Of a stretch of 64,000 nucleotides of DNA, positions 1 to 64,000 are shown piece by piece. A program made the position numbers and the translations under genes. This stretch comes from Ilumatobacteraceae bacterium. Its GTDB lineage: Bacteria > Actinomycetota > Acidimicrobiia > Acidimicrobiales > Ilumatobacteraceae. The stretch's first letter is position 1. Each line of letters opens with the position of its first letter. Location of the stretch: contig JAKMEY010000039.1 in assembly GCA_022425725.1 (NCBI GenBank), positions 1 to 64,000 on the forward strand, given 5' to 3'. The notes beneath the pieces are model-generated. The model saw nothing but the letters and a program-made list of their open reading frames with translations. It had not been told where the DNA came from and ran no database searches.

Positions 1-66
1 CGGCGTAAGTTCAGCATCGTCAGGGAGAATTGAGTCTGAGAGGAAGGGGTCAACACCGGTACTCAT
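1..66 (-). CDS. N-terminal fragment of an unidentified protein, cut by the left edge
   Basis: An ATG at 64-66 on the minus strand opens a frame that stays open to position 1, giving 22 residues that begin MSTGVDPFLSDS. An AAAGG-like stretch lies just upstream. The ATG overlaps the stop of a 25-codon frame behind psuG (ATGA), so the gene would be the next member of the psuG operon. The fragment is too short to assign. A PfkB-type pseudouridine kinase is a common psuG neighbour, but nothing in these residues shows that. Confidence 0.4.
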   Translation of the reverse strand, partial: MSTGVDPFLSDSILPDDAELTP

Positions 67-140
67 ACGCCTTTGATGATCGCAGACTCCGCCTCGTCGT
101 AGCGAATGAGAGCACTCACGTCAACAGCGAAGATGTTCAC
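63..140 (-). CDS. possible 25-residue ORF bridging psuG and the next gene
   Basis: A GTG at 138-140 overlaps the psuG stop (GTGA). The frame runs 25 codons and stops with a TGA that overlaps the ATG of the next gene (ATGA). Third codon positions are mostly G or C, as in real genes here. The peptide begins VNIFAVDVSALIRYDE and shows no motif. It could be a true small gene, a coupling ORF that passes ribosomes from psuG to the next gene, or an accident in a 70-base gap. Confidence 0.28.
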   Translation of the reverse strand: MNIFAVDVSALIRYDEAESAIIKGV

Positions 141-1063
141 CCGAGTTGAGCGATAGCCACCGCGACCTGCGCAGCAACCTCGGCGTTGTGCTCAGCAAGC
201 GCAAGATTGGCCGGAAGGCTGTCACCGTCGGTTGCCACCGCGATTCGCTCGAGCACAAATGGGGTGATCGCAGCACCCCGAATCCCTTGCGCCTCACATT
301 CCTCTAACGCTGAGGCGAGCGCAGCATCAAGCCGGCCAGCATCAAGCGAATCGGCTTCAGGTATCGGTACTGCGAGCAGCACCCCTTGGTCGGGCCTGGT
401 TCGGTTGTGAAATATTGCGGCCACAGCCTCAGCGGTCTCCACCCGGTGCGGAACGTTGAGACCGGACGTTCGTGTGTAAAAGGCAGGGAATTCATCGGTC
501 TGCCAACCCAAGACAGGCGCTCCCGAAGTTTCTAGATACTCAAGTGTTCGGGCGAGATCGAGAAACGCTTTCGCTCCTGCTGACACTGTCACCACGGCGC
601 GACGGGCAATGGCATCGAGGTCTGCGCTGATATCCCCGGTGAGTTCAGACCCTCGGTGCACTCCACCAATTCCTCCGGTGGCAAACACGCAAATTCCTGC
701 GCGGTCGGCGAGCGTGAGTGCCGCCGATACGGTCGTCGCTCCGTACTTCCACCCTTCAGCGATAGCAACCGGAATATCTCTCTCTGCCATTTTCTGTGCC
801 GGTCCGCAGACCCTCTCGCGATCGGTCTGTGAAATCCCGACGTGAGCGACACCGTTGAATACTGCGGTCACTGCAGGAACTGCCCCGACTGCTCGAACCG
901 CTTGTTCGCACCGACTCAACGCTTCTTCGTTGGCAGGGGAAGGTAAGCCCAGGTGAGAAAAGATTGTTGACTCCATCGCAACCACTGCTCGGCTTTCCGC
1001 GAGAGCGGTTGCAACTTCATCGCTCACACGAACATCGAACATGTTGGTTACCTGATGATTCAC
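137..1063 (-). CDS. psuG: pseudouridine-5'-phosphate glycosidase PsuG
   Basis: PsuG cleaves the C-C glycosidic bond of pseudouridine 5'-phosphate to give uracil and ribose 5-phosphate, a cytosolic step in recycling modified RNA. The 308 residues match the family length (E. coli YeiN, about 312). Family blocks are visible: VAMESTI with Glu31, AEGWKYGATTVS with Lys106, FATGGIGGVHRG, and VVTVSAGAKAFLD, where Lys165 corresponds to the Schiff-base lysine. The start is a GTG overlapping the stop of the upstream methyltransferase (GTGA), so the two are translationally coupled. An internal ATG at codon 8 (position 1042) is an alternative start. No PfkB-type pseudouridine kinase is visible inside the window; it may lie beyond the left edge. 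Confidence 0.95.
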   Translation of the reverse strand: MNHQVTNMFDVRVSDEVATALAESRAVVAMESTIFSHLGLPSPANEEALSRCEQAVRAVGAVPAVTAVFNGVAHVGISQTDRERVCGPAQKMAERDIPVAIAEGWKYGATTVSAALTLADRAGICVFATGGIGGVHRGSELTGDISADLDAIARRAVVTVSAGAKAFLDLARTLEYLETSGAPVLGWQTDEFPAFYTRTSGLNVPHRVETAEAVAAIFHNRTRPDQGVLLAVPIPEADSLDAGRLDAALASALEECEAQGIRGAAITPFVLERIAVATDGDSLPANLALAEHNAEVAAQVAVAIAQLG

Positions 1064-2280
1064 GATGCCAGTGTGCCAGCGCGAACAAACCTCGAGACAA
1101 CTTCGACATGATGAGTACCGGGGAAAAGATCGAGCGCCTCACAACGCTCCAATCCGAAACCTTCTTTTTCCAGCAATGCAGCATCTCGAGCGAATGAAAC
1201 CGGATCACAACTCACTAATACCAACACTTCCGGTTGAGCTCTCACGACAGCCGAGACCCCCGGTCGTCCCAGACCCGTGCGGGCCGGATCAGCAATCACC
1301 ACCTCGGGCCTGAGGTCGCCGCGTGTCGGGCGCCACCGCCCGAACTCGCTCCGCACAAATTCGGAGCGGCCTTCGCGTCCATCCAAATTGATACGTGCAT
1401 CGGCGAGCGCAGCACGCGAAGTTTCAACGACCCACACATCGGCTTCAGACGGCACCACCGTCGCCGCAAACAGGCCAATACCCCCGTATGCGTCGACAAC
1501 CGCTCTCGCTGAAGCGAGTTCTGGGGCATGGCGAGACACAGCATCCACAAGGAGGTCAGCGGCTTGTGGGCCACTTTGAAAGAACGATGCAGCGCTCACC
1601 ACTAGATCAACCCCGGCAACCTGCTCGATCAGTGAAGCGTCCGGACCAATATGAACACTTCCGGGGAGCCCATCGACGTTGCCAAGTCGATCATCCCACC
1701 GTGCTGTGACCTCTCCGGTCGCAACCGACGCCCGAAGAGTGACTTCAAGACCGGGGTCGACCGTGATCGATTCGAGCATTTCTGCAAGCACAGGAACCGC
1801 AATCTCGCAGCGACCCGCCGGAACGCTCGTATCTTCGGCAGCCCTTCGAAACCCCGCCCGGTGATCTGCGGTTCCAATGACCCGAACACCGGAGCGGTAG
1901 CCGTTGCGAGTAACCGACGCGCCGATCTCTGGTTCGTGGTCCATTTTCGCCGTGCGACGAAGCGCCTCGACAACGATGCCTGCTTTAAGTTCAAGCTGGT
2001 GCTGGGGAAGAATTTCTGCCCAATCACAACCCCCACAACCAGCACCTCGAGCGGGACATGTTGGTGTGCCCCGTTGCGGTGATGCGGCCTCGACGCTCGT
2101 GATAACGGCTCGCGCCCAGTCACGCCGTTCATCCACCACCTCGATCGTTGCGAGATCACCTGGAATGCCTCCTCTCACAAACACGACGCGTCCATCTGAA
2201 AGTCGACCGAGGCCCTCACCACCTGCAACGACGCGCTCGATCGGAACCCCGGAATATAGGTGCGGCGAGTCATCGGGCAT
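1060..2280 (-). CDS. TrmA/RlmD-family RNA (uracil-5-)methyltransferase
   Basis: A SAM-dependent methyltransferase that makes 5-methyluridine in rRNA or tRNA. A TRAM domain occupies about residues 10-65. The [4Fe-4S] ligands of RumA-type enzymes are visible as Cys75, Cys82, Cys85 (CPARGAGCGGCDW) and Cys158. The Rossmann methyltransferase domain fills the C-terminal half and carries ADPARTGLG and the catalytic SCDP, with Cys358 as nucleophile. Length (406 aa) fits the family. An ATG at 2280 is used; a GTG two codons earlier (2286) is possible. The gene is divergent from rpe, with under 50 bases between starts, and its stop overlaps psuG. The target base (23S or tRNA) cannot be decided from sequence alone. 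Confidence 0.9.
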   Translation of the reverse strand: MPDDSPHLYSGVPIERVVAGGEGLGRLSDGRVVFVRGGIPGDLATIEVVDERRDWARAVITSVEAASPQRGTPTCPARGAGCGGCDWAEILPQHQLELKAGIVVEALRRTAKMDHEPEIGASVTRNGYRSGVRVIGTADHRAGFRRAAEDTSVPAGRCEIAVPVLAEMLESITVDPGLEVTLRASVATGEVTARWDDRLGNVDGLPGSVHIGPDASLIEQVAGVDLVVSAASFFQSGPQAADLLVDAVSRHAPELASARAVVDAYGGIGLFAATVVPSEADVWVVETSRAALADARINLDGREGRSEFVRSEFGRWRPTRGDLRPEVVIADPARTGLGRPGVSAVVRAQPEVLVLVSCDPVSFARDAALLEKEGFGLERCEALDLFPGTHHVEVVSRFVRAGTLAS

Positions 2281-2325
2281 CCCCACAACGTAGGTGAGCG
2301 CGATCTCCCAACTAGGGTTCAGTGC

Positions 2326-3009
2326 GTGCCACGCCCGATACTCATCTCACCGTCAGTTCTCCCGGCAGATTTTTCGCGGCTCGGTGAAGAAGTTGCGTCA
2401 CTTGAGCAGGCTGGCGTTGATCTCATTCAGTGGGACGTCATGGACGGACAATTTGTGCCGAATCTCACCTTTGGACCAGATGTCATCGCATCGGCACGGG
2501 CCCATACTTCGGTGCCGTTCGAAGCCCATCTGATGGTGTTGAACCCAGACGAACTTGCGAGCCGGTATGTCGAGGCGGGCTGTTCACGACTCATTGTTCA
2601 TGCGGAGGCGTGTACTCACCTCCACCGCACCCTCGCCCACATCAACGACCTTGGGGCTACCGCAGCCGTTGCGCTCAACCCAGCAACACCAGCCGCCGCA
2701 GTAGAGCACGTGCTTGACCTCGTTGATCTCGTGTTGGTGATGACGGTAAACCCAGGATTCGGTGGCCAAAAGTACATTGCGACCATGGAGCCAAAAATTC
2801 GCAAAGTCAGACAGATGATTGAAGATTCTGGCCGTGCAGACGAGATTCACCTCGAAGTGGATGGGGGCATCGGCCCCACGACAATTACTGGTGCTGCAGC
2901 AGCGGGAGCAAACGTTCTCATCGCTGGAACCGCTCTCTACCGGCATCCAGATGGGCTGACCGCTGCGGTCTCAGAGTTGCGCGCGCTTGCAAACGCAGCA
3001 GTGAGTTAG
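2326..3009 (+). CDS. rpe: ribulose-phosphate 3-epimerase
   Basis: Rpe interconverts ribulose 5-phosphate and xylulose 5-phosphate in the pentose phosphate pathway. The TIM-barrel hallmarks are in order: ISPSVLPADFSRL at the N-terminus, WDVMDGQFVPNLTFG, FEAHLMV, VMTVNPGFGGQKY and LEVDGGIG, which supply the metal-binding His and Asp residues and the phosphate-binding loop. GTG at 2326 was chosen because the family begins just before ISPSVL and an AGGG lies 8 bases upstream. This gives 227 residues, the usual length. The open frame extends back to 2260 but that would run over the divergent methyltransferase start. Confidence 0.94.
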   Translation: MPRPILISPSVLPADFSRLGEEVASLEQAGVDLIQWDVMDGQFVPNLTFGPDVIASARAHTSVPFEAHLMVLNPDELASRYVEAGCSRLIVHAEACTHLHRTLAHINDLGATAAVALNPATPAAAVEHVLDLVDLVLVMTVNPGFGGQKYIATMEPKIRKVRQMIEDSGRADEIHLEVDGGIGPTTITGAAAAGANVLIAGTALYRHPDGLTAAVSELRALANAAVS

Positions 3010-3027
3010 CACGCTGACACACTCCGG

Positions 3028-3741
3028 TCACTCAGGTCGACGACGCCCTGTGCGACGCAACTCCCTCAAACTTGCAAACAGGCTTTGTGACGAGAGCCGC
3101 AACATCGCCAGCAAGAAGATCACCCCCATCACAATCGTGAACGGAACCAATAGCGCAGCCGCAATATTTGATCGCTCAGACAACATCGGATCGATGATCG
3201 AAAAGTCGACCGACGTTCCATCAACATTCAACGTCATGATCGGGTCTTCAGGCTCCGGGCAGACAACATCGTTTTCTGAAACTCCGACGATCTCATCGCC
3301 TGCGAAATCGACTGGGGACTCCGTCAACTTCGATGACAAGATCCCAAGATCGGGATGCTGATAGGCACCAACCAGATAGGTCTCGCCCTCGTTCACGTAT
3401 TGTGCGTCGTACCCAAATCGAATATCGATGGTCCCAACCTCGGTCACCGACGAGGCATCACCTGATCGAATCGTGATGTCGGCGAAACGAACGGTTTTTG
3501 CATCTCGAGCAGCGACTGTTCCGACGAACACCACATCTGCGAGTTGCCACGGCTCGCACCCGACAGGCACCTCAACTAACGGAAGCGAGGTCACCGTCTC
3601 GGTGTCACTCACGACGACGGCTCCATCATCAGACTCGGTATCAATTTCTTGAGCAACGGCAGTCGGCGAATGCACCGCAACGAACACACTTGTTGCGAGC
3701 AGTACGCATCTCAATGAGAGTCGTCGGTCTCGCTTGAACAC
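3028..3741 (-). CDS. predicted secreted protein with C-terminal membrane anchor
   Basis: No family recognised. The first 30 residues form a signal peptide: basic MFKRDRRLSLR, then a hydrophobic core, ending in an AVAQ cleavage-like site. The middle is acidic and beta-rich, with two cysteines (VPVGCEPW and VVCPEPEDP) that could pair outside the cell. Residues near 193-215 (ALLVPFTIVMGVIFLLAML) form one membrane helix, followed by a basic tail, so the protein should be a type I membrane protein with an outside domain of about 160 residues. The start is GTG with a weak ribosome site. It ends 18 bases from rpe, tail to tail. Confidence 0.75.
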   Translation of the reverse strand: MFKRDRRLSLRCVLLATSVFVAVHSPTAVAQEIDTESDDGAVVVSDTETVTSLPLVEVPVGCEPWQLADVVFVGTVAARDAKTVRFADITIRSGDASSVTEVGTIDIRFGYDAQYVNEGETYLVGAYQHPDLGILSSKLTESPVDFAGDEIVGVSENDVVCPEPEDPIMTLNVDGTSVDFSIIDPMLSERSNIAAALLVPFTIVMGVIFLLAMLRLSSQSLFASLRELRRTGRRRPE

Positions 3742-3796
3742 AAGCCCACGGTAATAGCCGGTGCATCATCAACACGTTCACCGCCATACTGAACAC

Positions 3797-3907
3797 ATGG
3801 GCTTTAACCCGTACCGAAAGTTCTCTGCACGCCCCAGCGACTACCTCTTCGTTGCGAGCGGGCTGCTCATCGCCGGAGCTTTGCTCGTCTGGGGCATTTT
3901 TGGCTAA
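3797..3907 (+). CDS. 36-residue single-span membrane protein
   Basis: ATG at 3797 to TAA at 3907. The protein starts MGFNPYRKFSARPSDY, a basic amphipathic segment, followed by one hydrophobic helix (LFVASGLLIAGALLVWGIFG) that runs to the C-terminus. This layout recalls tiny membrane proteins I have seen in other actinobacteria (memory, not a search). It sits between two minus-strand genes, 7 bases from the end of yraN. It is too short for ordinary gene callers. Function unknown. Confidence 0.65.
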   Translation: MGFNPYRKFSARPSDYLFVASGLLIAGALLVWGIFG

Positions 3908-3914
3908 TCACCTG

Positions 3915-4268
3915 TCAGAACGCTGACTCAAGAATGTTGATCTCTCCACCGGTGACCGCTGCAACGTCAAACCTCACCGCAACGTCATCACGTTGAGACC
4001 ACTCGGGGTGCTCTGCGAGCCAGATCGCCGTCGCTGCTCGTATCCGTGACTGTTTCGTTTCGTTGACCGCAGCCGCCGGTCCACCAAAGTGCGCGGAGCG
4101 TCTCCACTTCACCTCGGCTATCACAAGGGTCGAGTCTCTCGCAACAACGAGATCGAGTTCTCCGGCCCGACAACGCCAGTTGCGATCGAGTACGACAAAA
4201 CCACATCGTTGATAGTTCAGCGCAACGCGCCGCTCAGCAAGTACGCCTCGTCGATACGAATCCGCCAC
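3915..4268 (-). CDS. YraN / UPF0102 family nuclease-fold protein
   Basis: A small restriction-endonuclease-like protein of the UPF0102 (YraN) family. The PD-(D/E)xK core is visible: AGELDLVV gives the Glu/Asp pair and VIAEVKWR the ExK motif, followed by the conserved Lys/Gln helix ETKQSRI. Length 117 aa is normal. The start is GTG at 4268 with AAGG about 10 bases upstream. In mycobacteria lepB and rnhB lie between rplS and yraN; here yraN follows rplS directly by 72 bases. The biological role of the family is not settled; links to DNA processing have been proposed. Confidence 0.88.
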   Translation of the reverse strand: MADSYRRGVLAERRVALNYQRCGFVVLDRNWRCRAGELDLVVARDSTLVIAEVKWRRSAHFGGPAAAVNETKQSRIRAATAIWLAEHPEWSQRDDVAVRFDVAAVTGGEINILESAF

Positions 4269-4340
4269 ATGACACCGCCTTGTCCATTAACAGGACCGCA
4301 ACGGTCAATTGGCGCCGTTCTCAGCGCAAGAGCGGAGAAC

Positions 4341-4688
4341 TCAGAATTGGCGCTTTTCGCGAACGCGAGCTGCCTTACCAACGCGATCGCGGAGGTAGTA
4401 CAACTTCGCACGGCGAACGTCACCGCGCTTCACGACCTCAACCTTGGCAACAGTCGGTGTGTGCATTGGGAATGTTCGCTCGACACCGACGCCGTAGCTC
4501 AACTTGCGGACGGTGTAGGTCTCTTGAAGGCCACCGCCACGGATCGAGATGACGTTGCCTTGGAAAATCTGGACACGCTCTTTGCCACCCTCAACAACGC
4601 GAACATGCACCTTGAGCTCGTCTCCTGGTCCAAATTCCGGGATATCCGTGCGCAACGAGTCCTGATCGATGAAATCGGTGGTCTTCAT
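4341..4688 (-). CDS. rplS: 50S ribosomal protein L19 (bL19)
   Basis: bL19 sits at the 30S-50S interface. The conserved stretches [31 protein letters not shown] and the basic end ([20 protein letters not shown]) are all present in 115 residues. ATG at 4688 is chosen because an AGGAAG lies 7 bases upstream and the protein then begins MKTTDFIDQ as in relatives. The open frame runs 32 codons further upstream, but that part is untranslated leader. It follows trmD by 31 bases in the usual rpsP-rimM-trmD-rplS order. Confidence 0.97.
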
Positions 4689-4719
4689 GAGTCTTCCTGA
4701 TCTTTCGGGGTGACCCAGC

Positions 4720-5472
4720 TCAATCTGGGTCGACCGGTAAAGGATACGGGATGGGTGGGAACTCTTCCAACAACCGGGCGTCATCTACGGAAAGACCACC
4801 TAGTGCCTCGATGAGGTCTGGCCGATGCTGAATCGTTCGATGCAAGGCCTGGGCCCGCCGCCACCGTTCAATCAGCGCATGATTTCCGCTTCTCAGCACC
4901 TCGGGAACTTCCCATCCACGAAAGTCTGCTGGCCGAGTGAACTGCGGTTCCTCGAGAAGCTTTCCCTCACCAAAACTTTCCGTCAACGGCCCAACCTCAT
5001 TGCCCATCACACCCGGCAGCAATCTGGTCACCGCCTCAATCACGAGGCACGCCGCAACTTCACCTCCGGCAAGCACCACATCGCCCACGCTGATTTCACC
5101 ATCAACGAGGTGCTCTCGAACTCGATGGTCAACACCCTCATAACGGCCGCACAGCAGACTGAACCCCTCAAGTTCGCTGAGTTCAGAGGCGTATTGCTGG
5201 TCAAATGTGCGACCACCTGGAGATAACAGCAGTAAGGGCTGTGGCGGGTCAGCCTCCTCGACCGCAGCAAAAATTGGCTCGGGCCGCATCAACATCCCGG
5301 CACCCCCACCAAACGGAGCATCGTCGACGGTCCGGTGACTATCGGTCGCGTGATCTCGAGGATCATGGCACCGCACTTCGACGACACCTGATTCTCGTGC
5401 CTTACCCAGCAAACTCTGTCTGGTAAACCCGTCAACCATCGACGGAAACAGCGTGAAGACATCGATTCTCAC
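4720..5472 (-). CDS. trmD: tRNA (guanine-N1-)-methyltransferase TrmD
   Basis: TrmD methylates N1 of G37 in tRNAs and prevents frameshifting. The SPOUT trefoil-knot motifs are clear: RIDVFTLFP at the start, [35 protein letters not shown] and [13 protein letters not shown], then the C-terminal helical domain with LLPGVMGNE. Length 250 aa is typical. The GTG start overlaps the rimM stop (GTGA). It is followed by rplS. Confidence 0.97.
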
Positions 5473-5963
5473 GACGGTTTCCCATCATCTGACAAAAGTT
5501 CAAACAGCCCGTCGGGTGGGTTGATGACAATGGTCTCTGCGTTCGATTCCACAACAAACACCGAGGGAACAAGCGCCCCCGAGTCGAGCTCGAGAAGATC
5601 TGAGGCAGGGTTCGCAATGACGGCGACGCATCTCCCGCGCTCTCGACCACCAACTTCGACAACCAGCGCACCAATCATTTCGTGCACCCAGAGAGCATCG
5701 GGGTCGTCGAGAGGTTGAGCCCGTAGAACTCGACCTGTCATTCGCTCGGCATCTTTACGAGAATTAATTTCTGCAAAACGAACGATGAATCGATTACCTG
5801 ATCGACGCGAGGACACAACGGTGAGCCACTCCCCTTCGGTTTCAAGAGTCGATCCTTCAGCGACACGCTCAACTCGGTCGGAGGTCAATGACACGAAGAT
5901 CTCTCCACGGATTCCATGGGCTCGACCAAGACGGCCAATTTCTAAAAGGTTTGAGTCAGCCAT
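5469..5963 (-). CDS. rimM: 16S rRNA maturation factor RimM
   Basis: RimM helps 30S assembly by binding uS19 and the 16S head. The N-terminal RimM domain begins LEIGRLGRAHGIRGEIFV, the classic signature, and a PRC-barrel domain follows from about residue 90 (DALWVHEMIGALVVE through NPASDLLELDS and FVVES). Length 164 aa is normal. ATG at 5963. It lies between khpA and trmD and overlaps trmD by 4 bases. Confidence 0.95.
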   Translation of the reverse strand: MADSNLLEIGRLGRAHGIRGEIFVSLTSDRVERVAEGSTLETEGEWLTVVSSRRSGNRFIVRFAEINSRKDAERMTGRVLRAQPLDDPDALWVHEMIGALVVEVGGRERGRCVAVIANPASDLLELDSGALVPSVFVVESNAETIVINPPDGLFELLSDDGKPS

Positions 5964-5990
5964 CGTTGACTCCTGCCCGAGCGACGACGA

Positions 5991-6239
5991 TCAGTCGTCG
6001 AGGAATTCGATGTCGACTTCGACACCGTCTTTTGCGGCCGCTGCCCGGGTCACCGTGCGAATGCTTGCCGCAGTGCGACCCCGCCGGCCGATAACGCGTC
6101 CGAGGTCTCCATCACCAACTCGAACATCAAGGCGGGTGCGGTCGCCATCTTCGGTGACCTCAACGCTTACTGCGTCAGGTTGGTCAACGATTGAGCGCAC
6201 AACGTGCTCAAGAACTGCTGCGGCGGTTGGTGCTGACAT
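5991..6239 (-). CDS. khpA: KhpA-type KH-domain RNA-binding protein
   Basis: A single KH-domain protein (82 aa) of the YlqC/KhpA family. The GxxG loop is read as VIGRRGRTAASIRTV, followed by an amphipathic helix and a final strand VEVDIEFLDD. In other bacteria KhpA partners with KhpB/Jag and affects cell division and small-RNA biology. The position between rpsP and rimM is its standard location. ATG at 6239 starts 8 bases after the rpsP stop region, so the block is one operon. Confidence 0.9.
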   Translation of the reverse strand: MSAPTAAAVLEHVVRSIVDQPDAVSVEVTEDGDRTRLDVRVGDGDLGRVIGRRGRTAASIRTVTRAAAAKDGVEVDIEFLDD

Positions 6240-6247
6240 GGGTCAGC

Positions 6248-6517
6248 TCACCCAGCCTTTGACGACTTGAACTGTTCCATCGCTCCTGAAATTTCGAGAA
6301 GCTTTGAAACACGCTCGGTTGGCTGCGCGCCTTCGGAAAGCCACTTCACCGCCTTGTCGTTGTCGACCGTGAGCACTGAGGGGTCCTGACGAGGGTCATA
6401 ATGACCGAGGATCTCAATGAAGCGACCGTCGCGAGGCGAACGGGCATCAGCCGCAACAATGCGGTACTGAGGCTGCTTTTTCTTTCCGATGCGAGTGAGG
6501 CGCAACTTTACTGCCAT
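6248..6517 (-). CDS. rpsP: 30S ribosomal protein S16 (bS16)
   Basis: bS16 is an early 30S assembly protein. It begins MAVKLRLTRIGKKKQPQYRI and carries RSPRDGRFIEILGHYDP, both diagnostic. ATG at 6517 gives 89 residues and has AGGAG 11 bases upstream. An 18-codon upstream extension of the frame is not part of the protein. rpsP lies 101 bases downstream of ffh and heads the rpsP-khpA-rimM-trmD-rplS set. Confidence 0.97.
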   Translation of the reverse strand: MAVKLRLTRIGKKKQPQYRIVAADARSPRDGRFIEILGHYDPRQDPSVLTVDNDKAVKWLSEGAQPTERVSKLLEISGAMEQFKSSKAG

Positions 6518-6618
6518 ATCTAAACCGTCTCCTGAGGCAATGAGGAACCCTCGCAGACTATCGGTGCCCAACGCCGATACCCACCGTTCGCTCCAAACGA
6601 GTGCGACCGCTCCTCAGG

Positions 6619-8058
6619 TCAACGCTTTCCGAGATCTCCAAACGGATTGGAATCGGGAAATTGGCCGCCCCCGAGCATTGACTCCAGATCACCCATATCT
6701 GGCATGCCACCACCGGCAAATGGGTTTCCTTTCGCGCCTTTCGCCGCTCGCCGGGCTTTCCGACCGCCAGGCATACCTCCGCCACCCATTTTCTTCATCA
6801 TCTTTTGCATTTCGGAGAACTGCTTCACAAGTCGATTGACTTCAGCAACTGACGTACCTGACCCGGTCGCAATGCGAGCCCTGCGGCTGCCGTTGATGAT
6901 CTCTGGCCGTGCACGCTCTTCACGGGTCATCGAATAAATGATCGCTTCAACCGGCTTCAGATCATCGTCACCAATTTCGGCATTCTTTAACTCTTTGGGC
7001 ATTCCAGGCATCATCCCGAGCACACCGGAAAGTGGACCCATTTTCTTGAGGGCCTGCATCTGCTCTAAGAAGTCATCAAAGGTGAACTGGCCACCCATCA
7101 ACCGAGCAGCTGCCTCCTCGGCTTGTTCTTTCTCGAAGGCCTGTTCAGCCTGTTCGATGAGAGTGAGCATGTCACCCATGCCGAGAATTCGTCCCGCCAT
7201 TCGGTCGGGGTGGAATTGTTCAAATGCGTCGATGCGCTCACCGGTCGATGCAAATGCGATCGGCCGACCGATGACTTCCTTCACCGACAGTGCCGCTCCA
7301 CCACGAGCATCACCATCAAGCTTCGACATGATGACACCATCGATGGCCAAGGTCTCATGGAATGCCGATGCGGTCTGCACCGCGTCTTGACCGGTCATCG
7401 CGTCGATCACGAGGAAGGTGTAGTCGGGTGAGATTGCCTCAGAGATCTCTCGAACCTGCTGCATGAGTTCGGTGTCGATTGATAGGCGACCGGCGGTATC
7501 GACGATCAACACATCTCTGCCTAAACGGCGCGCTTCTTCAAGACCGTCTGCGGCAACCTGGACCGGATTCGTCGGCTGCGACCAGACCGGAACATCGATC
7601 TGCGCTCCGAGGGTGCGCAACTGCTCGACTGCAGCAGGACGTTGGAGGTCGGCACCGACGAGCAACGGCTGGTGACCCTGCGACTTAAACCACGACGCGA
7701 GTTTGGCTGAGTTCGTCGTCTTACCCGAGCCTTGCAGGCCGGCCATGAGTACCACCGTTGGCGGCTTTGCGGCATATCCGATGCGCAGGGCCTCGCCCCC
7801 AAGAATGCGGATGAGTTCATCGTGCACTGCCTTGATGACCTGCTGGCCAGGATCAAGCGCTTTCGACTTTGTTGCCCCGATCGCATGTTCACGAATGCGA
7901 TTCGTAACCGATCGAACCACCTGAACATTGACGTCAGCCTCGAGCAGAGCCGTACGAATTTCACGAATGACCTCATCGACGTCGGCTTCGGTTAGGCGAC
8001 CCTTGCCCCGAAGTCGTTTGGCAATTCCGTCTAAACGGCTGGAAAGCGAATCAAACAT
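6619..8058 (-). CDS. ffh: signal recognition particle GTPase Ffh (SRP54)
   Basis: Ffh binds 4.5S/SRP RNA and nascent signal sequences and docks with FtsY at the membrane. The N domain spans about residues 1-90. The GTPase has P-loop GLQGSGKTT (107-115), DTAGRL and SKLDGDARGG. The M domain from about residue 300 is rich in methionine and ends in a glycine/methionine tail. Length 479 aa is slightly long for the family because of that tail. ATG at 8058. In many actinobacteria ffh and ftsY lie close together; here a sulfatase/dehalogenase operon, a TetR gene and a lipoprotein gene separate them. Confidence 0.97.
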   Translation of the reverse strand: MFDSLSSRLDGIAKRLRGKGRLTEADVDEVIREIRTALLEADVNVQVVRSVTNRIREHAIGATKSKALDPGQQVIKAVHDELIRILGGEALRIGYAAKPPTVVLMAGLQGSGKTTNSAKLASWFKSQGHQPLLVGADLQRPAAVEQLRTLGAQIDVPVWSQPTNPVQVAADGLEEARRLGRDVLIVDTAGRLSIDTELMQQVREISEAISPDYTFLVIDAMTGQDAVQTASAFHETLAIDGVIMSKLDGDARGGAALSVKEVIGRPIAFASTGERIDAFEQFHPDRMAGRILGMGDMLTLIEQAEQAFEKEQAEEAAARLMGGQFTFDDFLEQMQALKKMGPLSGVLGMMPGMPKELKNAEIGDDDLKPVEAIIYSMTREERARPEIINGSRRARIATGSGTSVAEVNRLVKQFSEMQKMMKKMGGGGMPGGRKARRAAKGAKGNPFAGGGMPDMGDLESMLGGGQFPDSNPFGDLGKR

Positions 8059-8115
8059 CGACCATGAGACTACCTGCCGTGCATTTGAGCCGTTTGGCTG
8101 ATCTCGACCTCAGGG

Positions 8116-8958
8116 TCAGTCGACACTTGAAGCGAGATCATCAATCGATGCCCTCAGAATCATGGTGTAGGTGTCAGAAATTGCGGCCTCGCGGAATTCC
8201 TTCTGATGCGCAAGCCGATCGGGGTCTTGCACGACTTCAAGGAACGCTCGGCGACTTGGGAAGGTGTGGAACCGAATCTGATGCCAAGGTCTCCCGTCAC
8301 CAACGATGGTCCCCTCAGCCGAGAACCATCCCGAAAGTCGTAGCCCGTGCCGAAGAGCAACCTGCGCAGCAGCAGATTGGTATACCTGCATCTCCGACGG
8401 GGTGTTCGCTGCGTTATCAACATCGTGAAACTGCAAGACGTGCACCACTACAACAGGTCCGTCATCGTCAGTCGGTGGATGCGGAACCTCAGACCACTGA
8501 ACAGCTGCAGGTGCATCGGTGCTCGTCGGGATCGACAACGGGACACCACCGATGACGATGGTTTGTTGCATACCCGCATCTTTATGAACATGCTGGCGTC
8601 GAAAATCCGGGCGGGATTGCATCTCGATGAATGATCGTCTCGTCGGATACTTCACGACAGCGACGCGATCCCACTTCACTCCATCACCCAGGAGCACATC
8701 TTCGACATCGGCGAGGAACACAATTTTTGCGCCGACCGCCGCAAGTGATTCAACCGGCATGTAGCGGTCATCTGCCTCACGTCCGGAAATGCCTGCCGAG
8801 CCATCGCCATACTCAGCAACCTCTCGATACTTCATGAGATTGATCATCCAGACGGGACCGTCATCACCAGGCTCGGTGGTTGCAAGCTTGAGACCGTATT
8901 CATGGTCGATCGTGCCGTAGCGAACTCGGTCGGTGCGACGAGGATCATGCTCAGACAT
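8116..8958 (-). CDS. tandem DUF1330-like dimeric alpha-beta barrel protein
   Basis: Two similar halves can be read. Residues about 30-140 run from VWMINLMKY to IEMQSRPDF, and about 165-270 from VVVVHVLQFHDV to FLEVVQDPDRLAHQKEF. Each has the beta-x-beta pattern with a final Phe-rich helix typical of DUF1330/EthD-like ferredoxin folds, so one chain could form the dimer that single-domain relatives build from two. Catalytic role unknown; such folds often bind or oxidise small hydrophobic compounds. ATG at 8958 was chosen for AGGAGG 6 bases upstream. It overlaps the preceding gene by 8 bases and is the last gene of the sulfatase operon. Confidence 0.7.
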   Translation of the reverse strand: MSEHDPRRTDRVRYGTIDHEYGLKLATTEPGDDGPVWMINLMKYREVAEYGDGSAGISGREADDRYMPVESLAAVGAKIVFLADVEDVLLGDGVKWDRVAVVKYPTRRSFIEMQSRPDFRRQHVHKDAGMQQTIVIGGVPLSIPTSTDAPAAVQWSEVPHPPTDDDGPVVVVHVLQFHDVDNAANTPSEMQVYQSAAAQVALRHGLRLSGWFSAEGTIVGDGRPWHQIRFHTFPSRRAFLEVVQDPDRLAHQKEFREAAISDTYTMILRASIDDLASSVD

Positions 8959-9574
8959 CATCGGCCTCCTTGAGTAATTCAGTCTGCACACCATCGGTCG
9001 GTGCCTCGAGTCGACGCAGTCGATTTCGGTACGGCCCGTACCGCCAGACCATCTCATCACCATCGAGGTATCGCGTGACCACCGCACGACGCATGTTGTT
9101 CGGAAAGAGGTCGAGTCTGCCGTCTTTGAAGCGCGCCGCGACCGAAACGGCACCTCCGTTCGGATCGACATCGTTCACGCCTCGTTCAAGAGTGCCGTCC
9201 GCAACCATGTCGTGAATAATTCCAGTGGCGGTGATCACCACACGCCGACCCGCCTGTTCAATCCGTTCGATATGACCAACAAACGGACCGTCAACAACTT
9301 TCCACACTCCTCGTAAATCGGGTGCCTCGTCGGCAAGCGGTTCATCACACCCTGCGAGCACCGGTGCTGGCCAGGTCTCACCCCAGCCTCCCTTGGGTGT
9401 TGTTGCAACCGGAATCGCATTTGCTGGCGTCTGCGCGCTTGCGCTGTCGACAGCAAGAGCCGCAGGTACGTAATGCTCTTGACCTTGCGGTGCCACATCA
9501 GGACGCCGTTGTCGATGCCGACGCGGCGCCAGCACAACCGATACCAGAGCACTCAGCACCCTCCGAAGCGTCAT
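8951..9574 (-). CDS. uncharacterised protein, possibly secreted, lipocalin-like
   Basis: No family recognised. The N-terminus (MTLRRVLSALVSVVLAP) is a short hydrophobic stretch flanked by arginines, perhaps a signal anchor. From about residue 85 the protein alternates short strands (RGVWKVVDGPFVGHIERIE, RRVVITATGIIHDM, GAVSVAARFKDGRLDLFP, DEMVWRYGPYRNRLRRLE), as a small beta-barrel would. Its ATG overlaps the haloalkane dehalogenase stop (ATGA), and its own end overlaps the DUF1330-like gene, so it belongs to the same transcript and may share the substrate. Confidence 0.6.
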   Translation of the reverse strand: MTLRRVLSALVSVVLAPRRHRQRRPDVAPQGQEHYVPAALAVDSASAQTPANAIPVATTPKGGWGETWPAPVLAGCDEPLADEAPDLRGVWKVVDGPFVGHIERIEQAGRRVVITATGIIHDMVADGTLERGVNDVDPNGGAVSVAARFKDGRLDLFPNNMRRAVVTRYLDGDEMVWRYGPYRNRLRRLEAPTDGVQTELLKEADDV

Positions 9575-10485
9575 CGAGAGTCCTGCCCAATCGCCTGAAG
9601 GATAATGCGTGCGACGTCGTTGGGTGAGTCTTCTTGAACGAAGTGATGGGCATTCTCGATGGTCTCATGCGGTTGACCCGCCGTTCCAGGTACCCGAGAG
9701 AGAAATGCACCATCGCCACCTCGGGTAACGGGATCCCGATCACTGAAACAGCACAAGAACGGCTTCTCCCATCGATCGAAGATCTCCCACGCAGCGCGGT
9801 TGTCTGACGCCGTCGGATCATCGGGGGCGGTCGGCACGAGAGAAGGAAATATTCGTGCACCGGCTTTGTAGCTGTCGTCGGGAAATGGGGCGTCGTAGGC
9901 CGCAATTTCATCTGCCAACAATTCACGAACGGTTGCCGCATTGATGAGCCGCCCAATCTCAAAGTCTGGAGAGGTCTTGCTGTAGTGCTGCCACGCCATA
10001 AACGCCTCACTAAGTGGGTGATCACCGGTTGGCAACCCAGTGTTCGAAATCACCACTCGCGCGAACCGTGACGCGTTCTCGGCGACGAGTCGCAGTCCGA
10101 TCAATCCACCCCAGTCCTGACCAAAGAACGTTGCATCAGAAATATTGAGGTGATCAATGATGGCTGCCTGCATCCAATTGACGTGACGGTTGTAGGAGTA
10201 GTCAGATTTCTCTGTGGGCTTATCGCTCCTTCCGAAGCCAACAAGATCTGGAGCGATCACACGGCATCCTTCATCGACAAGTCGCGGGATGATGTGGCGA
10301 TAGAGGAAGCACCACGATGGTTCTCCGTGAAGGAGCAACACCGCATGCCCATCTCGTGGTCCCTCGTCGACGTAGTGGACCCGAAGGCGACCTGCCTCAC
10401 CGTCGTCAATTTCGACATAGTGGGGCTCAAACGCAAAATCGGGTAGCGCCTCGAAACGCTCATCTGGGGTTCGCACTACCTGCAA
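9571..10485 (-). CDS. haloalkane dehalogenase, subfamily HLD-I (DhlA-like)
   Basis: An alpha/beta hydrolase that replaces a carbon-bound halogen by hydroxyl through an aspartyl ester. Seen here: HGEPSW (53-58, oxyanion hole), nucleophile elbow GQDWGG with Asp124 and halide-binding Trp125, Trp165 in the cap aligned with DhlA Trp175, YDAPFPDDSYKAGARIFP matching the DhlA cap, an acid in FSDRDP, and general base His281 (NAHHFVQED). Epoxide hydrolases lack this tryptophan pair. Length 304 aa is normal. The start is TTG at 10485 with AGGAG 8 bases upstream; an ATG seven bases upstream is out of frame. It sits in the TetR-flanked sulfatase operon. Substrate unknown. Confidence 0.85.
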   Translation of the reverse strand: MQVVRTPDERFEALPDFAFEPHYVEIDDGEAGRLRVHYVDEGPRDGHAVLLLHGEPSWCFLYRHIIPRLVDEGCRVIAPDLVGFGRSDKPTEKSDYSYNRHVNWMQAAIIDHLNISDATFFGQDWGGLIGLRLVAENASRFARVVISNTGLPTGDHPLSEAFMAWQHYSKTSPDFEIGRLINAATVRELLADEIAAYDAPFPDDSYKAGARIFPSLVPTAPDDPTASDNRAAWEIFDRWEKPFLCCFSDRDPVTRGGDGAFLSRVPGTAGQPHETIENAHHFVQEDSPNDVARIILQAIGQDSR

Positions 10486-10500
10486 TGTTCATTCTCCTCT

Positions 10501-11337
10501 TTATTTGTCGCCGATGGTGACCGTGTGAAGGTCATCTCCGACTTCGATCTGGCCGTCGAACTCGGTTGCGGCGAGATCGACCCATTCCTGTTCCCCACCA
10601 GGTGCAATCGCCGGCACGTAATGGGTGAGCACCAACGTTGTCATTCCTGCACGTTGAGCGGTTGCTGCCGCTTCTGCCGGTGACGAGTGATAGTCGAGAG
10701 TGTCGAGTAGCCGCTGCATCGGAACTGTGGCAATGATGTCCTTGCGGATCACCGTATGAACGAGAGCGTCTGCCCCTGCACATAACGCATCTAACGAGTC
10801 GCACGGCACAGTGTCACCTGCCACCACAACTGAATGTCCTCCGGAGTCAAATCGATAGCCCACGCTTGGCTCGACCGGTTTGTGATCGGTTTGTCCCGCA
10901 GTAATTACTGTCGCCCCTTCTGACGGAACGTCACCCGAGTCGATCTCGATGACATGCACGGGCGGCTCGTGGTCGAGGTCACCGTGGTGGGCAAGCCGAT
11001 AGGCAATGTCGGGGCCGAGACTGGCGAGAAGGTGGTCGACGACATGTTTCGTGCCAACCGGGCCGACGATCGTTAACGGTGTCGGCTCGAACGTCATCAC
11101 CCAACGGGTGGTGATGACGTCGTTGAGGTCGGTGATGTGATCACTATGTAGGTGCGTGAGCAACACTGCTGACAACTGAGGAGCGCCAACTCCTGCGGCC
11201 GCCATTCTCATAAGGACTCCTCGGCCAGCATCGACGAGGTAATGCTCCCCCTCAGCCGAGATCAGCGTTGAGGGCCCGGCACGGTCGGGGGCTGGTATCG
11301 GACTACCCGTGCCCAGGAGCGTGACGTCAATCGTCAT
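10501..11337 (-). CDS. metallo-beta-lactamase-fold hydrolase (RNase Z/AtsA-like)
   Basis: A two-metal hydrolase of 278 residues. The metal signature HLHSDH gives His62, His64, Asp66 and His67. Further ligands lie in VVAGDT and VLTHYVP. The start [19 protein letters not shown] is typical of the RNase Z/arylsulfatase-like (AtsA, PhnP) branch rather than true beta-lactamases. The ATG overlaps the sulfatase stop (ATGA), so the two are made together. An ester, lactone or sulfate-ester substrate is plausible but not shown. Confidence 0.83.
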
Positions 11338-13616
11338 TGGTGACTCATTTCTGACTCGGCGGCTGCCTTCTTTTCTGCATCAGATCGCCGCTCTGGAACA
11401 CGGATGACAACTTCGTGTAGCTCACCAGTGAACGCGTATGGAGCGTCGTAATGCTCGGAGACAGGCGATCCGTGGTCGTAGCCAACACTTGATCCCACAG
11501 AAGACACCATTCTCATATAAAACGGAATGTCGTTCCGCCCACAAGTCTCGCCATTGATGGACACCTCGCACCAACCTGTTGTTCGGTCGGTTCGTTCGAG
11601 GCGCACTTGCAAGACAACATCACCCGGTGGAATCTCGCTCGCCGATTCGACCACCGTGTGCTCATTAAACGCGTTGTAATCGACCATCAGGCGTCCGCGT
11701 TGAACGAACACTGACACTCCAGAATTTTCTGTGCCAGTCGACCACAGAACACCTTCGTCACCTTCAGCAAACGTCACCGAAGCAGAAAAATCAAACCACC
11801 GACCCCCGGTTGTCGCCGAGGCACCTGCTGGTATCGGAGCCATCGGAGGGCGATAGGAGTAGAGACCATCTGGACGGTGAGCCGACCGATCATGGCGCAC
11901 CGCAGCAAAGAGCTCAAGCAACCGGTCGTCAAGCGGCAACACGCCATGGCGCTCTGCTTCTGACCACCACATGTTTATGAGTTCTTGTGCGATCTCCGCA
12001 TCGGTCTCGGCAAGGTTGTCACATTCTGAAGGGTCATTGGTGAGGTTGTAGAGCTCCCAAGGTTCGGTATCAAAGTCATCACCTTGATTGTGTTTGGTGA
12101 CCGCCTTCCACCACTCGCCATCGCGTTCGGTGATGAGCGCGCGACTTCCATTGTTTTCGAAATACTGAAGAGTGTTCGAAGCCGGCGCATCGGCATCGCG
12201 CAAAATATCGGCGAACGAATGCCCGGTCACCGGAAGTTGTTCGACACCTTCGAAGACCGATGGCACTTCAATTCCCAACAGGTCGAGAATTGTTGGCGTG
12301 ACATCAGAAACGCTGACGAACTGGTCACGCTGCGTTCCCGACTGTGCGGCCAACTCTGCCGTCCATCGAACTATCAGCGGAACGTGCACTCCCCCTTCGT
12401 GGGTGTTTTGTTTGTACCAACGAAATGGCGAGTTACCGCACTGTGCCCACCCCCACGGATAGTTGGTGTGCGAATGAGGCCCACCGATGTCATCGATGCG
12501 GTCGATCGCCTCATCGGGGGTTTCCAAGATGCCATTAAAGAATTTCATCTCATGCATGACCCCGAACGGCCCTCCCTCTTGGGAAGCACCGTTATCGGCC
12601 AGCAGAACAAAGATGGTGTTATCGAGTTCACCGAGATCTCGAAGACCATCGATGAACCGCCCAATTTGGTCATCGGTGTGATCAAGAAACGCGGCAAAGG
12701 CTTCCTGCAGACGACAGGCAAGCCGCCGTTGGTTATCGGGGAGTTCTTCCCATGCCTGAACACCCCAATTACGGGGGGCTAACTGGGTGTGTGGCGGGAT
12801 GACTCCGAGTTCGAGCTGACGTTCAAACCAGCGTTGGCGTATCACATCCCAACCCTCGTCGTAGCGCCCTCGGTACTTCTGCATGTAGTCGGGTGGCGCT
12901 TGGTGAGGTGCGTGGGTGGCACCGAATGGAAGGTACGCAAAAAACGGTCGGTCAGGCCGAACACCCTTGAGGTTGTTGACCATTTCAAGCAGGTTGTCAA
13001 CAAGGTCCTCTGAGAGGTGGTACCCCTCCTCAGGGCTACGTGGTGGGGACACCTGCGAGTTGTCTCGAACGAGTTCTGGGTGGAACTGGTCGGTTTCTCC
13101 CTCAAGAAAGCCGTAGAAGCGATCAAAACCTCGACCGAGTGGCCATTGATCAAAAGGGCCTGCAGCCGAGATATCACTCGTCGGCGCGAGGTGCCATTTA
13201 CCTGCACAGAATGTTGCGTACCCGTGTAAGCCGAGTACTTCTTGAATCGTTGCTGCACGTTGAGAGATGTGGCCAAGTTGGTGTGGGAAGCCTGTCTTCC
13301 AGTTCGATACGCCCCGCATCCCAACCGCATGTTGAGATCGTCCGGTGAGTAGGGCAGCCCGAGTAGGCGAGCACAGCGGTGTGACGTGAAAGTTGGTGAA
13401 TGTGATGCCGTCGCATGCCAACGCGTCGATGTTCGATGTATCGATATCTGACCCAAAACACCCGAGCTGGGAAAAGCCCGTGTCATCGAGCAGCACAATG
13501 ACGACGTTTGGAGTCGCTGGCCCTGGGTCGACCCCCCGATCGAACGATGGCACAGAATCGGCCAAGGTTCGGCCGATTGTTGCACCGGTCGATTCCCAAG
13601 AACCTTCGGTAACCAT
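11334..13616 (-). CDS. type I sulfatase (arylsulfatase family) with C-terminal beta domain
   Basis: A formylglycine-dependent sulfatase of 760 residues. The modification motif CSPTR (Cys82-Arg86) and metal ligands LLDD (Asp44, Asp45) are present, as are [18 protein letters not shown] and ADNGAS. From about residue 600 a beta-rich segment resembles a concanavalin/LamG-like domain that may bind glycans. No export signal is evident, so it probably acts in the cytosol. ATG at 13616 replaces a long upstream extension that would cover the operator. It is the first gene of a five-gene operon and faces a TetR gene. Activity needs a formylglycine-generating enzyme, not seen in this window. Confidence 0.9.
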
Positions 13617-13655
13617 GGGCAAATTGTGCTGTAGCCGAATGCGCTTGTCAAGAAC

Positions 13656-13678
13656 TTTTGAGAGTATTACTCTCAAAA
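13656..13678. promoter_or_regulatory. perfect 23-bp palindrome, probable TetR operator
   Basis: Left arm TTTTGAGAGTA (13656-13666), one central base, and an exact reverse complement as right arm (13668-13678). It lies between the sulfatase ATG (13616) and the TetR ATG (13699), 20 bases before the latter. Size and placement match TetR-family operators in divergent promoters. Binding by the adjacent TetR protein, with control of both directions, is inferred. Confidence 0.8.
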
Positions 13679-13698
13679 ATTTGCGGGCACACTTAGAA

Positions 13699-14307
13699 AT
13701 GACTATGACCAACAGCACGACAGCGCAAAACGATGGACGTCGGCAACGTCGAGAAGACGGCCGAAACAGAGTGATCGATGCCGCCATTGCGCTCGTCCTC
13801 GATGGGCATGGCGTGCCATCTACCGAGGCGGTCGTCGAACGAGCTGGCGTCTCTTCAGCAAGCCTGTTTCGATATTTTGAAAATCTTGACGACCTTCGGA
13901 GTTCGTTTATCTCCCGCTACTTCGAGCGCATTGATTCAGCTCTCGCGGTCGACCAGCTCGGAACAGGCGGCCTCTCGCGTCGAGTGTCTACCTTGTGCAC
14001 AGCACGCCTTGAGTTCTTTGCCTTGCACGAACCAATGGCCACCCTCGGACGAACGAAAAGCGAAGAAGTCCCACAGGTCCGCAACGCGATCTATCGACTT
14101 CGGCAAGGCCTCAACGAACAAGTGCTATGTCAATTTGAACCCGAGTTCTCGACAATGCGACAACCACATCGTCGGTATTGCGAGACGACAATATGTTCAC
14201 TCACATCGTTTGACTCATGGTCGTTGATGCGAGCAGACGACCTTGACCAAGATCAAATTCTTCGCACATGGCGCTTTGCGATGACGCGCCTGCTCGGCAA
14301 TTCGTAG
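13699..14307 (+). CDS. TetR-family transcriptional regulator
   Basis: The helix-turn-helix lies near residues 40-65: VPSTEAVVERAGVSSASLFRYFENLDDL, the classic TetR recognition helix with FRYF. The C-terminal ligand-binding part (about 70-202) shows no recognisable subfamily. The first 20 residues are polar and basic (RRQRREDGRNR). ATG at 13699 is used; a second ATG at 13705 is possible and no Shine-Dalgarno is clear for either. It is transcribed away from the sulfatase operon and ends exactly where the convergent lipoprotein gene ends. It probably represses itself and the operon through the 23-bp palindrome. Confidence 0.87.
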   Translation: MTMTNSTTAQNDGRRQRREDGRNRVIDAAIALVLDGHGVPSTEAVVERAGVSSASLFRYFENLDDLRSSFISRYFERIDSALAVDQLGTGGLSRRVSTLCTARLEFFALHEPMATLGRTKSEEVPQVRNAIYRLRQGLNEQVLCQFEPEFSTMRQPHRRYCETTICSLTSFDSWSLMRADDLDQDQILRTWRFAMTRLLGNS

Positions 14308-15876
14308 TTAACCGATCGAGTCGACCGCCATCACCACTCCAGATTCGACGACGACATTCACTCGAGTGAGCGAATAATCCTCGGTCACCATGAGAAATTC
14401 ACCGTCACGCTGCACAGCCCGAACCGTAAGCCCGAACGCCGCAGCGAGATCTGCGAACTCGTCTTCGGTGTAGAGAGCATCCGTTGCCTCCTCCAGGAAC
14501 TGAAGCGTCATGTCGTCGAGTTCCTCGACCTGATTTTCGAGCACCACGACGACACTCTCCATTATTCGGTCGAGGTCATCTGATGCAACGCCACCATCGT
14601 CTGGCTCCGACACAGCAGGTAATGGCGCTGGAGCAGGCTCAGCTTGAGGTTCCTCGTCTTGGATGTAGACCGGCGTTTCAATGAGGTATTCGTCGGTAAC
14701 CGCCGGCACGGTATACCAACCGCCATCGTCGCCAATGAATCGGTATGCCGGCAGGAGCCAACTGTTGTCATCAACGTCGGTTGCCCACCACAGGTCAGCT
14801 GCCACATCGACAAGCGTCACCGTGATCTCCTCAGGTTCTTCCCAATCTTCATCAATCATCATCCCTGAGACAGGGTCGTCTGCCTCCACCGCAAGAGCAG
14901 TATCTGCGGCGGCGTCCTCAACCTCCTCAGCGACCGCAATTGAAACCTCTTCACCAACCGAGCCCCCTGATCCGAGATAATTCTCCCGCAATCGCTCTAC
15001 TGCCTCATCGATACCGATGAGCGGATACGGACCCACTTGCTCAGGCGCCACGAAAGAACCGCCTGCCCATTGCAGAGCGCCTTCTGCTCCAAATCCAAAG
15101 CTCCAGTTCTCGCCGGTGGCCGCAAGGCCATCAACAAGTTGACGGCTTGCGTACACCGATGTATGCCAGCCGTCAGCATTGACTTCGTAGGTCAGGCCGT
15201 CGACATTAAAACCCGTAGCCGAAATCAGTTTGCGCGCTGCCGCTTCAGCCTCTTCGGCCGATGGCACTCCGATCGGTGGTTCCGGCTCTGGACAATCAAC
15301 AGTGACATTTCCCTCAGCATCGACGGTTTCCGTGCACGAATACAGTTCGTCCATCGCCTCGCGCTCAGACCAATCAGACGAGTACCACCAGTAATGCTGG
15401 CTAAACGCATCAATGGTGAGCGAGGGAGCGGTGCCATCATCTGGACCAAATGCCCATTCAACCTCATACCCCTCGGGACGCGTCTGAGGAGTTGGGTCTA
15501 CGCCAAGCGCCGTCGCTAACCGAACCGCAACGTCTTCTGAAACAGATGAATCAGATCGATATACGTAACCCGTTGAGCCCGTCGGCAGCGCCGGAAGATC
15601 GCCGACCACAAAGTCGGTGACAATCGTCCACGGCACCATGTAGTCGGATGCCATGTCACCATCGATGGCGGAGTCTTCAGATATCGACAGTGCAGATTCC
15701 GCGGTGTCAGCGACAGCCGACTCTTCGCTTGCGGTGGCAGCGCCGTCACCCCTCCCCTCGACGCGAATCACCTCAGGTGGAGTGAGGTCACCTGAGTCAG
15801 CATCATCGGCAGCACATGACCCCGCAATGAGGGACAACCCGATGATCACGACGGGCAAGGTCAGAACACGATCCAT
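14308..15876 (-). CDS. large acidic lipoprotein of unknown function
   Basis: Signal peptide with lipobox ending at Cys21 (LIAGSC), then a long, very acidic Ser/Ala linker, so it should be tethered outside the membrane. The rest has beta-rich repeats reminiscent of PepSY-like or regulator-type domains (VEWAFGPDDGTAPSLTID, EEAEAAARKLISATGF, YEVNADGWHTSVYASR), and two cysteines (YSCTET, VDCPEP) that may pair. No family could be named. About 520 residues. The start is placed at the ATG at 15876, which has CAGG 7-8 bases upstream; ATG 15882 and GTG 15906 are in frame. It sits directly after ftsY. Confidence 0.72.
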   Translation of the reverse strand: MDRVLTLPVVIIGLSLIAGSCAADDADSGDLTPPEVIRVEGRGDGAATASEESAVADTAESALSISEDSAIDGDMASDYMVPWTIVTDFVVGDLPALPTGSTGYVYRSDSSVSEDVAVRLATALGVDPTPQTRPEGYEVEWAFGPDDGTAPSLTIDAFSQHYWWYSSDWSEREAMDELYSCTETVDAEGNVTVDCPEPEPPIGVPSAEEAEAAARKLISATGFNVDGLTYEVNADGWHTSVYASRQLVDGLAATGENWSFGFGAEGALQWAGGSFVAPEQVGPYPLIGIDEAVERLRENYLGSGGSVGEEVSIAVAEEVEDAAADTALAVEADDPVSGMMIDEDWEEPEEITVTLVDVAADLWWATDVDDNSWLLPAYRFIGDDGGWYTVPAVTDEYLIETPVYIQDEEPQAEPAPAPLPAVSEPDDGGVASDDLDRIMESVVVVLENQVEELDDMTLQFLEEATDALYTEDEFADLAAAFGLTVRAVQRDGEFLMVTEDYSLTRVNVVVESGVVMAVDSIG

Positions 15877-15921
15877 TCTCATACCTGGTTTGACGTCACC
15901 ACTCACGAAAGAGTTCCCGAG

Positions 15922-17088
15922 CTAGTTGCTCACCAGTGCGTCAACAAATTCGCTCGGGTCAAACGGCACAAGATCGTCAACCTGTTCACCCACACCCACA
16001 AATTTCACCGGGATACCGAGTTCTGTTTCGACTGCGAACACGATTCCGCCCTTTGCGGATCCGTCGAGTTTTGTCACGACTACCCCGGTCACGCCCGTTG
16101 CGGCAGCGAACTCTCTCGCTTGAGCAAGACCGTTCTGGCCAGTTGTGGCGTCGATGACCAACAATGTCTCGGTCACCACGCCACTTCCCTTTTCGGCTAC
16201 TCGTCGAACTTTCGAGAGTTCGTCCATCAGGTTCTGTTTGTTATGTAGGCGGCCTGCAGTATCGGCGAGCACAAGATCGATGCGTTTGGCGCTCGCCCGT
16301 TCAACCGCATCAAACACCACACTTGAAGGGTCAGCACCATCAGCCCCTCGGACGATCTCTGCTCCCGAACGTTCAGCCCACGTCTGGAGTTGGTCGGCAG
16401 CTGCTGCTCGGAACGTGTCGCCCGCGGACAACAGGACGGTCGAACCAGATGCGACCTGTCGCGATGCGAGCTTCCCAATCGTTGTCGTCTTACCCACTCC
16501 ATTGACGCCGACGAACAACCAAATGGATGTCCCTTCATCTGGTCGCATCGCAAGCTCACGATTCGCCCCCGCGAGTTGCGTAATCATCGACTCTCGCAGT
16601 GCTGCGATCAACGCATCGGGGCCATCGATATCACCCGTATCAACGCGTTCACGTAACGGGTCAAGCAACGACGTTGCAACACCAATGCCGACATCGGCTA
16701 TCAGCAGAGCATCTTCTAGCTCTTCCCACACCGAGTCGTCAATGGCTGAACGACCGAGCACCGAACCAATCGCGTCAGAAAATGCTCCACGCGCTCGCGC
16801 CAAGCGGTCACGCATCGACGTTGGTGCCGCAGGCTCAACGGGCTCAGCCTCGGCACTCTCGTCACTGATCTCGTCGGCAGTGACATCAGCGGCATCGTCG
16901 AGCTCAACTGATGGTTCCACCGCAGCCGCTAGTGGTGCTTGCCCTTGTTGAGGTTCAGCGACGGCTTGTTGGCGAGCGCTCGCCGGATTAGTCGACCCTC
17001 CCCGACGTCGGCCGGCAACTACTACTCCTACGCCAAACCCGAGTACGAGCAGGATGAGGACGAGATATATCCAGTTGTTTTGGTCCAT
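15922..17088 (-). CDS. ftsY: signal recognition particle receptor FtsY
   Basis: FtsY anchors at the membrane and receives SRP-ribosome complexes. The N-terminus has one hydrophobic helix (WIYLVLILLVLGFGVGVVVAG) followed by an Ala/Glu-rich acidic region (to about residue 85), then the NG domain: SRP-type GVNGVGKTTTIGKLAS, DTAGRLHNKQNLMDEL, VVTKLDGSAKGG. A true membrane helix at the N-terminus is characteristic of actinobacterial FtsY. Length 388 aa. ATG at 17088, 41 bases after smc. Confidence 0.97.
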   Translation of the reverse strand: MDQNNWIYLVLILLVLGFGVGVVVAGRRRGGSTNPASARQQAVAEPQQGQAPLAAAVEPSVELDDAADVTADEISDESAEAEPVEPAAPTSMRDRLARARGAFSDAIGSVLGRSAIDDSVWEELEDALLIADVGIGVATSLLDPLRERVDTGDIDGPDALIAALRESMITQLAGANRELAMRPDEGTSIWLFVGVNGVGKTTTIGKLASRQVASGSTVLLSAGDTFRAAAADQLQTWAERSGAEIVRGADGADPSSVVFDAVERASAKRIDLVLADTAGRLHNKQNLMDELSKVRRVAEKGSGVVTETLLVIDATTGQNGLAQAREFAAATGVTGVVVTKLDGSAKGGIVFAVETELGIPVKFVGVGEQVDDLVPFDPSEFVDALVSN

Positions 17089-17129
17089 CGGGAGTTGACG
17101 TTATCTGTGACGACGGATCAGACGACGGC

Positions 17130-20100
17130 TCAATTACTCGATGCTGCTGAGACCCGTTCGGTCACCACCTTCGACGAACCACCCGGCTGCATCGACACAC
17201 CAAGCAATGCGTCTCCTGCTTCCATGGTTCGCTTTTGGTGCGACACGATAAGAAGTTGGGCTTCTTTTCGGAACTCCTGAATGAGGTTCAAGAACCGGTG
17301 AAGGTTGACATCGTCAAGCGCTGCCTCAACCTCGTCCATCACATAGAACGGAGACGGGCGAGACCGGAAGACAGCGAAGAGGAACGCAAGAGCAGTCAGT
17401 GAACGCTCACCGCCCGACAGCAGTGACAACTTCTTCACATTCTTTCCGCTGGGCTTTGCCTCAACCTCAATGCCGGTGTTTAGCAAATCGTCTGGTGCCG
17501 TCAACTTGAGGGCACCGTTACCACCGGGGAATAGAGCCCCAAACAGTTGAGCGAAGTTAGAACTCACGTCAGCGAACGCTGACGCAAACACATTCTGAAT
17601 CTCAACGTCGACTGCTGCAATGACTCGATTGAGTTCACGGCGCGTCGAGCGGACATCTTCTAATTGCCCCTCAAGGAATTCGTGCCGCTGGCTGAGTTCG
17701 TTGAACTCTTCTAAAGCCAAGGGGTTAATCGGTCCAAGCAGTCGCAGTTCTCGCTCAAGTTCACGCACGCGGCCTGCGGGTGTCGCTCCCTCTGGAACTT
17801 CTGGAGGTTCGGCAGCCTCAGCAACCTCGGGCTCGATATCGAGATCGCGACGCAGCGACTCGATCGTTGTCTCGAGTCGCAACTTCACTTCCGCTTCTGA
17901 AATTTCAGCTTTGGTGAGACGCTCCCGTGACTCCTCAAGCGCAGTCTCCAATGCTGAACGCTCCTGCCTCAGTTGGTCGAGACGCTCAGTGAGTTCGGTT
18001 ACTTCCGCTGATTGGCGCTGACGCTCTTCTACCAGTGAGTCACGGGCAGTGGTTACCTGAATACGTCGCTCTTCGACGAACGCTCGCAACGCAGCAACGG
18101 CCCCAAGGGCGCGTTCAACTTGTTCGCGGCGGCCGGCTGCACCCGCTTGAGCTTCGCGGTCGGCTTCAAGACGGCCGTCGATGTCGGCGATCCGACGGCG
18201 CAGGAATTCTTGCTGTTCATTGAGCCCAGCGGAGCGGACTTCGACGTCGCGACGCTTTGATACCAATAGCGCCGACCACGCATCGATTGCCGCACGAGAT
18301 TCATCTCGCTGACGAACTGCATATGCTTCAGCCTGTTCCGCCGCGACAAGGTTTGGCAGGGCTGCCTCGAGTTCAGACAAGCGCTGCTCATTGACCTCAA
18401 TCGCCGAAACAAACTCCGCAATTGAACGCTCGGCGCCATCGCGCTCAGCATCAACCTCACGCCGACGCGCTTGGGCTTGGGCCAGTGCCTCTGATGCAGC
18501 GAGGAAGCGACCATCGTTTCGATCAAGCGCTGCGGTGAACTCCCGCTCCGATGACTGCGCCTGGTCGAGAGTGGCGCGGGCGTCCGCACGGGCACCTTCA
18601 GCGGCCTCAAGTGTCTTCAATGCAACGTCGACCCGGGCACCAACCTCTTCAAGCGCCGCAGCAGTAGCACCGCCTGATGATGATCCGATTCTCCATCCCG
18701 TCGCCGACAAACGATCGCCTTCAGGGGTCACGATGACGAGGTCATGATGAGACAGAGCGGCATCTATTGCTGCATCAAGTGACGGAGCACTGACTGCGTG
18801 CGACAACAGCCGCTCAAGAAGCGACTGAACCCCGGGATTCATCGCTCGCACGTGACCGAGAACCGAAACACAGCCTGACGGAACTTCAGCTTTCACCGAA
18901 GGGCCCGAGACCGCTGCAAGCACAGCTCCCGATGTGGCCGAGGTGCGGAGCGCCTCAAGCGCGGTCCGGGCATTCGGTGCTGATTCGACAACGACCGCAG
19001 ACAGGGCCTCGCCGAGTGCCGCCTCAATCGCCGATTCCCATCCGGAATCGATTGCAATGACATCGAGCAGCGTTCCGAGAACACCTTCGAGACCAGCAAG
19101 GCGTTCGGCCCCTGCACGAGCTCTTGCGGAGTCGAGGGCAAGTTGGAGGGCCTCTTGTCGAGCCTTCAGCCGCTCGACCTCGGAGGACGCATCCCGTTCA
19201 ACTCGCTCGGCCTCTGCGAACGCGTTTTCTGCTGCGACACGCGCGGCCTCAGCGGTCGCATGTTGGCGAACGAGTGGCTCCTCAGCGTTACTGGCCGACT
19301 CGCATTCATTTCGGTACCTATCGATTTCATCGACAAGTTCGACAAGTTGGCCACGGGAAAGTTCGACTCGCTCAACAGCTCGATCGCGTTCTGAGCGACT
19401 GCGCTCTAGCGACGACCGCACCGATCGAAGCTCACCTCGCACCTCAGCGGCTGCAGTTGCGGCTTTCGAACCCAGGTCGACGCCACCATGCTCGGCGGCC
19501 TTGCGTTCTGCTTCGAGTTGCAGTTCTTCTTCTTCAAGTGCGGCAACCTCCGGCTGCAACTCGGCGAGGCCTGCCTCAACTTCTGTGAGTTCAGAGCGGA
19601 ACCCAGCAACATCGGCTTCAAGGGTTGCAATGACATCAGCGTCGAGGCCTTGGGAGCGATCACGCTCCAACGACCGGCGGCGCTCATCGATGATGCCGAG
19701 CAGACCGTCAGCGCGTTCGATGAGGCGCTCGACGTTGCCGAGGCGATCGCGCACATCGCTCGCTCCCCTGGCGGAGAGTTGCGCCTCGATGCCCATGATG
19801 GAGGTGTCGAGTTCCGCGAGCCGGGTCTTCGATGTGTTCTGAACTTCACTTGCCTGTATGCGGTCGTTTTCGATCGTGACGAGCTTGACTCGCTGCGTGG
19901 CAATCTCACGGCCAGCAACAAACACGCGGAGTTTGTCGAGTTCGGCCTGCAGTTCAACGTGTCGTTGCGCCGCATGCGCTTGACGCTCAAGGGGTTTGAG
20001 TTGTCGACGCACCTCGCGTAACAAGTCTTGGAGTCGGACAAGGTTGGCTTCGGTGGCATCGAGTCGCCGTTGAGCTTTCTCGCGGCGCTTTCGATATTTG

Positions 20101-20603
20101 AGCACCCCGGCTGCCTCTTCAATGATTGACCGCCGATCTTCGGGTCGCGCGTTTAAGACCGCATCGATCTGACCCTGCGACACGATCACGTGTTGCTGGC
20201 GACCAACACCTGCATCGGAGAGCAACTCTTGAACGTCGAGAAGTCGGCACGGCACACCGTTGATCGAGTACTCGCTGTCACCGTTCCTGAACAACACGCG
20301 AGTCACCGTGACCTCGGTGAACTCCAGAGGAAGGAGTCCTGCGGAGTTATCGAGCGTCAAGCTCACTTCTGCGCGACCAAGCGCAGAGCGCTTCGCTGTG
20401 CCCGCAAAAATGACGTCGTCCATCTTTTGACTTCGCACCGCTTTTGGTGCCTGCGCGCCGAGCACCCACGCCACTGCGTCGACGACGTTTGACTTTCCGG
20501 AACCGTTCGGGCCGACAACGACCGTCACCCCGGGTTCGAGGTCCATCGTCGTTGAATCGGCAAACGACTTGAAGCCTTTGAGAGTCAAACTTTTGAGAAA
20601 CAC
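17130..20603 (-). CDS. smc: chromosome segregation ATPase Smc
   Basis: Smc forms the DNA-entrapping ring of the condensin complex with ScpA and ScpB. Walker A GPNGSGKSN (31-39) is at the N-terminus. Two long coiled coils flank a hinge around residues 500-650 (GLEGVLGTLLDVI to VIVTPEGDRLSATGWR). The C-terminal head has the LLSGGERSLTALA signature and Walker B VMDEVEAALDD. The length of 1157 aa is normal. The start is GTG at 20603 (MFLKSLTLKGFKSFAD). mutM lies upstream and ftsY downstream, an actinobacterial order. Confidence 0.97.
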   Translation of the reverse strand: MFLKSLTLKGFKSFADSTTMDLEPGVTVVVGPNGSGKSNVVDAVAWVLGAQAPKAVRSQKMDDVIFAGTAKRSALGRAEVSLTLDNSAGLLPLEFTEVTVTRVLFRNGDSEYSINGVPCRLLDVQELLSDAGVGRQQHVIVSQGQIDAVLNARPEDRRSIIEEAAGVLKYRKRREKAQRRLDATEANLVRLQDLLREVRRQLKPLERQAHAAQRHVELQAELDKLRVFVAGREIATQRVKLVTIENDRIQASEVQNTSKTRLAELDTSIMGIEAQLSARGASDVRDRLGNVERLIERADGLLGIIDERRRSLERDRSQGLDADVIATLEADVAGFRSELTEVEAGLAELQPEVAALEEEELQLEAERKAAEHGGVDLGSKAATAAAEVRGELRSVRSSLERSRSERDRAVERVELSRGQLVELVDEIDRYRNECESASNAEEPLVRQHATAEAARVAAENAFAEAERVERDASSEVERLKARQEALQLALDSARARAGAERLAGLEGVLGTLLDVIAIDSGWESAIEAALGEALSAVVVESAPNARTALEALRTSATSGAVLAAVSGPSVKAEVPSGCVSVLGHVRAMNPGVQSLLERLLSHAVSAPSLDAAIDAALSHHDLVIVTPEGDRLSATGWRIGSSSGGATAAALEEVGARVDVALKTLEAAEGARADARATLDQAQSSEREFTAALDRNDGRFLAASEALAQAQARRREVDAERDGAERSIAEFVSAIEVNEQRLSELEAALPNLVAAEQAEAYAVRQRDESRAAIDAWSALLVSKRRDVEVRSAGLNEQQEFLRRRIADIDGRLEADREAQAGAAGRREQVERALGAVAALRAFVEERRIQVTTARDSLVEERQRQSAEVTELTERLDQLRQERSALETALEESRERLTKAEISEAEVKLRLETTIESLRRDLDIEPEVAEAAEPPEVPEGATPAGRVRELERELRLLGPINPLALEEFNELSQRHEFLEGQLEDVRSTRRELNRVIAAVDVEIQNVFASAFADVSSNFAQLFGALFPGGNGALKLTAPDDLLNTGIEVEAKPSGKNVKKLSLLSGGERSLTALAFLFAVFRSRPSPFYVMDEVEAALDDVNLHRFLNLIQEFRKEAQLLIVSHQKRTMEAGDALLGVSMQPGGSSKVVTERVSAASSN

Positions 20604-20647
20604 GCCAAGATGAATCTACTCGGCCGAGCACACCAAAAGGTGGTGAT

Positions 20648-21484
20648 TCAACGCTGACAAACCGGGCAGAAATGGCTGCCGCGCTGATCGATCATCATTC
20701 GGCGGATAATGCCTCGGCCACACGTCATACATCGATGACCGGTTCGGGCATAGACCCTGTGGCGATCTTGGTATGACCCGGGTTCTCCATCGACACCCAC
20801 GTACTGTGCATCGGCAAGGGTCGATCCCCCAAGGTCGACTGCTTCTTCGATGACATCGACGATCGAATCAGCAAGTCGACGGCAGGATCGTCTCGACAGA
20901 GTGTGCGCCTGGCGGTCAGGGCGAATGCCTGAGCGGTGGCAGATCTCGTCGGCGTAAATGTTGCCGATTCCTGCGATCTCTGACTGATCAAGGAGCAGTG
21001 ATTTCACCCGTCGCCGTCGGTTGCGACACATCGACACGACGTCATCAAGTGTTACGCCGTCAACCAACGGATCGATACCAAGTCGTCCCAGTTCAGGAAT
21101 GAGGATCTCGACCTCACTGCGCGATGCAACGACAACCTCCCCAAACGTTCGCGGATCGATGAACAACATTCGCTTCCCATCATCGAGGTCTGCAACGACG
21201 TGGCTGTGCGGCGGTGGCTCTGTACGACCCTCATCGACGACGACCTGACCGCTCATACGAAGATGCACCATTGCAATCGAGTCTGAATCGAGTTCGAGCA
21301 ACAGGTACTTTCCTCGCCGATCAGCCCGAAGCACTCGTGCTCCGGTGAGACCGTCTCGAAGTTCCTCGCGAGAGGTTCGACGAGCGACCCTTTCGCGGCC
21401 AACCGTCACCGCATCGAAACGACGGCCGACAAGGGTGCGATCAAGGCCACGGCGGACTGTTTCAACTTCAGGTAGTTCAGGCAT
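20648..21484 (-). CDS. mutM: formamidopyrimidine-DNA glycosylase MutM/Fpg
   Basis: Removes 8-oxoguanine and FaPy lesions and nicks the abasic site. The mature N-terminus PELPEVETVRRGL supplies the catalytic Pro2 and Glu3. Other seen motifs: HLRMSGQ, DPRTFGEV, GIGNIYADEICHRSGI, and a C-terminal zinc finger CMTCGRG...CPVC. Length 278 aa. The ATG overlaps the end of rnc by 8 bases, and smc follows after 44 bases. Confidence 0.96.
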   Translation of the reverse strand: MPELPEVETVRRGLDRTLVGRRFDAVTVGRERVARRTSREELRDGLTGARVLRADRRGKYLLLELDSDSIAMVHLRMSGQVVVDEGRTEPPPHSHVVADLDDGKRMLFIDPRTFGEVVVASRSEVEILIPELGRLGIDPLVDGVTLDDVVSMCRNRRRRVKSLLLDQSEIAGIGNIYADEICHRSGIRPDRQAHTLSRRSCRRLADSIVDVIEEAVDLGGSTLADAQYVGVDGEPGSYQDRHRVYARTGHRCMTCGRGIIRRMMIDQRGSHFCPVCQR

Positions 21485-22172
21485 GATCCGAGGCGTGAAG
21501 AGCGTCGATTGCTTCGCCCGCTGCCTGCTGTTCTGCCAACTTCTTTGATCGCCCTACTCCACTCCCGAGGACTTCGCCGTCGATCACCACCGTCGCAGTG
21601 AATTCTTTGTCGTGGTCGGGCCCTTGAGAGGTAATCGTGTACGACGGGGACGGTCGCCCGAGTGACGCAAGCAGTTCCTGCAGGGTCGACTTCTGGTCGA
21701 GCCGGTCAAGGCGTGATGGTGCGGCTGCAAGCCGAGGCGCGATAAGACGTCGCACCACGTCGAAGGCCTGTTGTGAACCAGCATCGATGTAGACCGCACC
21801 GAAGATGGCCTCAAGAGCGTCGGAAAGAATCGACTCTTTGTTGCGTCCGCCAGCTGCATCTTCGCCGTTACCGAGCAGAAGGTAGGCGCCGAGATCGATA
21901 TCTCTTGCAACCTCAGCCAGTGCCGATGCATTGACGACACTTTTGCGAAGGTCGGTGAGCACGCCCTCATCCCAATCCTCAAACTCGGAATAGACGAGGT
22001 CTGCAACCACCCAGCCAAGAACCGCATCGCCGAGAAATTCGAGGCGCTCATTCGAAACTTCGTCGTCGCTCTCCGCAATCCATGAGCGATGACTCAATGC
22101 ACGGCGGAGCAGTGCTGCATCAGAAAACTCGTATCCGATGGACTGCTGAAGTTGCTCGAAGTGCCGGCTCAC
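21477..22172 (-). CDS. rnc: ribonuclease III
   Basis: Cleaves double-stranded RNA, including rRNA precursors. The catalytic signature NERLEFLGDAVLG (from residue 41; Glu45 and Asp49 bind metal) and the second acidic site (DALEAIFGAVYID) are present. A double-stranded RNA-binding domain covers about 155-228 (KSTLQELLASLGRPSPSY to KKLAEQQAAGEAI). The start is GTG with AGGAG about 7 bases upstream. 231 aa. It lies 16 bases after the acpP stop region and overlaps mutM. Confidence 0.96.
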   Translation of the reverse strand: MSRHFEQLQQSIGYEFSDAALLRRALSHRSWIAESDDEVSNERLEFLGDAVLGWVVADLVYSEFEDWDEGVLTDLRKSVVNASALAEVARDIDLGAYLLLGNGEDAAGGRNKESILSDALEAIFGAVYIDAGSQQAFDVVRRLIAPRLAAAPSRLDRLDQKSTLQELLASLGRPSPSYTITSQGPDHDKEFTATVVIDGEVLGSGVGRSKKLAEQQAAGEAIDALHASDHA

Positions 22173-22187
22173 CGCCGACTCCTAATG

Positions 22188-22463
22188 TCAGAGCCCAGCC
22201 CGGGACGCCACGTAATCGACGGCGTCACGAACCGTCTTCAGATCCTCGAGGTCTTCATCCTCGACACGGAAATCAGCGATCCGCGTGCTGAATGCCTCCT
22301 CAAGCGCCTCGACAAGTTCGATGAGAGCAAGTGAGTCGGCTTCTAGGTCGTCAACAAACGAATTGCCTTCGGCAATTCCAGATGGATCGGTCTCGAGAAT
22401 GTCAGCGAGTCGATCGCGGACGGTGTCGAGAATTTCATCGCGGGTCAATTGTCCTTCAGCCAC
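22188..22463 (-). CDS. acpP: acyl carrier protein
   Basis: Carries growing acyl chains on 4'-phosphopantetheine. The attachment site is EADSLALIEL, with Ser44 in this numbering. The four-helix acidic ACP pattern is intact from LTRDEILDTVRDRL to TVRDAVDYV. The GTG at 22463 has AGGAG 12 bases upstream and gives 91 aa. A TTG at 22502 overlapping the plsX stop (TTGA) would give 104 aa and cannot be excluded. It pairs with plsX, as usual, for fatty acid and phospholipid synthesis. Confidence 0.88.
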   Translation of the reverse strand: MAEGQLTRDEILDTVRDRLADILETDPSGIAEGNSFVDDLEADSLALIELVEALEEAFSTRIADFRVEDEDLEDLKTVRDAVDYVASRAGL

Positions 22464-22498
22464 GACAGAAGTGTACTCCTGCTCGACGTTGCGAGAGA

Positions 22499-23479
22499 TC
22501 AATCATGCGGTTGGATCGCCGCCGCAATCGAGCCAACGACATCTACATCGACCATGTCACGGGCAACGCCGATCGCATTATTGATCGCCGTCGGCGACGA
22601 CGAACCGTGCGAGATGATGCAGACACCATTGGTTCCGAGCAACATTGCGCCGCCGTAGGTCTCTGCCTCCAGCGATGTTTGCAGGGGAAGAATTTCAGGC
22701 AGTAGTGCAGCTGCGTGCTCGGCCAGTTCGGCATTTGCGGTCACCGCTTCGGTGAGGGCTGACATCACCTGGCGCATTGCCCCCTCAAGAGTCTTCAATA
22801 CGACATTTCCGGTGAACCCGTCAGTCACCACAACGTCACAGTCGTCAGACATGACATCTCGGCCTTCAACGTTGCCGATGAAATTGAACCCCGATGATTC
22901 GTCTAACAGTCCAAATGCCTCTTTGCGAAGTGAGTCGCCCTTGCCGGCCTCTTCCCCGATTGACAACAACCCGACCCGCGGATTCGCAATTCCGAGTCGG
23001 TGTTCGGCGAAGATGCTGCCCATCTGAGCAAACTGCACGAGCCAGTCGGCTTGAACTTCGGAGTTCGCGCCAGCATCGAGGAGCACCGTCGGAGTGCCGC
23101 CGGGTACAGGGATCATCGCAGCGATCGCCGGTCGACCAACTCCCCGAATACGCCCCATGCGAAGAAGCCCTGAGGCCATCGTGGCACCTGTATTTCCTGC
23201 GGACACCATTGCTGACGCAACGCCATCACGCACTGCCTCAGCGGCGCGCACCAGGGTGGAATCTTTTTTACGTCGGACCCCTTGCGCCGGGTCGTCATCC
23301 ATTTCGATGACCTCGGAGGCCTCGATGAGCGGCAATGAGCCGGTATCTACCCGGGATGGAAGGTCAGCGGGTCCGACGAGAGTGACTGGGATACCTGATT
23401 CGGCGGCGAGCAGAGCCCCTGCGACAATCGCGTCAGGAGCGTGGTCGCCGCCCATTGCATCGACGGCAACCGGGAGCAT
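22499..23479 (-). CDS. plsX: phosphate acyltransferase PlsX
   Basis: PlsX converts acyl-ACP to acyl-phosphate for phospholipid synthesis. It opens with VAVDAMGGDHAPDAIVAGAL, the family signature, and has VSAGNTGATMAS, LLDAGANSEV, LLSIGEEAGKG, NFIGNVEGRD and DGFTGNVVLKTLEGA. 326 aa, normal length. ATG at 23479. rpmF lies 13 bases upstream and acpP directly downstream, the widespread rpmF-plsX-acpP cluster. Confidence 0.96.
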   Translation of the reverse strand: MLPVAVDAMGGDHAPDAIVAGALLAAESGIPVTLVGPADLPSRVDTGSLPLIEASEVIEMDDDPAQGVRRKKDSTLVRAAEAVRDGVASAMVSAGNTGATMASGLLRMGRIRGVGRPAIAAMIPVPGGTPTVLLDAGANSEVQADWLVQFAQMGSIFAEHRLGIANPRVGLLSIGEEAGKGDSLRKEAFGLLDESSGFNFIGNVEGRDVMSDDCDVVVTDGFTGNVVLKTLEGAMRQVMSALTEAVTANAELAEHAAALLPEILPLQTSLEAETYGGAMLLGTNGVCIISHGSSSPTAINNAIGVARDMVDVDVVGSIAAAIQPHD

Positions 23480-23492
23480 GTCGCGAGACTAC

Positions 23493-23672
23493 TCAGGAGA
23501 CGTCGACAACAACGCGATTCTTGTACCAGCCACACGACTGGCAAACCGTATGGGGTGTCTTTGCGCTGCCGCAGCGCGGGCATGTGCTACGAGCTGGAGC
23601 TGACAGCTTCCAGTTGCTCGCACGGCGACTGCGGGTCTTCGACTTTGAGGTTTTCTTCTTCGGAACGGCCAC
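23493..23672 (-). CDS. rpmF: 50S ribosomal protein L32 (bL32), zinc-ribbon form
   Basis: A 59-residue protein read directly from the sequence: GTG start, [19 protein letters not shown], then CPRC (Cys31, Cys34) and CQSC (Cys44, Cys47), and a hydrophobic end NRVVVDVS. The four cysteines make it the zinc-binding form. It lies 96 bases from the DUF177 gene and 13 bases from plsX, as in the conserved DUF177-rpmF-plsX arrangement. Confidence 0.95.
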
Positions 23673-23768
23673 TTGACTTCTCCGTCACTCAATTGGAGGA
23701 ACAGACTCTTCTTTTCCTCGAGGGCGAGATGAGGCTATCGGAGAACCACCAGATAGCGGTCGAGAGAT

Positions 23769-24317
23769 TTAGTCGTCGAGTTGCAGGTCGTCGAGTGCAG
23801 CCCATCGTTCATCTCGAACCACGACCACGCATTCGCACGAGGCTTCGTTGCGATCAACGCCACACACATCGCAGATCCCGTTGCAATCATCGCTGCACAG
23901 CACGCTCGTGGGGGTCTCGATCATCACCGTTTCCCGAATCGGTTCGACAAGATCGATCTGGTCACCTTCAACAAGTGAAAGGTCACCATCGACAAACGAC
24001 AGCCGGTCTCGATCTCGGGCCGGCGCAAAACGTTCATGAAAATCGACGTTGCGGACTCCCGAAATCGCCTTCAGACATCGCCGACATTCACCACGCCACG
24101 GAATCGCGACAAGACCTGAAACCGCAACGTCATCGGTGGCGGCAACGGCGGTGACCCCAACAACGACATCTCCTGCAATCTCAGATTGTCCGGGCGCCAA
24201 TTGGCAGCCGAGATCTTCTGCCGAGATTTCGTGTTCGATGGTGCGCTCGCTGCCCGGGTGGCGCAGCAATTCCACCATGTTGATTCGAAGCGCCCGTATC
24301 TGTGGCGATGACATCAT
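23769..24317 (-). CDS. DUF177 / YceD family protein
   Basis: YceD-family proteins are encoded beside rpmF in many bacteria and are linked to 23S rRNA accumulation. Visible here: the N-terminal VELLRHPGSER, then WRGECRRCLKAI (Cys78, Cys81) and the C-terminal cysteine cluster LCSDDCNGICDVCG, which together can bind a metal. 182 aa. ATG at 24317 or the adjacent ATG at 24314 follows a clear AGGAG. It corresponds by gene order to mycobacterial Rv2926c. Confidence 0.9.
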   Translation of the reverse strand: MMSSPQIRALRINMVELLRHPGSERTIEHEISAEDLGCQLAPGQSEIAGDVVVGVTAVAATDDVAVSGLVAIPWRGECRRCLKAISGVRNVDFHERFAPARDRDRLSFVDGDLSLVEGDQIDLVEPIRETVMIETPTSVLCSDDCNGICDVCGVDRNEASCECVVVVRDERWAALDDLQLDD

Positions 24318-24328
24318 CGCTCTCCTCG

Positions 24329-24970
24329 TTAACGGTCTTGGTCGAAGAATCCCGACTCGTCAGTCTCTAGCGCTGACTCGTCTGCAACTGCTGTCTCCAC
24401 GCCGGTGATCGATAGCTTTTGGCGTCCGGTTGCAACAGCTCGGGTGAGACGTTCAAGAAGAATCTCAAAACTTGCGAGCCGCTGATCGAGAAAATCTTCG
24501 GTCTCGTTCTTCAATCGACGAGATTCCGATGATGCCGTCTCCATGATGTGACGAGCCCGAGCTTCGGCGGCGCGAACAACTTCGGTTCGCTGCACCATCC
24601 GTTCTGATTGCACGCGAGCCGCTTCGACAACTTCCGCTGCCTCCCGTCGAGTTCGAGCAATGAATTCATCACGTTCTCGAAGAAGGTGTCTCGCCTGGCG
24701 GAGCTCTTCAGGAAGTCTCGATAATGCCTCTGACAACAATTCGACCATTTCATCTCGGTCGACTCGGGGCGACGAACTTAATGGCATTGTCGGAGCGGTC
24801 ACGATGATGTCGACCGCCCGCTTCAGCAACGTCTCTGCATCACCTAGATGCGGATCACGAGACACGTCGGCTTCGTAAGGTTGTTCGAATTCGGCGTCAT
24901 CAACTCCTACGTCAATGCCCGGATCAACCTGATGAGGCATCCGATCATTCACCCATTCATCTTGACTCAT
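24329..24970 (-). CDS. SepIVA-like DivIVA-family coiled-coil protein
   Basis: A 213-residue coiled-coil protein. After an acidic N-terminal 70 residues comes a long Glu/Arg/Ala-rich helix (about 75-185: EELRQARHLLRERDEFIART, EAARVQSERMVQRTEVV), then a short acidic tail. Position between coaD and DUF177-rnc matches mycobacterial Rv2927c (SepIVA), a DivIVA-like septation factor; the link rests on synteny and coiled-coil character. ATG at 24970 overlaps the coaD stop (ATGA). Probably cytosolic at the septum or cell pole. Confidence 0.75.
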   Translation of the reverse strand: MSQDEWVNDRMPHQVDPGIDVGVDDAEFEQPYEADVSRDPHLGDAETLLKRAVDIIVTAPTMPLSSSPRVDRDEMVELLSEALSRLPEELRQARHLLRERDEFIARTRREAAEVVEAARVQSERMVQRTEVVRAAEARARHIMETASSESRRLKNETEDFLDQRLASFEILLERLTRAVATGRQKLSITGVETAVADESALETDESGFFDQDR

Positions 24971-25455
24971 GAGTTGACCTCTCCGTGTTTGGTTGAGAGA
25001 GCAGCAGACACCGCTGGCACCACCATGTGATTGATCGATACTCCTTGAGAGGAGATTTCTCGGATGAAGCGACTACTGATGTAGGCGAGATCTGGTCGAC
25101 ACGGAACGAAGACGGTCCGGATGCCGGTAAGCGCAACATTGTTGTGAGCCATCTGCTGTTCGATGTCGAAATCGTTCGTCGTGCGAAGACCTTTCACGAT
25201 GATGTCAGCACCGGCAGCAGCGGCGGCCTGAACCGCAAGCCCGCTAAACGCACCGACGGTGACATTTTGACGGTCACCGACCGTCTGCTCGGCGAGTGCA
25301 ACTCGCTCATCGGGGGTGAACAATCCCGAGGGCTTCGATGGGTTATGCAACACGCCAATGACGACTGCTCCAAACACCTCAAGCGCCTGATCAACAACGT
25401 CAAGGTGCCCGAGGTGCATCGGGTCAAAGCTTCCAGGGACGAACGCAATACTCAT
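24967..25455 (-). CDS. coaD: phosphopantetheine adenylyltransferase
   Basis: Catalyses the fourth step of CoA synthesis, making dephospho-CoA. The nucleotidyltransferase motif PGSFDPMHLGH (His14, His17) begins the protein, and YISSRFIREIS is the C-terminal ISSxxxR[ED] motif. 162 aa from ATG at 25455, where the family starts; a TTG four codons upstream is possible. It follows rsmD by 45 bases, the common rsmD-coaD pair. Confidence 0.96.
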   Translation of the reverse strand: MSIAFVPGSFDPMHLGHLDVVDQALEVFGAVVIGVLHNPSKPSGLFTPDERVALAEQTVGDRQNVTVGAFSGLAVQAAAAAGADIIVKGLRTTNDFDIEQQMAHNNVALTGIRTVFVPCRPDLAYISSRFIREISSQGVSINHMVVPAVSAALSTKHGEVNS

Positions 25456-25500
25456 GGGTGAGACCAACCTAGTTGAGCGAAACGAGAGAACTGTGGCGCG

Positions 25501-26025
25501 TTAACCGGAGGCTCCGTCTTGACTGAGAATCGTGACCCAGGTGCGCCCGTATCGCCGGGCTTTCAGCGTTGTCCAGCCGCCGATCGGCTCGACCTCGCGG
25601 GAACCCTCTGCTACGAGCAGCGGGGCCGAAAGTTCGAGCAGCATCGAATTCCAGTCAACGGCGTCATATGGCGGATCTGCAAGAACGATGTCAGCATCGA
25701 GGCGATGCATATGCGATTCGACTGAGCCCTGAACAATGGTGGTGACGGTGTTGAGCCCAAGGTTGGCGACGTTGTCGTTGAGCACTCGAAGAGCTGCCCG
25801 GTCGTTTTCGATAAACGTGCAGTGGGCCGCTCCCCGCGATAACGCCTCGATGCCCATCGCTCCGCTGCCAGCGTAGAGATCGGCGACGAGTGCCCCTTCG
25901 ATCACTCCCATCGATCCAAGAGAGTTGAATACCGCTTCTCGAACGCGATCGGTGGTCGGACGAGTGTGTTTCCCTGCTGGGGCTTCAATCTTTCTGCCAC
26001 CGAGGTGTCCTGAAACGACGCGCAC
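25501..26025 (-). CDS. rsmD: 16S rRNA (guanine966-N2)-methyltransferase RsmD
   Basis: Methylates G966 of 16S rRNA. The start MRVVSGHLGGRKIEAP and the RPTTDRVREAVFNSL block are diagnostic; DLYAGSGAMGIEALSRGA binds SAM and LADPPYD is the catalytic (D/N)PPY motif. 174 aa, GTG start at 26025. It is divergent, by 39 bases, from a small zinc-ribbon gene. Confidence 0.94.
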   Translation of the reverse strand: MRVVSGHLGGRKIEAPAGKHTRPTTDRVREAVFNSLGSMGVIEGALVADLYAGSGAMGIEALSRGAAHCTFIENDRAALRVLNDNVANLGLNTVTTIVQGSVESHMHRLDADIVLADPPYDAVDWNSMLLELSAPLLVAEGSREVEPIGGWTTLKARRYGRTWVTILSQDGASG

Positions 26026-26064
26026 AATCTCAGGCTACGTTTCGAATCCGCAATACTCGCGGTT

Positions 26065-26265
26065 ATGAGTTCGGCCGAAGACCCCTTTGAGCCCTATCCG
26101 CAGATCGACTGCATCGACTGTGGGGGTCGTGCATTTCTTCTCACGCATCCAAGAGAAGAGGGCACGCGTTGGCTTCCGGGCGACATCGTTGCGTACCGAT
26201 GCGAGGACTGTCTCGACCGCTGGGATCTCGTGCTTCCCGAGGACGAGGAATTCCCTGACTTCTGA
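26065..26265 (+). CDS. small zinc-ribbon-like protein
   Basis: 66 residues with two CxxC pairs: CIDCGG near residue 16 and CEDCLD near residue 46, an arrangement that can bind one zinc. The rest is acidic (PEDEEFPDF at the end). ATG at 26065 without an obvious ribosome site, so it may be leaderless. It is a lone plus-strand gene between rsmD and recG, ending 13 bases from recG. Codon third positions look coding. Function unknown. Confidence 0.7.
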   Translation: MSSAEDPFEPYPQIDCIDCGGRAFLLTHPREEGTRWLPGDIVAYRCEDCLDRWDLVLPEDEEFPDF

Positions 26266-26278
26266 ATGACATGCATCG

Positions 26279-28420
26279 TCACGACTTCGTGAGATAGTCA
26301 CCTTCGCGTTCAGAGAGCAAGAGAGCGATCTCAGATCGCAGCACATCTGATCGAGCGAGCTCCGGATCGTCGTCAATGATTCGAAATGCAACCTCTCGAG
26401 CCTGCTCGATGAGTTCTCGGTCACGACGCAGCGACGCAAGTCGGAGATCACTGCGGCCCTTCTGCGCTGATGACATCAATGTGCCTTCGCCCCGCAACTC
26501 AAGGTCAATTTCAGCAAGTTCGAAACCATCGGTTGATCCCACCAATGCCTCTATGCGCGGGTTGGCGTCTTCGCTCGTCGTCATTAGCCAACAGGTCGAC
26601 GCATGTTCACCACGGCCAACACGCCCGCGCAACTGATGTAACTGAGCAATTCCGAAACGGTCAGCATCGAGCACCACCATCACCGTTGCGTTGGGAACAT
26701 CGACCCCGACTTCGATCACGGTGGTTGCCACGAGCACGTCAATCTGGCGTGCGCGAAAGGCCTCCATCGTTGCTTCTTTCTCCGCCGACGACATTCGGCC
26801 ATGGAGAAGACCGAGCCGAACATTCGAAAGTTCGCCGGCAGCGAGATGCTCGAAGGTTTCTTCTGCTGAGGCAACTTCTAGGTTCTCGCTCTCTCCGATG
26901 AGGGGACAGACGACGTAGGCCTGCCGACCTGTCGCAACTTCGTCCCGAACCGATGCCCATACGTTTGCTTCTGAAAGTGGCCCGGCCGCCCAATGTGTCG
27001 CAATTGGAGTTCTTCCGGGCGGCAACTCGTCGAGTGCGCTCACTTCAAGATCTCCGTAGACCGTCATTGCAGCCGTTCGCGGAATCGGTGTCGCCGTCAT
27101 CACAAGAAGATCGGGGACAACACCATCAGACTTTGCTCTCAACGCTGCTCGTTGTTCGACACCGAATCGGTGTTGCTCATCGACGACCACTGCTCCGAGG
27201 CTTCCAAATTCGACTCCCTCTTGAATCAGTGCGTGGGTGCCGATCACGATGTCAACCGATCCGTCGGCGAGCCCGGCGAGAACCTCGCGTCGATCCTGGC
27301 CGGTCACCCGATTGGTTAAGAGTTCTACTCGCAGGGGCCGCTCACCAAACAGGTTGTCGCCATCGACGACGACAAGTCCGTCGAGCAACGCTTTCACACC
27401 ACTGCCGTGCTGCTCCGCAAGAACTTCGGTCGGCGCCATGAGGGCGCCTTGGTGGCCACCCGACACCGCGTTGAGTAGTGCGGCGACTGCCACCATCGTT
27501 TTTCCTGCCCCGACATCACCCTGCAAGAGCCGGTGCATGGGCTGGGGTGACGCCATGTCGCTGCCAATTTCATCGATTGCACGGCGTTGCGCTGTCGTCA
27601 ACGGAAACGGGAGCGCACCCACAAAGCGTTCGACAAGTTCACCACCCACAACGTGCTCAACGCCCTGTGAGGTTCGCTCAAGTTCGCGCTTTCGTCGAAC
27701 AAGTTCGACCTGCACTCGAAGCAACTCGTCGAAGGCGAGTCGGCGTCGAGCAGCGTTCGCATCAGCCATTGAGTCGGGACCATGTATCGACTTCAGTGCT
27801 TCGAAACGTCCGATAAGCCCGAGCCGTTCCTGATCGGCGATTGATAGCGGGTCGGCGACTCCTCTTGATTCGCATCGCCTCAGGACTTGGTCAACGAGTG
27901 CTGCAAGATCCCATGTCGTGATGCGCACCTTCTCGCTCTGGGGGTAGATCGGCACGATGCGGCCCGTGCGGTCACCGATGAGGTCGACAACCGGGTTCGT
28001 CATCTGAAGGCTTCCTCGATAGTCCTCCACTTTGCCGTGGATTGCGACTACCAGTCCGACGGTAAGTTGCCGTGCTCTCCATGGCTGGTTGAAGAAGGTA
28101 ATTCGGAGTGTCCCCGTTCCGTCGCCCACTCGGACGTTCACCATCTTTCGGCGATTTCGCATCTGCCGTTCTTCGACCCCTCGAACCTCGACAACGAGCA
28201 GAACTTCTTCTCCCAAGGCTGCGTCTGCGACACGCTGCTGATTCGTGCGATCGACCCATCGTCGTGGGTATGTCATTAAGAGTTCGAGAACATCGTTGAT
28301 GCCGTACTCGTGAAGGGCACGTTGTTTTGCCTCGCCGACTCCTTTGAGACGCGCAATATCGATCTGAGCAAGTTCATCAAAAGTGAGTGGAGGTTCAGAT
28401 ATCTCGGCGTTCGTGTTCAT
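26279..28420 (-). CDS. recG: ATP-dependent DNA helicase RecG
   Basis: RecG remodels stalled replication forks and branched DNA. The N-terminal wedge/OB domain is at about 60-160 (VDRTNQQRVADAALGEEVLLVVEV). Helicase motifs follow: RLLQGDVGAGKTMVA (Walker A), VVVDEQHRFGVEQR (II), VMTATPIPRT (III), ATTVIEVGVDVPNATVMVV (V) and QLRGRVGRGEHAS (VI). 713 aa, ATG at 28420. It diverges from rpmB across 191 bases that hold a 20-bp palindrome. Confidence 0.97.
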   Translation of the reverse strand: MNTNAEISEPPLTFDELAQIDIARLKGVGEAKQRALHEYGINDVLELLMTYPRRWVDRTNQQRVADAALGEEVLLVVEVRGVEERQMRNRRKMVNVRVGDGTGTLRITFFNQPWRARQLTVGLVVAIHGKVEDYRGSLQMTNPVVDLIGDRTGRIVPIYPQSEKVRITTWDLAALVDQVLRRCESRGVADPLSIADQERLGLIGRFEALKSIHGPDSMADANAARRRLAFDELLRVQVELVRRKRELERTSQGVEHVVGGELVERFVGALPFPLTTAQRRAIDEIGSDMASPQPMHRLLQGDVGAGKTMVAVAALLNAVSGGHQGALMAPTEVLAEQHGSGVKALLDGLVVVDGDNLFGERPLRVELLTNRVTGQDRREVLAGLADGSVDIVIGTHALIQEGVEFGSLGAVVVDEQHRFGVEQRAALRAKSDGVVPDLLVMTATPIPRTAAMTVYGDLEVSALDELPPGRTPIATHWAAGPLSEANVWASVRDEVATGRQAYVVCPLIGESENLEVASAEETFEHLAAGELSNVRLGLLHGRMSSAEKEATMEAFRARQIDVLVATTVIEVGVDVPNATVMVVLDADRFGIAQLHQLRGRVGRGEHASTCWLMTTSEDANPRIEALVGSTDGFELAEIDLELRGEGTLMSSAQKGRSDLRLASLRRDRELIEQAREVAFRIIDDDPELARSDVLRSEIALLLSEREGDYLTKS

Positions 28421-28543
28421 TGATTGTGATCTCGCAGGAAAGGGAGTTCTCTCAAGAAACTAGTAGCGAAGTATTTATGCGGAGTCGATCGGTTGCACGG
28501 TGTTAGATGGCGAAGTTCGCCGATAGCGTGCGGTGGTCGCAAG

Positions 28544-28563
28544 GGAATTCGAGATCGAATTCC
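28544..28563. promoter_or_regulatory. 20-bp palindrome between recG and rpmB
   Basis: Arms GGAATTCGA (28544-28552) and TCGAATTCC (28555-28563) with a 2-base centre, 49 bases before the rpmB ATG and 124 bases before the recG start on the other strand. It looks like a binding site for a dimeric regulator. It does not match the mycobacterial LexA box, and no regulator is adjacent. Confidence 0.45.
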
Positions 28564-28611
28564 TGCCCGGAGGCGGAGAAGGTCCGCTATCGCAAGGAGT
28601 AATTGGTCGAG

Positions 28612-28803
28612 ATGGCATCGGTATGTGAGTTGTGTGGTAAGGGCCCATCATGGGGCATGAACGTGTCGCACTCGCATCGTCGCACCAAGCGTCGATGGAA
28701 CCCGAACATCCAGCGTGTGCGGGCAAGCGTAAATGGTGCGACGAAGCGGATGAACGTCTGCACTGGCTGCATTAAGTCAGGCAAGGTTGTAAAAGCCGGC
28801 TGA
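28612..28803 (+). CDS. rpmB: 50S ribosomal protein L28 (bL28), zinc-ribbon form
   Basis: 63 residues beginning MASVCELCGKGPSWGMNVSHSH, followed by RTKRRWNPNIQRVRA. Cys5, Cys8, Cys50 and Cys53 form the zinc ribbon, so this is the C+ form. ATG at 28612 is the family start; AAGGAGT lies 12 bases upstream, and a TTG three codons earlier is less likely. It heads the plus-strand half of the window, opposite recG. Confidence 0.96.
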   Translation: MASVCELCGKGPSWGMNVSHSHRRTKRRWNPNIQRVRASVNGATKRMNVCTGCIKSGKVVKAG

Positions 28804-28852
28804 TCAGGTCTCAACCTGAACTCCGACCTTCACAACCGCTACAGTTCTCAGC

Positions 28853-29074
28853 ATGCAGGGAGTCATTAAGTCTTTCGACCCGTCATCGGGCGTCGGCATC
28901 ATCATGTGCGACTCCGACCTTGCCGATTACGACCTGGCATCTGACGCCCTCGAGGGTTCTGTCTTCCGAATGCTCCGCCAAGGGCAACGCGTCGTGTTCG
29001 ATCTCGATGACGCTGGTTGTGCAACATCGCTCCGCCTTGGTAGCGAAGTTGACATGGGTACACCGGGCCACTGA
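28853..29074 (+). CDS. diverged cold-shock-domain-like small protein
   Basis: 73 residues. MQGVIKSFDPSSGVGIIMCDSD follows the first strands of a cold shock domain (GTVKWFNxxKGFGFI), and SVFRMLRQGQRVVFDLDDAGCATSLRL follows its end. The aromatic residues that bind RNA in true cold-shock proteins (RNP1 and RNP2) are replaced, so nucleic-acid binding is doubtful. ATG at 28853, 49 bases after rpmB. Probably an OB-fold protein of unknown role. Confidence 0.68.
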   Translation: MQGVIKSFDPSSGVGIIMCDSDLADYDLASDALEGSVFRMLRQGQRVVFDLDDAGCATSLRLGSEVDMGTPGH

Positions 29075-29156
29075 GCCCTCGGTAACTCCTTCCCCTGGTG
29101 CGTAGCTGTGATCAGCCACCGGCGCACCATCTCTAAAGATGATCGGGTCGCCGTTC

Positions 29157-29181
29157 GACCTATCACCGAATGAGATAGGTC
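29157..29181. repeat. inverted repeat upstream of pckG
   Basis: Arms GACCTATC (29157-29164) and GATAGGTC (29174-29181) with a 9-base loop, inside the 243-base gap between the cold-shock-like gene and pckG. It has no following T-run, so an operator or mRNA hairpin is as likely as a terminator. A TTGACT at 29219-29224 could be a -35 box for pckG but no convincing -10 follows. I see nothing else in this gap. Confidence 0.4.
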
Positions 29182-29317
29182 ATCTTCACAAACTCACGAA
29201 TGGCAGCACCCGCGCCTCTTGACTTTGCGCTCACCTGAGCAAGACTGTCGACTAGCCGTCTTTAACTAGACCCCGTCAACGGCCGTCGAGCCAACACCAC
29301 TTCGAGGAGCAGATGAC

Positions 29318-31108
29318 ATGAGTGGAAACAGCACCAACGAACGCCTTCAACAATGGGTCGCGAAGTGGGCCGAAGTGATGCAACCTGACGACATTTATTG
29401 GTGCGACGGAAGTGCAGAAGAGTATGACCTCCTGTGCAACGAGCTTGTTGACGCAGGGACGTTCACGAAACTTGACGAGGCAAAACGTCCTAACTCGTAT
29501 TGGGCGCACTCCGACCCCGGCGATGTTGCCCGAGTGGAAGACCGCACCTACATCTGCTCCCCCACCGAAGAGGAGGCCGGGCCAAATAACAATTGGCGTG
29601 ACCCAGCCGAAATGCGGGGTGAACTCACAAGCCTGTACACCGGTTGCATGAAGGGCCGCACGATGTACGTCGTGCCGTTCTCGATGGGTCCGCTTGGATC
29701 ACCAATCGCGCACATTGGCGTGCAACTCACCGACTCTGCCTACGTCGCTGTGTCGATGCGCATCATGACTCGTATGGGACAGGCCGCTCTCGATGTCCTC
29801 GGCGACAACGATTGGGTGCCCTGCTTACACTCCGTCGGTGCTCCTCTTACCGAAGGCGAAGCCGATGTTGCATGGCCCTGCGATGCAGAAAACAAATACA
29901 TTGTCCATTTCCCGGAGACCCGTGAGATCTGGTCATACGGCTCGGGCTACGGCGGCAATGCTCTACTCGGAAAGAAATGTTTTGCCCTTCGCATCGCCTC
30001 AGTGATGGCGCGTGATGCCGGATGGCTCGCCGAGCACATGCTCATCTTGAAGCTCACCAACCCAGAAGGCTCCTCGAAGTACATCGCCGCTGCGTTCCCA
30101 TCGGCCTGCGGCAAGACGAACCTCGCAATGCTCGTGCCAACGATCCCGGGCTGGACAGCCGAAACCATCGGTGACGACATCTGCTGGATGAAGTTTGGTG
30201 ATGACGGTCGCCTGTACGCGATCAACCCAGAGGCCGGATTCTTCGGAGTTGCACCAGGCACCGGTTACGACACCAACCCCAACGCCATGGAAACTCTCTG
30301 GGGTAACTGCATCTACACCAACACCGCTCTCACCGCAGATGGCGATGTGTGGTGGGAAGGAATGAGCGACGAGCAACCCGCACGCGCCACCGACTGGAGG
30401 GGCGATGTGTGGACGCCCGAGTCCGAAGGGCCGGCTGCACACCCGAATGCTCGGTTCACCGCACCTGCTTCGCAATGCCCGTCGGCTGCCCCTGAGTGGG
30501 AAGACCCGGCAGGCGTGCCGATCTCCGCAATTCTCTTCGGCGGTCGCCGACGCTCAACCGTCCCGTTAGTCACCGAAGCGTTCGACTGGGAGCACGGTGT
30601 CTTCCTTGGAGCAATCATGGCTTCAGAGACAACGGCCGCTCAGCAGGGAGCGGTTGGCAAATTGCGCTTTGACCCGATGGCGATGCTTCCATTCTGTGGC
30701 TACAACTACGGCGACTACTTCGCCCACTGGCTCAGCATGGGAACCAAAGCAGATCCGAGCAACTTGCCAAAGATCTTCTTTGTCAACTGGTTCCGCCGAG
30801 ATGAAGATGGAAGGTTCCTCTGGCCAGGATTTGGTGAGAACTCACGCGTATTGAAGTGGGTGTTCGACCGAGTCGATGGCAACGGCGATGTGGTTGAAAC
30901 GCCCATCGGTTTACTTCCAGCCGACGGCGCCCTCGATACCTCAGGACTTGACATCGACACCGATGATCTCGAAGCGATCCTTAGCGTCGATGTTGACGGC
31001 TGGAAGAGTGCGATCCCAGAAATTCGTGAACACCTCAGCAGGTTCGAACCGCGACTTCCCGATGCCCTACCGGCGGCTGTCGATCGGCTCGAATCAGCCC
31101 TTGCGTAA
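29318..31108 (+). CDS. pckG: phosphoenolpyruvate carboxykinase (GTP)
   Basis: Converts oxaloacetate and GTP to phosphoenolpyruvate, CO2 and GDP, the entry to gluconeogenesis. The GTP-type enzyme is recognised by [22 protein letters not shown], the P-loop [13 protein letters not shown] with the reactive Cys264 and Lys266, and [12 protein letters not shown]. 596 aa, normal. ATG at 29318 with GAGGAG 9 bases upstream. It stands alone with its own upstream region. Confidence 0.97.
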
Positions 31109-31158
31109 ACGAACCTTGCGCCAACTCGAGCTCCACCCAACCCGATAGCGTCATTGCG

Positions 31159-32091
31159 GTGGCAACGCGTACTCGTCTCGTTATTTCCATCGGTCTCGTC
31201 GCTCTCAGCACTGCGGGGTGTTCCACGCTGACCGGTGCCGACCATACAGTCGACGTCAATGGCCAGGGCTACACCTCAGCTGAGGCAGATGCGTTATTCG
31301 ATGAGTACTTCGCCGAGTCGGAGATCTTTGGCACAACACCACTTGACTCCGGGGGCTTTGGTGATGCAGATCGAGCCCGCCTTCTCTTAAACGCTATGGT
31401 GCGTTCAAGTTCAGTTCGATCGATTCTTGATCGGTCGGGTGATGACATCACCGACAGCGATCTTGACCTCTATTTCTCGACGCTCCCCTCTGAGAATCCG
31501 ATCAACGAACTCAGTCAACAAATGCGTGAGCTCATCGCCGTGACAAGCGTTGACGTCATTAACTCGGCGCTGGCGCGTGCCGAGCTTCCCGATGCAGAAG
31601 AACTTGAAGAGATGTATCTCAGTGCTCCAGTGAGCACCGGCCTGCTTTGCCTTCGACACATCCTTGTCGAAACCGAAAAAGAGGCCAATGGCATCGTCGA
31701 CGAATTACGCGACGGAGCCGACTTTGCGGAACTCGCCGCCGAACGATCACTCGAAGGTTCGGCAAGCATCACCGGCGGAGCGCTGACCGGCACCGAATCA
31801 GAATGCTTGCCGACGGCACAGTACATTTCCGGCTTCGACGCTGATTTCGTTGCAGCTGCGTTTGCAGCACCGGCAACCACCTGGTCACAACCTGTTGAGA
31901 CGCAGTTTGGTTGGCATGTCATCCTCAATCGACCATGGTCAGAGGTCGGAAGCGATGTCATCGCCTCCCTCGCGAGCCCTAACGGACCACTGTTCTACGT
32001 TGATGCAGTGCTGAACTCCGCTGATGTCACCGTCGACTCCCGTTACGGCCGTTGGGACCCAGCCAGCGGGCGCATCGTCCCGCTCGGATGA
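31159..32091 (+). CDS. parvulin-type peptidyl-prolyl isomerase lipoprotein
   Basis: A 310-residue lipoprotein with lipobox LSTAGC (Cys21). The N-terminal part is helical like SurA or PrsA chaperones. The parvulin domain lies at about 160-265: LLCLRHILVETEKEANGIVDELRDGADFAELA, then GGALTG, and FGWHVILNRPW. It should fold exported proteins outside the membrane. GTG at 31159 has no clear ribosome site. Its stop overlaps mazG (ATGA), so the two genes are co-translated. Confidence 0.85.
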   Translation: MATRTRLVISIGLVALSTAGCSTLTGADHTVDVNGQGYTSAEADALFDEYFAESEIFGTTPLDSGGFGDADRARLLLNAMVRSSSVRSILDRSGDDITDSDLDLYFSTLPSENPINELSQQMRELIAVTSVDVINSALARAELPDAEELEEMYLSAPVSTGLLCLRHILVETEKEANGIVDELRDGADFAELAAERSLEGSASITGGALTGTESECLPTAQYISGFDADFVAAAFAAPATTWSQPVETQFGWHVILNRPWSEVGSDVIASLASPNGPLFYVDAVLNSADVTVDSRYGRWDPASGRIVPLG

Positions 32092-33602
32092 CACCACCAG
32101 AATTGTCGCCGACATCTGGTGCCGTGCCGACGATCACCGTGGTCGGGCTCGGACCCGGCAGCCCGTTGCTCATCACTGAGCACACGAAAACGGCCATTGC
32201 CGAGTCATCGTCTCGTTTTCTACGAACGGCGCAACACCCGAGTGCGTTCCTTGTGCCCAATGCGACAACCTTTGACGACATCTATGACACGGCAGATCGG
32301 TTCAGCGATGTCTACGAACAAATTGCCAACACTCTGATCGATGCTGCTCAGGTCAACGGCGATGTGCTGTACGCAGTGCCCGGCTCACCACTTGTCCTCG
32401 AGCGCACCGTCGAACTTCTCCGAGCACATTCTGAAGTCAGGTGCATCGTTCTTCCTGCGATTTCATTTCTCGACGAAGTCTGGGCACGCCTCGAAATTGA
32501 CCCTGTTAATGCCGGCGTCCGCCTCATCGATGGTCACCGTTTCGCCACAGAGGCTGCGGGAGAACGAGGACCGCTGCTCGTCGCTCACGTTCACGCCGAC
32601 TGGGTGTTGTCTGAGATCCGGCACTCCATTGACCCCGGCCCAGATGATGACGCCCAAACCGCTCTCGATGACGCGGTCGTCATCGGGCTCACTGGAGTGG
32701 GCACAGACGAGGAACAGATCGTGTCAACGTCATGGGCCGAAATGGAGCATGACATCACGCCCAACCACCTCACCTCGCTGTACATCCCCAACCTTGCGGT
32801 GCCGGTGGGAAATGGCTATGTGAGATTTCATGCTCTTGCCCGCACTCTCCGCGAACAATGTCCGTGGGATATCGAACAAACCCACACGTCACTTCTCCCC
32901 TATCTCATTGAAGAGACCCACGAAGTCGTCGATGCCATCAATGGTTTGAGCGACGATCCGTCATCTGATGAACATCTCATCGAAGAACTTGGAGACCTGC
33001 TCTACCAGATCGAGTTCCATGCGACGATCGCTGAGCAACAGGGCCGTTTCACGATTGCCGATGTCACTTCAGCGATCCACGACAAACTCGTCCGTCGCCA
33101 CCCGCACGTCTTCGGCAATGTTGACGCAACCGACTCAGCGACCGTCATCAGTAATTGGGAGAACATCAAACGCAACGAGCGGAGCGACAACTCTGGGCAG
33201 CGAGCATCAGTGCTCGATGGTGTACCAACGTCGCTCCCGGCTCTCTCCCATGCAGCTACCGTGCAACGAAAAGCTGCAAAAGTGGGCTTCGACTGGCCCG
33301 ACACCTCTGGCCCGCTCGACAAAATCGCTGAGGAAACTGCCGAAACGATCGAGGCACATCAGTCTGGTGACGAGAACGAAATTCGGTCAGAGGTCGGTGA
33401 TCTTCTGTTCGCCGTGGTGAATCTCGCCCGCCATCTCGACGTCGAGCCAGAGGCGGCGCTTCGGAGCGCCACCGATCGTTTCAATGCGCGCTTTCGCGAG
33501 GTCGAGCGTCTTGCCGATGCCGCTGAGCTGTCTCTTCGAGACCTCGACGTCGACGGCCTTGACCGTCTGTGGAACGACGCAAAACGCAATCTCAAGAACT
33601 GA
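32088..33602 (+). CDS. mazG: MazG with N-terminal tetrapyrrole-methylase-like domain (YabN type)
   Basis: A two-part protein of 504 residues. Residues 1-220 resemble SAM-dependent tetrapyrrole methylases (ITVVGLGPGSPLLIT, YAVPGSPLVLERTV). The C-terminal part is a full MazG nucleoside triphosphate pyrophosphohydrolase with two repeats: LREQCPWDIEQTHTSLLPYL with EETHEVVDAI and EELGDLLYQIEFH, and then KVGFDWPD with EETAETIEA and EVGDLLFAVVN. It probably cleans up non-canonical NTPs. ATG at 32088 overlaps the parvulin stop. Next to eno, as in other actinobacteria. Confidence 0.92.
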   Translation: MTPPELSPTSGAVPTITVVGLGPGSPLLITEHTKTAIAESSSRFLRTAQHPSAFLVPNATTFDDIYDTADRFSDVYEQIANTLIDAAQVNGDVLYAVPGSPLVLERTVELLRAHSEVRCIVLPAISFLDEVWARLEIDPVNAGVRLIDGHRFATEAAGERGPLLVAHVHADWVLSEIRHSIDPGPDDDAQTALDDAVVIGLTGVGTDEEQIVSTSWAEMEHDITPNHLTSLYIPNLAVPVGNGYVRFHALARTLREQCPWDIEQTHTSLLPYLIEETHEVVDAINGLSDDPSSDEHLIEELGDLLYQIEFHATIAEQQGRFTIADVTSAIHDKLVRRHPHVFGNVDATDSATVISNWENIKRNERSDNSGQRASVLDGVPTSLPALSHAATVQRKAAKVGFDWPDTSGPLDKIAEETAETIEAHQSGDENEIRSEVGDLLFAVVNLARHLDVEPEAALRSATDRFNARFREVERLADAAELSLRDLDVDGLDRLWNDAKRNLKN

Positions 33603-33655
33603 CGAGATGCCATCATCTACACCATCGAATAGGGCCTTCCCGTGTTCGATATTGA

Positions 33656-34984
<1,329 letters not shown>

Positions 34985-35039
34985 TCACGGCTCACATCGA
35001 TGACACCGCCATCGCAAGCACGCGTGCGAACATAGAGGT

Positions 35040-35531
35040 GTGAAGAAGCGCTCTGGCCCCTCTGGTTCTGGGCGCACCCAACGTTCACGCATCCCCCGAT
35101 TACGTCGCCCAGCCGCAGAGCGCAGGACGAGTCGAAATTCGACACGGAGAAAGATCGAAGGGGCTGCTGCATCGACCTCTCGCACCACTCTCCTCATCGG
35201 CGCCGTCAGCCTCGTAGTCGTTGGTGCTGCGATCACTTCGGTGATCGTGTTGCCATTGCAGACATATCTTGGTCAAGGCGATGAAATCGACCGACTAGAA
35301 ACCGAACTCCAGCGAATGACGGCGATCAACGACGATCTTCAAGCCGAAGTAGACCGTCTTCGAACCGATACTGGCGTCGAAGAAGCAGCTCGCGATCAAC
35401 TCGGATACGTGTCTGATGGAGACGAGAGGGAGACCATCTTGCCATTCCCTGACCTGCCGACTGACCTCCCGAACGGCTGGCCCTACGGCGTCATCGATGA
35501 GGTCATGAACTTTCGAATGTCGAATCCATAA
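35040..35531 (+). CDS. ftsB: FtsB/DivIC-family cell division protein
   Basis: A bitopic septum-formation protein. A basic, disordered N-terminus (about 45 residues) precedes one membrane helix (TLLIGAVSLVVVGAAITSVIVL) and a short coiled coil (EIDRLETELQRMTAINDDLQAEVDRLRTD), then the conserved ARDQLGYV end. 163 aa, GTG start with GAGG very close. Position right after eno equals Rv1024 in Mycobacterium; it should act with FtsQ and FtsL at the divisome. Confidence 0.88.
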   Translation: MKKRSGPSGSGRTQRSRIPRLRRPAAERRTSRNSTRRKIEGAAASTSRTTLLIGAVSLVVVGAAITSVIVLPLQTYLGQGDEIDRLETELQRMTAINDDLQAEVDRLRTDTGVEEAARDQLGYVSDGDERETILPFPDLPTDLPNGWPYGVIDEVMNFRMSNP

Positions 35532-35628
35532 ACCTCTCGCTCGCCGCTCGCATTCACAGGCACTGCTCGACACGACTACAGTTCCAAGTGTCTAACTACA
35601 ACAGGGCATCCACGCTAAGGGAGTGACG

Positions 35629-37908
35629 ATGGCAGGCAGCATTCTTGGAGAACAGGTTCTCCGCAAAGAGGACCCAAAGTTCTTAACCACCGGCGGTGAA
35701 TATCTCGCCGATATCTCTGAGCCGTTGCTTGAGGGGGCGGCCCACGTGGTCTTCGCTCGATCACCAATGGCACATGGCACGATCGAATCGATCGATATCT
35801 CTGAGGCCGAAACAATGCCAGGAGTCATCGGTATTTACACCGCCGGCTCACTCGGGCTCGAGCCCACAAAATCGAACTTCAACCCAGGTGTTGCACGGAC
35901 GCTTCTTGCAAGCGACAAAGTGCGCTGGGTGGGTGAACCAATTGTTGCGGTCGTTGCCGAAACCTACGCGCAGGCAACCGATGCCGCTCAAATGGTCTTC
36001 GTCGATATCGATCCACTTCCCGCACTCATCGACATGAAGGAAGCCCTCACCTCGTCGACCCACGTCTATGACGGTGCTGGCTCAAACGCCGTATTCGACT
36101 CTGCTGCGTTCGGCGGACAGCCCACCACTGGCGACGCCTTCTTCGAGGGCTGCGAGGTCGTGGTGTCAACTGAAGCTCTCAACCAGCGGGTTGCCCCATG
36201 CCCGCTCGAACCGCGCGCTGCTGCTGCAACATGGCATGAGGGTCGCCTCTTTGAGTGGCTTTCGACCCAGCATGCTCAAGGTGCTGTCGGGCCCATCGCT
36301 GGTGCAAACGGTATTGAGGCCTCTCAAGTCCGGGTCATTACCCCAGACGTTGGCGGCGGTTTCGGTGCAAAGATTGGTTGCTTCTCAGAAGAACTCCTGC
36401 TCGGACTTCTCTCAAAAGAAAGCGGGCGGCCAATCAAGTTTGCGGAGACCCGCAGCGAGTCGATGATGAACCTCGGTCACGGCCGAGCACAGCATCAGGT
36501 GATCAAAGTCGGTGGATCTCGTGACGGCAAGATCACCCATTTCCAGCTTGAAATGATTCAAGACTCTGGCGCATTCTGCGAAGTTGGAACCATCCTCGGT
36601 GCGCTCTTCACCCGCCGCATGGCTGCTGGCGTGTACGCCTTCGACAATGTTGAAGCGCACTGCGCGTCAGTCGTTACGAACACGACACCTGTTGTTGCAT
36701 ACCGTGGAGCTGGGCGGCCTGAAGCCACCGCAGCCACCGAGCGAGCGATGGATCTCTTCGCCGCCGAAATCGGAATGGACCCCGCAGAGGTTCGCCGCAA
36801 GAACCTCATCGCACCATTCAATGAGCCACACACCACCGCGATCGGTGAGGCTTATGACGTCGGCGACTTTGTCGGCAGTCTCGACCGTGCCCTGGAGCAC
36901 GCCGGTTACGAAGATCTTCGGGCGGAGCAGGCACAACGTCGTGCCGACGGCTCATCGAAACTTCTTGGCATTGGTGTCTGCACCTACGTTGAAATCACCG
37001 GTGGTGCTGGCGCCCCCGAAGAGGACGCGAAGATCATCATTCATCCAGACGGCACCGGCACGATTTACACCGGCACCTCACCTCACGGCCAGGGTCACGA
37101 CACCGCCTGGTCGATGATTGCAAGTGCCCAGACCGGTATCGACATCGACAAGTTCACGCTTGTCTGGGGTGACACCGATCTCACCCCTGTTGGTGGCGGC
37201 ACAATGGGCTCACGCTCATTGCAGCAAGGCGGGCTCGCTGTCAACCAGGCGGCTGAAGGAATCGTCGAGCAGGGTCGAGAGATTGCAGCTCGCCTTCTTG
37301 AGGCCGACGCTGCCGACGTGGTGCTCAACACTGAGACGGGGGAATTCCATGTCGCCGGTACGCCTGCAGTCGCGAGTTCGTGGGCTGACATTGCAGCCTC
37401 GGCTGGTGAAGCGGGACTCATCGAGCAGACAACGTTCCATGCGCCGGGCGCCACTTACCCATTTGGTGCGCACGTCGCCGTTGTCGAAGTTGATCGTGAC
37501 ACTGGCCTGGTGAAGCATCTTCGCCACATCGCCTGCGATGACGCCGGCACCATGGTGAACCCGATGTTGCTCGCTGGTCAGGTTCATGGTGGAGTTGCCC
37601 AGGGCACCGCTCAAGCGTTGTACGAAGAAGTTCGTTACGACGAAGACGGCAACCCGATCACCTCCAACCTTGCTGATTACACGATGATCTCGGCTGATCT
37701 CATGCCAACGATCGAGCGCATCCCGATGGAAACACCAACCTTCGTGAATCCGCTTGGTGCGAAGGGCATCGGCGAGTCGGGCACCATTGGTTCAACACCT
37801 GCGGTTCACTCGGCAGTGATCGATGCTCTTTCACACCTCGGCGTGCGTCACATCGACATGCCGTGCACGCCAGAAAAGGTGTGGCAAGCGATGAACGCTG
37901 CTTCCTGA
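35629..37908 (+). CDS. form II CoxL-like molybdenum hydroxylase large subunit
   Basis: Molybdopterin-cytosine-dinucleotide-binding large subunit of the xanthine oxidase/CO dehydrogenase family, 759 aa. Ligand blocks seen: GGGFGAKIG, and AYRGAGR (Ala357-Arg363), the form II signature; form I CO dehydrogenases have AYxCSFR. The catalytic base glutamate lies in KGIGESG (about residue 716). The N-terminal domain begins ILGEQVLRKEDPKFLTTGGEYLAD. The start is ATG at 35629 with AAGGGAG 5 bases upstream. Form II enzymes are poorly defined, so the substrate could be CO, a purine or another heterocycle. The small and medium subunits lie 5 kb downstream. Confidence 0.9.
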   Translation: MAGSILGEQVLRKEDPKFLTTGGEYLADISEPLLEGAAHVVFARSPMAHGTIESIDISEAETMPGVIGIYTAGSLGLEPTKSNFNPGVARTLLASDKVRWVGEPIVAVVAETYAQATDAAQMVFVDIDPLPALIDMKEALTSSTHVYDGAGSNAVFDSAAFGGQPTTGDAFFEGCEVVVSTEALNQRVAPCPLEPRAAAATWHEGRLFEWLSTQHAQGAVGPIAGANGIEASQVRVITPDVGGGFGAKIGCFSEELLLGLLSKESGRPIKFAETRSESMMNLGHGRAQHQVIKVGGSRDGKITHFQLEMIQDSGAFCEVGTILGALFTRRMAAGVYAFDNVEAHCASVVTNTTPVVAYRGAGRPEATAATERAMDLFAAEIGMDPAEVRRKNLIAPFNEPHTTAIGEAYDVGDFVGSLDRALEHAGYEDLRAEQAQRRADGSSKLLGIGVCTYVEITGGAGAPEEDAKIIIHPDGTGTIYTGTSPHGQGHDTAWSMIASAQTGIDIDKFTLVWGDTDLTPVGGGTMGSRSLQQGGLAVNQAAEGIVEQGREIAARLLEADAADVVLNTETGEFHVAGTPAVASSWADIAASAGEAGLIEQTTFHAPGATYPFGAHVAVVEVDRDTGLVKHLRHIACDDAGTMVNPMLLAGQVHGGVAQGTAQALYEEVRYDEDGNPITSNLADYTMISADLMPTIERIPMETPTFVNPLGAKGIGESGTIGSTPAVHSAVIDALSHLGVRHIDMPCTPEKVWQAMNAAS

Positions 37909-37933
37909 TCAGCGTCACATACATCCGGTACTC

Positions 37934-37979
37934 GATGCCGGCCGAATTCTCATCTATCAGTGGGGGTTTGGCCGGCATC
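37934..37979 (+). terminator. possible stem-loop after coxL
   Basis: Perfect 10-base arms GATGCCGGCC (37934-37943) and GGCCGGCATC (37970-37979) enclose a 26-base loop, 25 bases after the coxL stop. It may lower read-through into the ABC genes or protect the coxL mRNA. No T-run follows. The remaining 70 bases before the ABC gene show nothing clear. Confidence 0.4.
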
Positions 37980-38049
37980 AGTCGTTGTGCACCTCGTTCC
38001 TCAGACCGCACCCATCACAACGCTCAATGACGACGTAGCCTGAATCCCC

Positions 38050-39009
38050 GTGACCTCCACGCAGTCCCCCATCATCGCCTCCGACCTCGTGCGTATCTTC
38101 GGAAGTGGCGAAGACGAAGTCCGCGCCGTTGACGGTGTCAACCTTGAAGTCACCGCTGGTGAAGTGTTCGGTTTCCTTGGCCCGAACGGCGCCGGCAAAA
38201 GCACCACCGTCCGCATCCTCACCACTTTGCTCAAGCCAAGCGCAGGCTCTGCTTCGGTTGCGGGCTATGACATCGAGGTCGAGGCCGATGCAGTTCGCCG
38301 CAGCATCGGCGTTGCCCTGCAGGATGCTGCCATCGACCCGTTGATGACGGGCACCGAACTTCTTCGCCTTCAAGCGGTGCTCTACGGCATTCCGCGCAAC
38401 GCACAGCACGAGCGTGCCGGCGAACTCCTCGAACGCGTCGGGTTATCAGCCGCTGGTGACCGTCGCGTGGGGACATATTCAGGTGGCATGCGACGCCGCC
38501 TCGATCTTGCGCTCGCACTCATCCATGAACCCAGCGTGCTCTTTCTCGACGAACCTACGACCGGTCTCGACCCGATGAGCCGAATGTCGCTGTGGGAAGA
38601 AATCCGTCGCCTGAACAACGACGGCACCACTGTGCTGCTCACGACGCAATATTTGGAAGAAGCTGACCAACTCGCTGATCGTGTTGCCATTATCGATAAC
38701 GGAAAGATTGTCCGAGAAGGCCAACCAGAGGCACTCAAGACCGACGTTGGTGCACCAACTTTGCTCATCTCGGTGGCCGATGACCATGTTGAACCTGCAC
38801 GAGAAGTACTCGCTCAATTCGGCGAAGCACGGCCGACCGCTGAAGGCACCCTTGGCGTCGGCCTCACCCAGGGAGCGGGCGATGTCTCGAACGTCGTCAG
38901 AGCGCTCGATGCCCAAGGAATCGTCGTTGAGCACCTCGAACTTCGGGCACCGAGCCTCGATGACGTATTCGCTGAGGCAACCGGCCATCGCCTTGAAGGC
39001 GCGTCATGA
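38050..39009 (+). CDS. ABC transporter ATP-binding protein (DrrA/CcmA-like exporter)
   Basis: A 319-residue ATPase of the drug/antibiotic exporter type. Walker A GPNGAGKST is followed by YSGGMRRRLDLALAL (signature) and VLFLDEPTTGLDP (Walker B), and the C-terminal 90 residues form the domain seen in DrrA-type ATPases. GTG start at 38050. Its stop overlaps the first permease (ATGA). It likely energises an efflux pump; the load is unknown. Confidence 0.9.
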   Translation: MTSTQSPIIASDLVRIFGSGEDEVRAVDGVNLEVTAGEVFGFLGPNGAGKSTTVRILTTLLKPSAGSASVAGYDIEVEADAVRRSIGVALQDAAIDPLMTGTELLRLQAVLYGIPRNAQHERAGELLERVGLSAAGDRRVGTYSGGMRRRLDLALALIHEPSVLFLDEPTTGLDPMSRMSLWEEIRRLNNDGTTVLLTTQYLEEADQLADRVAIIDNGKIVREGQPEALKTDVGAPTLLISVADDHVEPAREVLAQFGEARPTAEGTLGVGLTQGAGDVSNVVRALDAQGIVVEHLELRAPSLDDVFAEATGHRLEGAS

Positions 39010-39794
39010 GCACGATGGCGCTTCGCCGCCGTGACCAAATTGGCGCACTCTCGTCCCGCTCAGTTCTGTCACTCGTGCGCCAACCGAGCCTTGTCGTACC
39101 GTCGCTCGTCTTTCCACTGTTCTTCGTGGCCCTTGGAACTGCATCGTTCGCCCGGGCGATCAACATTCCTGGTTTCCCGAAGGTTGACTCGTATCTCGAC
39201 TTCGCACTCGCCGGGTCTGTGGTGCAAGGAGTCTTATTCGGCTCGGTGACGAGTGCTACTGCCCTGGCGACAGATATTGAGACCGGATTCTTCGACCGTC
39301 TACTCGTCGCACCAAGTAGCCGAACTGCGATTCTCGTCGGGCGGCTTGCCGGAGCAATGGTCTACGGCCTTGCGCAAACGTTGTTCTTCACCGTCGTGCT
39401 CTTTCCGTTTGGTCTCAGCATCCAGTCAGGGTTTCTCGGGCTCATCGCAATGATGATTGGTGGGCTCTTCACCGCTCTTGCCGTTGGGGCGTTGATGTCA
39501 GCGATGGCAATCAAAACCGGCTCCAGCGAGGCAGTTCAAGGCTCATTCCCGCTGATCTTCATTTTGCTGTTCTTTTCTTCAGCGTTTTTCCCACGGCAAA
39601 CGATGGACGGCGTCTACCGACGCATCGCCGACCTCAATCCTCTGTCATACCTCGTCGAAGGTTTCCGCTCACTCACCATCGACCAGCTGACGCTGACCGC
39701 TGTTCTTCAAACAATTCTCATTCCTGCGGCGATCTCGGTGGTCGGTATCGGTTTCTCTCTTCGCACGCTTCACAACCGTTTGGCCGCATCATGA
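39006..39794 (+). CDS. ABC-2 type exporter permease, first subunit
   Basis: 262 residues with about six hydrophobic segments and the ABC-2 landmark IETGFFDRLLVAPSSRTAILVGRLAG before membrane helix 2. It begins MSTMALRRRDQIGAL and ends in a membrane helix near residue 245. ATG at 39006 overlaps the ATPase stop, and its own stop overlaps the second permease. The two permeases are homologous (both carry D..TGF.DRL..AP.SR) and should form a heterodimer. Confidence 0.87.
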   Translation: MSTMALRRRDQIGALSSRSVLSLVRQPSLVVPSLVFPLFFVALGTASFARAINIPGFPKVDSYLDFALAGSVVQGVLFGSVTSATALATDIETGFFDRLLVAPSSRTAILVGRLAGAMVYGLAQTLFFTVVLFPFGLSIQSGFLGLIAMMIGGLFTALAVGALMSAMAIKTGSSEAVQGSFPLIFILLFFSSAFFPRQTMDGVYRRIADLNPLSYLVEGFRSLTIDQLTLTAVLQTILIPAAISVVGIGFSLRTLHNRLAAS

Positions 39795-40546
39795 GTGCAT
39801 CGCTCGGTATTGCAACACGGAGCCTCCGAAATGTTCGGCGACTTCCATCAGCATTCATTCCGGCTCTCCTCATGCCTGTTTTCCAGGTCGTCGCATTCTC
39901 GGGCACCTACGCAGGCGTCACTCAGATACCTGGTTTCCCAACTGACCGGTCAGTGAACTGGTACCTTCCGATGGCCGTCACGATGGGTGCTTCTTTCGCT
40001 GGGCTTGGCACGGGTTTCTCCATGATTCGTGACCTGCAGACCGGTTTCTACGATCGTCTCCGCATGGCACCCACTAGCAGGCGACAGTTGTTACTCGGTC
40101 CGTACATTGCGGCCTGGGTACGAGCCTGTATCGCTGTCGTGCTCGTCACTATTTTTGGTTTCGCTCTCGGCGCGCGACCAGTTGGCAACGGTCTCGGGAC
40201 CTTCAGCCTGTTCATTGCCGGTATCGGAATGGCAACGATCGGCACCGGGTGGGGGCTCGGTCTTGCCTACCGCTTCCGCGATATGCGCGCCGCCGCAATC
40301 ATGCAGCTCACACTTTTTCTCGGTCTCTTCCTTACCGATGCACAAACCCCGATTCCTCTCATGGATGGGTGGCTTGAATATGTGGCTCGATGGAATCCAC
40401 TTACACAGGTGCTCGATGTCGCCCGTATTGGATTTATCGACGGCATCAGAGGTCGGGATCTCCTCATCGGAATGCTCATCATGATCGCAATCAGCGCTGG
40501 AGCATGGCTGTTTGCCTTCACTGGTCTCGCACGTCTTGACGACTAA
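39791..40546 (+). CDS. ABC-2 type exporter permease, second subunit
   Basis: 251 residues, six hydrophobic segments, with RDLQTGFYDRLRMAPTSRRQLLLGPYI as the matching ABC-2 motif. The N-terminus (MSASLGIATRSLRNVRRLPSAF) is cytosolic and basic. ATG at 39791 overlaps the first permease. Completes the exporter with the ATPase at 38050. Confidence 0.87.
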   Translation: MSASLGIATRSLRNVRRLPSAFIPALLMPVFQVVAFSGTYAGVTQIPGFPTDRSVNWYLPMAVTMGASFAGLGTGFSMIRDLQTGFYDRLRMAPTSRRQLLLGPYIAAWVRACIAVVLVTIFGFALGARPVGNGLGTFSLFIAGIGMATIGTGWGLGLAYRFRDMRAAAIMQLTLFLGLFLTDAQTPIPLMDGWLEYVARWNPLTQVLDVARIGFIDGIRGRDLLIGMLIMIAISAGAWLFAFTGLARLDD

Positions 40547-40587
40547 ATGATGCTGTGAGCCCAAGTGCTCGCAGGTACCGTTGTACC

Positions 40588-41577
40588 GTGTCATCGATTA
40601 TCAAGCGACTCCGCATTGCCCTCGGGCTTGTTGTCTCAGTCGCAGTTGCCGGTGTCATCGGTTACCGGATCACGGGGCTGAGCTGGATGGAGGCCATCTA
40701 TATGACGGTGATTACCGTCACGACCGTTGGCTATCGGGAAGTGGGCGGACAGCCATCGATTGGTGAACAGATTTTCACCATCGTCATTATCACCACCGGC
40801 GTCTCAACCGTGCTGTATACGTTCACATTGGGTGTTCAAACAGTGGTCGAGGGCCAGTTGCGCGAATTTGTGGGAAGGCGAAGAATGAACAAAGCGATTG
40901 AGGGATTCAGAGACCACACGATCGTCTGCGGGCTCGGCCGTGTCGGCCAGACCGTCGTCGATGACTTGGTGTCGCACGGAGAGACCGTTGTCATCGTCGA
41001 CGAAAACCCCGAGCAGGTGAGAGACGTCCACCACCCGGTGGTCGTCGGTGATGCGACTCTTGATTCAACGTTGCGCTCCGCAGGAGTTGAGCACGCACGC
41101 GCCCTTATCGCTGCTCTTGAGGGCGATGCTGAAAATCTTTTCGTCACGCTTTCCGCTCGCACGATCAACCCCGAGTTGTTCATCGTGGCCCGAGCGCGCG
41201 CCGGCGAAAGTGTTGCGAAACTCTCCCACGCTGGGGCCGACCGAGTGGTCAACCCTCAAGATCTCGGTGCAAGCCGCATGGCATCGTTCGTTGTGCAGCC
41301 ACATGTTGCCGAATTCGTTGATGTGGTGATGCACGAACGCTCTCACGAATTTCGAATCCGTGAATACCAGTTAACTCCAAGCTGCTGGCTCGTCGGTCAA
41401 AAGGTTGGTGATACCCGTTTACGTGACCGCACAGAGGCTCTGGTTTTGGCTGTGCGCACCAACGATGGAACATTCATTACCAACCCTGAACCCGGCGTCA
41501 CCCTCGCAGCTGGCGATGTGCTGATCGTTGTTGGCACCGAAGAAGGACTTGCCGGTCTGCAAGAGGCGCTTGCATGA
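40588..41577 (+). CDS. two-helix potassium channel with RCK (TrkA-N/C) domain
   Basis: Two membrane helices flank a pore loop with the selectivity filter TTVGYREVG. After the membrane part the RCK domain begins HTIVCGLGRVGQTVVDDL (GxGxxG Rossmann) and a TrkA-C domain ends near VVGTEEGLAGLQ. The layout equals MthK-type channels gated by a cytosolic ring. GTG at 40588 puts the first helix at the normal distance; a GTG at 40555 would add 11 residues. The filter is followed by R rather than the usual G (TVGYGD). The stop overlaps the HAD gene (ATGA). Confidence 0.85.
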   Translation: MSSIIKRLRIALGLVVSVAVAGVIGYRITGLSWMEAIYMTVITVTTVGYREVGGQPSIGEQIFTIVIITTGVSTVLYTFTLGVQTVVEGQLREFVGRRRMNKAIEGFRDHTIVCGLGRVGQTVVDDLVSHGETVVIVDENPEQVRDVHHPVVVGDATLDSTLRSAGVEHARALIAALEGDAENLFVTLSARTINPELFIVARARAGESVAKLSHAGADRVVNPQDLGASRMASFVVQPHVAEFVDVVMHERSHEFRIREYQLTPSCWLVGQKVGDTRLRDRTEALVLAVRTNDGTFITNPEPGVTLAAGDVLIVVGTEEGLAGLQEALA

Positions 41578-42260
41578 GAAGCGAACGGACCCATGTGCTT
41601 CTCGACCTTGACGGCACTCTAAGTGACTCCGAGCCTGGAATTCTTCGGTCGCTGCAATGGGCCTTTGAGAAAGAGGGTTTCCCAATCCCTACCGAAGCAC
41701 AAGTTCGGTCAGTCATTGGGCCTCCATTTGAAATCGGTCTTCCGCAGATCGGCATCCCTGACAATGACCTCGAACGAGTCATCGATCGCTACCGAGAACG
41801 TTACGCAACGATCGGCGCATTCGAAAACACCCTGTACCCAGGAATTGTCGAGATGCTCGACGCGCTCAGCAGCGATGGTCTCAGTCTCTCCGTCGCAACG
41901 GCAAAGCCCGAGGTGACCGCTCACCCGATACTTGATTACTTCAATATCTCAGATTGGTTTGCAGTAAGAGCAGGGGCGACACTCACCTCAGACCGGCGTG
42001 CGAAAGCCGAGGTCATCGAATACGCACTCAGCGAACTCGGTATCTCAGGTGACCCTGATCTTGGCGACCACGTCATCATGATCGGAGACCGAGACCACGA
42101 CGTGCTCGGCGCAAAGCGCCATGGAATTCCATGTATCGGGGTGACATGGGGGTATGGCGACCCCCCTGAACTCCTCGGCAGTGGAGCCGTTGCTCTTGCA
42201 GATTCTCCTGCCGAGGTTGTTGACCTCGTTCACGAGTCGTACCGTCTCAATCACTGGTGA
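41574..42260 (+). CDS. HAD-superfamily phosphatase (phosphoglycolate-phosphatase-like)
   Basis: 228 residues with HAD motif I LLDLDGTLSDSEPG (Asp11, Asp13), a helical cap, motif II SVATAKPE and motifs III/IV with IMIGDRDHDVLGAKRHGIPCIGVTWGYG. The closest described type is Gph/5'-nucleotidase-like. Substrate not evident. It overlaps the channel gene by 4 bases and the following membrane gene, so all three are co-translated. Confidence 0.85.
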   Translation: MRSERTHVLLDLDGTLSDSEPGILRSLQWAFEKEGFPIPTEAQVRSVIGPPFEIGLPQIGIPDNDLERVIDRYRERYATIGAFENTLYPGIVEMLDALSSDGLSLSVATAKPEVTAHPILDYFNISDWFAVRAGATLTSDRRAKAEVIEYALSELGISGDPDLGDHVIMIGDRDHDVLGAKRHGIPCIGVTWGYGDPPELLGSGAVALADSPAEVVDLVHESYRLNHW

Positions 42261-42664
42261 TGAACTCGACACAGACGCCCCGAACTGCCTCGAATGCAGA
42301 GTCACGAAGCGCAGCAGATGCCGTGATGCGCAGAATCTTGCGCCTTGAGCAAGATGCTCCTCGTGCAACGCCTGATGAGGCACGAAAAGCATTTCAGACG
42401 TCAATTCTCGTCGCCACCGTGCGCTGTCTACTGTTGTACATCGTGTTCCCGTTCGCGCTGCCCGCACTTGGCATTGCAACAGGTGTGGGCCCAGCGATCG
42501 GGCTAGCCATCGGCATTGCTGCGATTGCTGCGATCATCATGAGCGTGCGTCGCTTCTGGCGTGCCGACCATTCGAAACGTTGGCACTACACCATCGTCGG
42601 CGCATTCGTTGTTGCGTTTCTCCTCGTGCTCGTCGTCGGCGACATCATCGATCTCGTCAGCTAG
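42260..42664 (+). CDS. small membrane protein of unknown function
   Basis: About 134 residues: a polar, basic N-terminus (to about 50), then three hydrophobic segments (LLLYIVFPFALPALGIATG, AIGLAIGIAAIAAIIMSV, IVGAFVVAFLLVLVVGDII). The ATG at 42260 shares its first base with the stop of the HAD gene; a GTG one codon earlier is in frame. No family recognised. A 107-base gap then leads to coxS. Confidence 0.68.
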   Translation: MNSTQTPRTASNAESRSAADAVMRRILRLEQDAPRATPDEARKAFQTSILVATVRCLLLYIVFPFALPALGIATGVGPAIGLAIGIAAIAAIIMSVRRFWRADHSKRWHYTIVGAFVVAFLLVLVVGDIIDLVS

Positions 42665-42771
42665 AAGAGCACTCAATCGCTCGCTATCGACACAACCGGC
42701 CCCGATAAGGCATGATGTAGGGAGTCGTATCGACGTCAATCGATCGCAAGTTCATCACCAGAGGGGGATCC

Positions 42772-43230
42772 GTGGAGATCAGCATCACTATCAACGGTCA
42801 AGTCGTCAGCGCCGACGTTGAACCACGCACATTGCTCGTTCAGTTCATTCGTGACAATGGCGGCCTCACCGGCACCAATATTGGTTGCGATACCTCATCA
42901 TGCGGTGCATGTTCGATTCACCTCGACGGTGAGGCCGCGAAGAGCTGCACCGTTCTTGCCGTCCAAGCAGATGGTGGCTCGGTCACAACGATCGAAGGAA
43001 TGGCATCGACGGATGGAACCCTTCACCCAATGCAGCAGGCGTTCATGGATAACCATGGCCTCCAGTGCGGCTACTGCACACCTGGAATGGTGATGGCAGC
43101 GACCAGCCTGCTCGAAGAAAATCCGTCTGCAACAGAAGAGGAAATTCGTATCGGACTCGAAGGAAACCTGTGCCGCTGCACGGGCTACCACAACATCGTG
43201 CAGGCCGTGTTGTCATGCACGAAGTCGTGA
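42772..43230 (+). CDS. 2Fe-2S small subunit of molybdenum hydroxylase (CoxS-like)
   Basis: 152 residues with both [2Fe-2S] sets. The plant-type cluster uses Cys39, Cys44, Cys47 and Cys59 ([16 protein letters not shown]...SC), and the second cluster Cys99, Cys102, Cys134 and Cys136 ([10 protein letters not shown]...NLCRCTGY). It passes electrons from Mo to FAD. The start is GTG at 42772 with AGGGGG 5 bases upstream. Lies before coxM but 4.9 kb after coxL. Confidence 0.94.
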
Positions 43231-43318
43231 CCCGCCTCGATCAACGTTCACACGTAACCAATTAACGAATGTCCTCAAACCCAACGATCGCGATTGCGTC
43301 AGCCCAAGGAGATTTCCA

Positions 43319-44143
43319 GTGATTCCAGCAGCATTTGAATACGTCCGAGCAGGATCAGCAGAAGAGGCGATCAGTCTCATCGCTGAACACGGCGATGAAG
43401 CAAAGTTCTTGGCTGGCGGCCACAGCCTTGTTCCTCTCATGAAGCTCCGTCTTGCGCAGCCAAGCGTGCTCATCGACATCGGTCGAGTATCTGACCTTTC
43501 CTACGTGAGAGACGCGGGCGATCACATCGCCGTCGGCGCCCTCACCCGGCACTGCGATGTTGAGAACTCACCAATCGTGATGGAACATGCCCCGCTTCTT
43601 GCGCATGCCACCTCACATGTCGGTGACCCTCAAGTTCGCCATCGTGGAACCATCGGCGGATCGTTGGCACACGCCGACCCCGCCTCAGATCTTCCCGCAA
43701 CCACCCTTGCCCTCGGCGCCACATATGTTGTGCAGGGCCCAAACGGAACTCGTGAGATCCCCGCTGGCTCGTTCTACGAGGGCTACCTCACATCGGTGCT
43801 CGCTGCTGATGAAATGCTCACCGAAATTCGTGTTCCCAAGATGAATGGTGCGGGCTGGAGTTTCCAGAAATTCAACCGCCGCGCCCAGGACTGGGCAATC
43901 GTTGGCGTTGCAGCTTGGCGCAACGGCTCTGACGCAGGTGTCGCCCTTGTCAACATGGCATCAGTTCCGGTGCTCGCAACCAGCGTGGGTTCAGCAATCG
44001 CCTCCGGTGCCTCGATTGAAGATGCCGCCGAGCAGGCTGCAGTCGAAGCCGACCCACAAGCCGACCTCAACGCATCGGTTGAATATCGTCAGCATCTCGC
44101 TCGAGTACTCACCCGGCGCGCCCTCGAAGAGGCCTCTGCATAG
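43319..44143 (+). CDS. FAD-binding medium subunit of molybdenum hydroxylase (CoxM-like)
   Basis: 274 residues. The FAD loop FLAGGHSLVP (32-37 AGGHSL) and TIGGSLAHADPASD (111-) are the two signature blocks of the family. The C-terminal CO-dehydrogenase flavoprotein domain follows. The start is GTG at 43319 with AGGAG 8 bases upstream. Completes, with the 2Fe-2S and Mo subunits, a three-subunit enzyme. Confidence 0.93.
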   Translation: MIPAAFEYVRAGSAEEAISLIAEHGDEAKFLAGGHSLVPLMKLRLAQPSVLIDIGRVSDLSYVRDAGDHIAVGALTRHCDVENSPIVMEHAPLLAHATSHVGDPQVRHRGTIGGSLAHADPASDLPATTLALGATYVVQGPNGTREIPAGSFYEGYLTSVLAADEMLTEIRVPKMNGAGWSFQKFNRRAQDWAIVGVAAWRNGSDAGVALVNMASVPVLATSVGSAIASGASIEDAAEQAAVEADPQADLNASVEYRQHLARVLTRRALEEASA

Positions 44144-44182
44144 CCGACAACCTGCCATACACTCTCAATCGGAGAGTGACTC

Positions 44183-45610
44183 ATGTCGATCGACGACAAC
44201 ACAATTGACCAGCGGCATCTTGATGCGATTGCGAATGCTGATCATGTCCCGTACTGGCTTGACGGCGCTCACGCCCCTGACACCAACGCCACCCTCGTTC
44301 GTACCGAGAGTTGTGACCTGTGTGTCATCGGTGGCGGTTACACCGGTTTGTGGACAGCGATCATTGCGAAAGAGCGCGATGCATCTCGCGACATCGTTCT
44401 TATCGATTCCGGACCCGTAGGGGGTGCAGCCTCCGGCCGTAATGGCGGCTTCATGGACGCCAGCCTCACACATGGAATTTCAAACGGGTTCCGCCATTTT
44501 CCGGATGACATCGAAGTTCTTGAAGAACTTGGAATGAAGAATCTTGATGACATCGAACTTGCACTCCAGCGATACGGAATTGAATGCGACTATCACCGAA
44601 ATGGCGTGATCGAGGTTGTTGCCCAGCATCATCCTTCGTCTTATGAGACCGATCTCCATGAAGAGTTCGACCTCTTGCGACGTCTCGGGCATGAGGTCGA
44701 CTGGCTCGATCAAGAACAGATGCGCGCAGCAGTGAACTCACCGACCTTTACGGGCGGCCTGTGGGATAAGAACGGCTCCGCGCTTGTCGACCCTGCACGA
44801 CTCGTATGGGGCCTCAAATCGGTCGCAGAACGCCTCGGCGTTCGCATCTACGAAGACACCAAAGCAACCAACCTTGAACGCGATGGTGTTGGTGTGCTCG
44901 TCACCACTCAACTCGGCCAGATCCGCGCCGGTCGTGTGGCCCTCGCAACAAATGCGTTCAAGCCACTGCTGCGGCGCATCTCGAATTACATCGCTCCGGT
45001 CTATGACTACTGCATGACCACCGAGCCCCTCACCGATGATCAACTGGCAAGCATCGGTTGGGCGGGACGCCAAGGTCTGTCTGACAATGCAAACCAGTTT
45101 CACTACTACCGGCTCACCTCCGACAACCGAATCTTGTGGGGCGGTTACGACGCCATCTACTACTGGCGGGGACAGGTGTCATCAGAACTCGAAAGCCGGC
45201 CGGAGTCATGGGCGAAGCTCAGCACCCACTTCTTCGAAACATTCCCGCAACTCGAGGACGTGCAGTTCAGCCACATGTGGGGTGGGGCCATCGACACCTC
45301 AAGCCGTTTCACCGTCTTTTGGGGCCGTGCAATGGGCGGGCGTGTTGGCTACGCACTTGGTTATACCGGCCTCGGCGTCGCCGCAGCACGGTTCGGAGCC
45401 GCCACCATGCTCGATCTGCTGTATGGCCGTCGCTCACTTGCCACACAAACATCCCTGGCAAAAGAAAAGCCGTGGCCATTCCCACCCGAGCCATTTAGGT
45501 TCATGGGTATTCAGGCAACTCGTTGGTCGCTCGAACGAGAAGATAAAACCGGTCGGCGCAACCTGTGGCTGAAAGCACTCGACAAGGTTGGCCTCGGATT
45601 CGACTCATGA
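44183..45610 (+). CDS. FAD-dependent oxidoreductase (D-amino-acid/amine-oxidase type)
   Basis: 475 residues. FAD-binding Rossmann motif LCVIGGGYTGLWTA (about 46-59) and GPVGGAASGRNGGF near residue 90, as in DadA/OrdL/PuuB-type amine oxidases; ALGYTGLGVAAARFGA closes the FAD site near the C-terminus. The first 45 residues are a linker. ATG at 44183 with GGAGAG upstream. Not a known CO-dehydrogenase gene; its place between coxM and the MoxR gene suggests it oxidises an amine or amino acid linked to the enzyme's pathway (inference). Confidence 0.87.
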   Translation: MSIDDNTIDQRHLDAIANADHVPYWLDGAHAPDTNATLVRTESCDLCVIGGGYTGLWTAIIAKERDASRDIVLIDSGPVGGAASGRNGGFMDASLTHGISNGFRHFPDDIEVLEELGMKNLDDIELALQRYGIECDYHRNGVIEVVAQHHPSSYETDLHEEFDLLRRLGHEVDWLDQEQMRAAVNSPTFTGGLWDKNGSALVDPARLVWGLKSVAERLGVRIYEDTKATNLERDGVGVLVTTQLGQIRAGRVALATNAFKPLLRRISNYIAPVYDYCMTTEPLTDDQLASIGWAGRQGLSDNANQFHYYRLTSDNRILWGGYDAIYYWRGQVSSELESRPESWAKLSTHFFETFPQLEDVQFSHMWGGAIDTSSRFTVFWGRAMGGRVGYALGYTGLGVAAARFGAATMLDLLYGRRSLATQTSLAKEKPWPFPPEPFRFMGIQATRWSLEREDKTGRRNLWLKALDKVGLGFDS

Positions 45611-45654
45611 CCCCACAAGATGCTGTCGAGCAATCACTCAACTAGCCTGACATC

Positions 45655-46548
45655 GTGTTTGCTGACGACGTTCGAAACGCACTCTCCTCGGTCGGTTACC
45701 TCGCCGATGACGGGCTCTCAACGGCTGTCTTTCTTTCGATGGAGCTCCATCGACCCCTCATGCTTGAAGGTGATGCCGGAGTGGGCAAGACCGAGTTAGC
45801 AAAAGCCCTTGCCAGATGGACGGGCGGTGAACTCATTCGCTTGCAGTGTTACGAAGGCATCGATGCCGCTCAGGCGGTGTACGACTGGGATTACGCTCGT
45901 CAATTGCTGCACCTACGAGCCGCTGAGGCGACTGGGGAATCATCACGCCAAACATCCGAAGCGTTGGAAGCCGAACTTTACGATGAGCGATTCCTCATAC
46001 GGCGGCCGCTACTCCAAGCAATCGCTACCACTAGTGGGGTTCCTCCCGTCCTCTTGATCGATGAAATCGACCGAGCAGATGATGAATTTGAGGCGTACCT
46101 CCTCGAAATCCTCTCCGACTATCAGATCACCGTTCCTGAAATTGGAACGTTTCGCGCAGAGCAACCCCCGCTTGTAATTCTCACATCCAACCGCACACGA
46201 GACGTGCACGATGCCCTGAAGCGTCGTTGTCTCTACCACTGGGTTGAGCATCCAGAAGTCGACCGTGAGGTTGAGATTGTGCGGCTACGAGTACCAGACA
46301 TTGCGCCGAGCCTCGCCACAGAAGTGGCGCAAGCGGTGGAGTTCATTCGGAGCCTTGATCTCTACAAGCCTCCTGGTATTGCGGAAACCATTGACTGGGC
46401 GACCGCCCTTCAACGGTTGGGGGCCATCAATCTCACCACCGAATCAATCTCGTCAACACTCGGCACTGTAGTGAAATATCGTGAGGACGCTGAGCGCATC
46501 AACTCGACGGGCCTTGATCAGGTTGTCGAACATGCAAGCCGCACGTAA
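45655..46548 (+). CDS. MoxR/CoxD-like AAA+ ATPase
   Basis: 297 residues; Walker A GDAGVGKT (39-46) and Walker B PVLLIDEIDRAD (131-142). CoxD-type MoxR ATPases work with the VWA protein to insert or sulfurate the molybdenum-copper or molybdenum site. GTG start at 45655. Its stop is directly followed by the VWA gene, so the pair is coupled. Confidence 0.88.
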   Translation: MFADDVRNALSSVGYLADDGLSTAVFLSMELHRPLMLEGDAGVGKTELAKALARWTGGELIRLQCYEGIDAAQAVYDWDYARQLLHLRAAEATGESSRQTSEALEAELYDERFLIRRPLLQAIATTSGVPPVLLIDEIDRADDEFEAYLLEILSDYQITVPEIGTFRAEQPPLVILTSNRTRDVHDALKRRCLYHWVEHPEVDREVEIVRLRVPDIAPSLATEVAQAVEFIRSLDLYKPPGIAETIDWATALQRLGAINLTTESISSTLGTVVKYREDAERINSTGLDQVVEHASRT

Positions 46549-47745
46549 ATGACGACAACCCAACCAGCGCGCCTTTCCGCAGGGCTCGCAGTTGCATTCG
46601 TCGACGCCTTGCGAGCAGAGGGAATTGCGATTCCCACGAGCGGTACCATCGGTTATGTCGACGCGCTTACCGCTGTCGGTATCGAGAATGAATCTGGTGT
46701 CTACTGGAGTGGACGGGCGTGTCTCATCACTCGCCCTGAAGACATTGACACCTATGACGCTGTCTTTGAACGGTTCTGGTTCGCAACCGGAGCGGGTGAA
46801 CTCACTTCGTCGCTCACCGAAGAATTCACCCTCGCAATGGATTCAGATGATGGTGACGACGGCGCAGACGGCGAGCGCGACGATACCCAACTTGATGGCC
46901 CGCCACCGATTGAACTTCGATTCTCCTCTGCGGAAATTCTTCGACAAAAAGACTTTGCCGAGTGGACTGACGCCGAACTTGCAGAATCACAGCGACTCAT
47001 GCGCCAGTTGCGCTTTGTTGGCTCTCCACGACGATCACTTCGTCTCACCCCAGCACCTCGCTCTGGCCTGCGACTCGACCTTCGCCGAACCGTTCGATCA
47101 GCTCTTGCAGCCGATGGAGAACCGATCCGTCAGCATTTTCGCCGCAGGTCGTCGCGACCTCGTCGACTCGTCTTGCTGCTCGATGTGAGCGGGTCGATGG
47201 AGCCGTACGCACGAGCGCTGATCAGATTTGCTCATGCTGCGGTTGCGGGCCGACAACGTGTCGAGGTGTTCGCTGTCGGTACTCGGTTAACTCGAATCAC
47301 CCGGGAGCTCGCCCGCAGGGATGTCGATGAGGCCATCGATCGTGCGGCAGATGCGGTCACCGACTGGAGTGGAGGCACGCGGCTCGGCGAAGGGTTGCGA
47401 CGTTTCAACCGAGATTGGGGCCAGCGCGGAATGGCGCGTGGGGCGATCGTTGTCATTCTGTCTGATGGTTGGGATCGCGGTGACCCCGAAGCGCTCGGTG
47501 AGCAAATGCAACGACTGCAGCGGCTCACCCACCGGTTGGTGTGGGTAAACCCGCTCAAGGTGACACCTGGCTATGCCCCGCTCGCAAGGGGCATGGCAGC
47601 AGCTCTACCGTTCGTTGACGAATTCGTTGAAGGTCACAGCTTGAACGCCCTCGAAGAGCTCGCGAACGTCATCGGTGGTGCACAAGATCGAAGAATCGGT
47701 AACACTGTGTTCTCACAACGCCCTCGAGAGGAAAGGACGCCATGA
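46549..47745 (+). CDS. VWA-domain protein (CoxE-like)
   Basis: 398 residues. After an N-terminal part rich in acid residues (SDDGDDGADGERDDT), the VWA domain has a complete metal-ion-dependent adhesion site DVSGSM (Asp212, Ser214, Ser216). The partner of the MoxR ATPase in CO-dehydrogenase maturation. ATG at 46549 follows the previous stop with no gap; the end overlaps the next gene (ATGA). Confidence 0.87.
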   Translation: MTTTQPARLSAGLAVAFVDALRAEGIAIPTSGTIGYVDALTAVGIENESGVYWSGRACLITRPEDIDTYDAVFERFWFATGAGELTSSLTEEFTLAMDSDDGDDGADGERDDTQLDGPPPIELRFSSAEILRQKDFAEWTDAELAESQRLMRQLRFVGSPRRSLRLTPAPRSGLRLDLRRTVRSALAADGEPIRQHFRRRSSRPRRLVLLLDVSGSMEPYARALIRFAHAAVAGRQRVEVFAVGTRLTRITRELARRDVDEAIDRAADAVTDWSGGTRLGEGLRRFNRDWGQRGMARGAIVVILSDGWDRGDPEALGEQMQRLQRLTHRLVWVNPLKVTPGYAPLARGMAAALPFVDEFVEGHSLNALEELANVIGGAQDRRIGNTVFSQRPREERTP

Positions 47746-48059
47746 AAGAGTTGCTTGACGATCTTGACCGCTGGCGCACAGCCGGCACCCGTGTCGCCCT
47801 TGCCCGCGTCGTTGATGTGGAGGGCTCGGGGCCACGCGGCCCGGGAGCGGCAATGGCGGTGAGCCTAGAAGGCGAAGTCGTGGGCAGCGTGAGTGGTGGC
47901 TGCGTTGAAGGTGCAGTCGTGACCGAAGCGCTCTCACTACTTCATGGCGAGCGAAAGCCCGGCATTGTCACCTTTGGCTACAGCGATGATGAAGCGTTTG
48001 CTGTTGGCCTGACGTGCGGGGGCACGATTCGCTTGTTCATTGAGGAGTTCAACTGGTGA
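47742..48059 (+). CDS. stand-alone XdhC N-terminal-domain protein (CoxI/CoxF-like)
   Basis: 105 residues equal to the N-terminal domain of XdhC/CoxI proteins: LARVVDVEGSGPRGPGAAMAV, GSVSGGCVEGAVVTEA and AVGLTCGGTIRLFIEEF. It lacks the C-terminal Rossmann domain, which lies in the next gene. XdhC-type proteins bind the molybdenum cofactor and hand it to the hydroxylase. ATG overlaps the VWA stop and its own stop overlaps the next start (GTGA). Confidence 0.87.
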   Translation: MKELLDDLDRWRTAGTRVALARVVDVEGSGPRGPGAAMAVSLEGEVVGSVSGGCVEGAVVTEALSLLHGERKPGIVTFGYSDDEAFAVGLTCGGTIRLFIEEFNW

Positions 48060-48859
48060 CGCTCTCCGACCGCCTCTCAGAACGCGTGCGATCTGGTGAT
48101 CCGGTTGCTCTTGCAACCGTGATTGAAGGCGAAGGCGTAGGCAACCACCTCCTCATCATTCCTGGTGAAGACTCCGACGGTTCCCTTGGTCATCCTGACC
48201 TTGATCGAGTCGTGCATCGAGATGGCCTTGCCGAACTCGAGGCAGGCCGATCTGGCATCCGCACCTACGGCCCGGAGGGACAAACCACCCCCGAAGACCT
48301 TGAGGGAACCCCAACCGTCAGGGTGTTCGTCGAGAGCTGGGCGCCACCGCCCCAAATGTGGATCTTTGGGGCGGTTGATTTCACCGCCGCTCTGGCTCGG
48401 GTTGCAAAGATTCTCGGCTATCGAGTTCTTGTCTGTGATGCTCGGGAGATCTTTGCGACGGGCCGTCGCTTTCCAATGGCTGACGAGGTTCGGGTGACTT
48501 GGCCGAGCCCGGTATTCGATGAGCGTGGCGAGACCCTCGGGCCGAGAGATGCGGTCTGCATTCTTACCCACGATCCAAAATTTGATGTCCCGGCGGTGCA
48601 GGGTGCGCTTGCTACCCGTGTTGGTTACATCGGAGTCATGGGCAGTCGCACCACTCATGAACGTCGTCTTGAACGACTTGCTGAGGCTGGGATTACATCG
48701 AATGAGGAGCTTGAGCGGCTGATGTCGCCAATTGGGCTTGATCTCGGAGCCCGAACACCAGAAGAGACTGCGATTTCGATATGTGCTGAAATTATCGCGA
48801 ATCGCACCGGTCGAACTGCTTCTCGCCTGCGCAGCGGCTCAGGCCCGATTCATCCCTGA
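48056..48859 (+). CDS. XdhC family protein with C-terminal Rossmann domain
   Basis: 267 residues. The N-terminal 100 residues resemble an XdhC N-domain (VALATVIEGEGVGNHLLIIP). The C-terminal XdhC_C Rossmann domain (about 100-255) contains WIFGAVDFTAALARVAKILGYRVLVCD, CILTHDPKFDVP and IGVMGSRTTHERRLERL. Sulfurates or inserts the cofactor into the hydroxylase. GTG overlaps the previous stop. It ends 10 bases inside the convergent NlpC/P60 gene. Confidence 0.88.
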   Translation: MTLSDRLSERVRSGDPVALATVIEGEGVGNHLLIIPGEDSDGSLGHPDLDRVVHRDGLAELEAGRSGIRTYGPEGQTTPEDLEGTPTVRVFVESWAPPPQMWIFGAVDFTAALARVAKILGYRVLVCDAREIFATGRRFPMADEVRVTWPSPVFDERGETLGPRDAVCILTHDPKFDVPAVQGALATRVGYIGVMGSRTTHERRLERLAEAGITSNEELERLMSPIGLDLGARTPEETAISICAEIIANRTGRTASRLRSGSGPIHP

Positions 48860-49518
48860 GATATCTCGGGCGTGAGTGGGTCAGCGAAACGCACCCACCC
48901 CGCGCGATCTTCAGACAACGTGCCGTACTCGACGGTTCGACCTCTTGCTGGGCTGTGCACAACAAGACTCTCCACCCCGAGGTACAACATGATGTGTCCT
49001 GGATACCACGCAAGGTCGCCAACTCGTGCGCTTTCCGAGCCGACTCGATCGGCTGACCGGTACTGATATCGACTCGATCGCGGGAGGTCAACTCCCGCCC
49101 GACGCCACGCATAGCCGGTAAGCCCCGAGCAGTCGAATGACACCCCTTCTTCTTCGGTGTACCGCTTGTAAGGAACTCCGACTTGAGTCAGGGCGGCGAG
49201 CGCTGCACGTTGGCCACCGAGGTCACCCTCGGCCCATGCGTTCTGAACCTCTTCAGGCAACATTCCTGTGCTGGTGGCGACCTGAGCGGCGGTTTCGCTT
49301 CTCGCTTCGACGTACTCGAGGTAAGCAACGGTGTCGCCGTTGTGTTGCCAGCGTTCGAAGGCACTGAGTGCGCGCACTGCGTGAGCGGCTACCACCGGGT
49401 CGTTGCCGATGTACTCACCAGCCGAAACAGACGCTGGACGCCACTGCATCGTGACCAAAGATGTCATGGCAACCATCGCAATACGAATGGCAACTTGCGC
49501 TCGGTGGGATTTCATCAT
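48850..49518 (-). CDS. NlpC/P60-family cell wall hydrolase, secreted
   Basis: A peptidoglycan peptidase-like protein of 222 residues. Signal peptide (MMKSHRAQVAIRIAMVAMTSLV, ending near SVSAG). The catalytic Cys130 is in FDCSGLTGYAW, His175 in PGHIMLYLG, and the domain ends near residue 222. The region between the signal peptide and Cys130 is helical. It is the only minus-strand gene among the hydroxylase genes. The start at 49518 puts the signal peptide first; the open frame goes further upstream. Confidence 0.85.
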   Translation of the reverse strand: MMKSHRAQVAIRIAMVAMTSLVTMQWRPASVSAGEYIGNDPVVAAHAVRALSAFERWQHNGDTVAYLEYVEARSETAAQVATSTGMLPEEVQNAWAEGDLGGQRAALAALTQVGVPYKRYTEEEGVSFDCSGLTGYAWRRAGVDLPRSSRYQYRSADRVGSESARVGDLAWYPGHIMLYLGVESLVVHSPARGRTVEYGTLSEDRAGWVRFADPLTPEISQG

Positions 49519-49643
49519 GGTGTCCGCACAACAACGACTCTGCTTGATGTCGTTTCGACATACTACCTTCATTGTTTCGTAATATTTCCTCGCAGCCATG
49601 CCTCCCAGCGACAAACAATCTCAAAACCCGCAAGAATGAGGGA

Positions 49644-50234
49644 GTGACGTTCCAAGATGCGACCGTTGGCATCCTGCTCGCCGCAGGAGCAGGCACACGA
49701 TTCACCGCCAATGAACACAAACTCCACGCCACGATCGAAGGGGTAGCGGTCTGGAAACACTCTCTCCAACAGTTGCTTGCCGCTCACATCGGGCCCACCA
49801 TCGTCGTCACGGGAGCCACGCCACTCGAACTCGACCCCTACGAGGTCCACGAAGCGCACAACCCTGACTGGGCGCAAGGGCAAGCCACCTCACTACTCGC
49901 AGGCATCACCTTTGCGCAGCGCCATCAAGCTGCCGCCGCCGTCATCGGACTGGCTGATCAGCCCGGAATTTCCCCTGAAGCATGGCAACGCGTTGCAACT
50001 ACAGATGCCATCATCGCCACCGCCTCATATGGCGGTGAGCCGGGTCACCCCGTGAAAATCGATGCGTCACTATGGCCCCAATTACCTGAAACTGGAGATT
50101 TTGGAGCAAGAGCCTTGCTCCGTAAGTATGAGCATCTCGTTGAGCGGATACCCTGCTCAGGGTCTCCTTTCGACATCGACACAACCAAGGACTTAGACGA
50201 ATGGCTGAAACAATCACCAACGAGTTCACCGTAA
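49644..50234 (+). CDS. MobA/MocA-like molybdenum cofactor nucleotidyltransferase
   Basis: 196 residues of the MobA-like NTP-transferase family. LLAAGAGTRF (11-20) is the nucleotide-binding loop; LADQPG and GEPGHPVKIDASLW are further MocA-type blocks. It probably makes the cytosine dinucleotide form of the cofactor used by this enzyme class. The start is GTG at 49644 (open frame extends to a TTG at 49572); the Shine-Dalgarno GAGGGA is very close. It overlaps coxG by 34 bases and so is coupled to it. Confidence 0.83.
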   Translation: MTFQDATVGILLAAGAGTRFTANEHKLHATIEGVAVWKHSLQQLLAAHIGPTIVVTGATPLELDPYEVHEAHNPDWAQGQATSLLAGITFAQRHQAAAAVIGLADQPGISPEAWQRVATTDAIIATASYGGEPGHPVKIDASLWPQLPETGDFGARALLRKYEHLVERIPCSGSPFDIDTTKDLDEWLKQSPTSSP

Positions 50235-50905
50235 ATCGCCCCATCGACGAGGCGTGGGCGGTGCTCTGCGACGTCGAGCGAATTGCGCCCTGCCTGCCAG
50301 GCGCCCAACTCCAAGAGATCGAAGACGAAACGTTTCGGGGAGTCGTGAAAATCAAACTCGGCGCAGTGAACGCGAACTTCAAAGGTGAAGCGAAGTTTGT
50401 CGAGCGCGACGACGCCAACTACAAAGCAGTTCTTGCAGCATCTGGGCGAGACACCGGCGGACGAGGAAATGCAAGTGCGGACGTCACCGCCGAAGCAACC
50501 GCCCTCTCCCCCACCAGCACTCAGTGCACCGTCACTGCCGAACTCCACATCAGCGGCAAAGTTGCCCAGTTCGGGCGCGGCATCATGGGTGATGTCTCGA
50601 AAAAATTGATGGATCAATTCTCCGCCAACCTCAACACGATGCTTGATGAGCAACCAGCGACAGACACCGACTCTCCTGAAGAGTCTGAGTCGACCGATAC
50701 CGAAGAAGCAGCAGCCGAACCAGCAACCACGCCTGACAGCGATAACACCGGCGAAGCGGACCGCCCTCGAGTTCGCAAAATCGAAGGCCCTGCGGCTGAA
50801 CCGATCGACGTCGCTGGTCTCGCTGGGCCCGCAGTGCTCAAGCGTTTCCTTCCGGTTGCCGTCGGCATCATCGTCGTCATCTTGCTCATTCGCGCCCGGC
50901 GGTGA
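50201..50905 (+). CDS. CoxG-like SRPBCC protein with C-terminal membrane anchor
   Basis: 234 residues. The N-terminal CoxG/SRPBCC domain (TNEFTVNRPIDEAWAVLCDVERIAPCLPGA to LMDQFSANLNTML) resembles CO dehydrogenase subunit G. Then an acidic Ser/Thr/Glu linker and a C-terminal hydrophobic helix FLPVAVGIIVVILLIRARR that would anchor it. CoxG recruits the enzyme to the membrane in CO-oxidising bacteria. ATG at 50201 with AAGGAC upstream. Confidence 0.9.
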   Translation: MAETITNEFTVNRPIDEAWAVLCDVERIAPCLPGAQLQEIEDETFRGVVKIKLGAVNANFKGEAKFVERDDANYKAVLAASGRDTGGRGNASADVTAEATALSPTSTQCTVTAELHISGKVAQFGRGIMGDVSKKLMDQFSANLNTMLDEQPATDTDSPEESESTDTEEAAAEPATTPDSDNTGEADRPRVRKIEGPAAEPIDVAGLAGPAVLKRFLPVAVGIIVVILLIRARR

Positions 50906-51825
50906 CCTACTCGCACCCAAATGATCGTGAGCGGGTCACCGAGCTCCTCGGCCGCCCACCAATGGGACCGTTCTCGGTCGTGCATCGGAATCGTCAGGGT
51001 GACCCCGTCGTCATCGAAAATGCACCCTTTCTCGATGATGGAACCCCAATGCCAACGCGTTACTGGCTTGTGGGTACTCACGAGACCTATGCAGTAGCTG
51101 TTCTTGAAGCAAATGGCGGCGTCCGCCAGGCCGAACGCGAAATCGATGAAGATCTCATCACCGCCGCTCATGATCGACACCAGATTTCTCGCGAGGCGCG
51201 AATTCCTCAAGACCATGAAGGTCCGACGCCATCTGGAGGCATCGGGGGCACACGACGAGGAGTGAAATGTCTACACGCCCACTACGCCTGTTTTCTCGCA
51301 GGTGAAGATGACCCGGTCGGCAAGTGGGTGCATCATCAACTTGGATTCGGGGTGTGCAGGCTCGAACTGAGCGACCCCGAAACCACCGTTGTGATTCAGG
51401 GAACAACATTCACCATTCCTACCCAAATGAGCGCCATCAATGAGCGGCTCACACACGGCTCATATGCCGACCCTGCTGAACTCACCAACATCATCGGCGA
51501 GATCACCGATACATTCGATGACGCTCTACGAATTCAAGACGTTGGCCGCCCACACGACATTGACCTTGCCATCACCGGTCCACTCGGACAGGGGCTCGCA
51601 CGTTTAGAAAGTGGATCTGAAACCTGCGAGCACGCACTAATCGATCGAGATACCGCAGAAGAACTGTTCCGCCTGCTCGCAACCGACAACGCCACCGACC
51701 GCGTCGACCACCCCGGACTTCTCGAAACCGATGGCGATCTTCTCGGAGCAGTGTGCGTCATGGTCGCCCTCGGGAGGCTCCTCAACCCAAGACAGATCGA
51801 TCTCGGCTCGGCGCCCTCGTCATGA
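50902..51825 (+). CDS. DUF501 protein with extra C-terminal domain resembling Ppx/GppA
   Basis: 307 residues. Residues about 5-150 match DUF501, a family normally beside ftsB: LLGRPPMGPFSVVHR, FLDDGTPMPTRYWL and a GVKCLHAHYACFL block. Residues 160-307 add a domain whose pattern (INERLTHGSYADPAELTNIIGEI, ITGPLGQGLARL, RVDHPGLLETDGDLLGAVCVMVALGRLL) recalls the C-terminal half of exopolyphosphatases, the next gene in mycobacteria (Rv1026). The N-terminal phosphatase motifs are absent. GTG start overlaps the coxG stop (GTGA). Confidence 0.72.
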   Translation: MTYSHPNDRERVTELLGRPPMGPFSVVHRNRQGDPVVIENAPFLDDGTPMPTRYWLVGTHETYAVAVLEANGGVRQAEREIDEDLITAAHDRHQISREARIPQDHEGPTPSGGIGGTRRGVKCLHAHYACFLAGEDDPVGKWVHHQLGFGVCRLELSDPETTVVIQGTTFTIPTQMSAINERLTHGSYADPAELTNIIGEITDTFDDALRIQDVGRPHDIDLAITGPLGQGLARLESGSETCEHALIDRDTAEELFRLLATDNATDRVDHPGLLETDGDLLGAVCVMVALGRLLNPRQIDLGSAPSS

Positions 51826-52472
51826 TGCGATCCCGGCACCATCGTTGGAACCCTCCAACCCTGTCAGGCAACCGCCTTCAACTGCGGCCACTGAACGATG
51901 ACGACTTCTCCTCCTGGAGCGAAGTCCGTCTACGTAACGCTGACTGGCTGTTGCGCTGGGAGCCACTTCGACCCGAATATGCGCCTGACCCGGCCGTCGA
52001 GCGCTCCGCCTTCCTTAATCGGTGTCGAGCTCGCGAACGTGAAACAGCAGCCGACCAGGCCTACCCGTTTGGCATCTTTGTGAGCGGACAGCTCGTCGGT
52101 GAGATCAACCTCAACAATGTTGTGCGTGGGGCACTCCAATCGGGGACGCTCGGATACTGGATCGACCAAGCGCACGCAGGTAACTCGTACATGTCAGAAG
52201 CAGCCGTGGTCATGCTAACTTTCGCTTTCGATCGACTCGACCTCCACCGGGTCGAAGTCTGCATCGTTCCTCGCAATTCGAATAGTAAGCGAGTTGTTGA
52301 GAAGATCGGGCTCCGCTTCGAAGGAACAGCCGAACGGTACCTACAAATCGCTGGCGTCTGGGAAGACCACCTTCGGTATGCCATCACATCTGAAGAATGG
52401 AAAGAGCGCGCGGACGACCTGCTCAATGAGTGGGCTCGCAACTCGCCAAATGACGTTGCGCCACCTACCTGA
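51822..52472 (+). CDS. GNAT acetyltransferase (RimJ/RimL-like)
   Basis: 216 residues with a GNAT fold: RLQLRPLNDDDFSSWSEVR, YPFGIFVSGQLVGEINLNNVV, GTLGYWIDQAHAGNSYMSEAAVVMLTFAF and VPRNSNSKRVVEKIGLRFEG are typical of RimJ/RimL N-acetyltransferases of ribosomal proteins. ATG at 51822 overlaps the DUF501 stop (ATGA). It ends 14 bases from a convergent small gene. Confidence 0.88.
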   Translation: MMRSRHHRWNPPTLSGNRLQLRPLNDDDFSSWSEVRLRNADWLLRWEPLRPEYAPDPAVERSAFLNRCRARERETAADQAYPFGIFVSGQLVGEINLNNVVRGALQSGTLGYWIDQAHAGNSYMSEAAVVMLTFAFDRLDLHRVEVCIVPRNSNSKRVVEKIGLRFEGTAERYLQIAGVWEDHLRYAITSEEWKERADDLLNEWARNSPNDVAPPT

Positions 52473-52486
52473 GCGCAGATAACCCT

Positions 52487-52801
52487 CTACGCGAGTCGTT
52501 CGATTGCAGCGATGCGCTTCTGGCGCAAGACGGTACGACGCTTCCACATCTTCGTCTTCCAGTGACGCCTATTTCGCTTTGACTTAGCGAGCTTCGTCTT
52601 CGCGCGTTCTGCATCTCGGTGCCGCATCGGCTTCCACGCCTCGCCAGGCTCGTGGGCGTCAACAGGATCAGTCCCCGAACTCAACTCATTGGCAAGTTGA
52701 TCGAGTTGCACATGAATCCTGTGGCGCTCACCATGGGCGTGCGCACGCAATTCCTGTTTCGGCGGCAATTGGAATTCTGAATTCCTATGACGCTGACTCA
52801 T
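52487..52801 (-). CDS. small highly basic protein of unknown function
   Basis: 104 residues, very rich in Arg, Lys and His (RHRNSEFQLPPKQELRAHAHGERHR; KLAKSKRNRRHWKTKMWKRRTVLRQKR). No family recognised; the charge suggests binding to RNA or DNA. ATG at 52801 has a full AAGGAGGT five bases upstream, the strongest ribosome site in the window, which makes translation very likely. Upstream 100 bases separate it from the crotonase gene. Confidence 0.72.
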   Translation of the reverse strand: MSQRHRNSEFQLPPKQELRAHAHGERHRIHVQLDQLANELSSGTDPVDAHEPGEAWKPMRHRDAERAKTKLAKSKRNRRHWKTKMWKRRTVLRQKRIAAIERLA

Positions 52802-52806
52802 CGGAT

Positions 52807-52814
52807 ACCTCCTT
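52807..52814 (-). promoter_or_regulatory. exceptionally strong Shine-Dalgarno
   Basis: An 8-base AAGGAGGT, a full match to the anti-Shine-Dalgarno end of 16S rRNA, lies 5 bases before the ATG at 52801. It fixes the start of the 104-residue basic protein and argues for high expression. Confidence 0.75.
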
Positions 52815-52901
52815 TTGAAGTGGTGGTAATCCTCCCCCTGCGTGCGACTATACATCCTTTCGCAAGACCGAAATTCACCTTTTCGGTCGTGGGGAACTGC
52901 G

Positions 52902-53657
52902 TCAGGATTTCGACGAAATTTTCGCCTTCAGCGCAGCGATACGCTCCTCAAACCACGGCTGTTTCGCCGTCCAGACCTGGGGGTCAAGTTCGCGGGCAAC
53001 CGCGTCGCTATGAGCGTCAATGTCAGCCATATCGCGAATGGTCTGCTTAGTGATCATCACCAATTCGCGTGGTGCAGACGCCGCTCCAGCAGCAAGTGCG
53101 CGAGCGGCATTCATCAACTCGTCATCTTCCACGCACCGATACACGAGGCCGATGCGCTCCGCCTCGGATCCATTAACCACCTCAGAAAAAATCACCGTTG
53201 CGAACGCAGCTTGAGCGCCAACGATCTGCCGCTGCATCCACGTGTGACCTCCGCCTGGATGCAATCCGATCTGCAAAAACCGTGTATCGAATCTTGCTCG
53301 GCGGGCAGCGATTCGGAGATCACACCCAAGCGCAAGATTCATGCCAGCACCAACTGCCGCGCCATTCACGGCCGCAATTGTTGGCAGCGTCGACCGAGCA
53401 ATCCGCAAGAAGCCCTCGTAAATAGTTCCAAGGCTCTCCGCCGTTGCGGTCTGAAGATTTCCGAGGTCGGCACCTGCGCAAAACGCCGAGCCAGCACCGG
53501 TCACAATCACCGCTGAGCACCCCTCATCTGCTTCGAACTCATCCATTGCAGCGCAGATTTCTTCCACCATTGGCATCGTCATCGTGTTGCGAGCCTCCGG
53601 CGCATTTAGTGTCAGCGTGCCGATTCCATCTGAGATATCTGTCAAAAGATTGGACAT
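52902..53657 (-). CDS. crotonase-fold protein (enoyl-CoA hydratase/isomerase family)
   Basis: 251 residues. The oxyanion-hole motifs FCAGADLG and AAVNGAAVGAGMNLALG are clear, so it binds acyl-CoA. The two glutamates of typical enoyl-CoA hydratases are missing: Asn107 and Phe127 occupy the positions of rat Glu144 and Glu164 by my alignment. It may be an isomerase, hydrolase or decarboxylase-type member rather than a hydratase. ATG at 53657. It diverges from the BMP-type lipoprotein gene. Confidence 0.85.
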   Translation of the reverse strand: MSNLLTDISDGIGTLTLNAPEARNTMTMPMVEEICAAMDEFEADEGCSAVIVTGAGSAFCAGADLGNLQTATAESLGTIYEGFLRIARSTLPTIAAVNGAAVGAGMNLALGCDLRIAARRARFDTRFLQIGLHPGGGHTWMQRQIVGAQAAFATVIFSEVVNGSEAERIGLVYRCVEDDELMNAARALAAGAASAPRELVMITKQTIRDMADIDAHSDAVARELDPQVWTAKQPWFEERIAALKAKISSKS

Positions 53658-53726
53658 GAAGAAAGTCTCGCATGATTGTCATCGGCTTCAGCAATGGAAG
53701 CCTCCAGAAACCGAGTAGTGTCTGGG

Positions 53727-53740
53727 TGTTCACGTGAACA
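53727..53740. promoter_or_regulatory. 14-bp palindrome upstream of the nucleoside-binding lipoprotein
   Basis: TGTTCACGTGAACA is a perfect palindrome, 65 bases before the lipoprotein ATG at 53805. It looks like an operator for a GntR- or LacI-type regulator of nucleoside uptake. No regulator gene lies next to it. Confidence 0.5.
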
Positions 53741-53746
53741 AGTCCT

Positions 53747-53760
53747 GCGAAGTTCTTCGC
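53747..53760. promoter_or_regulatory. second 14-bp inverted repeat in the same promoter region
   Basis: GCGAAGTTCTTCGC: 6-base arms with a 2-base centre, 6 bases after the first palindrome. It may be a second operator, or a small hairpin in the 5' leader. The rest of the 147-base region shows no clear promoter boxes. Confidence 0.35.
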
Positions 53761-53804
53761 TTCCTGGGACATCAACCAACTACATCCCGACACAAGGGGG
53801 AGAA

Positions 53805-54959
53805 ATGATCAAGTCAAAGCGCATCGCGGTTGCTGCAATGGCAGCCGTGCTTGCTCTCGCCGGTGCTGCTTGCGGAAGTGACGATCCCGTCGCTGACGAG
53901 CCAGCCGCCGAAGAGCCAGCCGCCGAAGAGCCAGCCGCCGAAGAGCCAGCCGCCGAAGAGCCAGCCGAAGAGCCCGCCGAAGAGCCCGCCGCTGAAGAAG
54001 AAGCAACCGAAGAGCCCGCCGAAGAGGCTGGACCATTCCTCGGACTCGCATTCGACACCGGTGGCCGCGGTGACGGCACGTTTAACGACATGGCAGGGCA
54101 AGGAGCAGACAGCGCGGAAGCCAACCTCGGTATTGCCGTTCAGGAACTCGAAGCAACCAGTGACCAAGACCGCCAACCAAACCTCGAGGCACTTGCAGGA
54201 GCGGGCAACAAGCTCGTCGTAGCAGTCGGCTTCGCCTTCGGTGACGCTCTCGCCCCAATCGCTGAAGCCAACCCAGATATGTTCTTCGGCTGGATCGACG
54301 GCTATTACGACGGACCGAACATCATCACCACGGCATTCTCCGAGCAAGAAGGTTCATTCCTCGTCGGTGCAGCCGCCGCGTTGAAGAGTCAGTCGGGCAA
54401 GATCGGCTTCATCGGAGGTCAGGAAATCGATCTCATTAAGAGGTTCGAGGCCGGCTATATCGCAGGTGCGAAGGCCGTCAACCCGGATATCGTGGTCGAA
54501 TCGGCTTACCTCGGCGCCGCAGGCGACAACGCTGCATGGGGCTCACCAGACAAGGCCAAGGAAATTGCTGGAGCATGGTACGCGGACGGCGCAGACGTCG
54601 TGTACACCGCTGCTGGCGGATCAGGTCGCGGAATGATTGAGGCTGCCGTTGAAGCCGGAGACGGCAAGTGGGCAATCGGCGTCGATAACGATGAATGCAG
54701 CTTCGATACCGAAGAGCAGAAGGCTCATCGCTTGACCTCAATGCTGAAGCGAGTTGATACGGCCGTTGAAGAAATGGCGAAGAGTGTTCAGGATGGAACC
54801 GCCGCAGGCGGCTTCTACACCTTCAACCTGGCAAACGATGGTGTCGGCTACGCGACAACTTGCGGCAACGTCGACGACATTGTCGACCAGCTTGAAGATT
54901 ACAAGGCTCAGATCATCGCCGGAGACATTGAGGTTCCAACCTCACCTGAAGGTCTCTAA
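53805..54959 (+). CDS. BMP-family nucleoside-binding lipoprotein
   Basis: Substrate-binding lipoprotein of a nucleoside ABC transporter (PnrA/Bmp/YufN type), 384 residues. The lipobox ends at Cys23 (ALAGAACG). A Glu/Ala/Pro linker of about 45 residues follows. The BMP domain begins FLGLAFDTGGRGDGTFNDMAGQGA and continues to GVGYATTCGNVDDIV. ATG at 53805 with AGGGGGAG just upstream; longer frames upstream are not used. It heads the operon but is separated from the ATPase by 171 bases holding several hairpins. Confidence 0.92.
   Translation: MIKSKRIAVAAMAAVLALAGAACGSDDPVADEPAAEEPAAEEPAAEEPAAEEPAEEPAEEPAAEEEATEEPAEEAGPFLGLAFDTGGRGDGTFNDMAGQGADSAEANLGIAVQELEATSDQDRQPNLEALAGAGNKLVVAVGFAFGDALAPIAEANPDMFFGWIDGYYDGPNIITTAFSEQEGSFLVGAAAALKSQSGKIGFIGGQEIDLIKRFEAGYIAGAKAVNPDIVVESAYLGAAGDNAAWGSPDKAKEIAGAWYADGADVVYTAAGGSGRGMIEAAVEAGDGKWAIGVDNDECSFDTEEQKAHRLTSMLKRVDTAVEEMAKSVQDGTAAGGFYTFNLANDGVGYATTCGNVDDIVDQLEDYKAQIIAGDIEVPTSPEGL
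53898..53957 (+). repeat. four perfect 15-bp tandem repeats in the lipoprotein linker
   Basis: Unit GAGCCAGCCGCCGAA four times in a row (53898-53957), followed by two 12-base variants ending near 53981. It codes for a Glu-Pro-Ala-Ala-Glu repeat between the lipobox and the BMP domain. The copy number may vary by slippage, which would change linker length without a frameshift. Confidence 0.85.
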
Positions 54960-54972
54960 CCGATAGGTGATT

Positions 54973-54988
54973 CCCGCTTTCGAGCGGG
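54973..54988 (+). other. hairpin with UUCG tetraloop
   Basis: CCCGCT-TTCG-AGCGGG, 13 bases after the lipoprotein stop. UUCG-type loops are very stable, so it may stop 3' decay or help end transcription of the lipoprotein mRNA. Confidence 0.6.
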
Positions 54989-55008
54989 ATAACTGCGAAC
55001 AATTTGTG

Positions 55009-55037
55009 GAGAGCCCGGGTGATTCACCCGGGCTCTC
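55009..55037 (+). terminator. strong hairpin between lipoprotein and ATPase genes
   Basis: A perfect 13-base stem GAGAGCCCGGGTG with ATT loop and its exact complement (55025-55037), followed by TTCTTCG. It is the best terminator-like structure in the window. As the downstream genes belong to the same pathway, it probably gives partial termination, leaving more lipoprotein than transporter. Confidence 0.75.
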
Positions 55038-55051
55038 TTCTTCGTCTCGCC

Positions 55052-55078
55052 GAAGCACTACTCTTCTACTAGTGCTTC
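55052..55078 (+). other. third inverted repeat in the same gap
   Basis: Arms GAAGCACTA (55052-55060) and TAGTGCTTC (55070-55078) with a 9-base loop. Together with a shorter GGGTC-GCA-GACCC hairpin at 55090-55102 it fills the leader before the ATPase ATG at 55131. An operator or an mRNA structure controlling the transporter genes is possible. Confidence 0.5.
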
Positions 55079-55130
55079 AACACTTTGCGGGGTCGCAGAC
55101 CCAAACCAATAATGCAACGAGGGAGGGCCG

Positions 55131-56654
55131 ATGAGCAGCACGCCTGCTGTTGAACTCCGCGGAATCGGAAAACGATTTCCCGGGGTGATTGCGAATTACA
55201 ACGTTGATCTCAACGTTCGAGCCGGAACTATTCACGCCATCGTCGGTGAAAATGGAGCCGGTAAATCGACCCTGATGAAGACGCTCTACGGAATGCAAGA
55301 GCCCGACTCTGGAACGATTTCTGTTGAAGGAGCCGAGCGCCGTTTCAAGTCACCGAGTGATGCAATCAACGCTGGCATCGGCATGGTGCACCAGCACTTC
55401 ATGCTTGCCGACAACCTCACCGTTCTTGAGAACATCATTCTCGGAAGCGAACCAGGTCGCCGAGGCATTATCGATAGTAAACAGGCCCGCACACGGATTG
55501 AAGAAATAATGTCGGCCATCAGTACCGACCTTGATCTCGACGTTCCAGTCAGCGAACTCGGCGTCGGCGAGCGCCAACGCGTTGAGATTGTCAAAGTGCT
55601 GTTTCGGGGTGCCCGAATTCTCATCCTTGATGAACCGACCGCAGTTCTTGTTCCGGAAGAGGTCGACGAATTGTTCGTCACGCTCAGCAGTCTCGTCAAC
55701 GACGGGGCAACCGTGATCTTTATTTCTCACAAACTTGATGAGGTCCTGCAGGTCTCGAATGACATCACCGTCATGCGTCAGGGCACCACCGTTGCGGAAA
55801 CCACGCCCGGAAGCATCGATCGATCGGGGCTCGCAGAACTGATGGTCGGGTCAGAACTCCCCTCGCCGGAGGGAAGAACCTCTGACATCAAAGACGATGT
55901 TCGTCTCAACGTCGAAAACCTGACCGTCATGGGCTTCGAAGGGCGCCCCGCAGTTGACGGCGCATCGATCACCATTCGATCAGGCGAAATTGTTGGGATC
56001 GCTGGGGTCGAGGGAAATGGACAGTACGAACTGTGCGCAGCGCTCCTTGGTCTTGTGCCGTCAACCGGCACGGTTACTGTCGACGGCGCCGACCTCACGA
56101 AAGCAACCACTCGGCAACGACATGATGCTGGCCTTGCCTACATCCCGTTTGACCGTCACCGAGAGGGGCTCATGCTGAACGCTCCGCTTTGGGAAAACAC
56201 ATTGCTTGGGCGAGAAGACGAAGATCAATTTGGAAAAGGACCGCTCGTCGACGCGGCATCGATCCGGGCGTACACCGTTGACATCATCAAGCGCTTTGGA
56301 GTGCTTACTCCAAACGAGACGACACCGGCGTTTGCGCTCTCGGGGGGCAACCAACAAAAACTCATCGTTGGTCGCACACTTACGACGAACCCCGGGGTTC
56401 TCGTCGCCGCTCACCCGACTCGCGGCATTGACGTCGGTGCACAAGCGGCGGTGTGGGACGAAATTCGGCGAGCCCGTGACAATGGAATGGCTGTTCTTCT
56501 CGTCTCTGCCGATCTTGAAGAGCTGTTGGGGCTTTCCGACTCAATTGCAGTGATGTTTGACGGAAGTATCACCGCAACGCTGAACCCCGATGACGTCACC
56601 GCAAGCGAGTTGGGGAGCTACATGACAGGCGCGCACGAAGAGGTCGCATCATGA
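55131..56654 (+). CDS. nucleoside ABC transporter ATP-binding protein (double cassette)
   Basis: 507 residues with two fused ABC cassettes, as in YufO/RbsA-type importers. First cassette: GENGAGKST, LGVGERQRVEIVKVL, LILDEPTAVL. Second: GVEGNGQYE in place of a full Walker A, and LSGGNQQKLIVGRTL. The second site is degenerate, as is usual for this family. ATG at 55131 with GGGAGGG upstream. The stop overlaps the first permease (ATGA). Confidence 0.94.
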   Translation: MSSTPAVELRGIGKRFPGVIANYNVDLNVRAGTIHAIVGENGAGKSTLMKTLYGMQEPDSGTISVEGAERRFKSPSDAINAGIGMVHQHFMLADNLTVLENIILGSEPGRRGIIDSKQARTRIEEIMSAISTDLDLDVPVSELGVGERQRVEIVKVLFRGARILILDEPTAVLVPEEVDELFVTLSSLVNDGATVIFISHKLDEVLQVSNDITVMRQGTTVAETTPGSIDRSGLAELMVGSELPSPEGRTSDIKDDVRLNVENLTVMGFEGRPAVDGASITIRSGEIVGIAGVEGNGQYELCAALLGLVPSTGTVTVDGADLTKATTRQRHDAGLAYIPFDRHREGLMLNAPLWENTLLGREDEDQFGKGPLVDAASIRAYTVDIIKRFGVLTPNETTPAFALSGGNQQKLIVGRTLTTNPGVLVAAHPTRGIDVGAQAAVWDEIRRARDNGMAVLLVSADLEELLGLSDSIAVMFDGSITATLNPDDVTASELGSYMTGAHEEVAS

Positions 56655-57796
56655 GCGAGACAGCAACAGCCCCGTCACGCCCATCAGGCCCGTTAGCCAA
56701 GATCTTGACCCCTTCTCGGGCATCAGGATTACGCACCTCTGGAACGACGCTCGCAAGTTCGCTCATTGCCGTCATCATCGCTCTTGGGATTTCAGCGGTC
56801 ATGCTGTTCATCACCGGGAAAGACCCGGTGACAGCGCTTACCACCATCATCGACACCGCCCAAAACACCGACAAGTTGTTAGAGATGATGCGACGAGCAA
56901 CACCACTCATCTTCTCTGCAACCGCTGTGGCTATCGGCTTCAAAATGAACATCTTCAATATCGGAGTCGAAGGTCAATATCTCTTCGCTGCGCTGATGGC
57001 AGCCGAGGCAGGAAGCCATCTGAGTCTTCCGGGGCCACTTCACGTGACCGCAATTCTTGTGGTTGCTTTGATCTCCGGTGCTGCGTGGGCTGGCATCTCC
57101 GCATTCCTCAAAGTCCGCAAAAACATCCACGAAGTCATTTCGACGATCATGTTGAACTACATAGCGCTCTCATTTATTCAATGGCTTTTCAACAGCTTCT
57201 TCCGCGATGACTCTGTGGAAGGACTCAATATCAAGACAACGATCATCGAAGAATCTGGACGGCTACCCGACCTCGTTGAGGGACGGCTCAACTCGATGTT
57301 TATTATCGCTCTCATCGTCGTGGCCATTTTCTGGGTGGTGGTGTACCGGAGCACATTCGGTTTCAAACTTCGTGCCTCGGGCTACAACGCGACCGCCGCC
57401 TCAACCGCGGGAATCAGCGCAACGAAGATGACCGTTATCGCATTACTGCTCTCAGGTGCCGTCGCCGGCCTTGTTGCGATGCAAAGCGTTCTCGGTGAAA
57501 CCCATGCCTACGGCCCGAGTGCTACCCCAATCCAACTCGGGTTTGCAGGAATCACCGTTGCGCTTCTCGGCAGAAATCATCCGGTCGGCATCGTGATCGC
57601 AGCTTTGCTCTTTGGCTTCCTCGACTCAACATCTGCTCAACTTCAGCTTGCGGACGTGCCGAACTCAATCGTCAAGGTGATGCAGGCCATCATTGTGCTC
57701 ACCGTCGTGATCGTGAACGAAGCCGCAGTCCGCAGAACGAACATCAAGACCGCTGAACGAGCGCGAGCCGAACTCGCAGCAGGGAGTGGAGCATGA
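56651..57796 (+). CDS. nucleoside ABC transporter permease, first (YufP-like)
   Basis: 381 residues with about nine hydrophobic segments and the family blocks RRATPLIFSATAVAIGFKMNIFNIGVEGQY and NIHEVISTIMLNYIALSF, which mark the BMP-transporter permeases. The N-terminus is polar (to about 35). ATG at 56651 overlaps the ATPase stop and its end overlaps the second permease (ATGA). Confidence 0.92.
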   Translation: MSETATAPSRPSGPLAKILTPSRASGLRTSGTTLASSLIAVIIALGISAVMLFITGKDPVTALTTIIDTAQNTDKLLEMMRRATPLIFSATAVAIGFKMNIFNIGVEGQYLFAALMAAEAGSHLSLPGPLHVTAILVVALISGAAWAGISAFLKVRKNIHEVISTIMLNYIALSFIQWLFNSFFRDDSVEGLNIKTTIIEESGRLPDLVEGRLNSMFIIALIVVAIFWVVVYRSTFGFKLRASGYNATAASTAGISATKMTVIALLLSGAVAGLVAMQSVLGETHAYGPSATPIQLGFAGITVALLGRNHPVGIVIAALLFGFLDSTSAQLQLADVPNSIVKVMQAIIVLTVVIVNEAAVRRTNIKTAERARAELAAGSGA

Positions 57797-59070
57797 GCAC
57801 CACATCAATCTCTACCTCACCTACCAACATCGCTCTCTCACCGCGGATACGTCTCCTCTCCATCGGGTTATCCCTCGTCGCGGTGATGTCGGTGACCCGA
57901 CTATGGACTGGGTTCGACAACCTCACCTCGTCGGGAACCATCGGAGCCGCACTTCGACTCACCGTGCCGATCATGCTTGCCGGACTCGCAGGACTCTGGG
58001 CTGAGCGTGTGGGAATTCTCAATATTGGTATCGAAGGAATGATGATCCTCGGCACGTGGTTTGGCGCATTTGGTGCCTGGAAATACGGACCATGGATTGG
58101 ATTTCTCTTTGCGATCTTTGGCGGTGCGCTCGGCGGTCTCATCCACGCTGTCGCCACAATTCGGTTCAACATCGACCAAGTGATCTCAGGTGTCGTCATG
58201 AACTTGCTTGCGTTCTTCGGCGTCCGGTACCTCAGCGAATTGGTCTTTGTCGGACAACCTCAAGGCGGTATCAGCCAGTCACCTCCACAATCTTCAGCGA
58301 TACCAAAAGTCGATGTTCCATTCCTCGCAGGTGGACCTGTTGGTTCATCGTCGACACCTGACGCTCTTGGATGGCTTGAAGAACGAGGATGGTTCCTTAT
58401 CGCCGACCTTTCGGGCATGACGCGTGGACTTATGTCGGGATTGTCGCTCGCCTCACTCATCGCACTGCTCCTCATCCCCCTTTCTGCATGGGTCTTGTGG
58501 CGCACCAGTTTTGGGTTGCGACTGCGGTCATCGGGAGAGGCACCTGAGGCTGCAGAGTCACTCGGTGTGAACGTCATTCGGGTTCGCTACATCGGACTCC
58601 TCATCAGCGGTGGATTTGCCGGACTTGGTGGAGGGTTCCTCTCGATCATCTCCTCGTCGTATTACCGGCAAGGCCAGACCGCCGGCCGAGGATTCATTGG
58701 ACTTGCAACGATGATCTTCGGTAACTGGCGACCCAGCGGGATTCTCGGTGGAGCTGCCGTATTTGGCTACTCAGAGAGCATCAAGCTTGTCGCTGGTGGA
58801 TCAATCACCGGGCTGTTCCTCTTCATCTTCTTTGTGAGCGCAATCGTCGGTCTCATCTCGCTGTTGCGACGACAAATGCGGCGAGGAACAACCGGCATCG
58901 GAGTATCGGTGATCGCGCTTATCGCGTATCTGACCGTCGACGAAGTTCCCGAGTCGCTGACTCAGTCTCTGCCCTACGTGATCACGCTTATCGTGCTTGC
59001 CACCGCCAGTCAACGTTTGCGACCGCCGGCGAAAGCGGGTGTGCCCTATCGACCCGGCGGGGCTCACTAA
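57793..59070 (+). CDS. nucleoside ABC transporter permease, second (YufQ-like)
   Basis: 425 residues, about nine hydrophobic segments. The paralogous motifs VPIMLAGLAGLWAERVGILNIGIEGMM and NIDQVISGVVMNLLAFFGVRYL match the first permease. A loop of about 60 residues near 150-210 (QPQGGISQSPPQSSAIPKVD) would face outside. ATG at 57793 overlaps the previous stop; its stop TAA shares a base with the ATG of the first adenosine deaminase. Confidence 0.92.
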   Translation: MSTTSISTSPTNIALSPRIRLLSIGLSLVAVMSVTRLWTGFDNLTSSGTIGAALRLTVPIMLAGLAGLWAERVGILNIGIEGMMILGTWFGAFGAWKYGPWIGFLFAIFGGALGGLIHAVATIRFNIDQVISGVVMNLLAFFGVRYLSELVFVGQPQGGISQSPPQSSAIPKVDVPFLAGGPVGSSSTPDALGWLEERGWFLIADLSGMTRGLMSGLSLASLIALLLIPLSAWVLWRTSFGLRLRSSGEAPEAAESLGVNVIRVRYIGLLISGGFAGLGGGFLSIISSSYYRQGQTAGRGFIGLATMIFGNWRPSGILGGAAVFGYSESIKLVAGGSITGLFLFIFFVSAIVGLISLLRRQMRRGTTGIGVSVIALIAYLTVDEVPESLTQSLPYVITLIVLATASQRLRPPAKAGVPYRPGGAH

Positions 59071-60155
59071 TGGCAGTTGACGTCACGTCAGACGCCATTG
59101 TCTCCGCGCCAAAAGCACTGCTCCACGACCATCTCGATGGCGGCCTACGAATCGAAACCATCCTTGATTTGTCCGAGGTCATTGGTTGGACACCTCAACT
59201 GCCGACAACCGACCCCGCCGATCTTCAAGCGTGGTTTACTGCCGGAGCTGCTGCGAAAGACCTCCTGAAGTATCTCGCAACATTTGAACACACGTTGGCG
59301 GTCATGCAAGACCCTTCGCATATTGAACGAGTGGCATTCGAAGCCGTCGAAGACCTCGCCAACGACGGGGTCGTCTACGCCGAAATTCGTTTCGCTCCGG
59401 AATTGCACGACATGCCATTTGAAGCTTCGGCCGAGGCGATCTGCGCCGGCTTTCGACGAGCAGAAACCTCAGCCCACGAGAAGGGCCTCTCGATCTCGGC
59501 AAACCTCATCGTCTGTGCAATGCGTACCGAACGTCGATCTGTCGAGGTGGTCGAATTCGTTGACCGTTACCGCTCTACAGAGAGCAAAGTTGTTGCCTTC
59601 GACCTTGCCGGTGCCGAAACCGGTTGGCCTCCGTCGCTACACGCAGACGCTCTCGCCATCGCCCGCCAACGTCATATCAATGTGACGATTCATGCAAGTG
59701 AGCCACCTGACCTCGAGTTGATTTCTGACGCACTTGCCCACGGTGCTCACCGGATCGGACACGGAGTTCGACTCGATAGAGACACCCAACTCGACAACGA
59801 TGAACTCGTCTTGGGCCCCCTCGCGTCGTTTATCCGTGACCGGCAAATACACCTCGAAATGGCACCAACATGTAACACCCAAATTGGTGCCGTTAACTCT
59901 GTGGCTGAACATCCAGTCATTCCATTCATGCGCGCTGGCTTTAACGTCGGCGTGAACACCGACAACCGTTTGATGAGCGATGTGAGCCCGTCGAGTGAGC
60001 TCGTTGCACTGCATGACGCCCACCAACTGTCGTGGTCAGACATCGAGCGACTCGTGACAAACGCGATTTCATCTGGGTTTGCCCCACTCACCGAGCGTCA
60101 ACACATCATTGACGACATTGTCGCTCCGGCATATTTGTCACTTGCCAACCGCTGA
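59070..60155 (+). CDS. adenosine deaminase-family protein, diverged copy
   Basis: 361 residues. HDHLDGG (His19, His21) binds zinc; HRIGHGVRL and VNTDNRLMS supply later ligands. The usual HAGE catalytic segment reads HASE (His208 to Glu211), so Glu is kept but Gly is replaced, and the sequence after it (PPDLELISDAL) differs from canonical adenosine deaminases. It may prefer a modified nucleoside. ATG overlaps the permease stop by one base. It is 38 bases before the PHYHD1-like gene. Confidence 0.87.
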   Translation: MAVDVTSDAIVSAPKALLHDHLDGGLRIETILDLSEVIGWTPQLPTTDPADLQAWFTAGAAAKDLLKYLATFEHTLAVMQDPSHIERVAFEAVEDLANDGVVYAEIRFAPELHDMPFEASAEAICAGFRRAETSAHEKGLSISANLIVCAMRTERRSVEVVEFVDRYRSTESKVVAFDLAGAETGWPPSLHADALAIARQRHINVTIHASEPPDLELISDALAHGAHRIGHGVRLDRDTQLDNDELVLGPLASFIRDRQIHLEMAPTCNTQIGAVNSVAEHPVIPFMRAGFNVGVNTDNRLMSDVSPSSELVALHDAHQLSWSDIERLVTNAISSGFAPLTERQHIIDDIVAPAYLSLANR

Positions 60156-60193
60156 TCTCGTCAAGCCCTCGTGACCGGCGTACGCTCAAGGGT

Positions 60194-61069
60194 ATGTCCG
60201 CTTTGCTCACCGATGAACAAATTGCATCGTTTGAACGCGATGGCTTCCTTGCTGTGCCCGACTTCATGGGTTCGCAGACCCGAATGTCGATCCGTGAGCG
60301 GGCAATTGACCTCGTCGACAGCTGGGAGCCATCTGGCGAAAACACCGTGTTCACCACCGAAGAGCAAGAACGAGTCTCCAACCATGAGTTCTTGTCGTCA
60401 GGTGGTCGTATTTGGTGTTTCTTCGAAGAAGAAGCATTCGATGAACGCGGCGAGCTACGGCAGGCAAAAGAACTCAGTATCAACAAGATCGGTCATGCAC
60501 AGCACGATCTCGATGATGTGTTTGAGCGCGCCACCTATACCTCAGATCTTGCCCAGATCGCAGCCGATATCGGAATGACTGACGCTCTGGCATTACAGAG
60601 CATGTACATCTTTAAGCAGCCGGGCATTGGTGGTGAAGTGAGTTGCCACCAAGACGGCACTTTCCTTTACACCGACCCGCTGACGGTCACCGGATTCTGG
60701 TTCGCGGTCGAAGATTCCACCATTGACAACGGTTGCCTCTGGGCCGCCCCTGGCGGCCACAAGCCTCCGCTACGGAAAGTCTTCCGCCGCGTCGGATCTG
60801 ACGATGAGGGCACCGTCTTTGAAGATCTCGATGAGACACCGCTTCCAGATCCGGCAAAAGACCTTGTACCGCTGGAGGTCCCCGCAGGAACAATGGTGAT
60901 TCTCAATGGGAAACTCCCCCATTGGAGTGACGTCAACAGGTCACCGGTGAGCCGTCACGCGTACACCTTGCATTGCATCTCTGCTTCAGCGACATATCCA
61001 GATTGGAACTGGCTGCAACGACCGGCAGATATGCCATTGCGCCGACTCGATCGCAGTGATCGTCGATGA
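60194..61069 (+). CDS. PHYHD1-like Fe(II)/2-oxoglutarate dioxygenase
   Basis: 291 residues of the phytanoyl-CoA dioxygenase (PhyH) superfamily. The iron triad is His152, Asp154 (CHQDGTFLYTDPL) and His243 (KLPHWSD), and Arg254 should bind 2-oxoglutarate. From memory, long stretches match human PHYHD1: INKIGHA, LQSMYIFKQPGIGGEVS, AVEDSTIDNGCLW, RHAYTLH. It is not a typical phytanoyl-CoA hydroxylase. ATG at 60194. The stop overlaps the second adenosine deaminase (ATGA), so it is made together with nucleoside salvage enzymes. A role on modified nucleosides is my inference. Confidence 0.87.
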   Translation: MSALLTDEQIASFERDGFLAVPDFMGSQTRMSIRERAIDLVDSWEPSGENTVFTTEEQERVSNHEFLSSGGRIWCFFEEEAFDERGELRQAKELSINKIGHAQHDLDDVFERATYTSDLAQIAADIGMTDALALQSMYIFKQPGIGGEVSCHQDGTFLYTDPLTVTGFWFAVEDSTIDNGCLWAAPGGHKPPLRKVFRRVGSDDEGTVFEDLDETPLPDPAKDLVPLEVPAGTMVILNGKLPHWSDVNRSPVSRHAYTLHCISASATYPDWNWLQRPADMPLRRLDRSDRR

Positions 61070-62154
61070 CCTCTCTTTCACTTGACATTGCGGTTCGCGC
61101 ACCGAAGGTGCTGCTGCATGACCACCTCGACGGTGGACTCCGCACCGAAACCGTCATCGAACTTGCTGAAGAGTTTGGCTACGAGGGATTACCAACCCAC
61201 GACCCCTCTGATCTTGCAACGTGGTTCAACCGTGGTGCAAAGCGGAACGACCTAGTGCTGTATCTGGAGACCTTTGCGCACACCGTTGGCGTTATGCAAC
61301 ACCGTGACGCTCTCGAGCGCGTCGCATATGAGTGCGGTATCGACCTCGCGGACGACGGCGTTGTCTATGCCGAGGTTCGCTACGCCCCAGAGTTGAACGT
61401 AGAGGCAGGGCTTTCACTCGATGAGGTCGTTGCTGCGACGATCGATGGTTTCCAACGAGCAGAGCAAGAGACCGGCATCGTCATCAAGGTCATCCTCTGC
61501 GCAATGAGAACCGCGGCTCACAGCCTCGATATTGCCCACCTCGCAGTGAAATGGCGTGACGCTGGGGTCGTCGGCTTCGACATTGCCGGCGCCGAGGCAG
61601 GCCACCCACCATCACGCCACCTTGACGCATTCCAGTATGTGATGCGCGAAAACTTTCACTCGACAATTCACGCCGGTGAAGCGTTTGGGCTGCCAAGCAT
61701 TTGGGAAGCACTTCAATATTGCGGTGCTGCTCGCCTTGGCCATGGCGTTCGCATCGTCGATGACATTACGAAGACTGATGACGGCTGGGAACTTGGCCGC
61801 CTTGCCGAGTTCGTTCGTGACCGCCGAATTCCCCTTGAACTTTGTCCCACGTCAAATGTAAACACGGGTGTCTGCGCCGACATCGCCTCGCACCCAATTG
61901 GCCTCTTGCGAGATCTGCGCTTCAGAGTGACGGTGAACACCGACAATCGTCTCATGTCGAACACCTCGATGAGTCACGAATTTGTCCAACTTTCAGAGGC
62001 CTTCGGAACCGATCTTGCCGATATGCAGTGGCTCACGATTAACGCAATGAAGAGCGCGTTCGCCGGCTTCCCTGAGCGGCTGCACATCATCAACAACGTC
62101 ATCAAGCCGGGCTACGCGAATCTCCTCGCTGAGCAGGCTGGCGGATCGACATGA
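61066..62154 (+). CDS. add: adenosine deaminase, canonical actinobacterial type
   Basis: Deaminates adenosine and deoxyadenosine to (deoxy)inosine. 362 residues with HDHLDGG (His18, His20), HAGEAFGLPSIWEAL (His202 to Glu205, the catalytic Glu), RLGHGVRI and VNTDNRLMSNTSMSHE; the NTDN form is normal in actinobacterial enzymes as I recall them. ATG overlaps the PHYHD1-like stop, and its own end overlaps upp (ATGA). The neighbouring copy at 59070 is a paralog. Confidence 0.93.
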   Translation: MTSLSLDIAVRAPKVLLHDHLDGGLRTETVIELAEEFGYEGLPTHDPSDLATWFNRGAKRNDLVLYLETFAHTVGVMQHRDALERVAYECGIDLADDGVVYAEVRYAPELNVEAGLSLDEVVAATIDGFQRAEQETGIVIKVILCAMRTAAHSLDIAHLAVKWRDAGVVGFDIAGAEAGHPPSRHLDAFQYVMRENFHSTIHAGEAFGLPSIWEALQYCGAARLGHGVRIVDDITKTDDGWELGRLAEFVRDRRIPLELCPTSNVNTGVCADIASHPIGLLRDLRFRVTVNTDNRLMSNTSMSHEFVQLSEAFGTDLADMQWLTINAMKSAFAGFPERLHIINNVIKPGYANLLAEQAGGST

Positions 62155-62798
62155 CCGTCACCGTCACCGAGGTTGACCACCCGATCGTCAATGATGCACT
62201 TGCTCGTATGCGTTCGGTTGAGACGTCGAACGCAAACTTCAGAGCTCACCTCGACCGACTTGGCATCATCTTGCTTGCAGAGGCCACAAAAGACCTGCCG
62301 ACACGTTCGCAGAAGATCACTACCCCACTCACCGAAACCCAACAGCAGGTCCTCGCTCAGATACCGCTGGTCGTTCCAATTCTTCGTGCTGGGCTCGGAT
62401 TCGTCACGTCGGTACACCATGTGCTCGATGACGCAGACCTCGGGTTTGTCGGGGTGACGAGAAACGAAACAACCTTCGAGCCAGAGCTCTATACCGACAA
62501 ACTGCCCGCAGACATCGGCGATCGACCAGTGATCATCGTCGACCCGATGCTTGCGACTGGTGGCTCACTGAATCACGTCATCGATCTCATCGCCAATCGC
62601 CAAGTGACGGGCACGATCACTGTCGTTTGCGCAATCGCTGCCCCGGAAGGTATCGAGGCGGTGCGAGCCCACGTCAACGACCGCTGGAACGTTCACATCG
62701 TGACAGGCGCCATCGATTCGCACCTCAACGAGCAGGCGTACATCGTTCCGGGGCTTGGTGATGCAGGCGATCGCCTGTTCGGCGAACCTCGCAACTAG
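62151..62798 (+). CDS. upp: uracil phosphoribosyltransferase
   Basis: Makes UMP from uracil and PRPP. 215 residues. The PRPP-binding motif is VIIVDPMLATGGSL, and PILRAGLGF plus ALARMRSVETSNANFR are family-specific. ATG overlaps the add stop. It could use uracil released by PsuG at the left edge. It ends exactly where the convergent phosphomutase gene ends. Confidence 0.95.
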   Translation: MTVTVTEVDHPIVNDALARMRSVETSNANFRAHLDRLGIILLAEATKDLPTRSQKITTPLTETQQQVLAQIPLVVPILRAGLGFVTSVHHVLDDADLGFVGVTRNETTFEPELYTDKLPADIGDRPVIIVDPMLATGGSLNHVIDLIANRQVTGTITVVCAIAAPEGIEAVRAHVNDRWNVHIVTGAIDSHLNEQAYIVPGLGDAGDRLFGEPRN

Positions 62799-64000
62799 CT
62801 ACGCCAAGTACGAAGCTGCGATCTCAGCGAGCACTTCTGCAAGCTGGTCGAGACCTTCGGCCGGATCACCATCGACTGCCTCACCGTAGAGCTTAATCTT
62901 CGGCTCGGTGCCGCTGGGTCGAACCTGAAGACGCGTGCCATCAACAAGTTCGAGGCGAAGCAGCCCAGCCTCTGGAAATTCGGTCACTGTGTGCACGGCA
63001 ACTCCACCGATGTCGGTAGGTGGTTCGGCCTGCAAACGTTGCACCACCTCGCTGCTCAGCGCAGGTTCCATCTTGATTGAACGCTCACCGATGACGTACC
63101 GCCCGTACCGCTCTGCGAGAGATTCGAAGCGTCCTTCGATCGACGTTCCATCTGATGCTGCGCATGCAGCTACCTCAGCCATCACAACCGCAGCGGTGAT
63201 TCCATCTTTATCGAGCGGACGTTGCGCAACGAGGTAGCCGAGAGCCTGCTCGTAGCCGAACACAAATCGTCGATCAGGATGCTCAAGAACGGTACGACCG
63301 ATCCATTTGAAACCGGTGAAGGTCTCCTCGGCGTGCACGCCGTAATCGGCGGCCATCACCGATAACAGCGATGATGAGACGAGCGTGGTGACGACCATCC
63401 GCTCATCGCCTTCAGTGTTCGACAGAATGTGGTCGGCGAGCAGCCAGCCGATCTCGTCACCACTCAGCCGACGCCAACCCGAGGCGGTGGGAATTGCAAC
63501 CCCTAATCGGTCAGCGTCAGGGTCGTGAGCAAGAGCGAGATCACAGTGCGCTCGTTGTGCAAGCGCAATCACCGCATCCATCGCTCCGACTTCTTCTGGA
63601 TTTGGAAACGGCACCGTCGGGAATGATCCGTCAGGTTCAAACTGTTCCTCGACGATCTCTGGAATGCCAAGCCCACAGTGCGCGAAGGCCTCAACCAGCG
63701 TCGCGCCACCCACCCCATGCAACGGTGTGTACGCAACTCGTATCGGCTCGGTATCTGCGACATGAAGAACGTTCCCGACTGCGCTGAGGTAGCGCTGCCG
63801 AAGTTCATCATCAAGCATCGTGACCAATGCTGAATAAGGTTCGGCAAGTTCAACCGACAGCGGATCAATATCTGCGATGTACGTTGCAATCTCTTCGTCG
63901 ATCGGGTTCACGATCTGCGCACCTGAGTCGAGATACACCTTGTACCCATTGTCGGCTGGAGGATTATGGGACGCGGTCACCATCACACCTGATGCTGCAC
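62799..64000 (-). CDS. phosphomannomutase/phosphoglucomutase family, cut by the right edge
   Basis: About 400 residues of an alpha-D-phosphohexomutase are visible, the N-terminus lying beyond position 64000. VMVTASHNPPADNGYK contains the phosphorylated serine, GVGGATLVEAF follows, HDPDADRLGVAIP binds metal, and VRPSGTEPKIKLYGEA is the C-terminal phosphate loop. It can be phosphomannomutase or phosphoglucomutase; a position beside the nucleoside genes also allows phosphopentomutase-like use of ribose 1-phosphate (inference). Confidence 0.92.
   Translation of the reverse strand, partial: AASGVMVTASHNPPADNGYKVYLDSGAQIVNPIDEEIATYIADIDPLSVELAEPYSALVTMLDDELRQRYLSAVGNVLHVADTEPIRVAYTPLHGVGGATLVEAFAHCGLGIPEIVEEQFEPDGSFPTVPFPNPEEVGAMDAVIALAQRAHCDLALAHDPDADRLGVAIPTASGWRRLSGDEIGWLLADHILSNTEGDERMVVTTLVSSSLLSVMAADYGVHAEETFTGFKWIGRTVLEHPDRRFVFGYEQALGYLVAQRPLDKDGITAAVVMAEVAACAASDGTSIEGRFESLAERYGRYVIGERSIKMEPALSSEVVQRLQAEPPTDIGGVAVHTVTEFPEAGLLRLELVDGTRLQVRPSGTEPKIKLYGEAVDGDPAEGLDQLAEVLAEIAASYLA

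Follow-up and report, generated by a model that had tools for sequence, protein, structure and literature searches.

PHYHD1-type oxygenases in putative nucleoside uptake and salvage gene runs of Acidimicrobiia: a proposed 2'-O-methyl nucleoside demethylase

The gene run

The window, by which we mean the whole analysed stretch of 64,000 nucleotides from an Ilumatobacteraceae bacterium, carries a run of eight forward-strand genes which code, in order, for a Bmp substrate-binding protein, an ATPase, two permeases, an adenosine deaminase paralogue (ADA1), a PHYHD1-type oxygenase, a second adenosine deaminase (ADA2) and a uracil phosphoribosyltransferase (upp) (Table 1). Five of its seven joints are overlaps of 1 to 4 bases, and a phosphomutase gene lies convergent with the run. 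The oxygenase frame extends from an ATG to a TGA (291 amino acids) and runs 4 bases into ADA2 (61066-61069); the first antisense frame across the same interval contains several stops. The first-pass annotation had described transporter genes upstream, a deaminase preceding the oxygenase and an oxygenase stop overlapping a canonical adenosine deaminase gene, all of which is borne out, with ADA2 scoring above its model cut-off. The terminal upp gene was absent from that description.

Table 1. Genes of the run, with positions in the window and the evidence for their assignment
Feature	Position	Strand	Evidence
Bmp (PnrA-like) substrate-binding lipoprotein of ABC transporter	53805..54959	+	Pfam Bmp 7.6e-63
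ABC transporter ATPase, two ATPase domains	55131..56654	+	Pfam ABC_tran 4.1e-46, 2 stretches
ABC transporter permease 1	56651..57796	+	Pfam BPD_transp_2 2.3e-40; 4-base overlap with both neighbours
ABC transporter permease 2	57793..59070	+	Pfam BPD_transp_2 8.5e-29
Adenosine deaminase paralogue (ADA1)	59070..60155	+	Pfam A_deaminase 6.2e-76
PHYHD1-type Fe(II)/2-oxoglutarate oxygenase, proposed 2'-O-methyl nucleoside demethylase	60194..61069	+	phmmer, Pfam, tree, model
Adenosine deaminase (ADA2)	61066..62154	+	NCBIfam NF006847 552.7 bits, cut-off 412
Uracil phosphoribosyltransferase (upp), last in run	62151..62798	+	NCBIfam PRK00129 242.4 bits, cut-off 114

The first four genes present the order of Bmp/PnrA-type uptake systems, namely a Bmp binding protein, a double ATPase and two BPD_transp_2 permeases. 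The best NCBIfam models for these proteins are those of "putative B6" transporters, all of which score below their cut-offs (447.4 against 670 for the ATPase and 101.7 against 400 for the binding protein), and we therefore infer the nucleoside substrate of the transporter from the neighbouring genes. The likelier start of the Bmp protein is the ATG at 53805, which precedes a lipoprotein-like signal, over the listed TTG at 53676. This signal is followed by a repetitive acidic linker (PAEEPAEE...), which gives rise to long, spurious-looking frames in other readings of both strands between 53780 and 54347. Scans for promoters and terminators returned one promoter-like site against 3.3 expected and eight terminator-like sites against 7.8 expected, and a tRNA scan of the window returned none.

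Further genes of this genome specify a phosphorylase of the DeoD/Udp type (219.5 bits, below the DeoD subfamily model's cut-off of 230), two PF01156 nucleoside hydrolases and a pair of cytidine/dCMP deaminase family proteins. The presence of the phosphorylase and the hydrolases implies that demethylated nucleosides can be split, with the uracil being usable by the uracil phosphoribosyltransferase.

Affinities of the oxygenase

A phmmer search of PDB sequences with the window oxygenase recovered human PHYHD1 (2opw/3obz) as the top match (E 1.3e-60, 208 bits, residues 3-284, 41% identity), followed by EvdO2 (40.5 bits) and the phytanoyl-CoA dioxygenase 2a1x (28.7 bits); its Pfam domain is PhyH (3.5e-39). 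A profile built from 46 bacterial rows gave 305 bits with human PHYHD1 as against 62 with the tested part of phytanoyl-CoA hydroxylase (PAHX). In a tree of 39 rows, comprising 26 of the 46 rows of alignment A2, human PHYHD1 as the single representative of animals and 12 others, a branch with support 100/99 separates the 26 bacterial rows together with human PHYHD1 from the rest, and PAHX, represented by a partial row, falls outside this clade. Two other PhyH rows (L144 and L149), which score -0.2 bits against the PHYHD1 profile, were left out of the tree. We use only this split from the tree, as the branching around the human row within the clade is uncertain and the long PAHX branch joins another long branch. 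To the question raised by the first-pass annotation, of whether the protein might be closer to phytanoyl-CoA hydroxylases, the tree gives a negative answer. The closest named relative, at 98% identity, is from a metagenome-assembled Acidimicrobiaceae bacterium (L056), and further close relatives are labelled as Ilumatobacter, Ilumatobacteraceae or Acidimicrobiia.

The AlphaFold model of the protein (pLDDT 91.9) superimposes on 2opw with a Z-score of 37.0 and an rmsd of 1.9 over 272 residues (Z 36.9 for 3obz), as against Z 24.2 for the next other protein and 22.6 for the phytanoyl-CoA hydroxylase 2a1x. The stretch that matches the extra helix of human PHYHD1 near the cavity mouth (residues 56-71) is present, albeit 4 residues shorter; in the model its pLDDT is 54 in the block 51-60 and below 50 at 56-59, and just a short helix is formed at 64-67.

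The first-pass annotation had pointed to a PHYHD1-like protein with shared iron ligands, and the HxD...H triad (H152, D154 and H243) indeed aligns with that of PHYHD1. The human protein matches at every one of the 18 conserved columns examined, an agreement that is descriptive because the columns were picked by the analyst from conserved positions. Published docking of 2'-O-methyl nucleosides into human PHYHD1 places K102, H105, Q139 and W277 in contact with the ribose, with F161 stacked against the base and S154 bonded to purines (PMC12709175). These residues align with K98, H101, Q135, W273, F157 and S150, respectively, of the window oxygenase, whereas phytanoyl-CoA hydroxylase has D, H and Y in place of H101, Q135 and F157. 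The 46-row alignment, which includes the window oxygenase, shows no change at K98, H101, Q135 and W273, with F157 almost invariant as well; S150 belongs to neither group and varies among the relatives.

Recurrence of the nucleoside context

A sample of 296 genomes of the window's class, taken as Acidimicrobiia from the labels of close relatives, contains 27 with a PHYHD1 match at 1e-20. Of the 27 PHYHD1-type genes, 23 have a PF00962 gene within 10 kb, as against 3 of the 123 remaining PhyH genes listed from the same genomes (Fisher p 5.7e-20, with related genomes treated as independent), and 18 have a Bmp gene within that distance, as against 2 of the 123, this control being the listed part of 160 other PhyH places by per-genome counts (187 less 27). 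The 23 deaminase-linked genes span 15 of the 18 genera having PHYHD1. Chance placement of the oxygenase beside a deaminase was rejected on the difference between 23/27 and 3/123.

When window-protein searches and Pfam are combined, a Bmp or other ABC transporter, an adenosine or cytidine deaminase or a phosphorylase is found near 26 of the 27 genes, the other one (G217) being on a 4.3-kb contig. Among the genes with no PF00962 neighbor within 10 kb, that of G110 is adjoined by genes for a Bmp transporter, a cytidine deaminase and a pyrimidine phosphorylase, and that of G248 by transporter genes with the contig end nearby. G039 is without a PF00962 match at 1e-20, and there the end of a cytidine deaminase frame overlaps the PHYHD1 frame (L048, 7726-10367, + strand). 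Among the further neighbors are genes for cytidine deaminase and thymidine/pyrimidine phosphorylase, as well as one resembling uridine phosphorylase; Pfam scans of chosen neighbors covered 40 proteins across these and the non-actinobacterial loci. The PHYHD1 gene of G039 is also preceded by an amidohydrolase with matches to 5'-deoxyadenosine and methylthioadenosine deaminase models below their cut-offs. At another locus (L052, 199-4996, + strand) PHYHD1 and adenosine deaminase stand beside a different ABC type (BPD_transp_1) and an aconitase X-like protein, and the same order of ABC, PHYHD1 and ADA is seen in L054 (1020-3705, + strand). Two PhyH genes that are not of the PHYHD1 type have adenosine deaminase-family genes nearby as well; they belong to G273 and G043 (L136, 8127-9662, - strand; L137, 8424-10081, + strand); in the L136 protein H, Q, F and W align with the PHYHD1 pocket, with ML instead of NK.

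A second, partly overlapping set consists of named loci, which represent the best 80 of 567 relatives, are hence biased to near relatives, and were sorted into actinobacterial and other by record label. Window-protein searches of these best 80 detected ADA, Bmp or permease genes at 51/51 actinobacterial loci (ADA at 48, Bmp at 33, permease at 48 and upp at 42) as against 1/29 others, with 9 of the 51 and 9 of the 29 loci being shorter than 10 kb and 20 of the 29 reaching or exceeding it. Judged by stop spacing, ADA2 directly follows PHYHD1 at 42 of the 47 loci among these 80 with a same-strand ADA2. The sole locus outside Actinomycetota in this set with deaminase and Bmp matches (L132, 4998-7269) is labelled as a beta-proteobacterium, where they lie about 4 kb from PHYHD1. 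Pfam scans of 20 neighbors from 12 non-actinobacterial loci (SAR324, another uncultured proteobacterium, Acidobacteriota, Oxalobacteraceae and Niveispirillum) found no nucleoside family. The linkage is thus lineage-restricted: the recurrent nucleoside context on which the first-pass annotation depends holds within the window's class and among the actinobacterial loci, and fails at the others.

A search of the whole phylum at 1e-20 found PHYHD1 matches in 12 of 396 genomes, of which only one, a partial match in G301 (E 1.6e-22, 37% over residues 101-271), lies outside the window's class. Viral contigs gave 19 pattern matches, none of them a relative. Eight sampled genomes of the window's family lack PHYHD1; an ADA2 relative turns up at 1e-30 in four of them, and in three of these four the Bmp transporter and deaminase genes occur within a single 20-kb stretch. 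The persistence of the run in such genomes indicates that it is of a general kind, with PHYHD1 as an optional member.

Functional and evolutionary implications

Human PHYHD1 had no known physiological substrate before December 2025, according to the Introduction of the paper by Stonkus et al., which reports demethylation of free 2'-O-methyl nucleosides by this enzyme and by relatives of animal, fungal, plant, bacterial and viral origin (PMC12709175). The removal of the methyl group depends on 2-oxoglutarate, and release of formaldehyde was shown for FJS, an enzyme obtained by a metagenomic screen for growth on 2'-O-methylcytidine (PMC12709175). Among the compounds tested, human PHYHD1 and FJS are described as acting on free 2'-O-methyl nucleosides and weakly on 2'-O-allyl nucleosides; mono- and triphosphates and 3'-O-methyluridine are listed as non-substrates of the two, and methylated RNA as not demethylated (PMC12709175). 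In the same account human phytanoyl-CoA dioxygenase has no activity on 2'-O-methyl nucleosides, FJS gives only trace product from phytanoyl-CoA, and zebrafish without the PHYHD1 gene show raised free 2'-O-methyl nucleosides (PMC12709175).

The window oxygenase resembles human PHYHD1 isoform A in identity over nearly its full length, the compared columns, fold and clade, and differs from it in the shortened helix segment and in being encoded beside nucleoside genes. FJS is likewise a bacterial PhyH-family oxygenase that catalyzes the reaction proposed here for the window oxygenase; the helices at its cavity mouth are described as different ones, of C-terminal position (PMC12709175). Unlike the bacterial demethylases, which are described as having a tyrosine at the position of F161 (PMC12709175), the window oxygenase retains phenylalanine, and by this feature it looks nearer to animal PHYHD1 than to those enzymes.

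The reaction of the relatives and the matching pocket make demethylation of 2'-O-methyl nucleosides the best reading for the window oxygenase. We consider it highly probable that imported 2'-O-methyl nucleosides are demethylated with release of formaldehyde and then deaminated and salvaged. In this scheme the Bmp ABC transporter would import nucleosides, including ribose-methylated ones from RNA decay; PHYHD1 would give back the free 2'-OH, allowing them to enter the usual routes; the overlapping deaminase ADA2 would then deaminate adenosine; bases would be set free by a phosphorylase or hydrolase acting on nucleosides, whose gene lies outside the run; and uracil would be recovered by the run's own uracil phosphoribosyltransferase. 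The present analysis establishes the gene and its family, the identity of its active site, its predicted fold, and the run with its recurrence, and the reaction has been shown by others for relatives; we infer that the window oxygenase demethylates, that the transporter carries methylated nucleosides and that the steps follow this order. The suggestion of the first-pass annotation that PHYHD1-type enzymes hydroxylate or demethylate nucleosides is accordingly supported by the activity published for relatives (PMC12709175); within its proposed substrate panel the 2'-O-methyl compounds are favored, and N6-methyl and 5-methyl groups are left in place by the published reaction.

The same chemistry could alternatively serve detoxification rather than feeding, by clearing 2'-O-methyl nucleosides whose phosphorylation would disturb polymerases or salvage enzymes. 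Harm of this kind is discussed as a hypothesis in PMC12709175, and the location of most PHYHD1-type genes outside Actinomycetota apart from nucleoside genes would suit such a role; however, in the window's class PHYHD1 is joined to an importer and deaminases, that is, to uptake and use, and we regard a protective role as unlikely. Less probable still is oxidation at some other nucleoside position, such as an N-methyl or 5-methyl group or the 2'-carbon of deoxynucleosides. Any nucleoside oxygenase would fit the gene context, and the Introduction of PMC12709175 mentions a nucleoside 2'-hydroxylase from a fungus, but PHYHD1 and FJS act on 2'-O-methyl and leave N6-, N4- and 5-methyl groups untouched (Table 1 of PMC12709175), and the window oxygenase has the PHYHD1 pocket residues. 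The reading of the protein as an ordinary hydroxylase of phytanoyl-CoA or lipids, placed in the run by accident, which the name of the PhyH domain might suggest, is ruled out for practical purposes by score, pocket, tree and fold, which all side with PHYHD1, and by the recurrence of the deaminase adjacency across genera.

The enzymatic reaction is largely anticipated by the December 2025 paper (PMC12709175), and the genomic context of bacterial PHYHD1 appears to be new. A word search of the main text of that paper returned no occurrence of "neighbo", "actino" or "adenosine deaminase", and single occurrences of "operon", "gene cluster" and "transporter" in other senses; a literature search found no paper on the gene context of bacterial PHYHD1. 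The conserved bacterial runs offer independent support for a role of PHYHD1 in the turnover of free methylated nucleosides, as well as a possible native pathway of import, demethylation, deamination and salvage that is amenable to genetic tests. The runs further suggest that Acidimicrobiia draw on ribose-methylated nucleosides released by RNA decay. A distinct bacterial route for 2'-O-methyl nucleosides, with a probable gene cluster, has been described in the form of the 2'-O-methyluridine hydrolase RK9NH with an aldolase; in contrast to the proposed demethylase, RK9NH is not an oxygenase but a nucleoside hydrolase that splits the base from the sugar (PMC6278475).

The two deaminases

ADA1 and ADA2 share 47% identity. 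Against NCBIfam adenosine deaminase models ADA1 scores just above one cut-off (413.7 against 412) and below another (207.5 against 216.55). The loop at the metal-binding histidine reads HASEPPD in ADA1 and HAGEAFG in ADA2; with the window proteins counted in both sets, the serine of HASE is found in 19/19 distinct ADA1-type sequences and the glycine of HAGE in 62/62 distinct ADA2-type sequences. ADA1 and its relatives of the same type retain the metal ligands, with two of the 19 distinct sequences, which are cut short or gapped, being devoid of the N-terminal pair. The serine may point to a possible shift in substrate. In a tentative and rather doubtful extension of this idea, the run would scavenge modified nucleosides produced by RNA decay, and ADA1, alongside the demethylase, would be specialized for a modified adenosine, e.g. 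2'-O-methyladenosine. ADA1 is also present in a PHYHD1-less genome (L160), which indicates that ADA1 and PHYHD1 are not strictly tied to each other.
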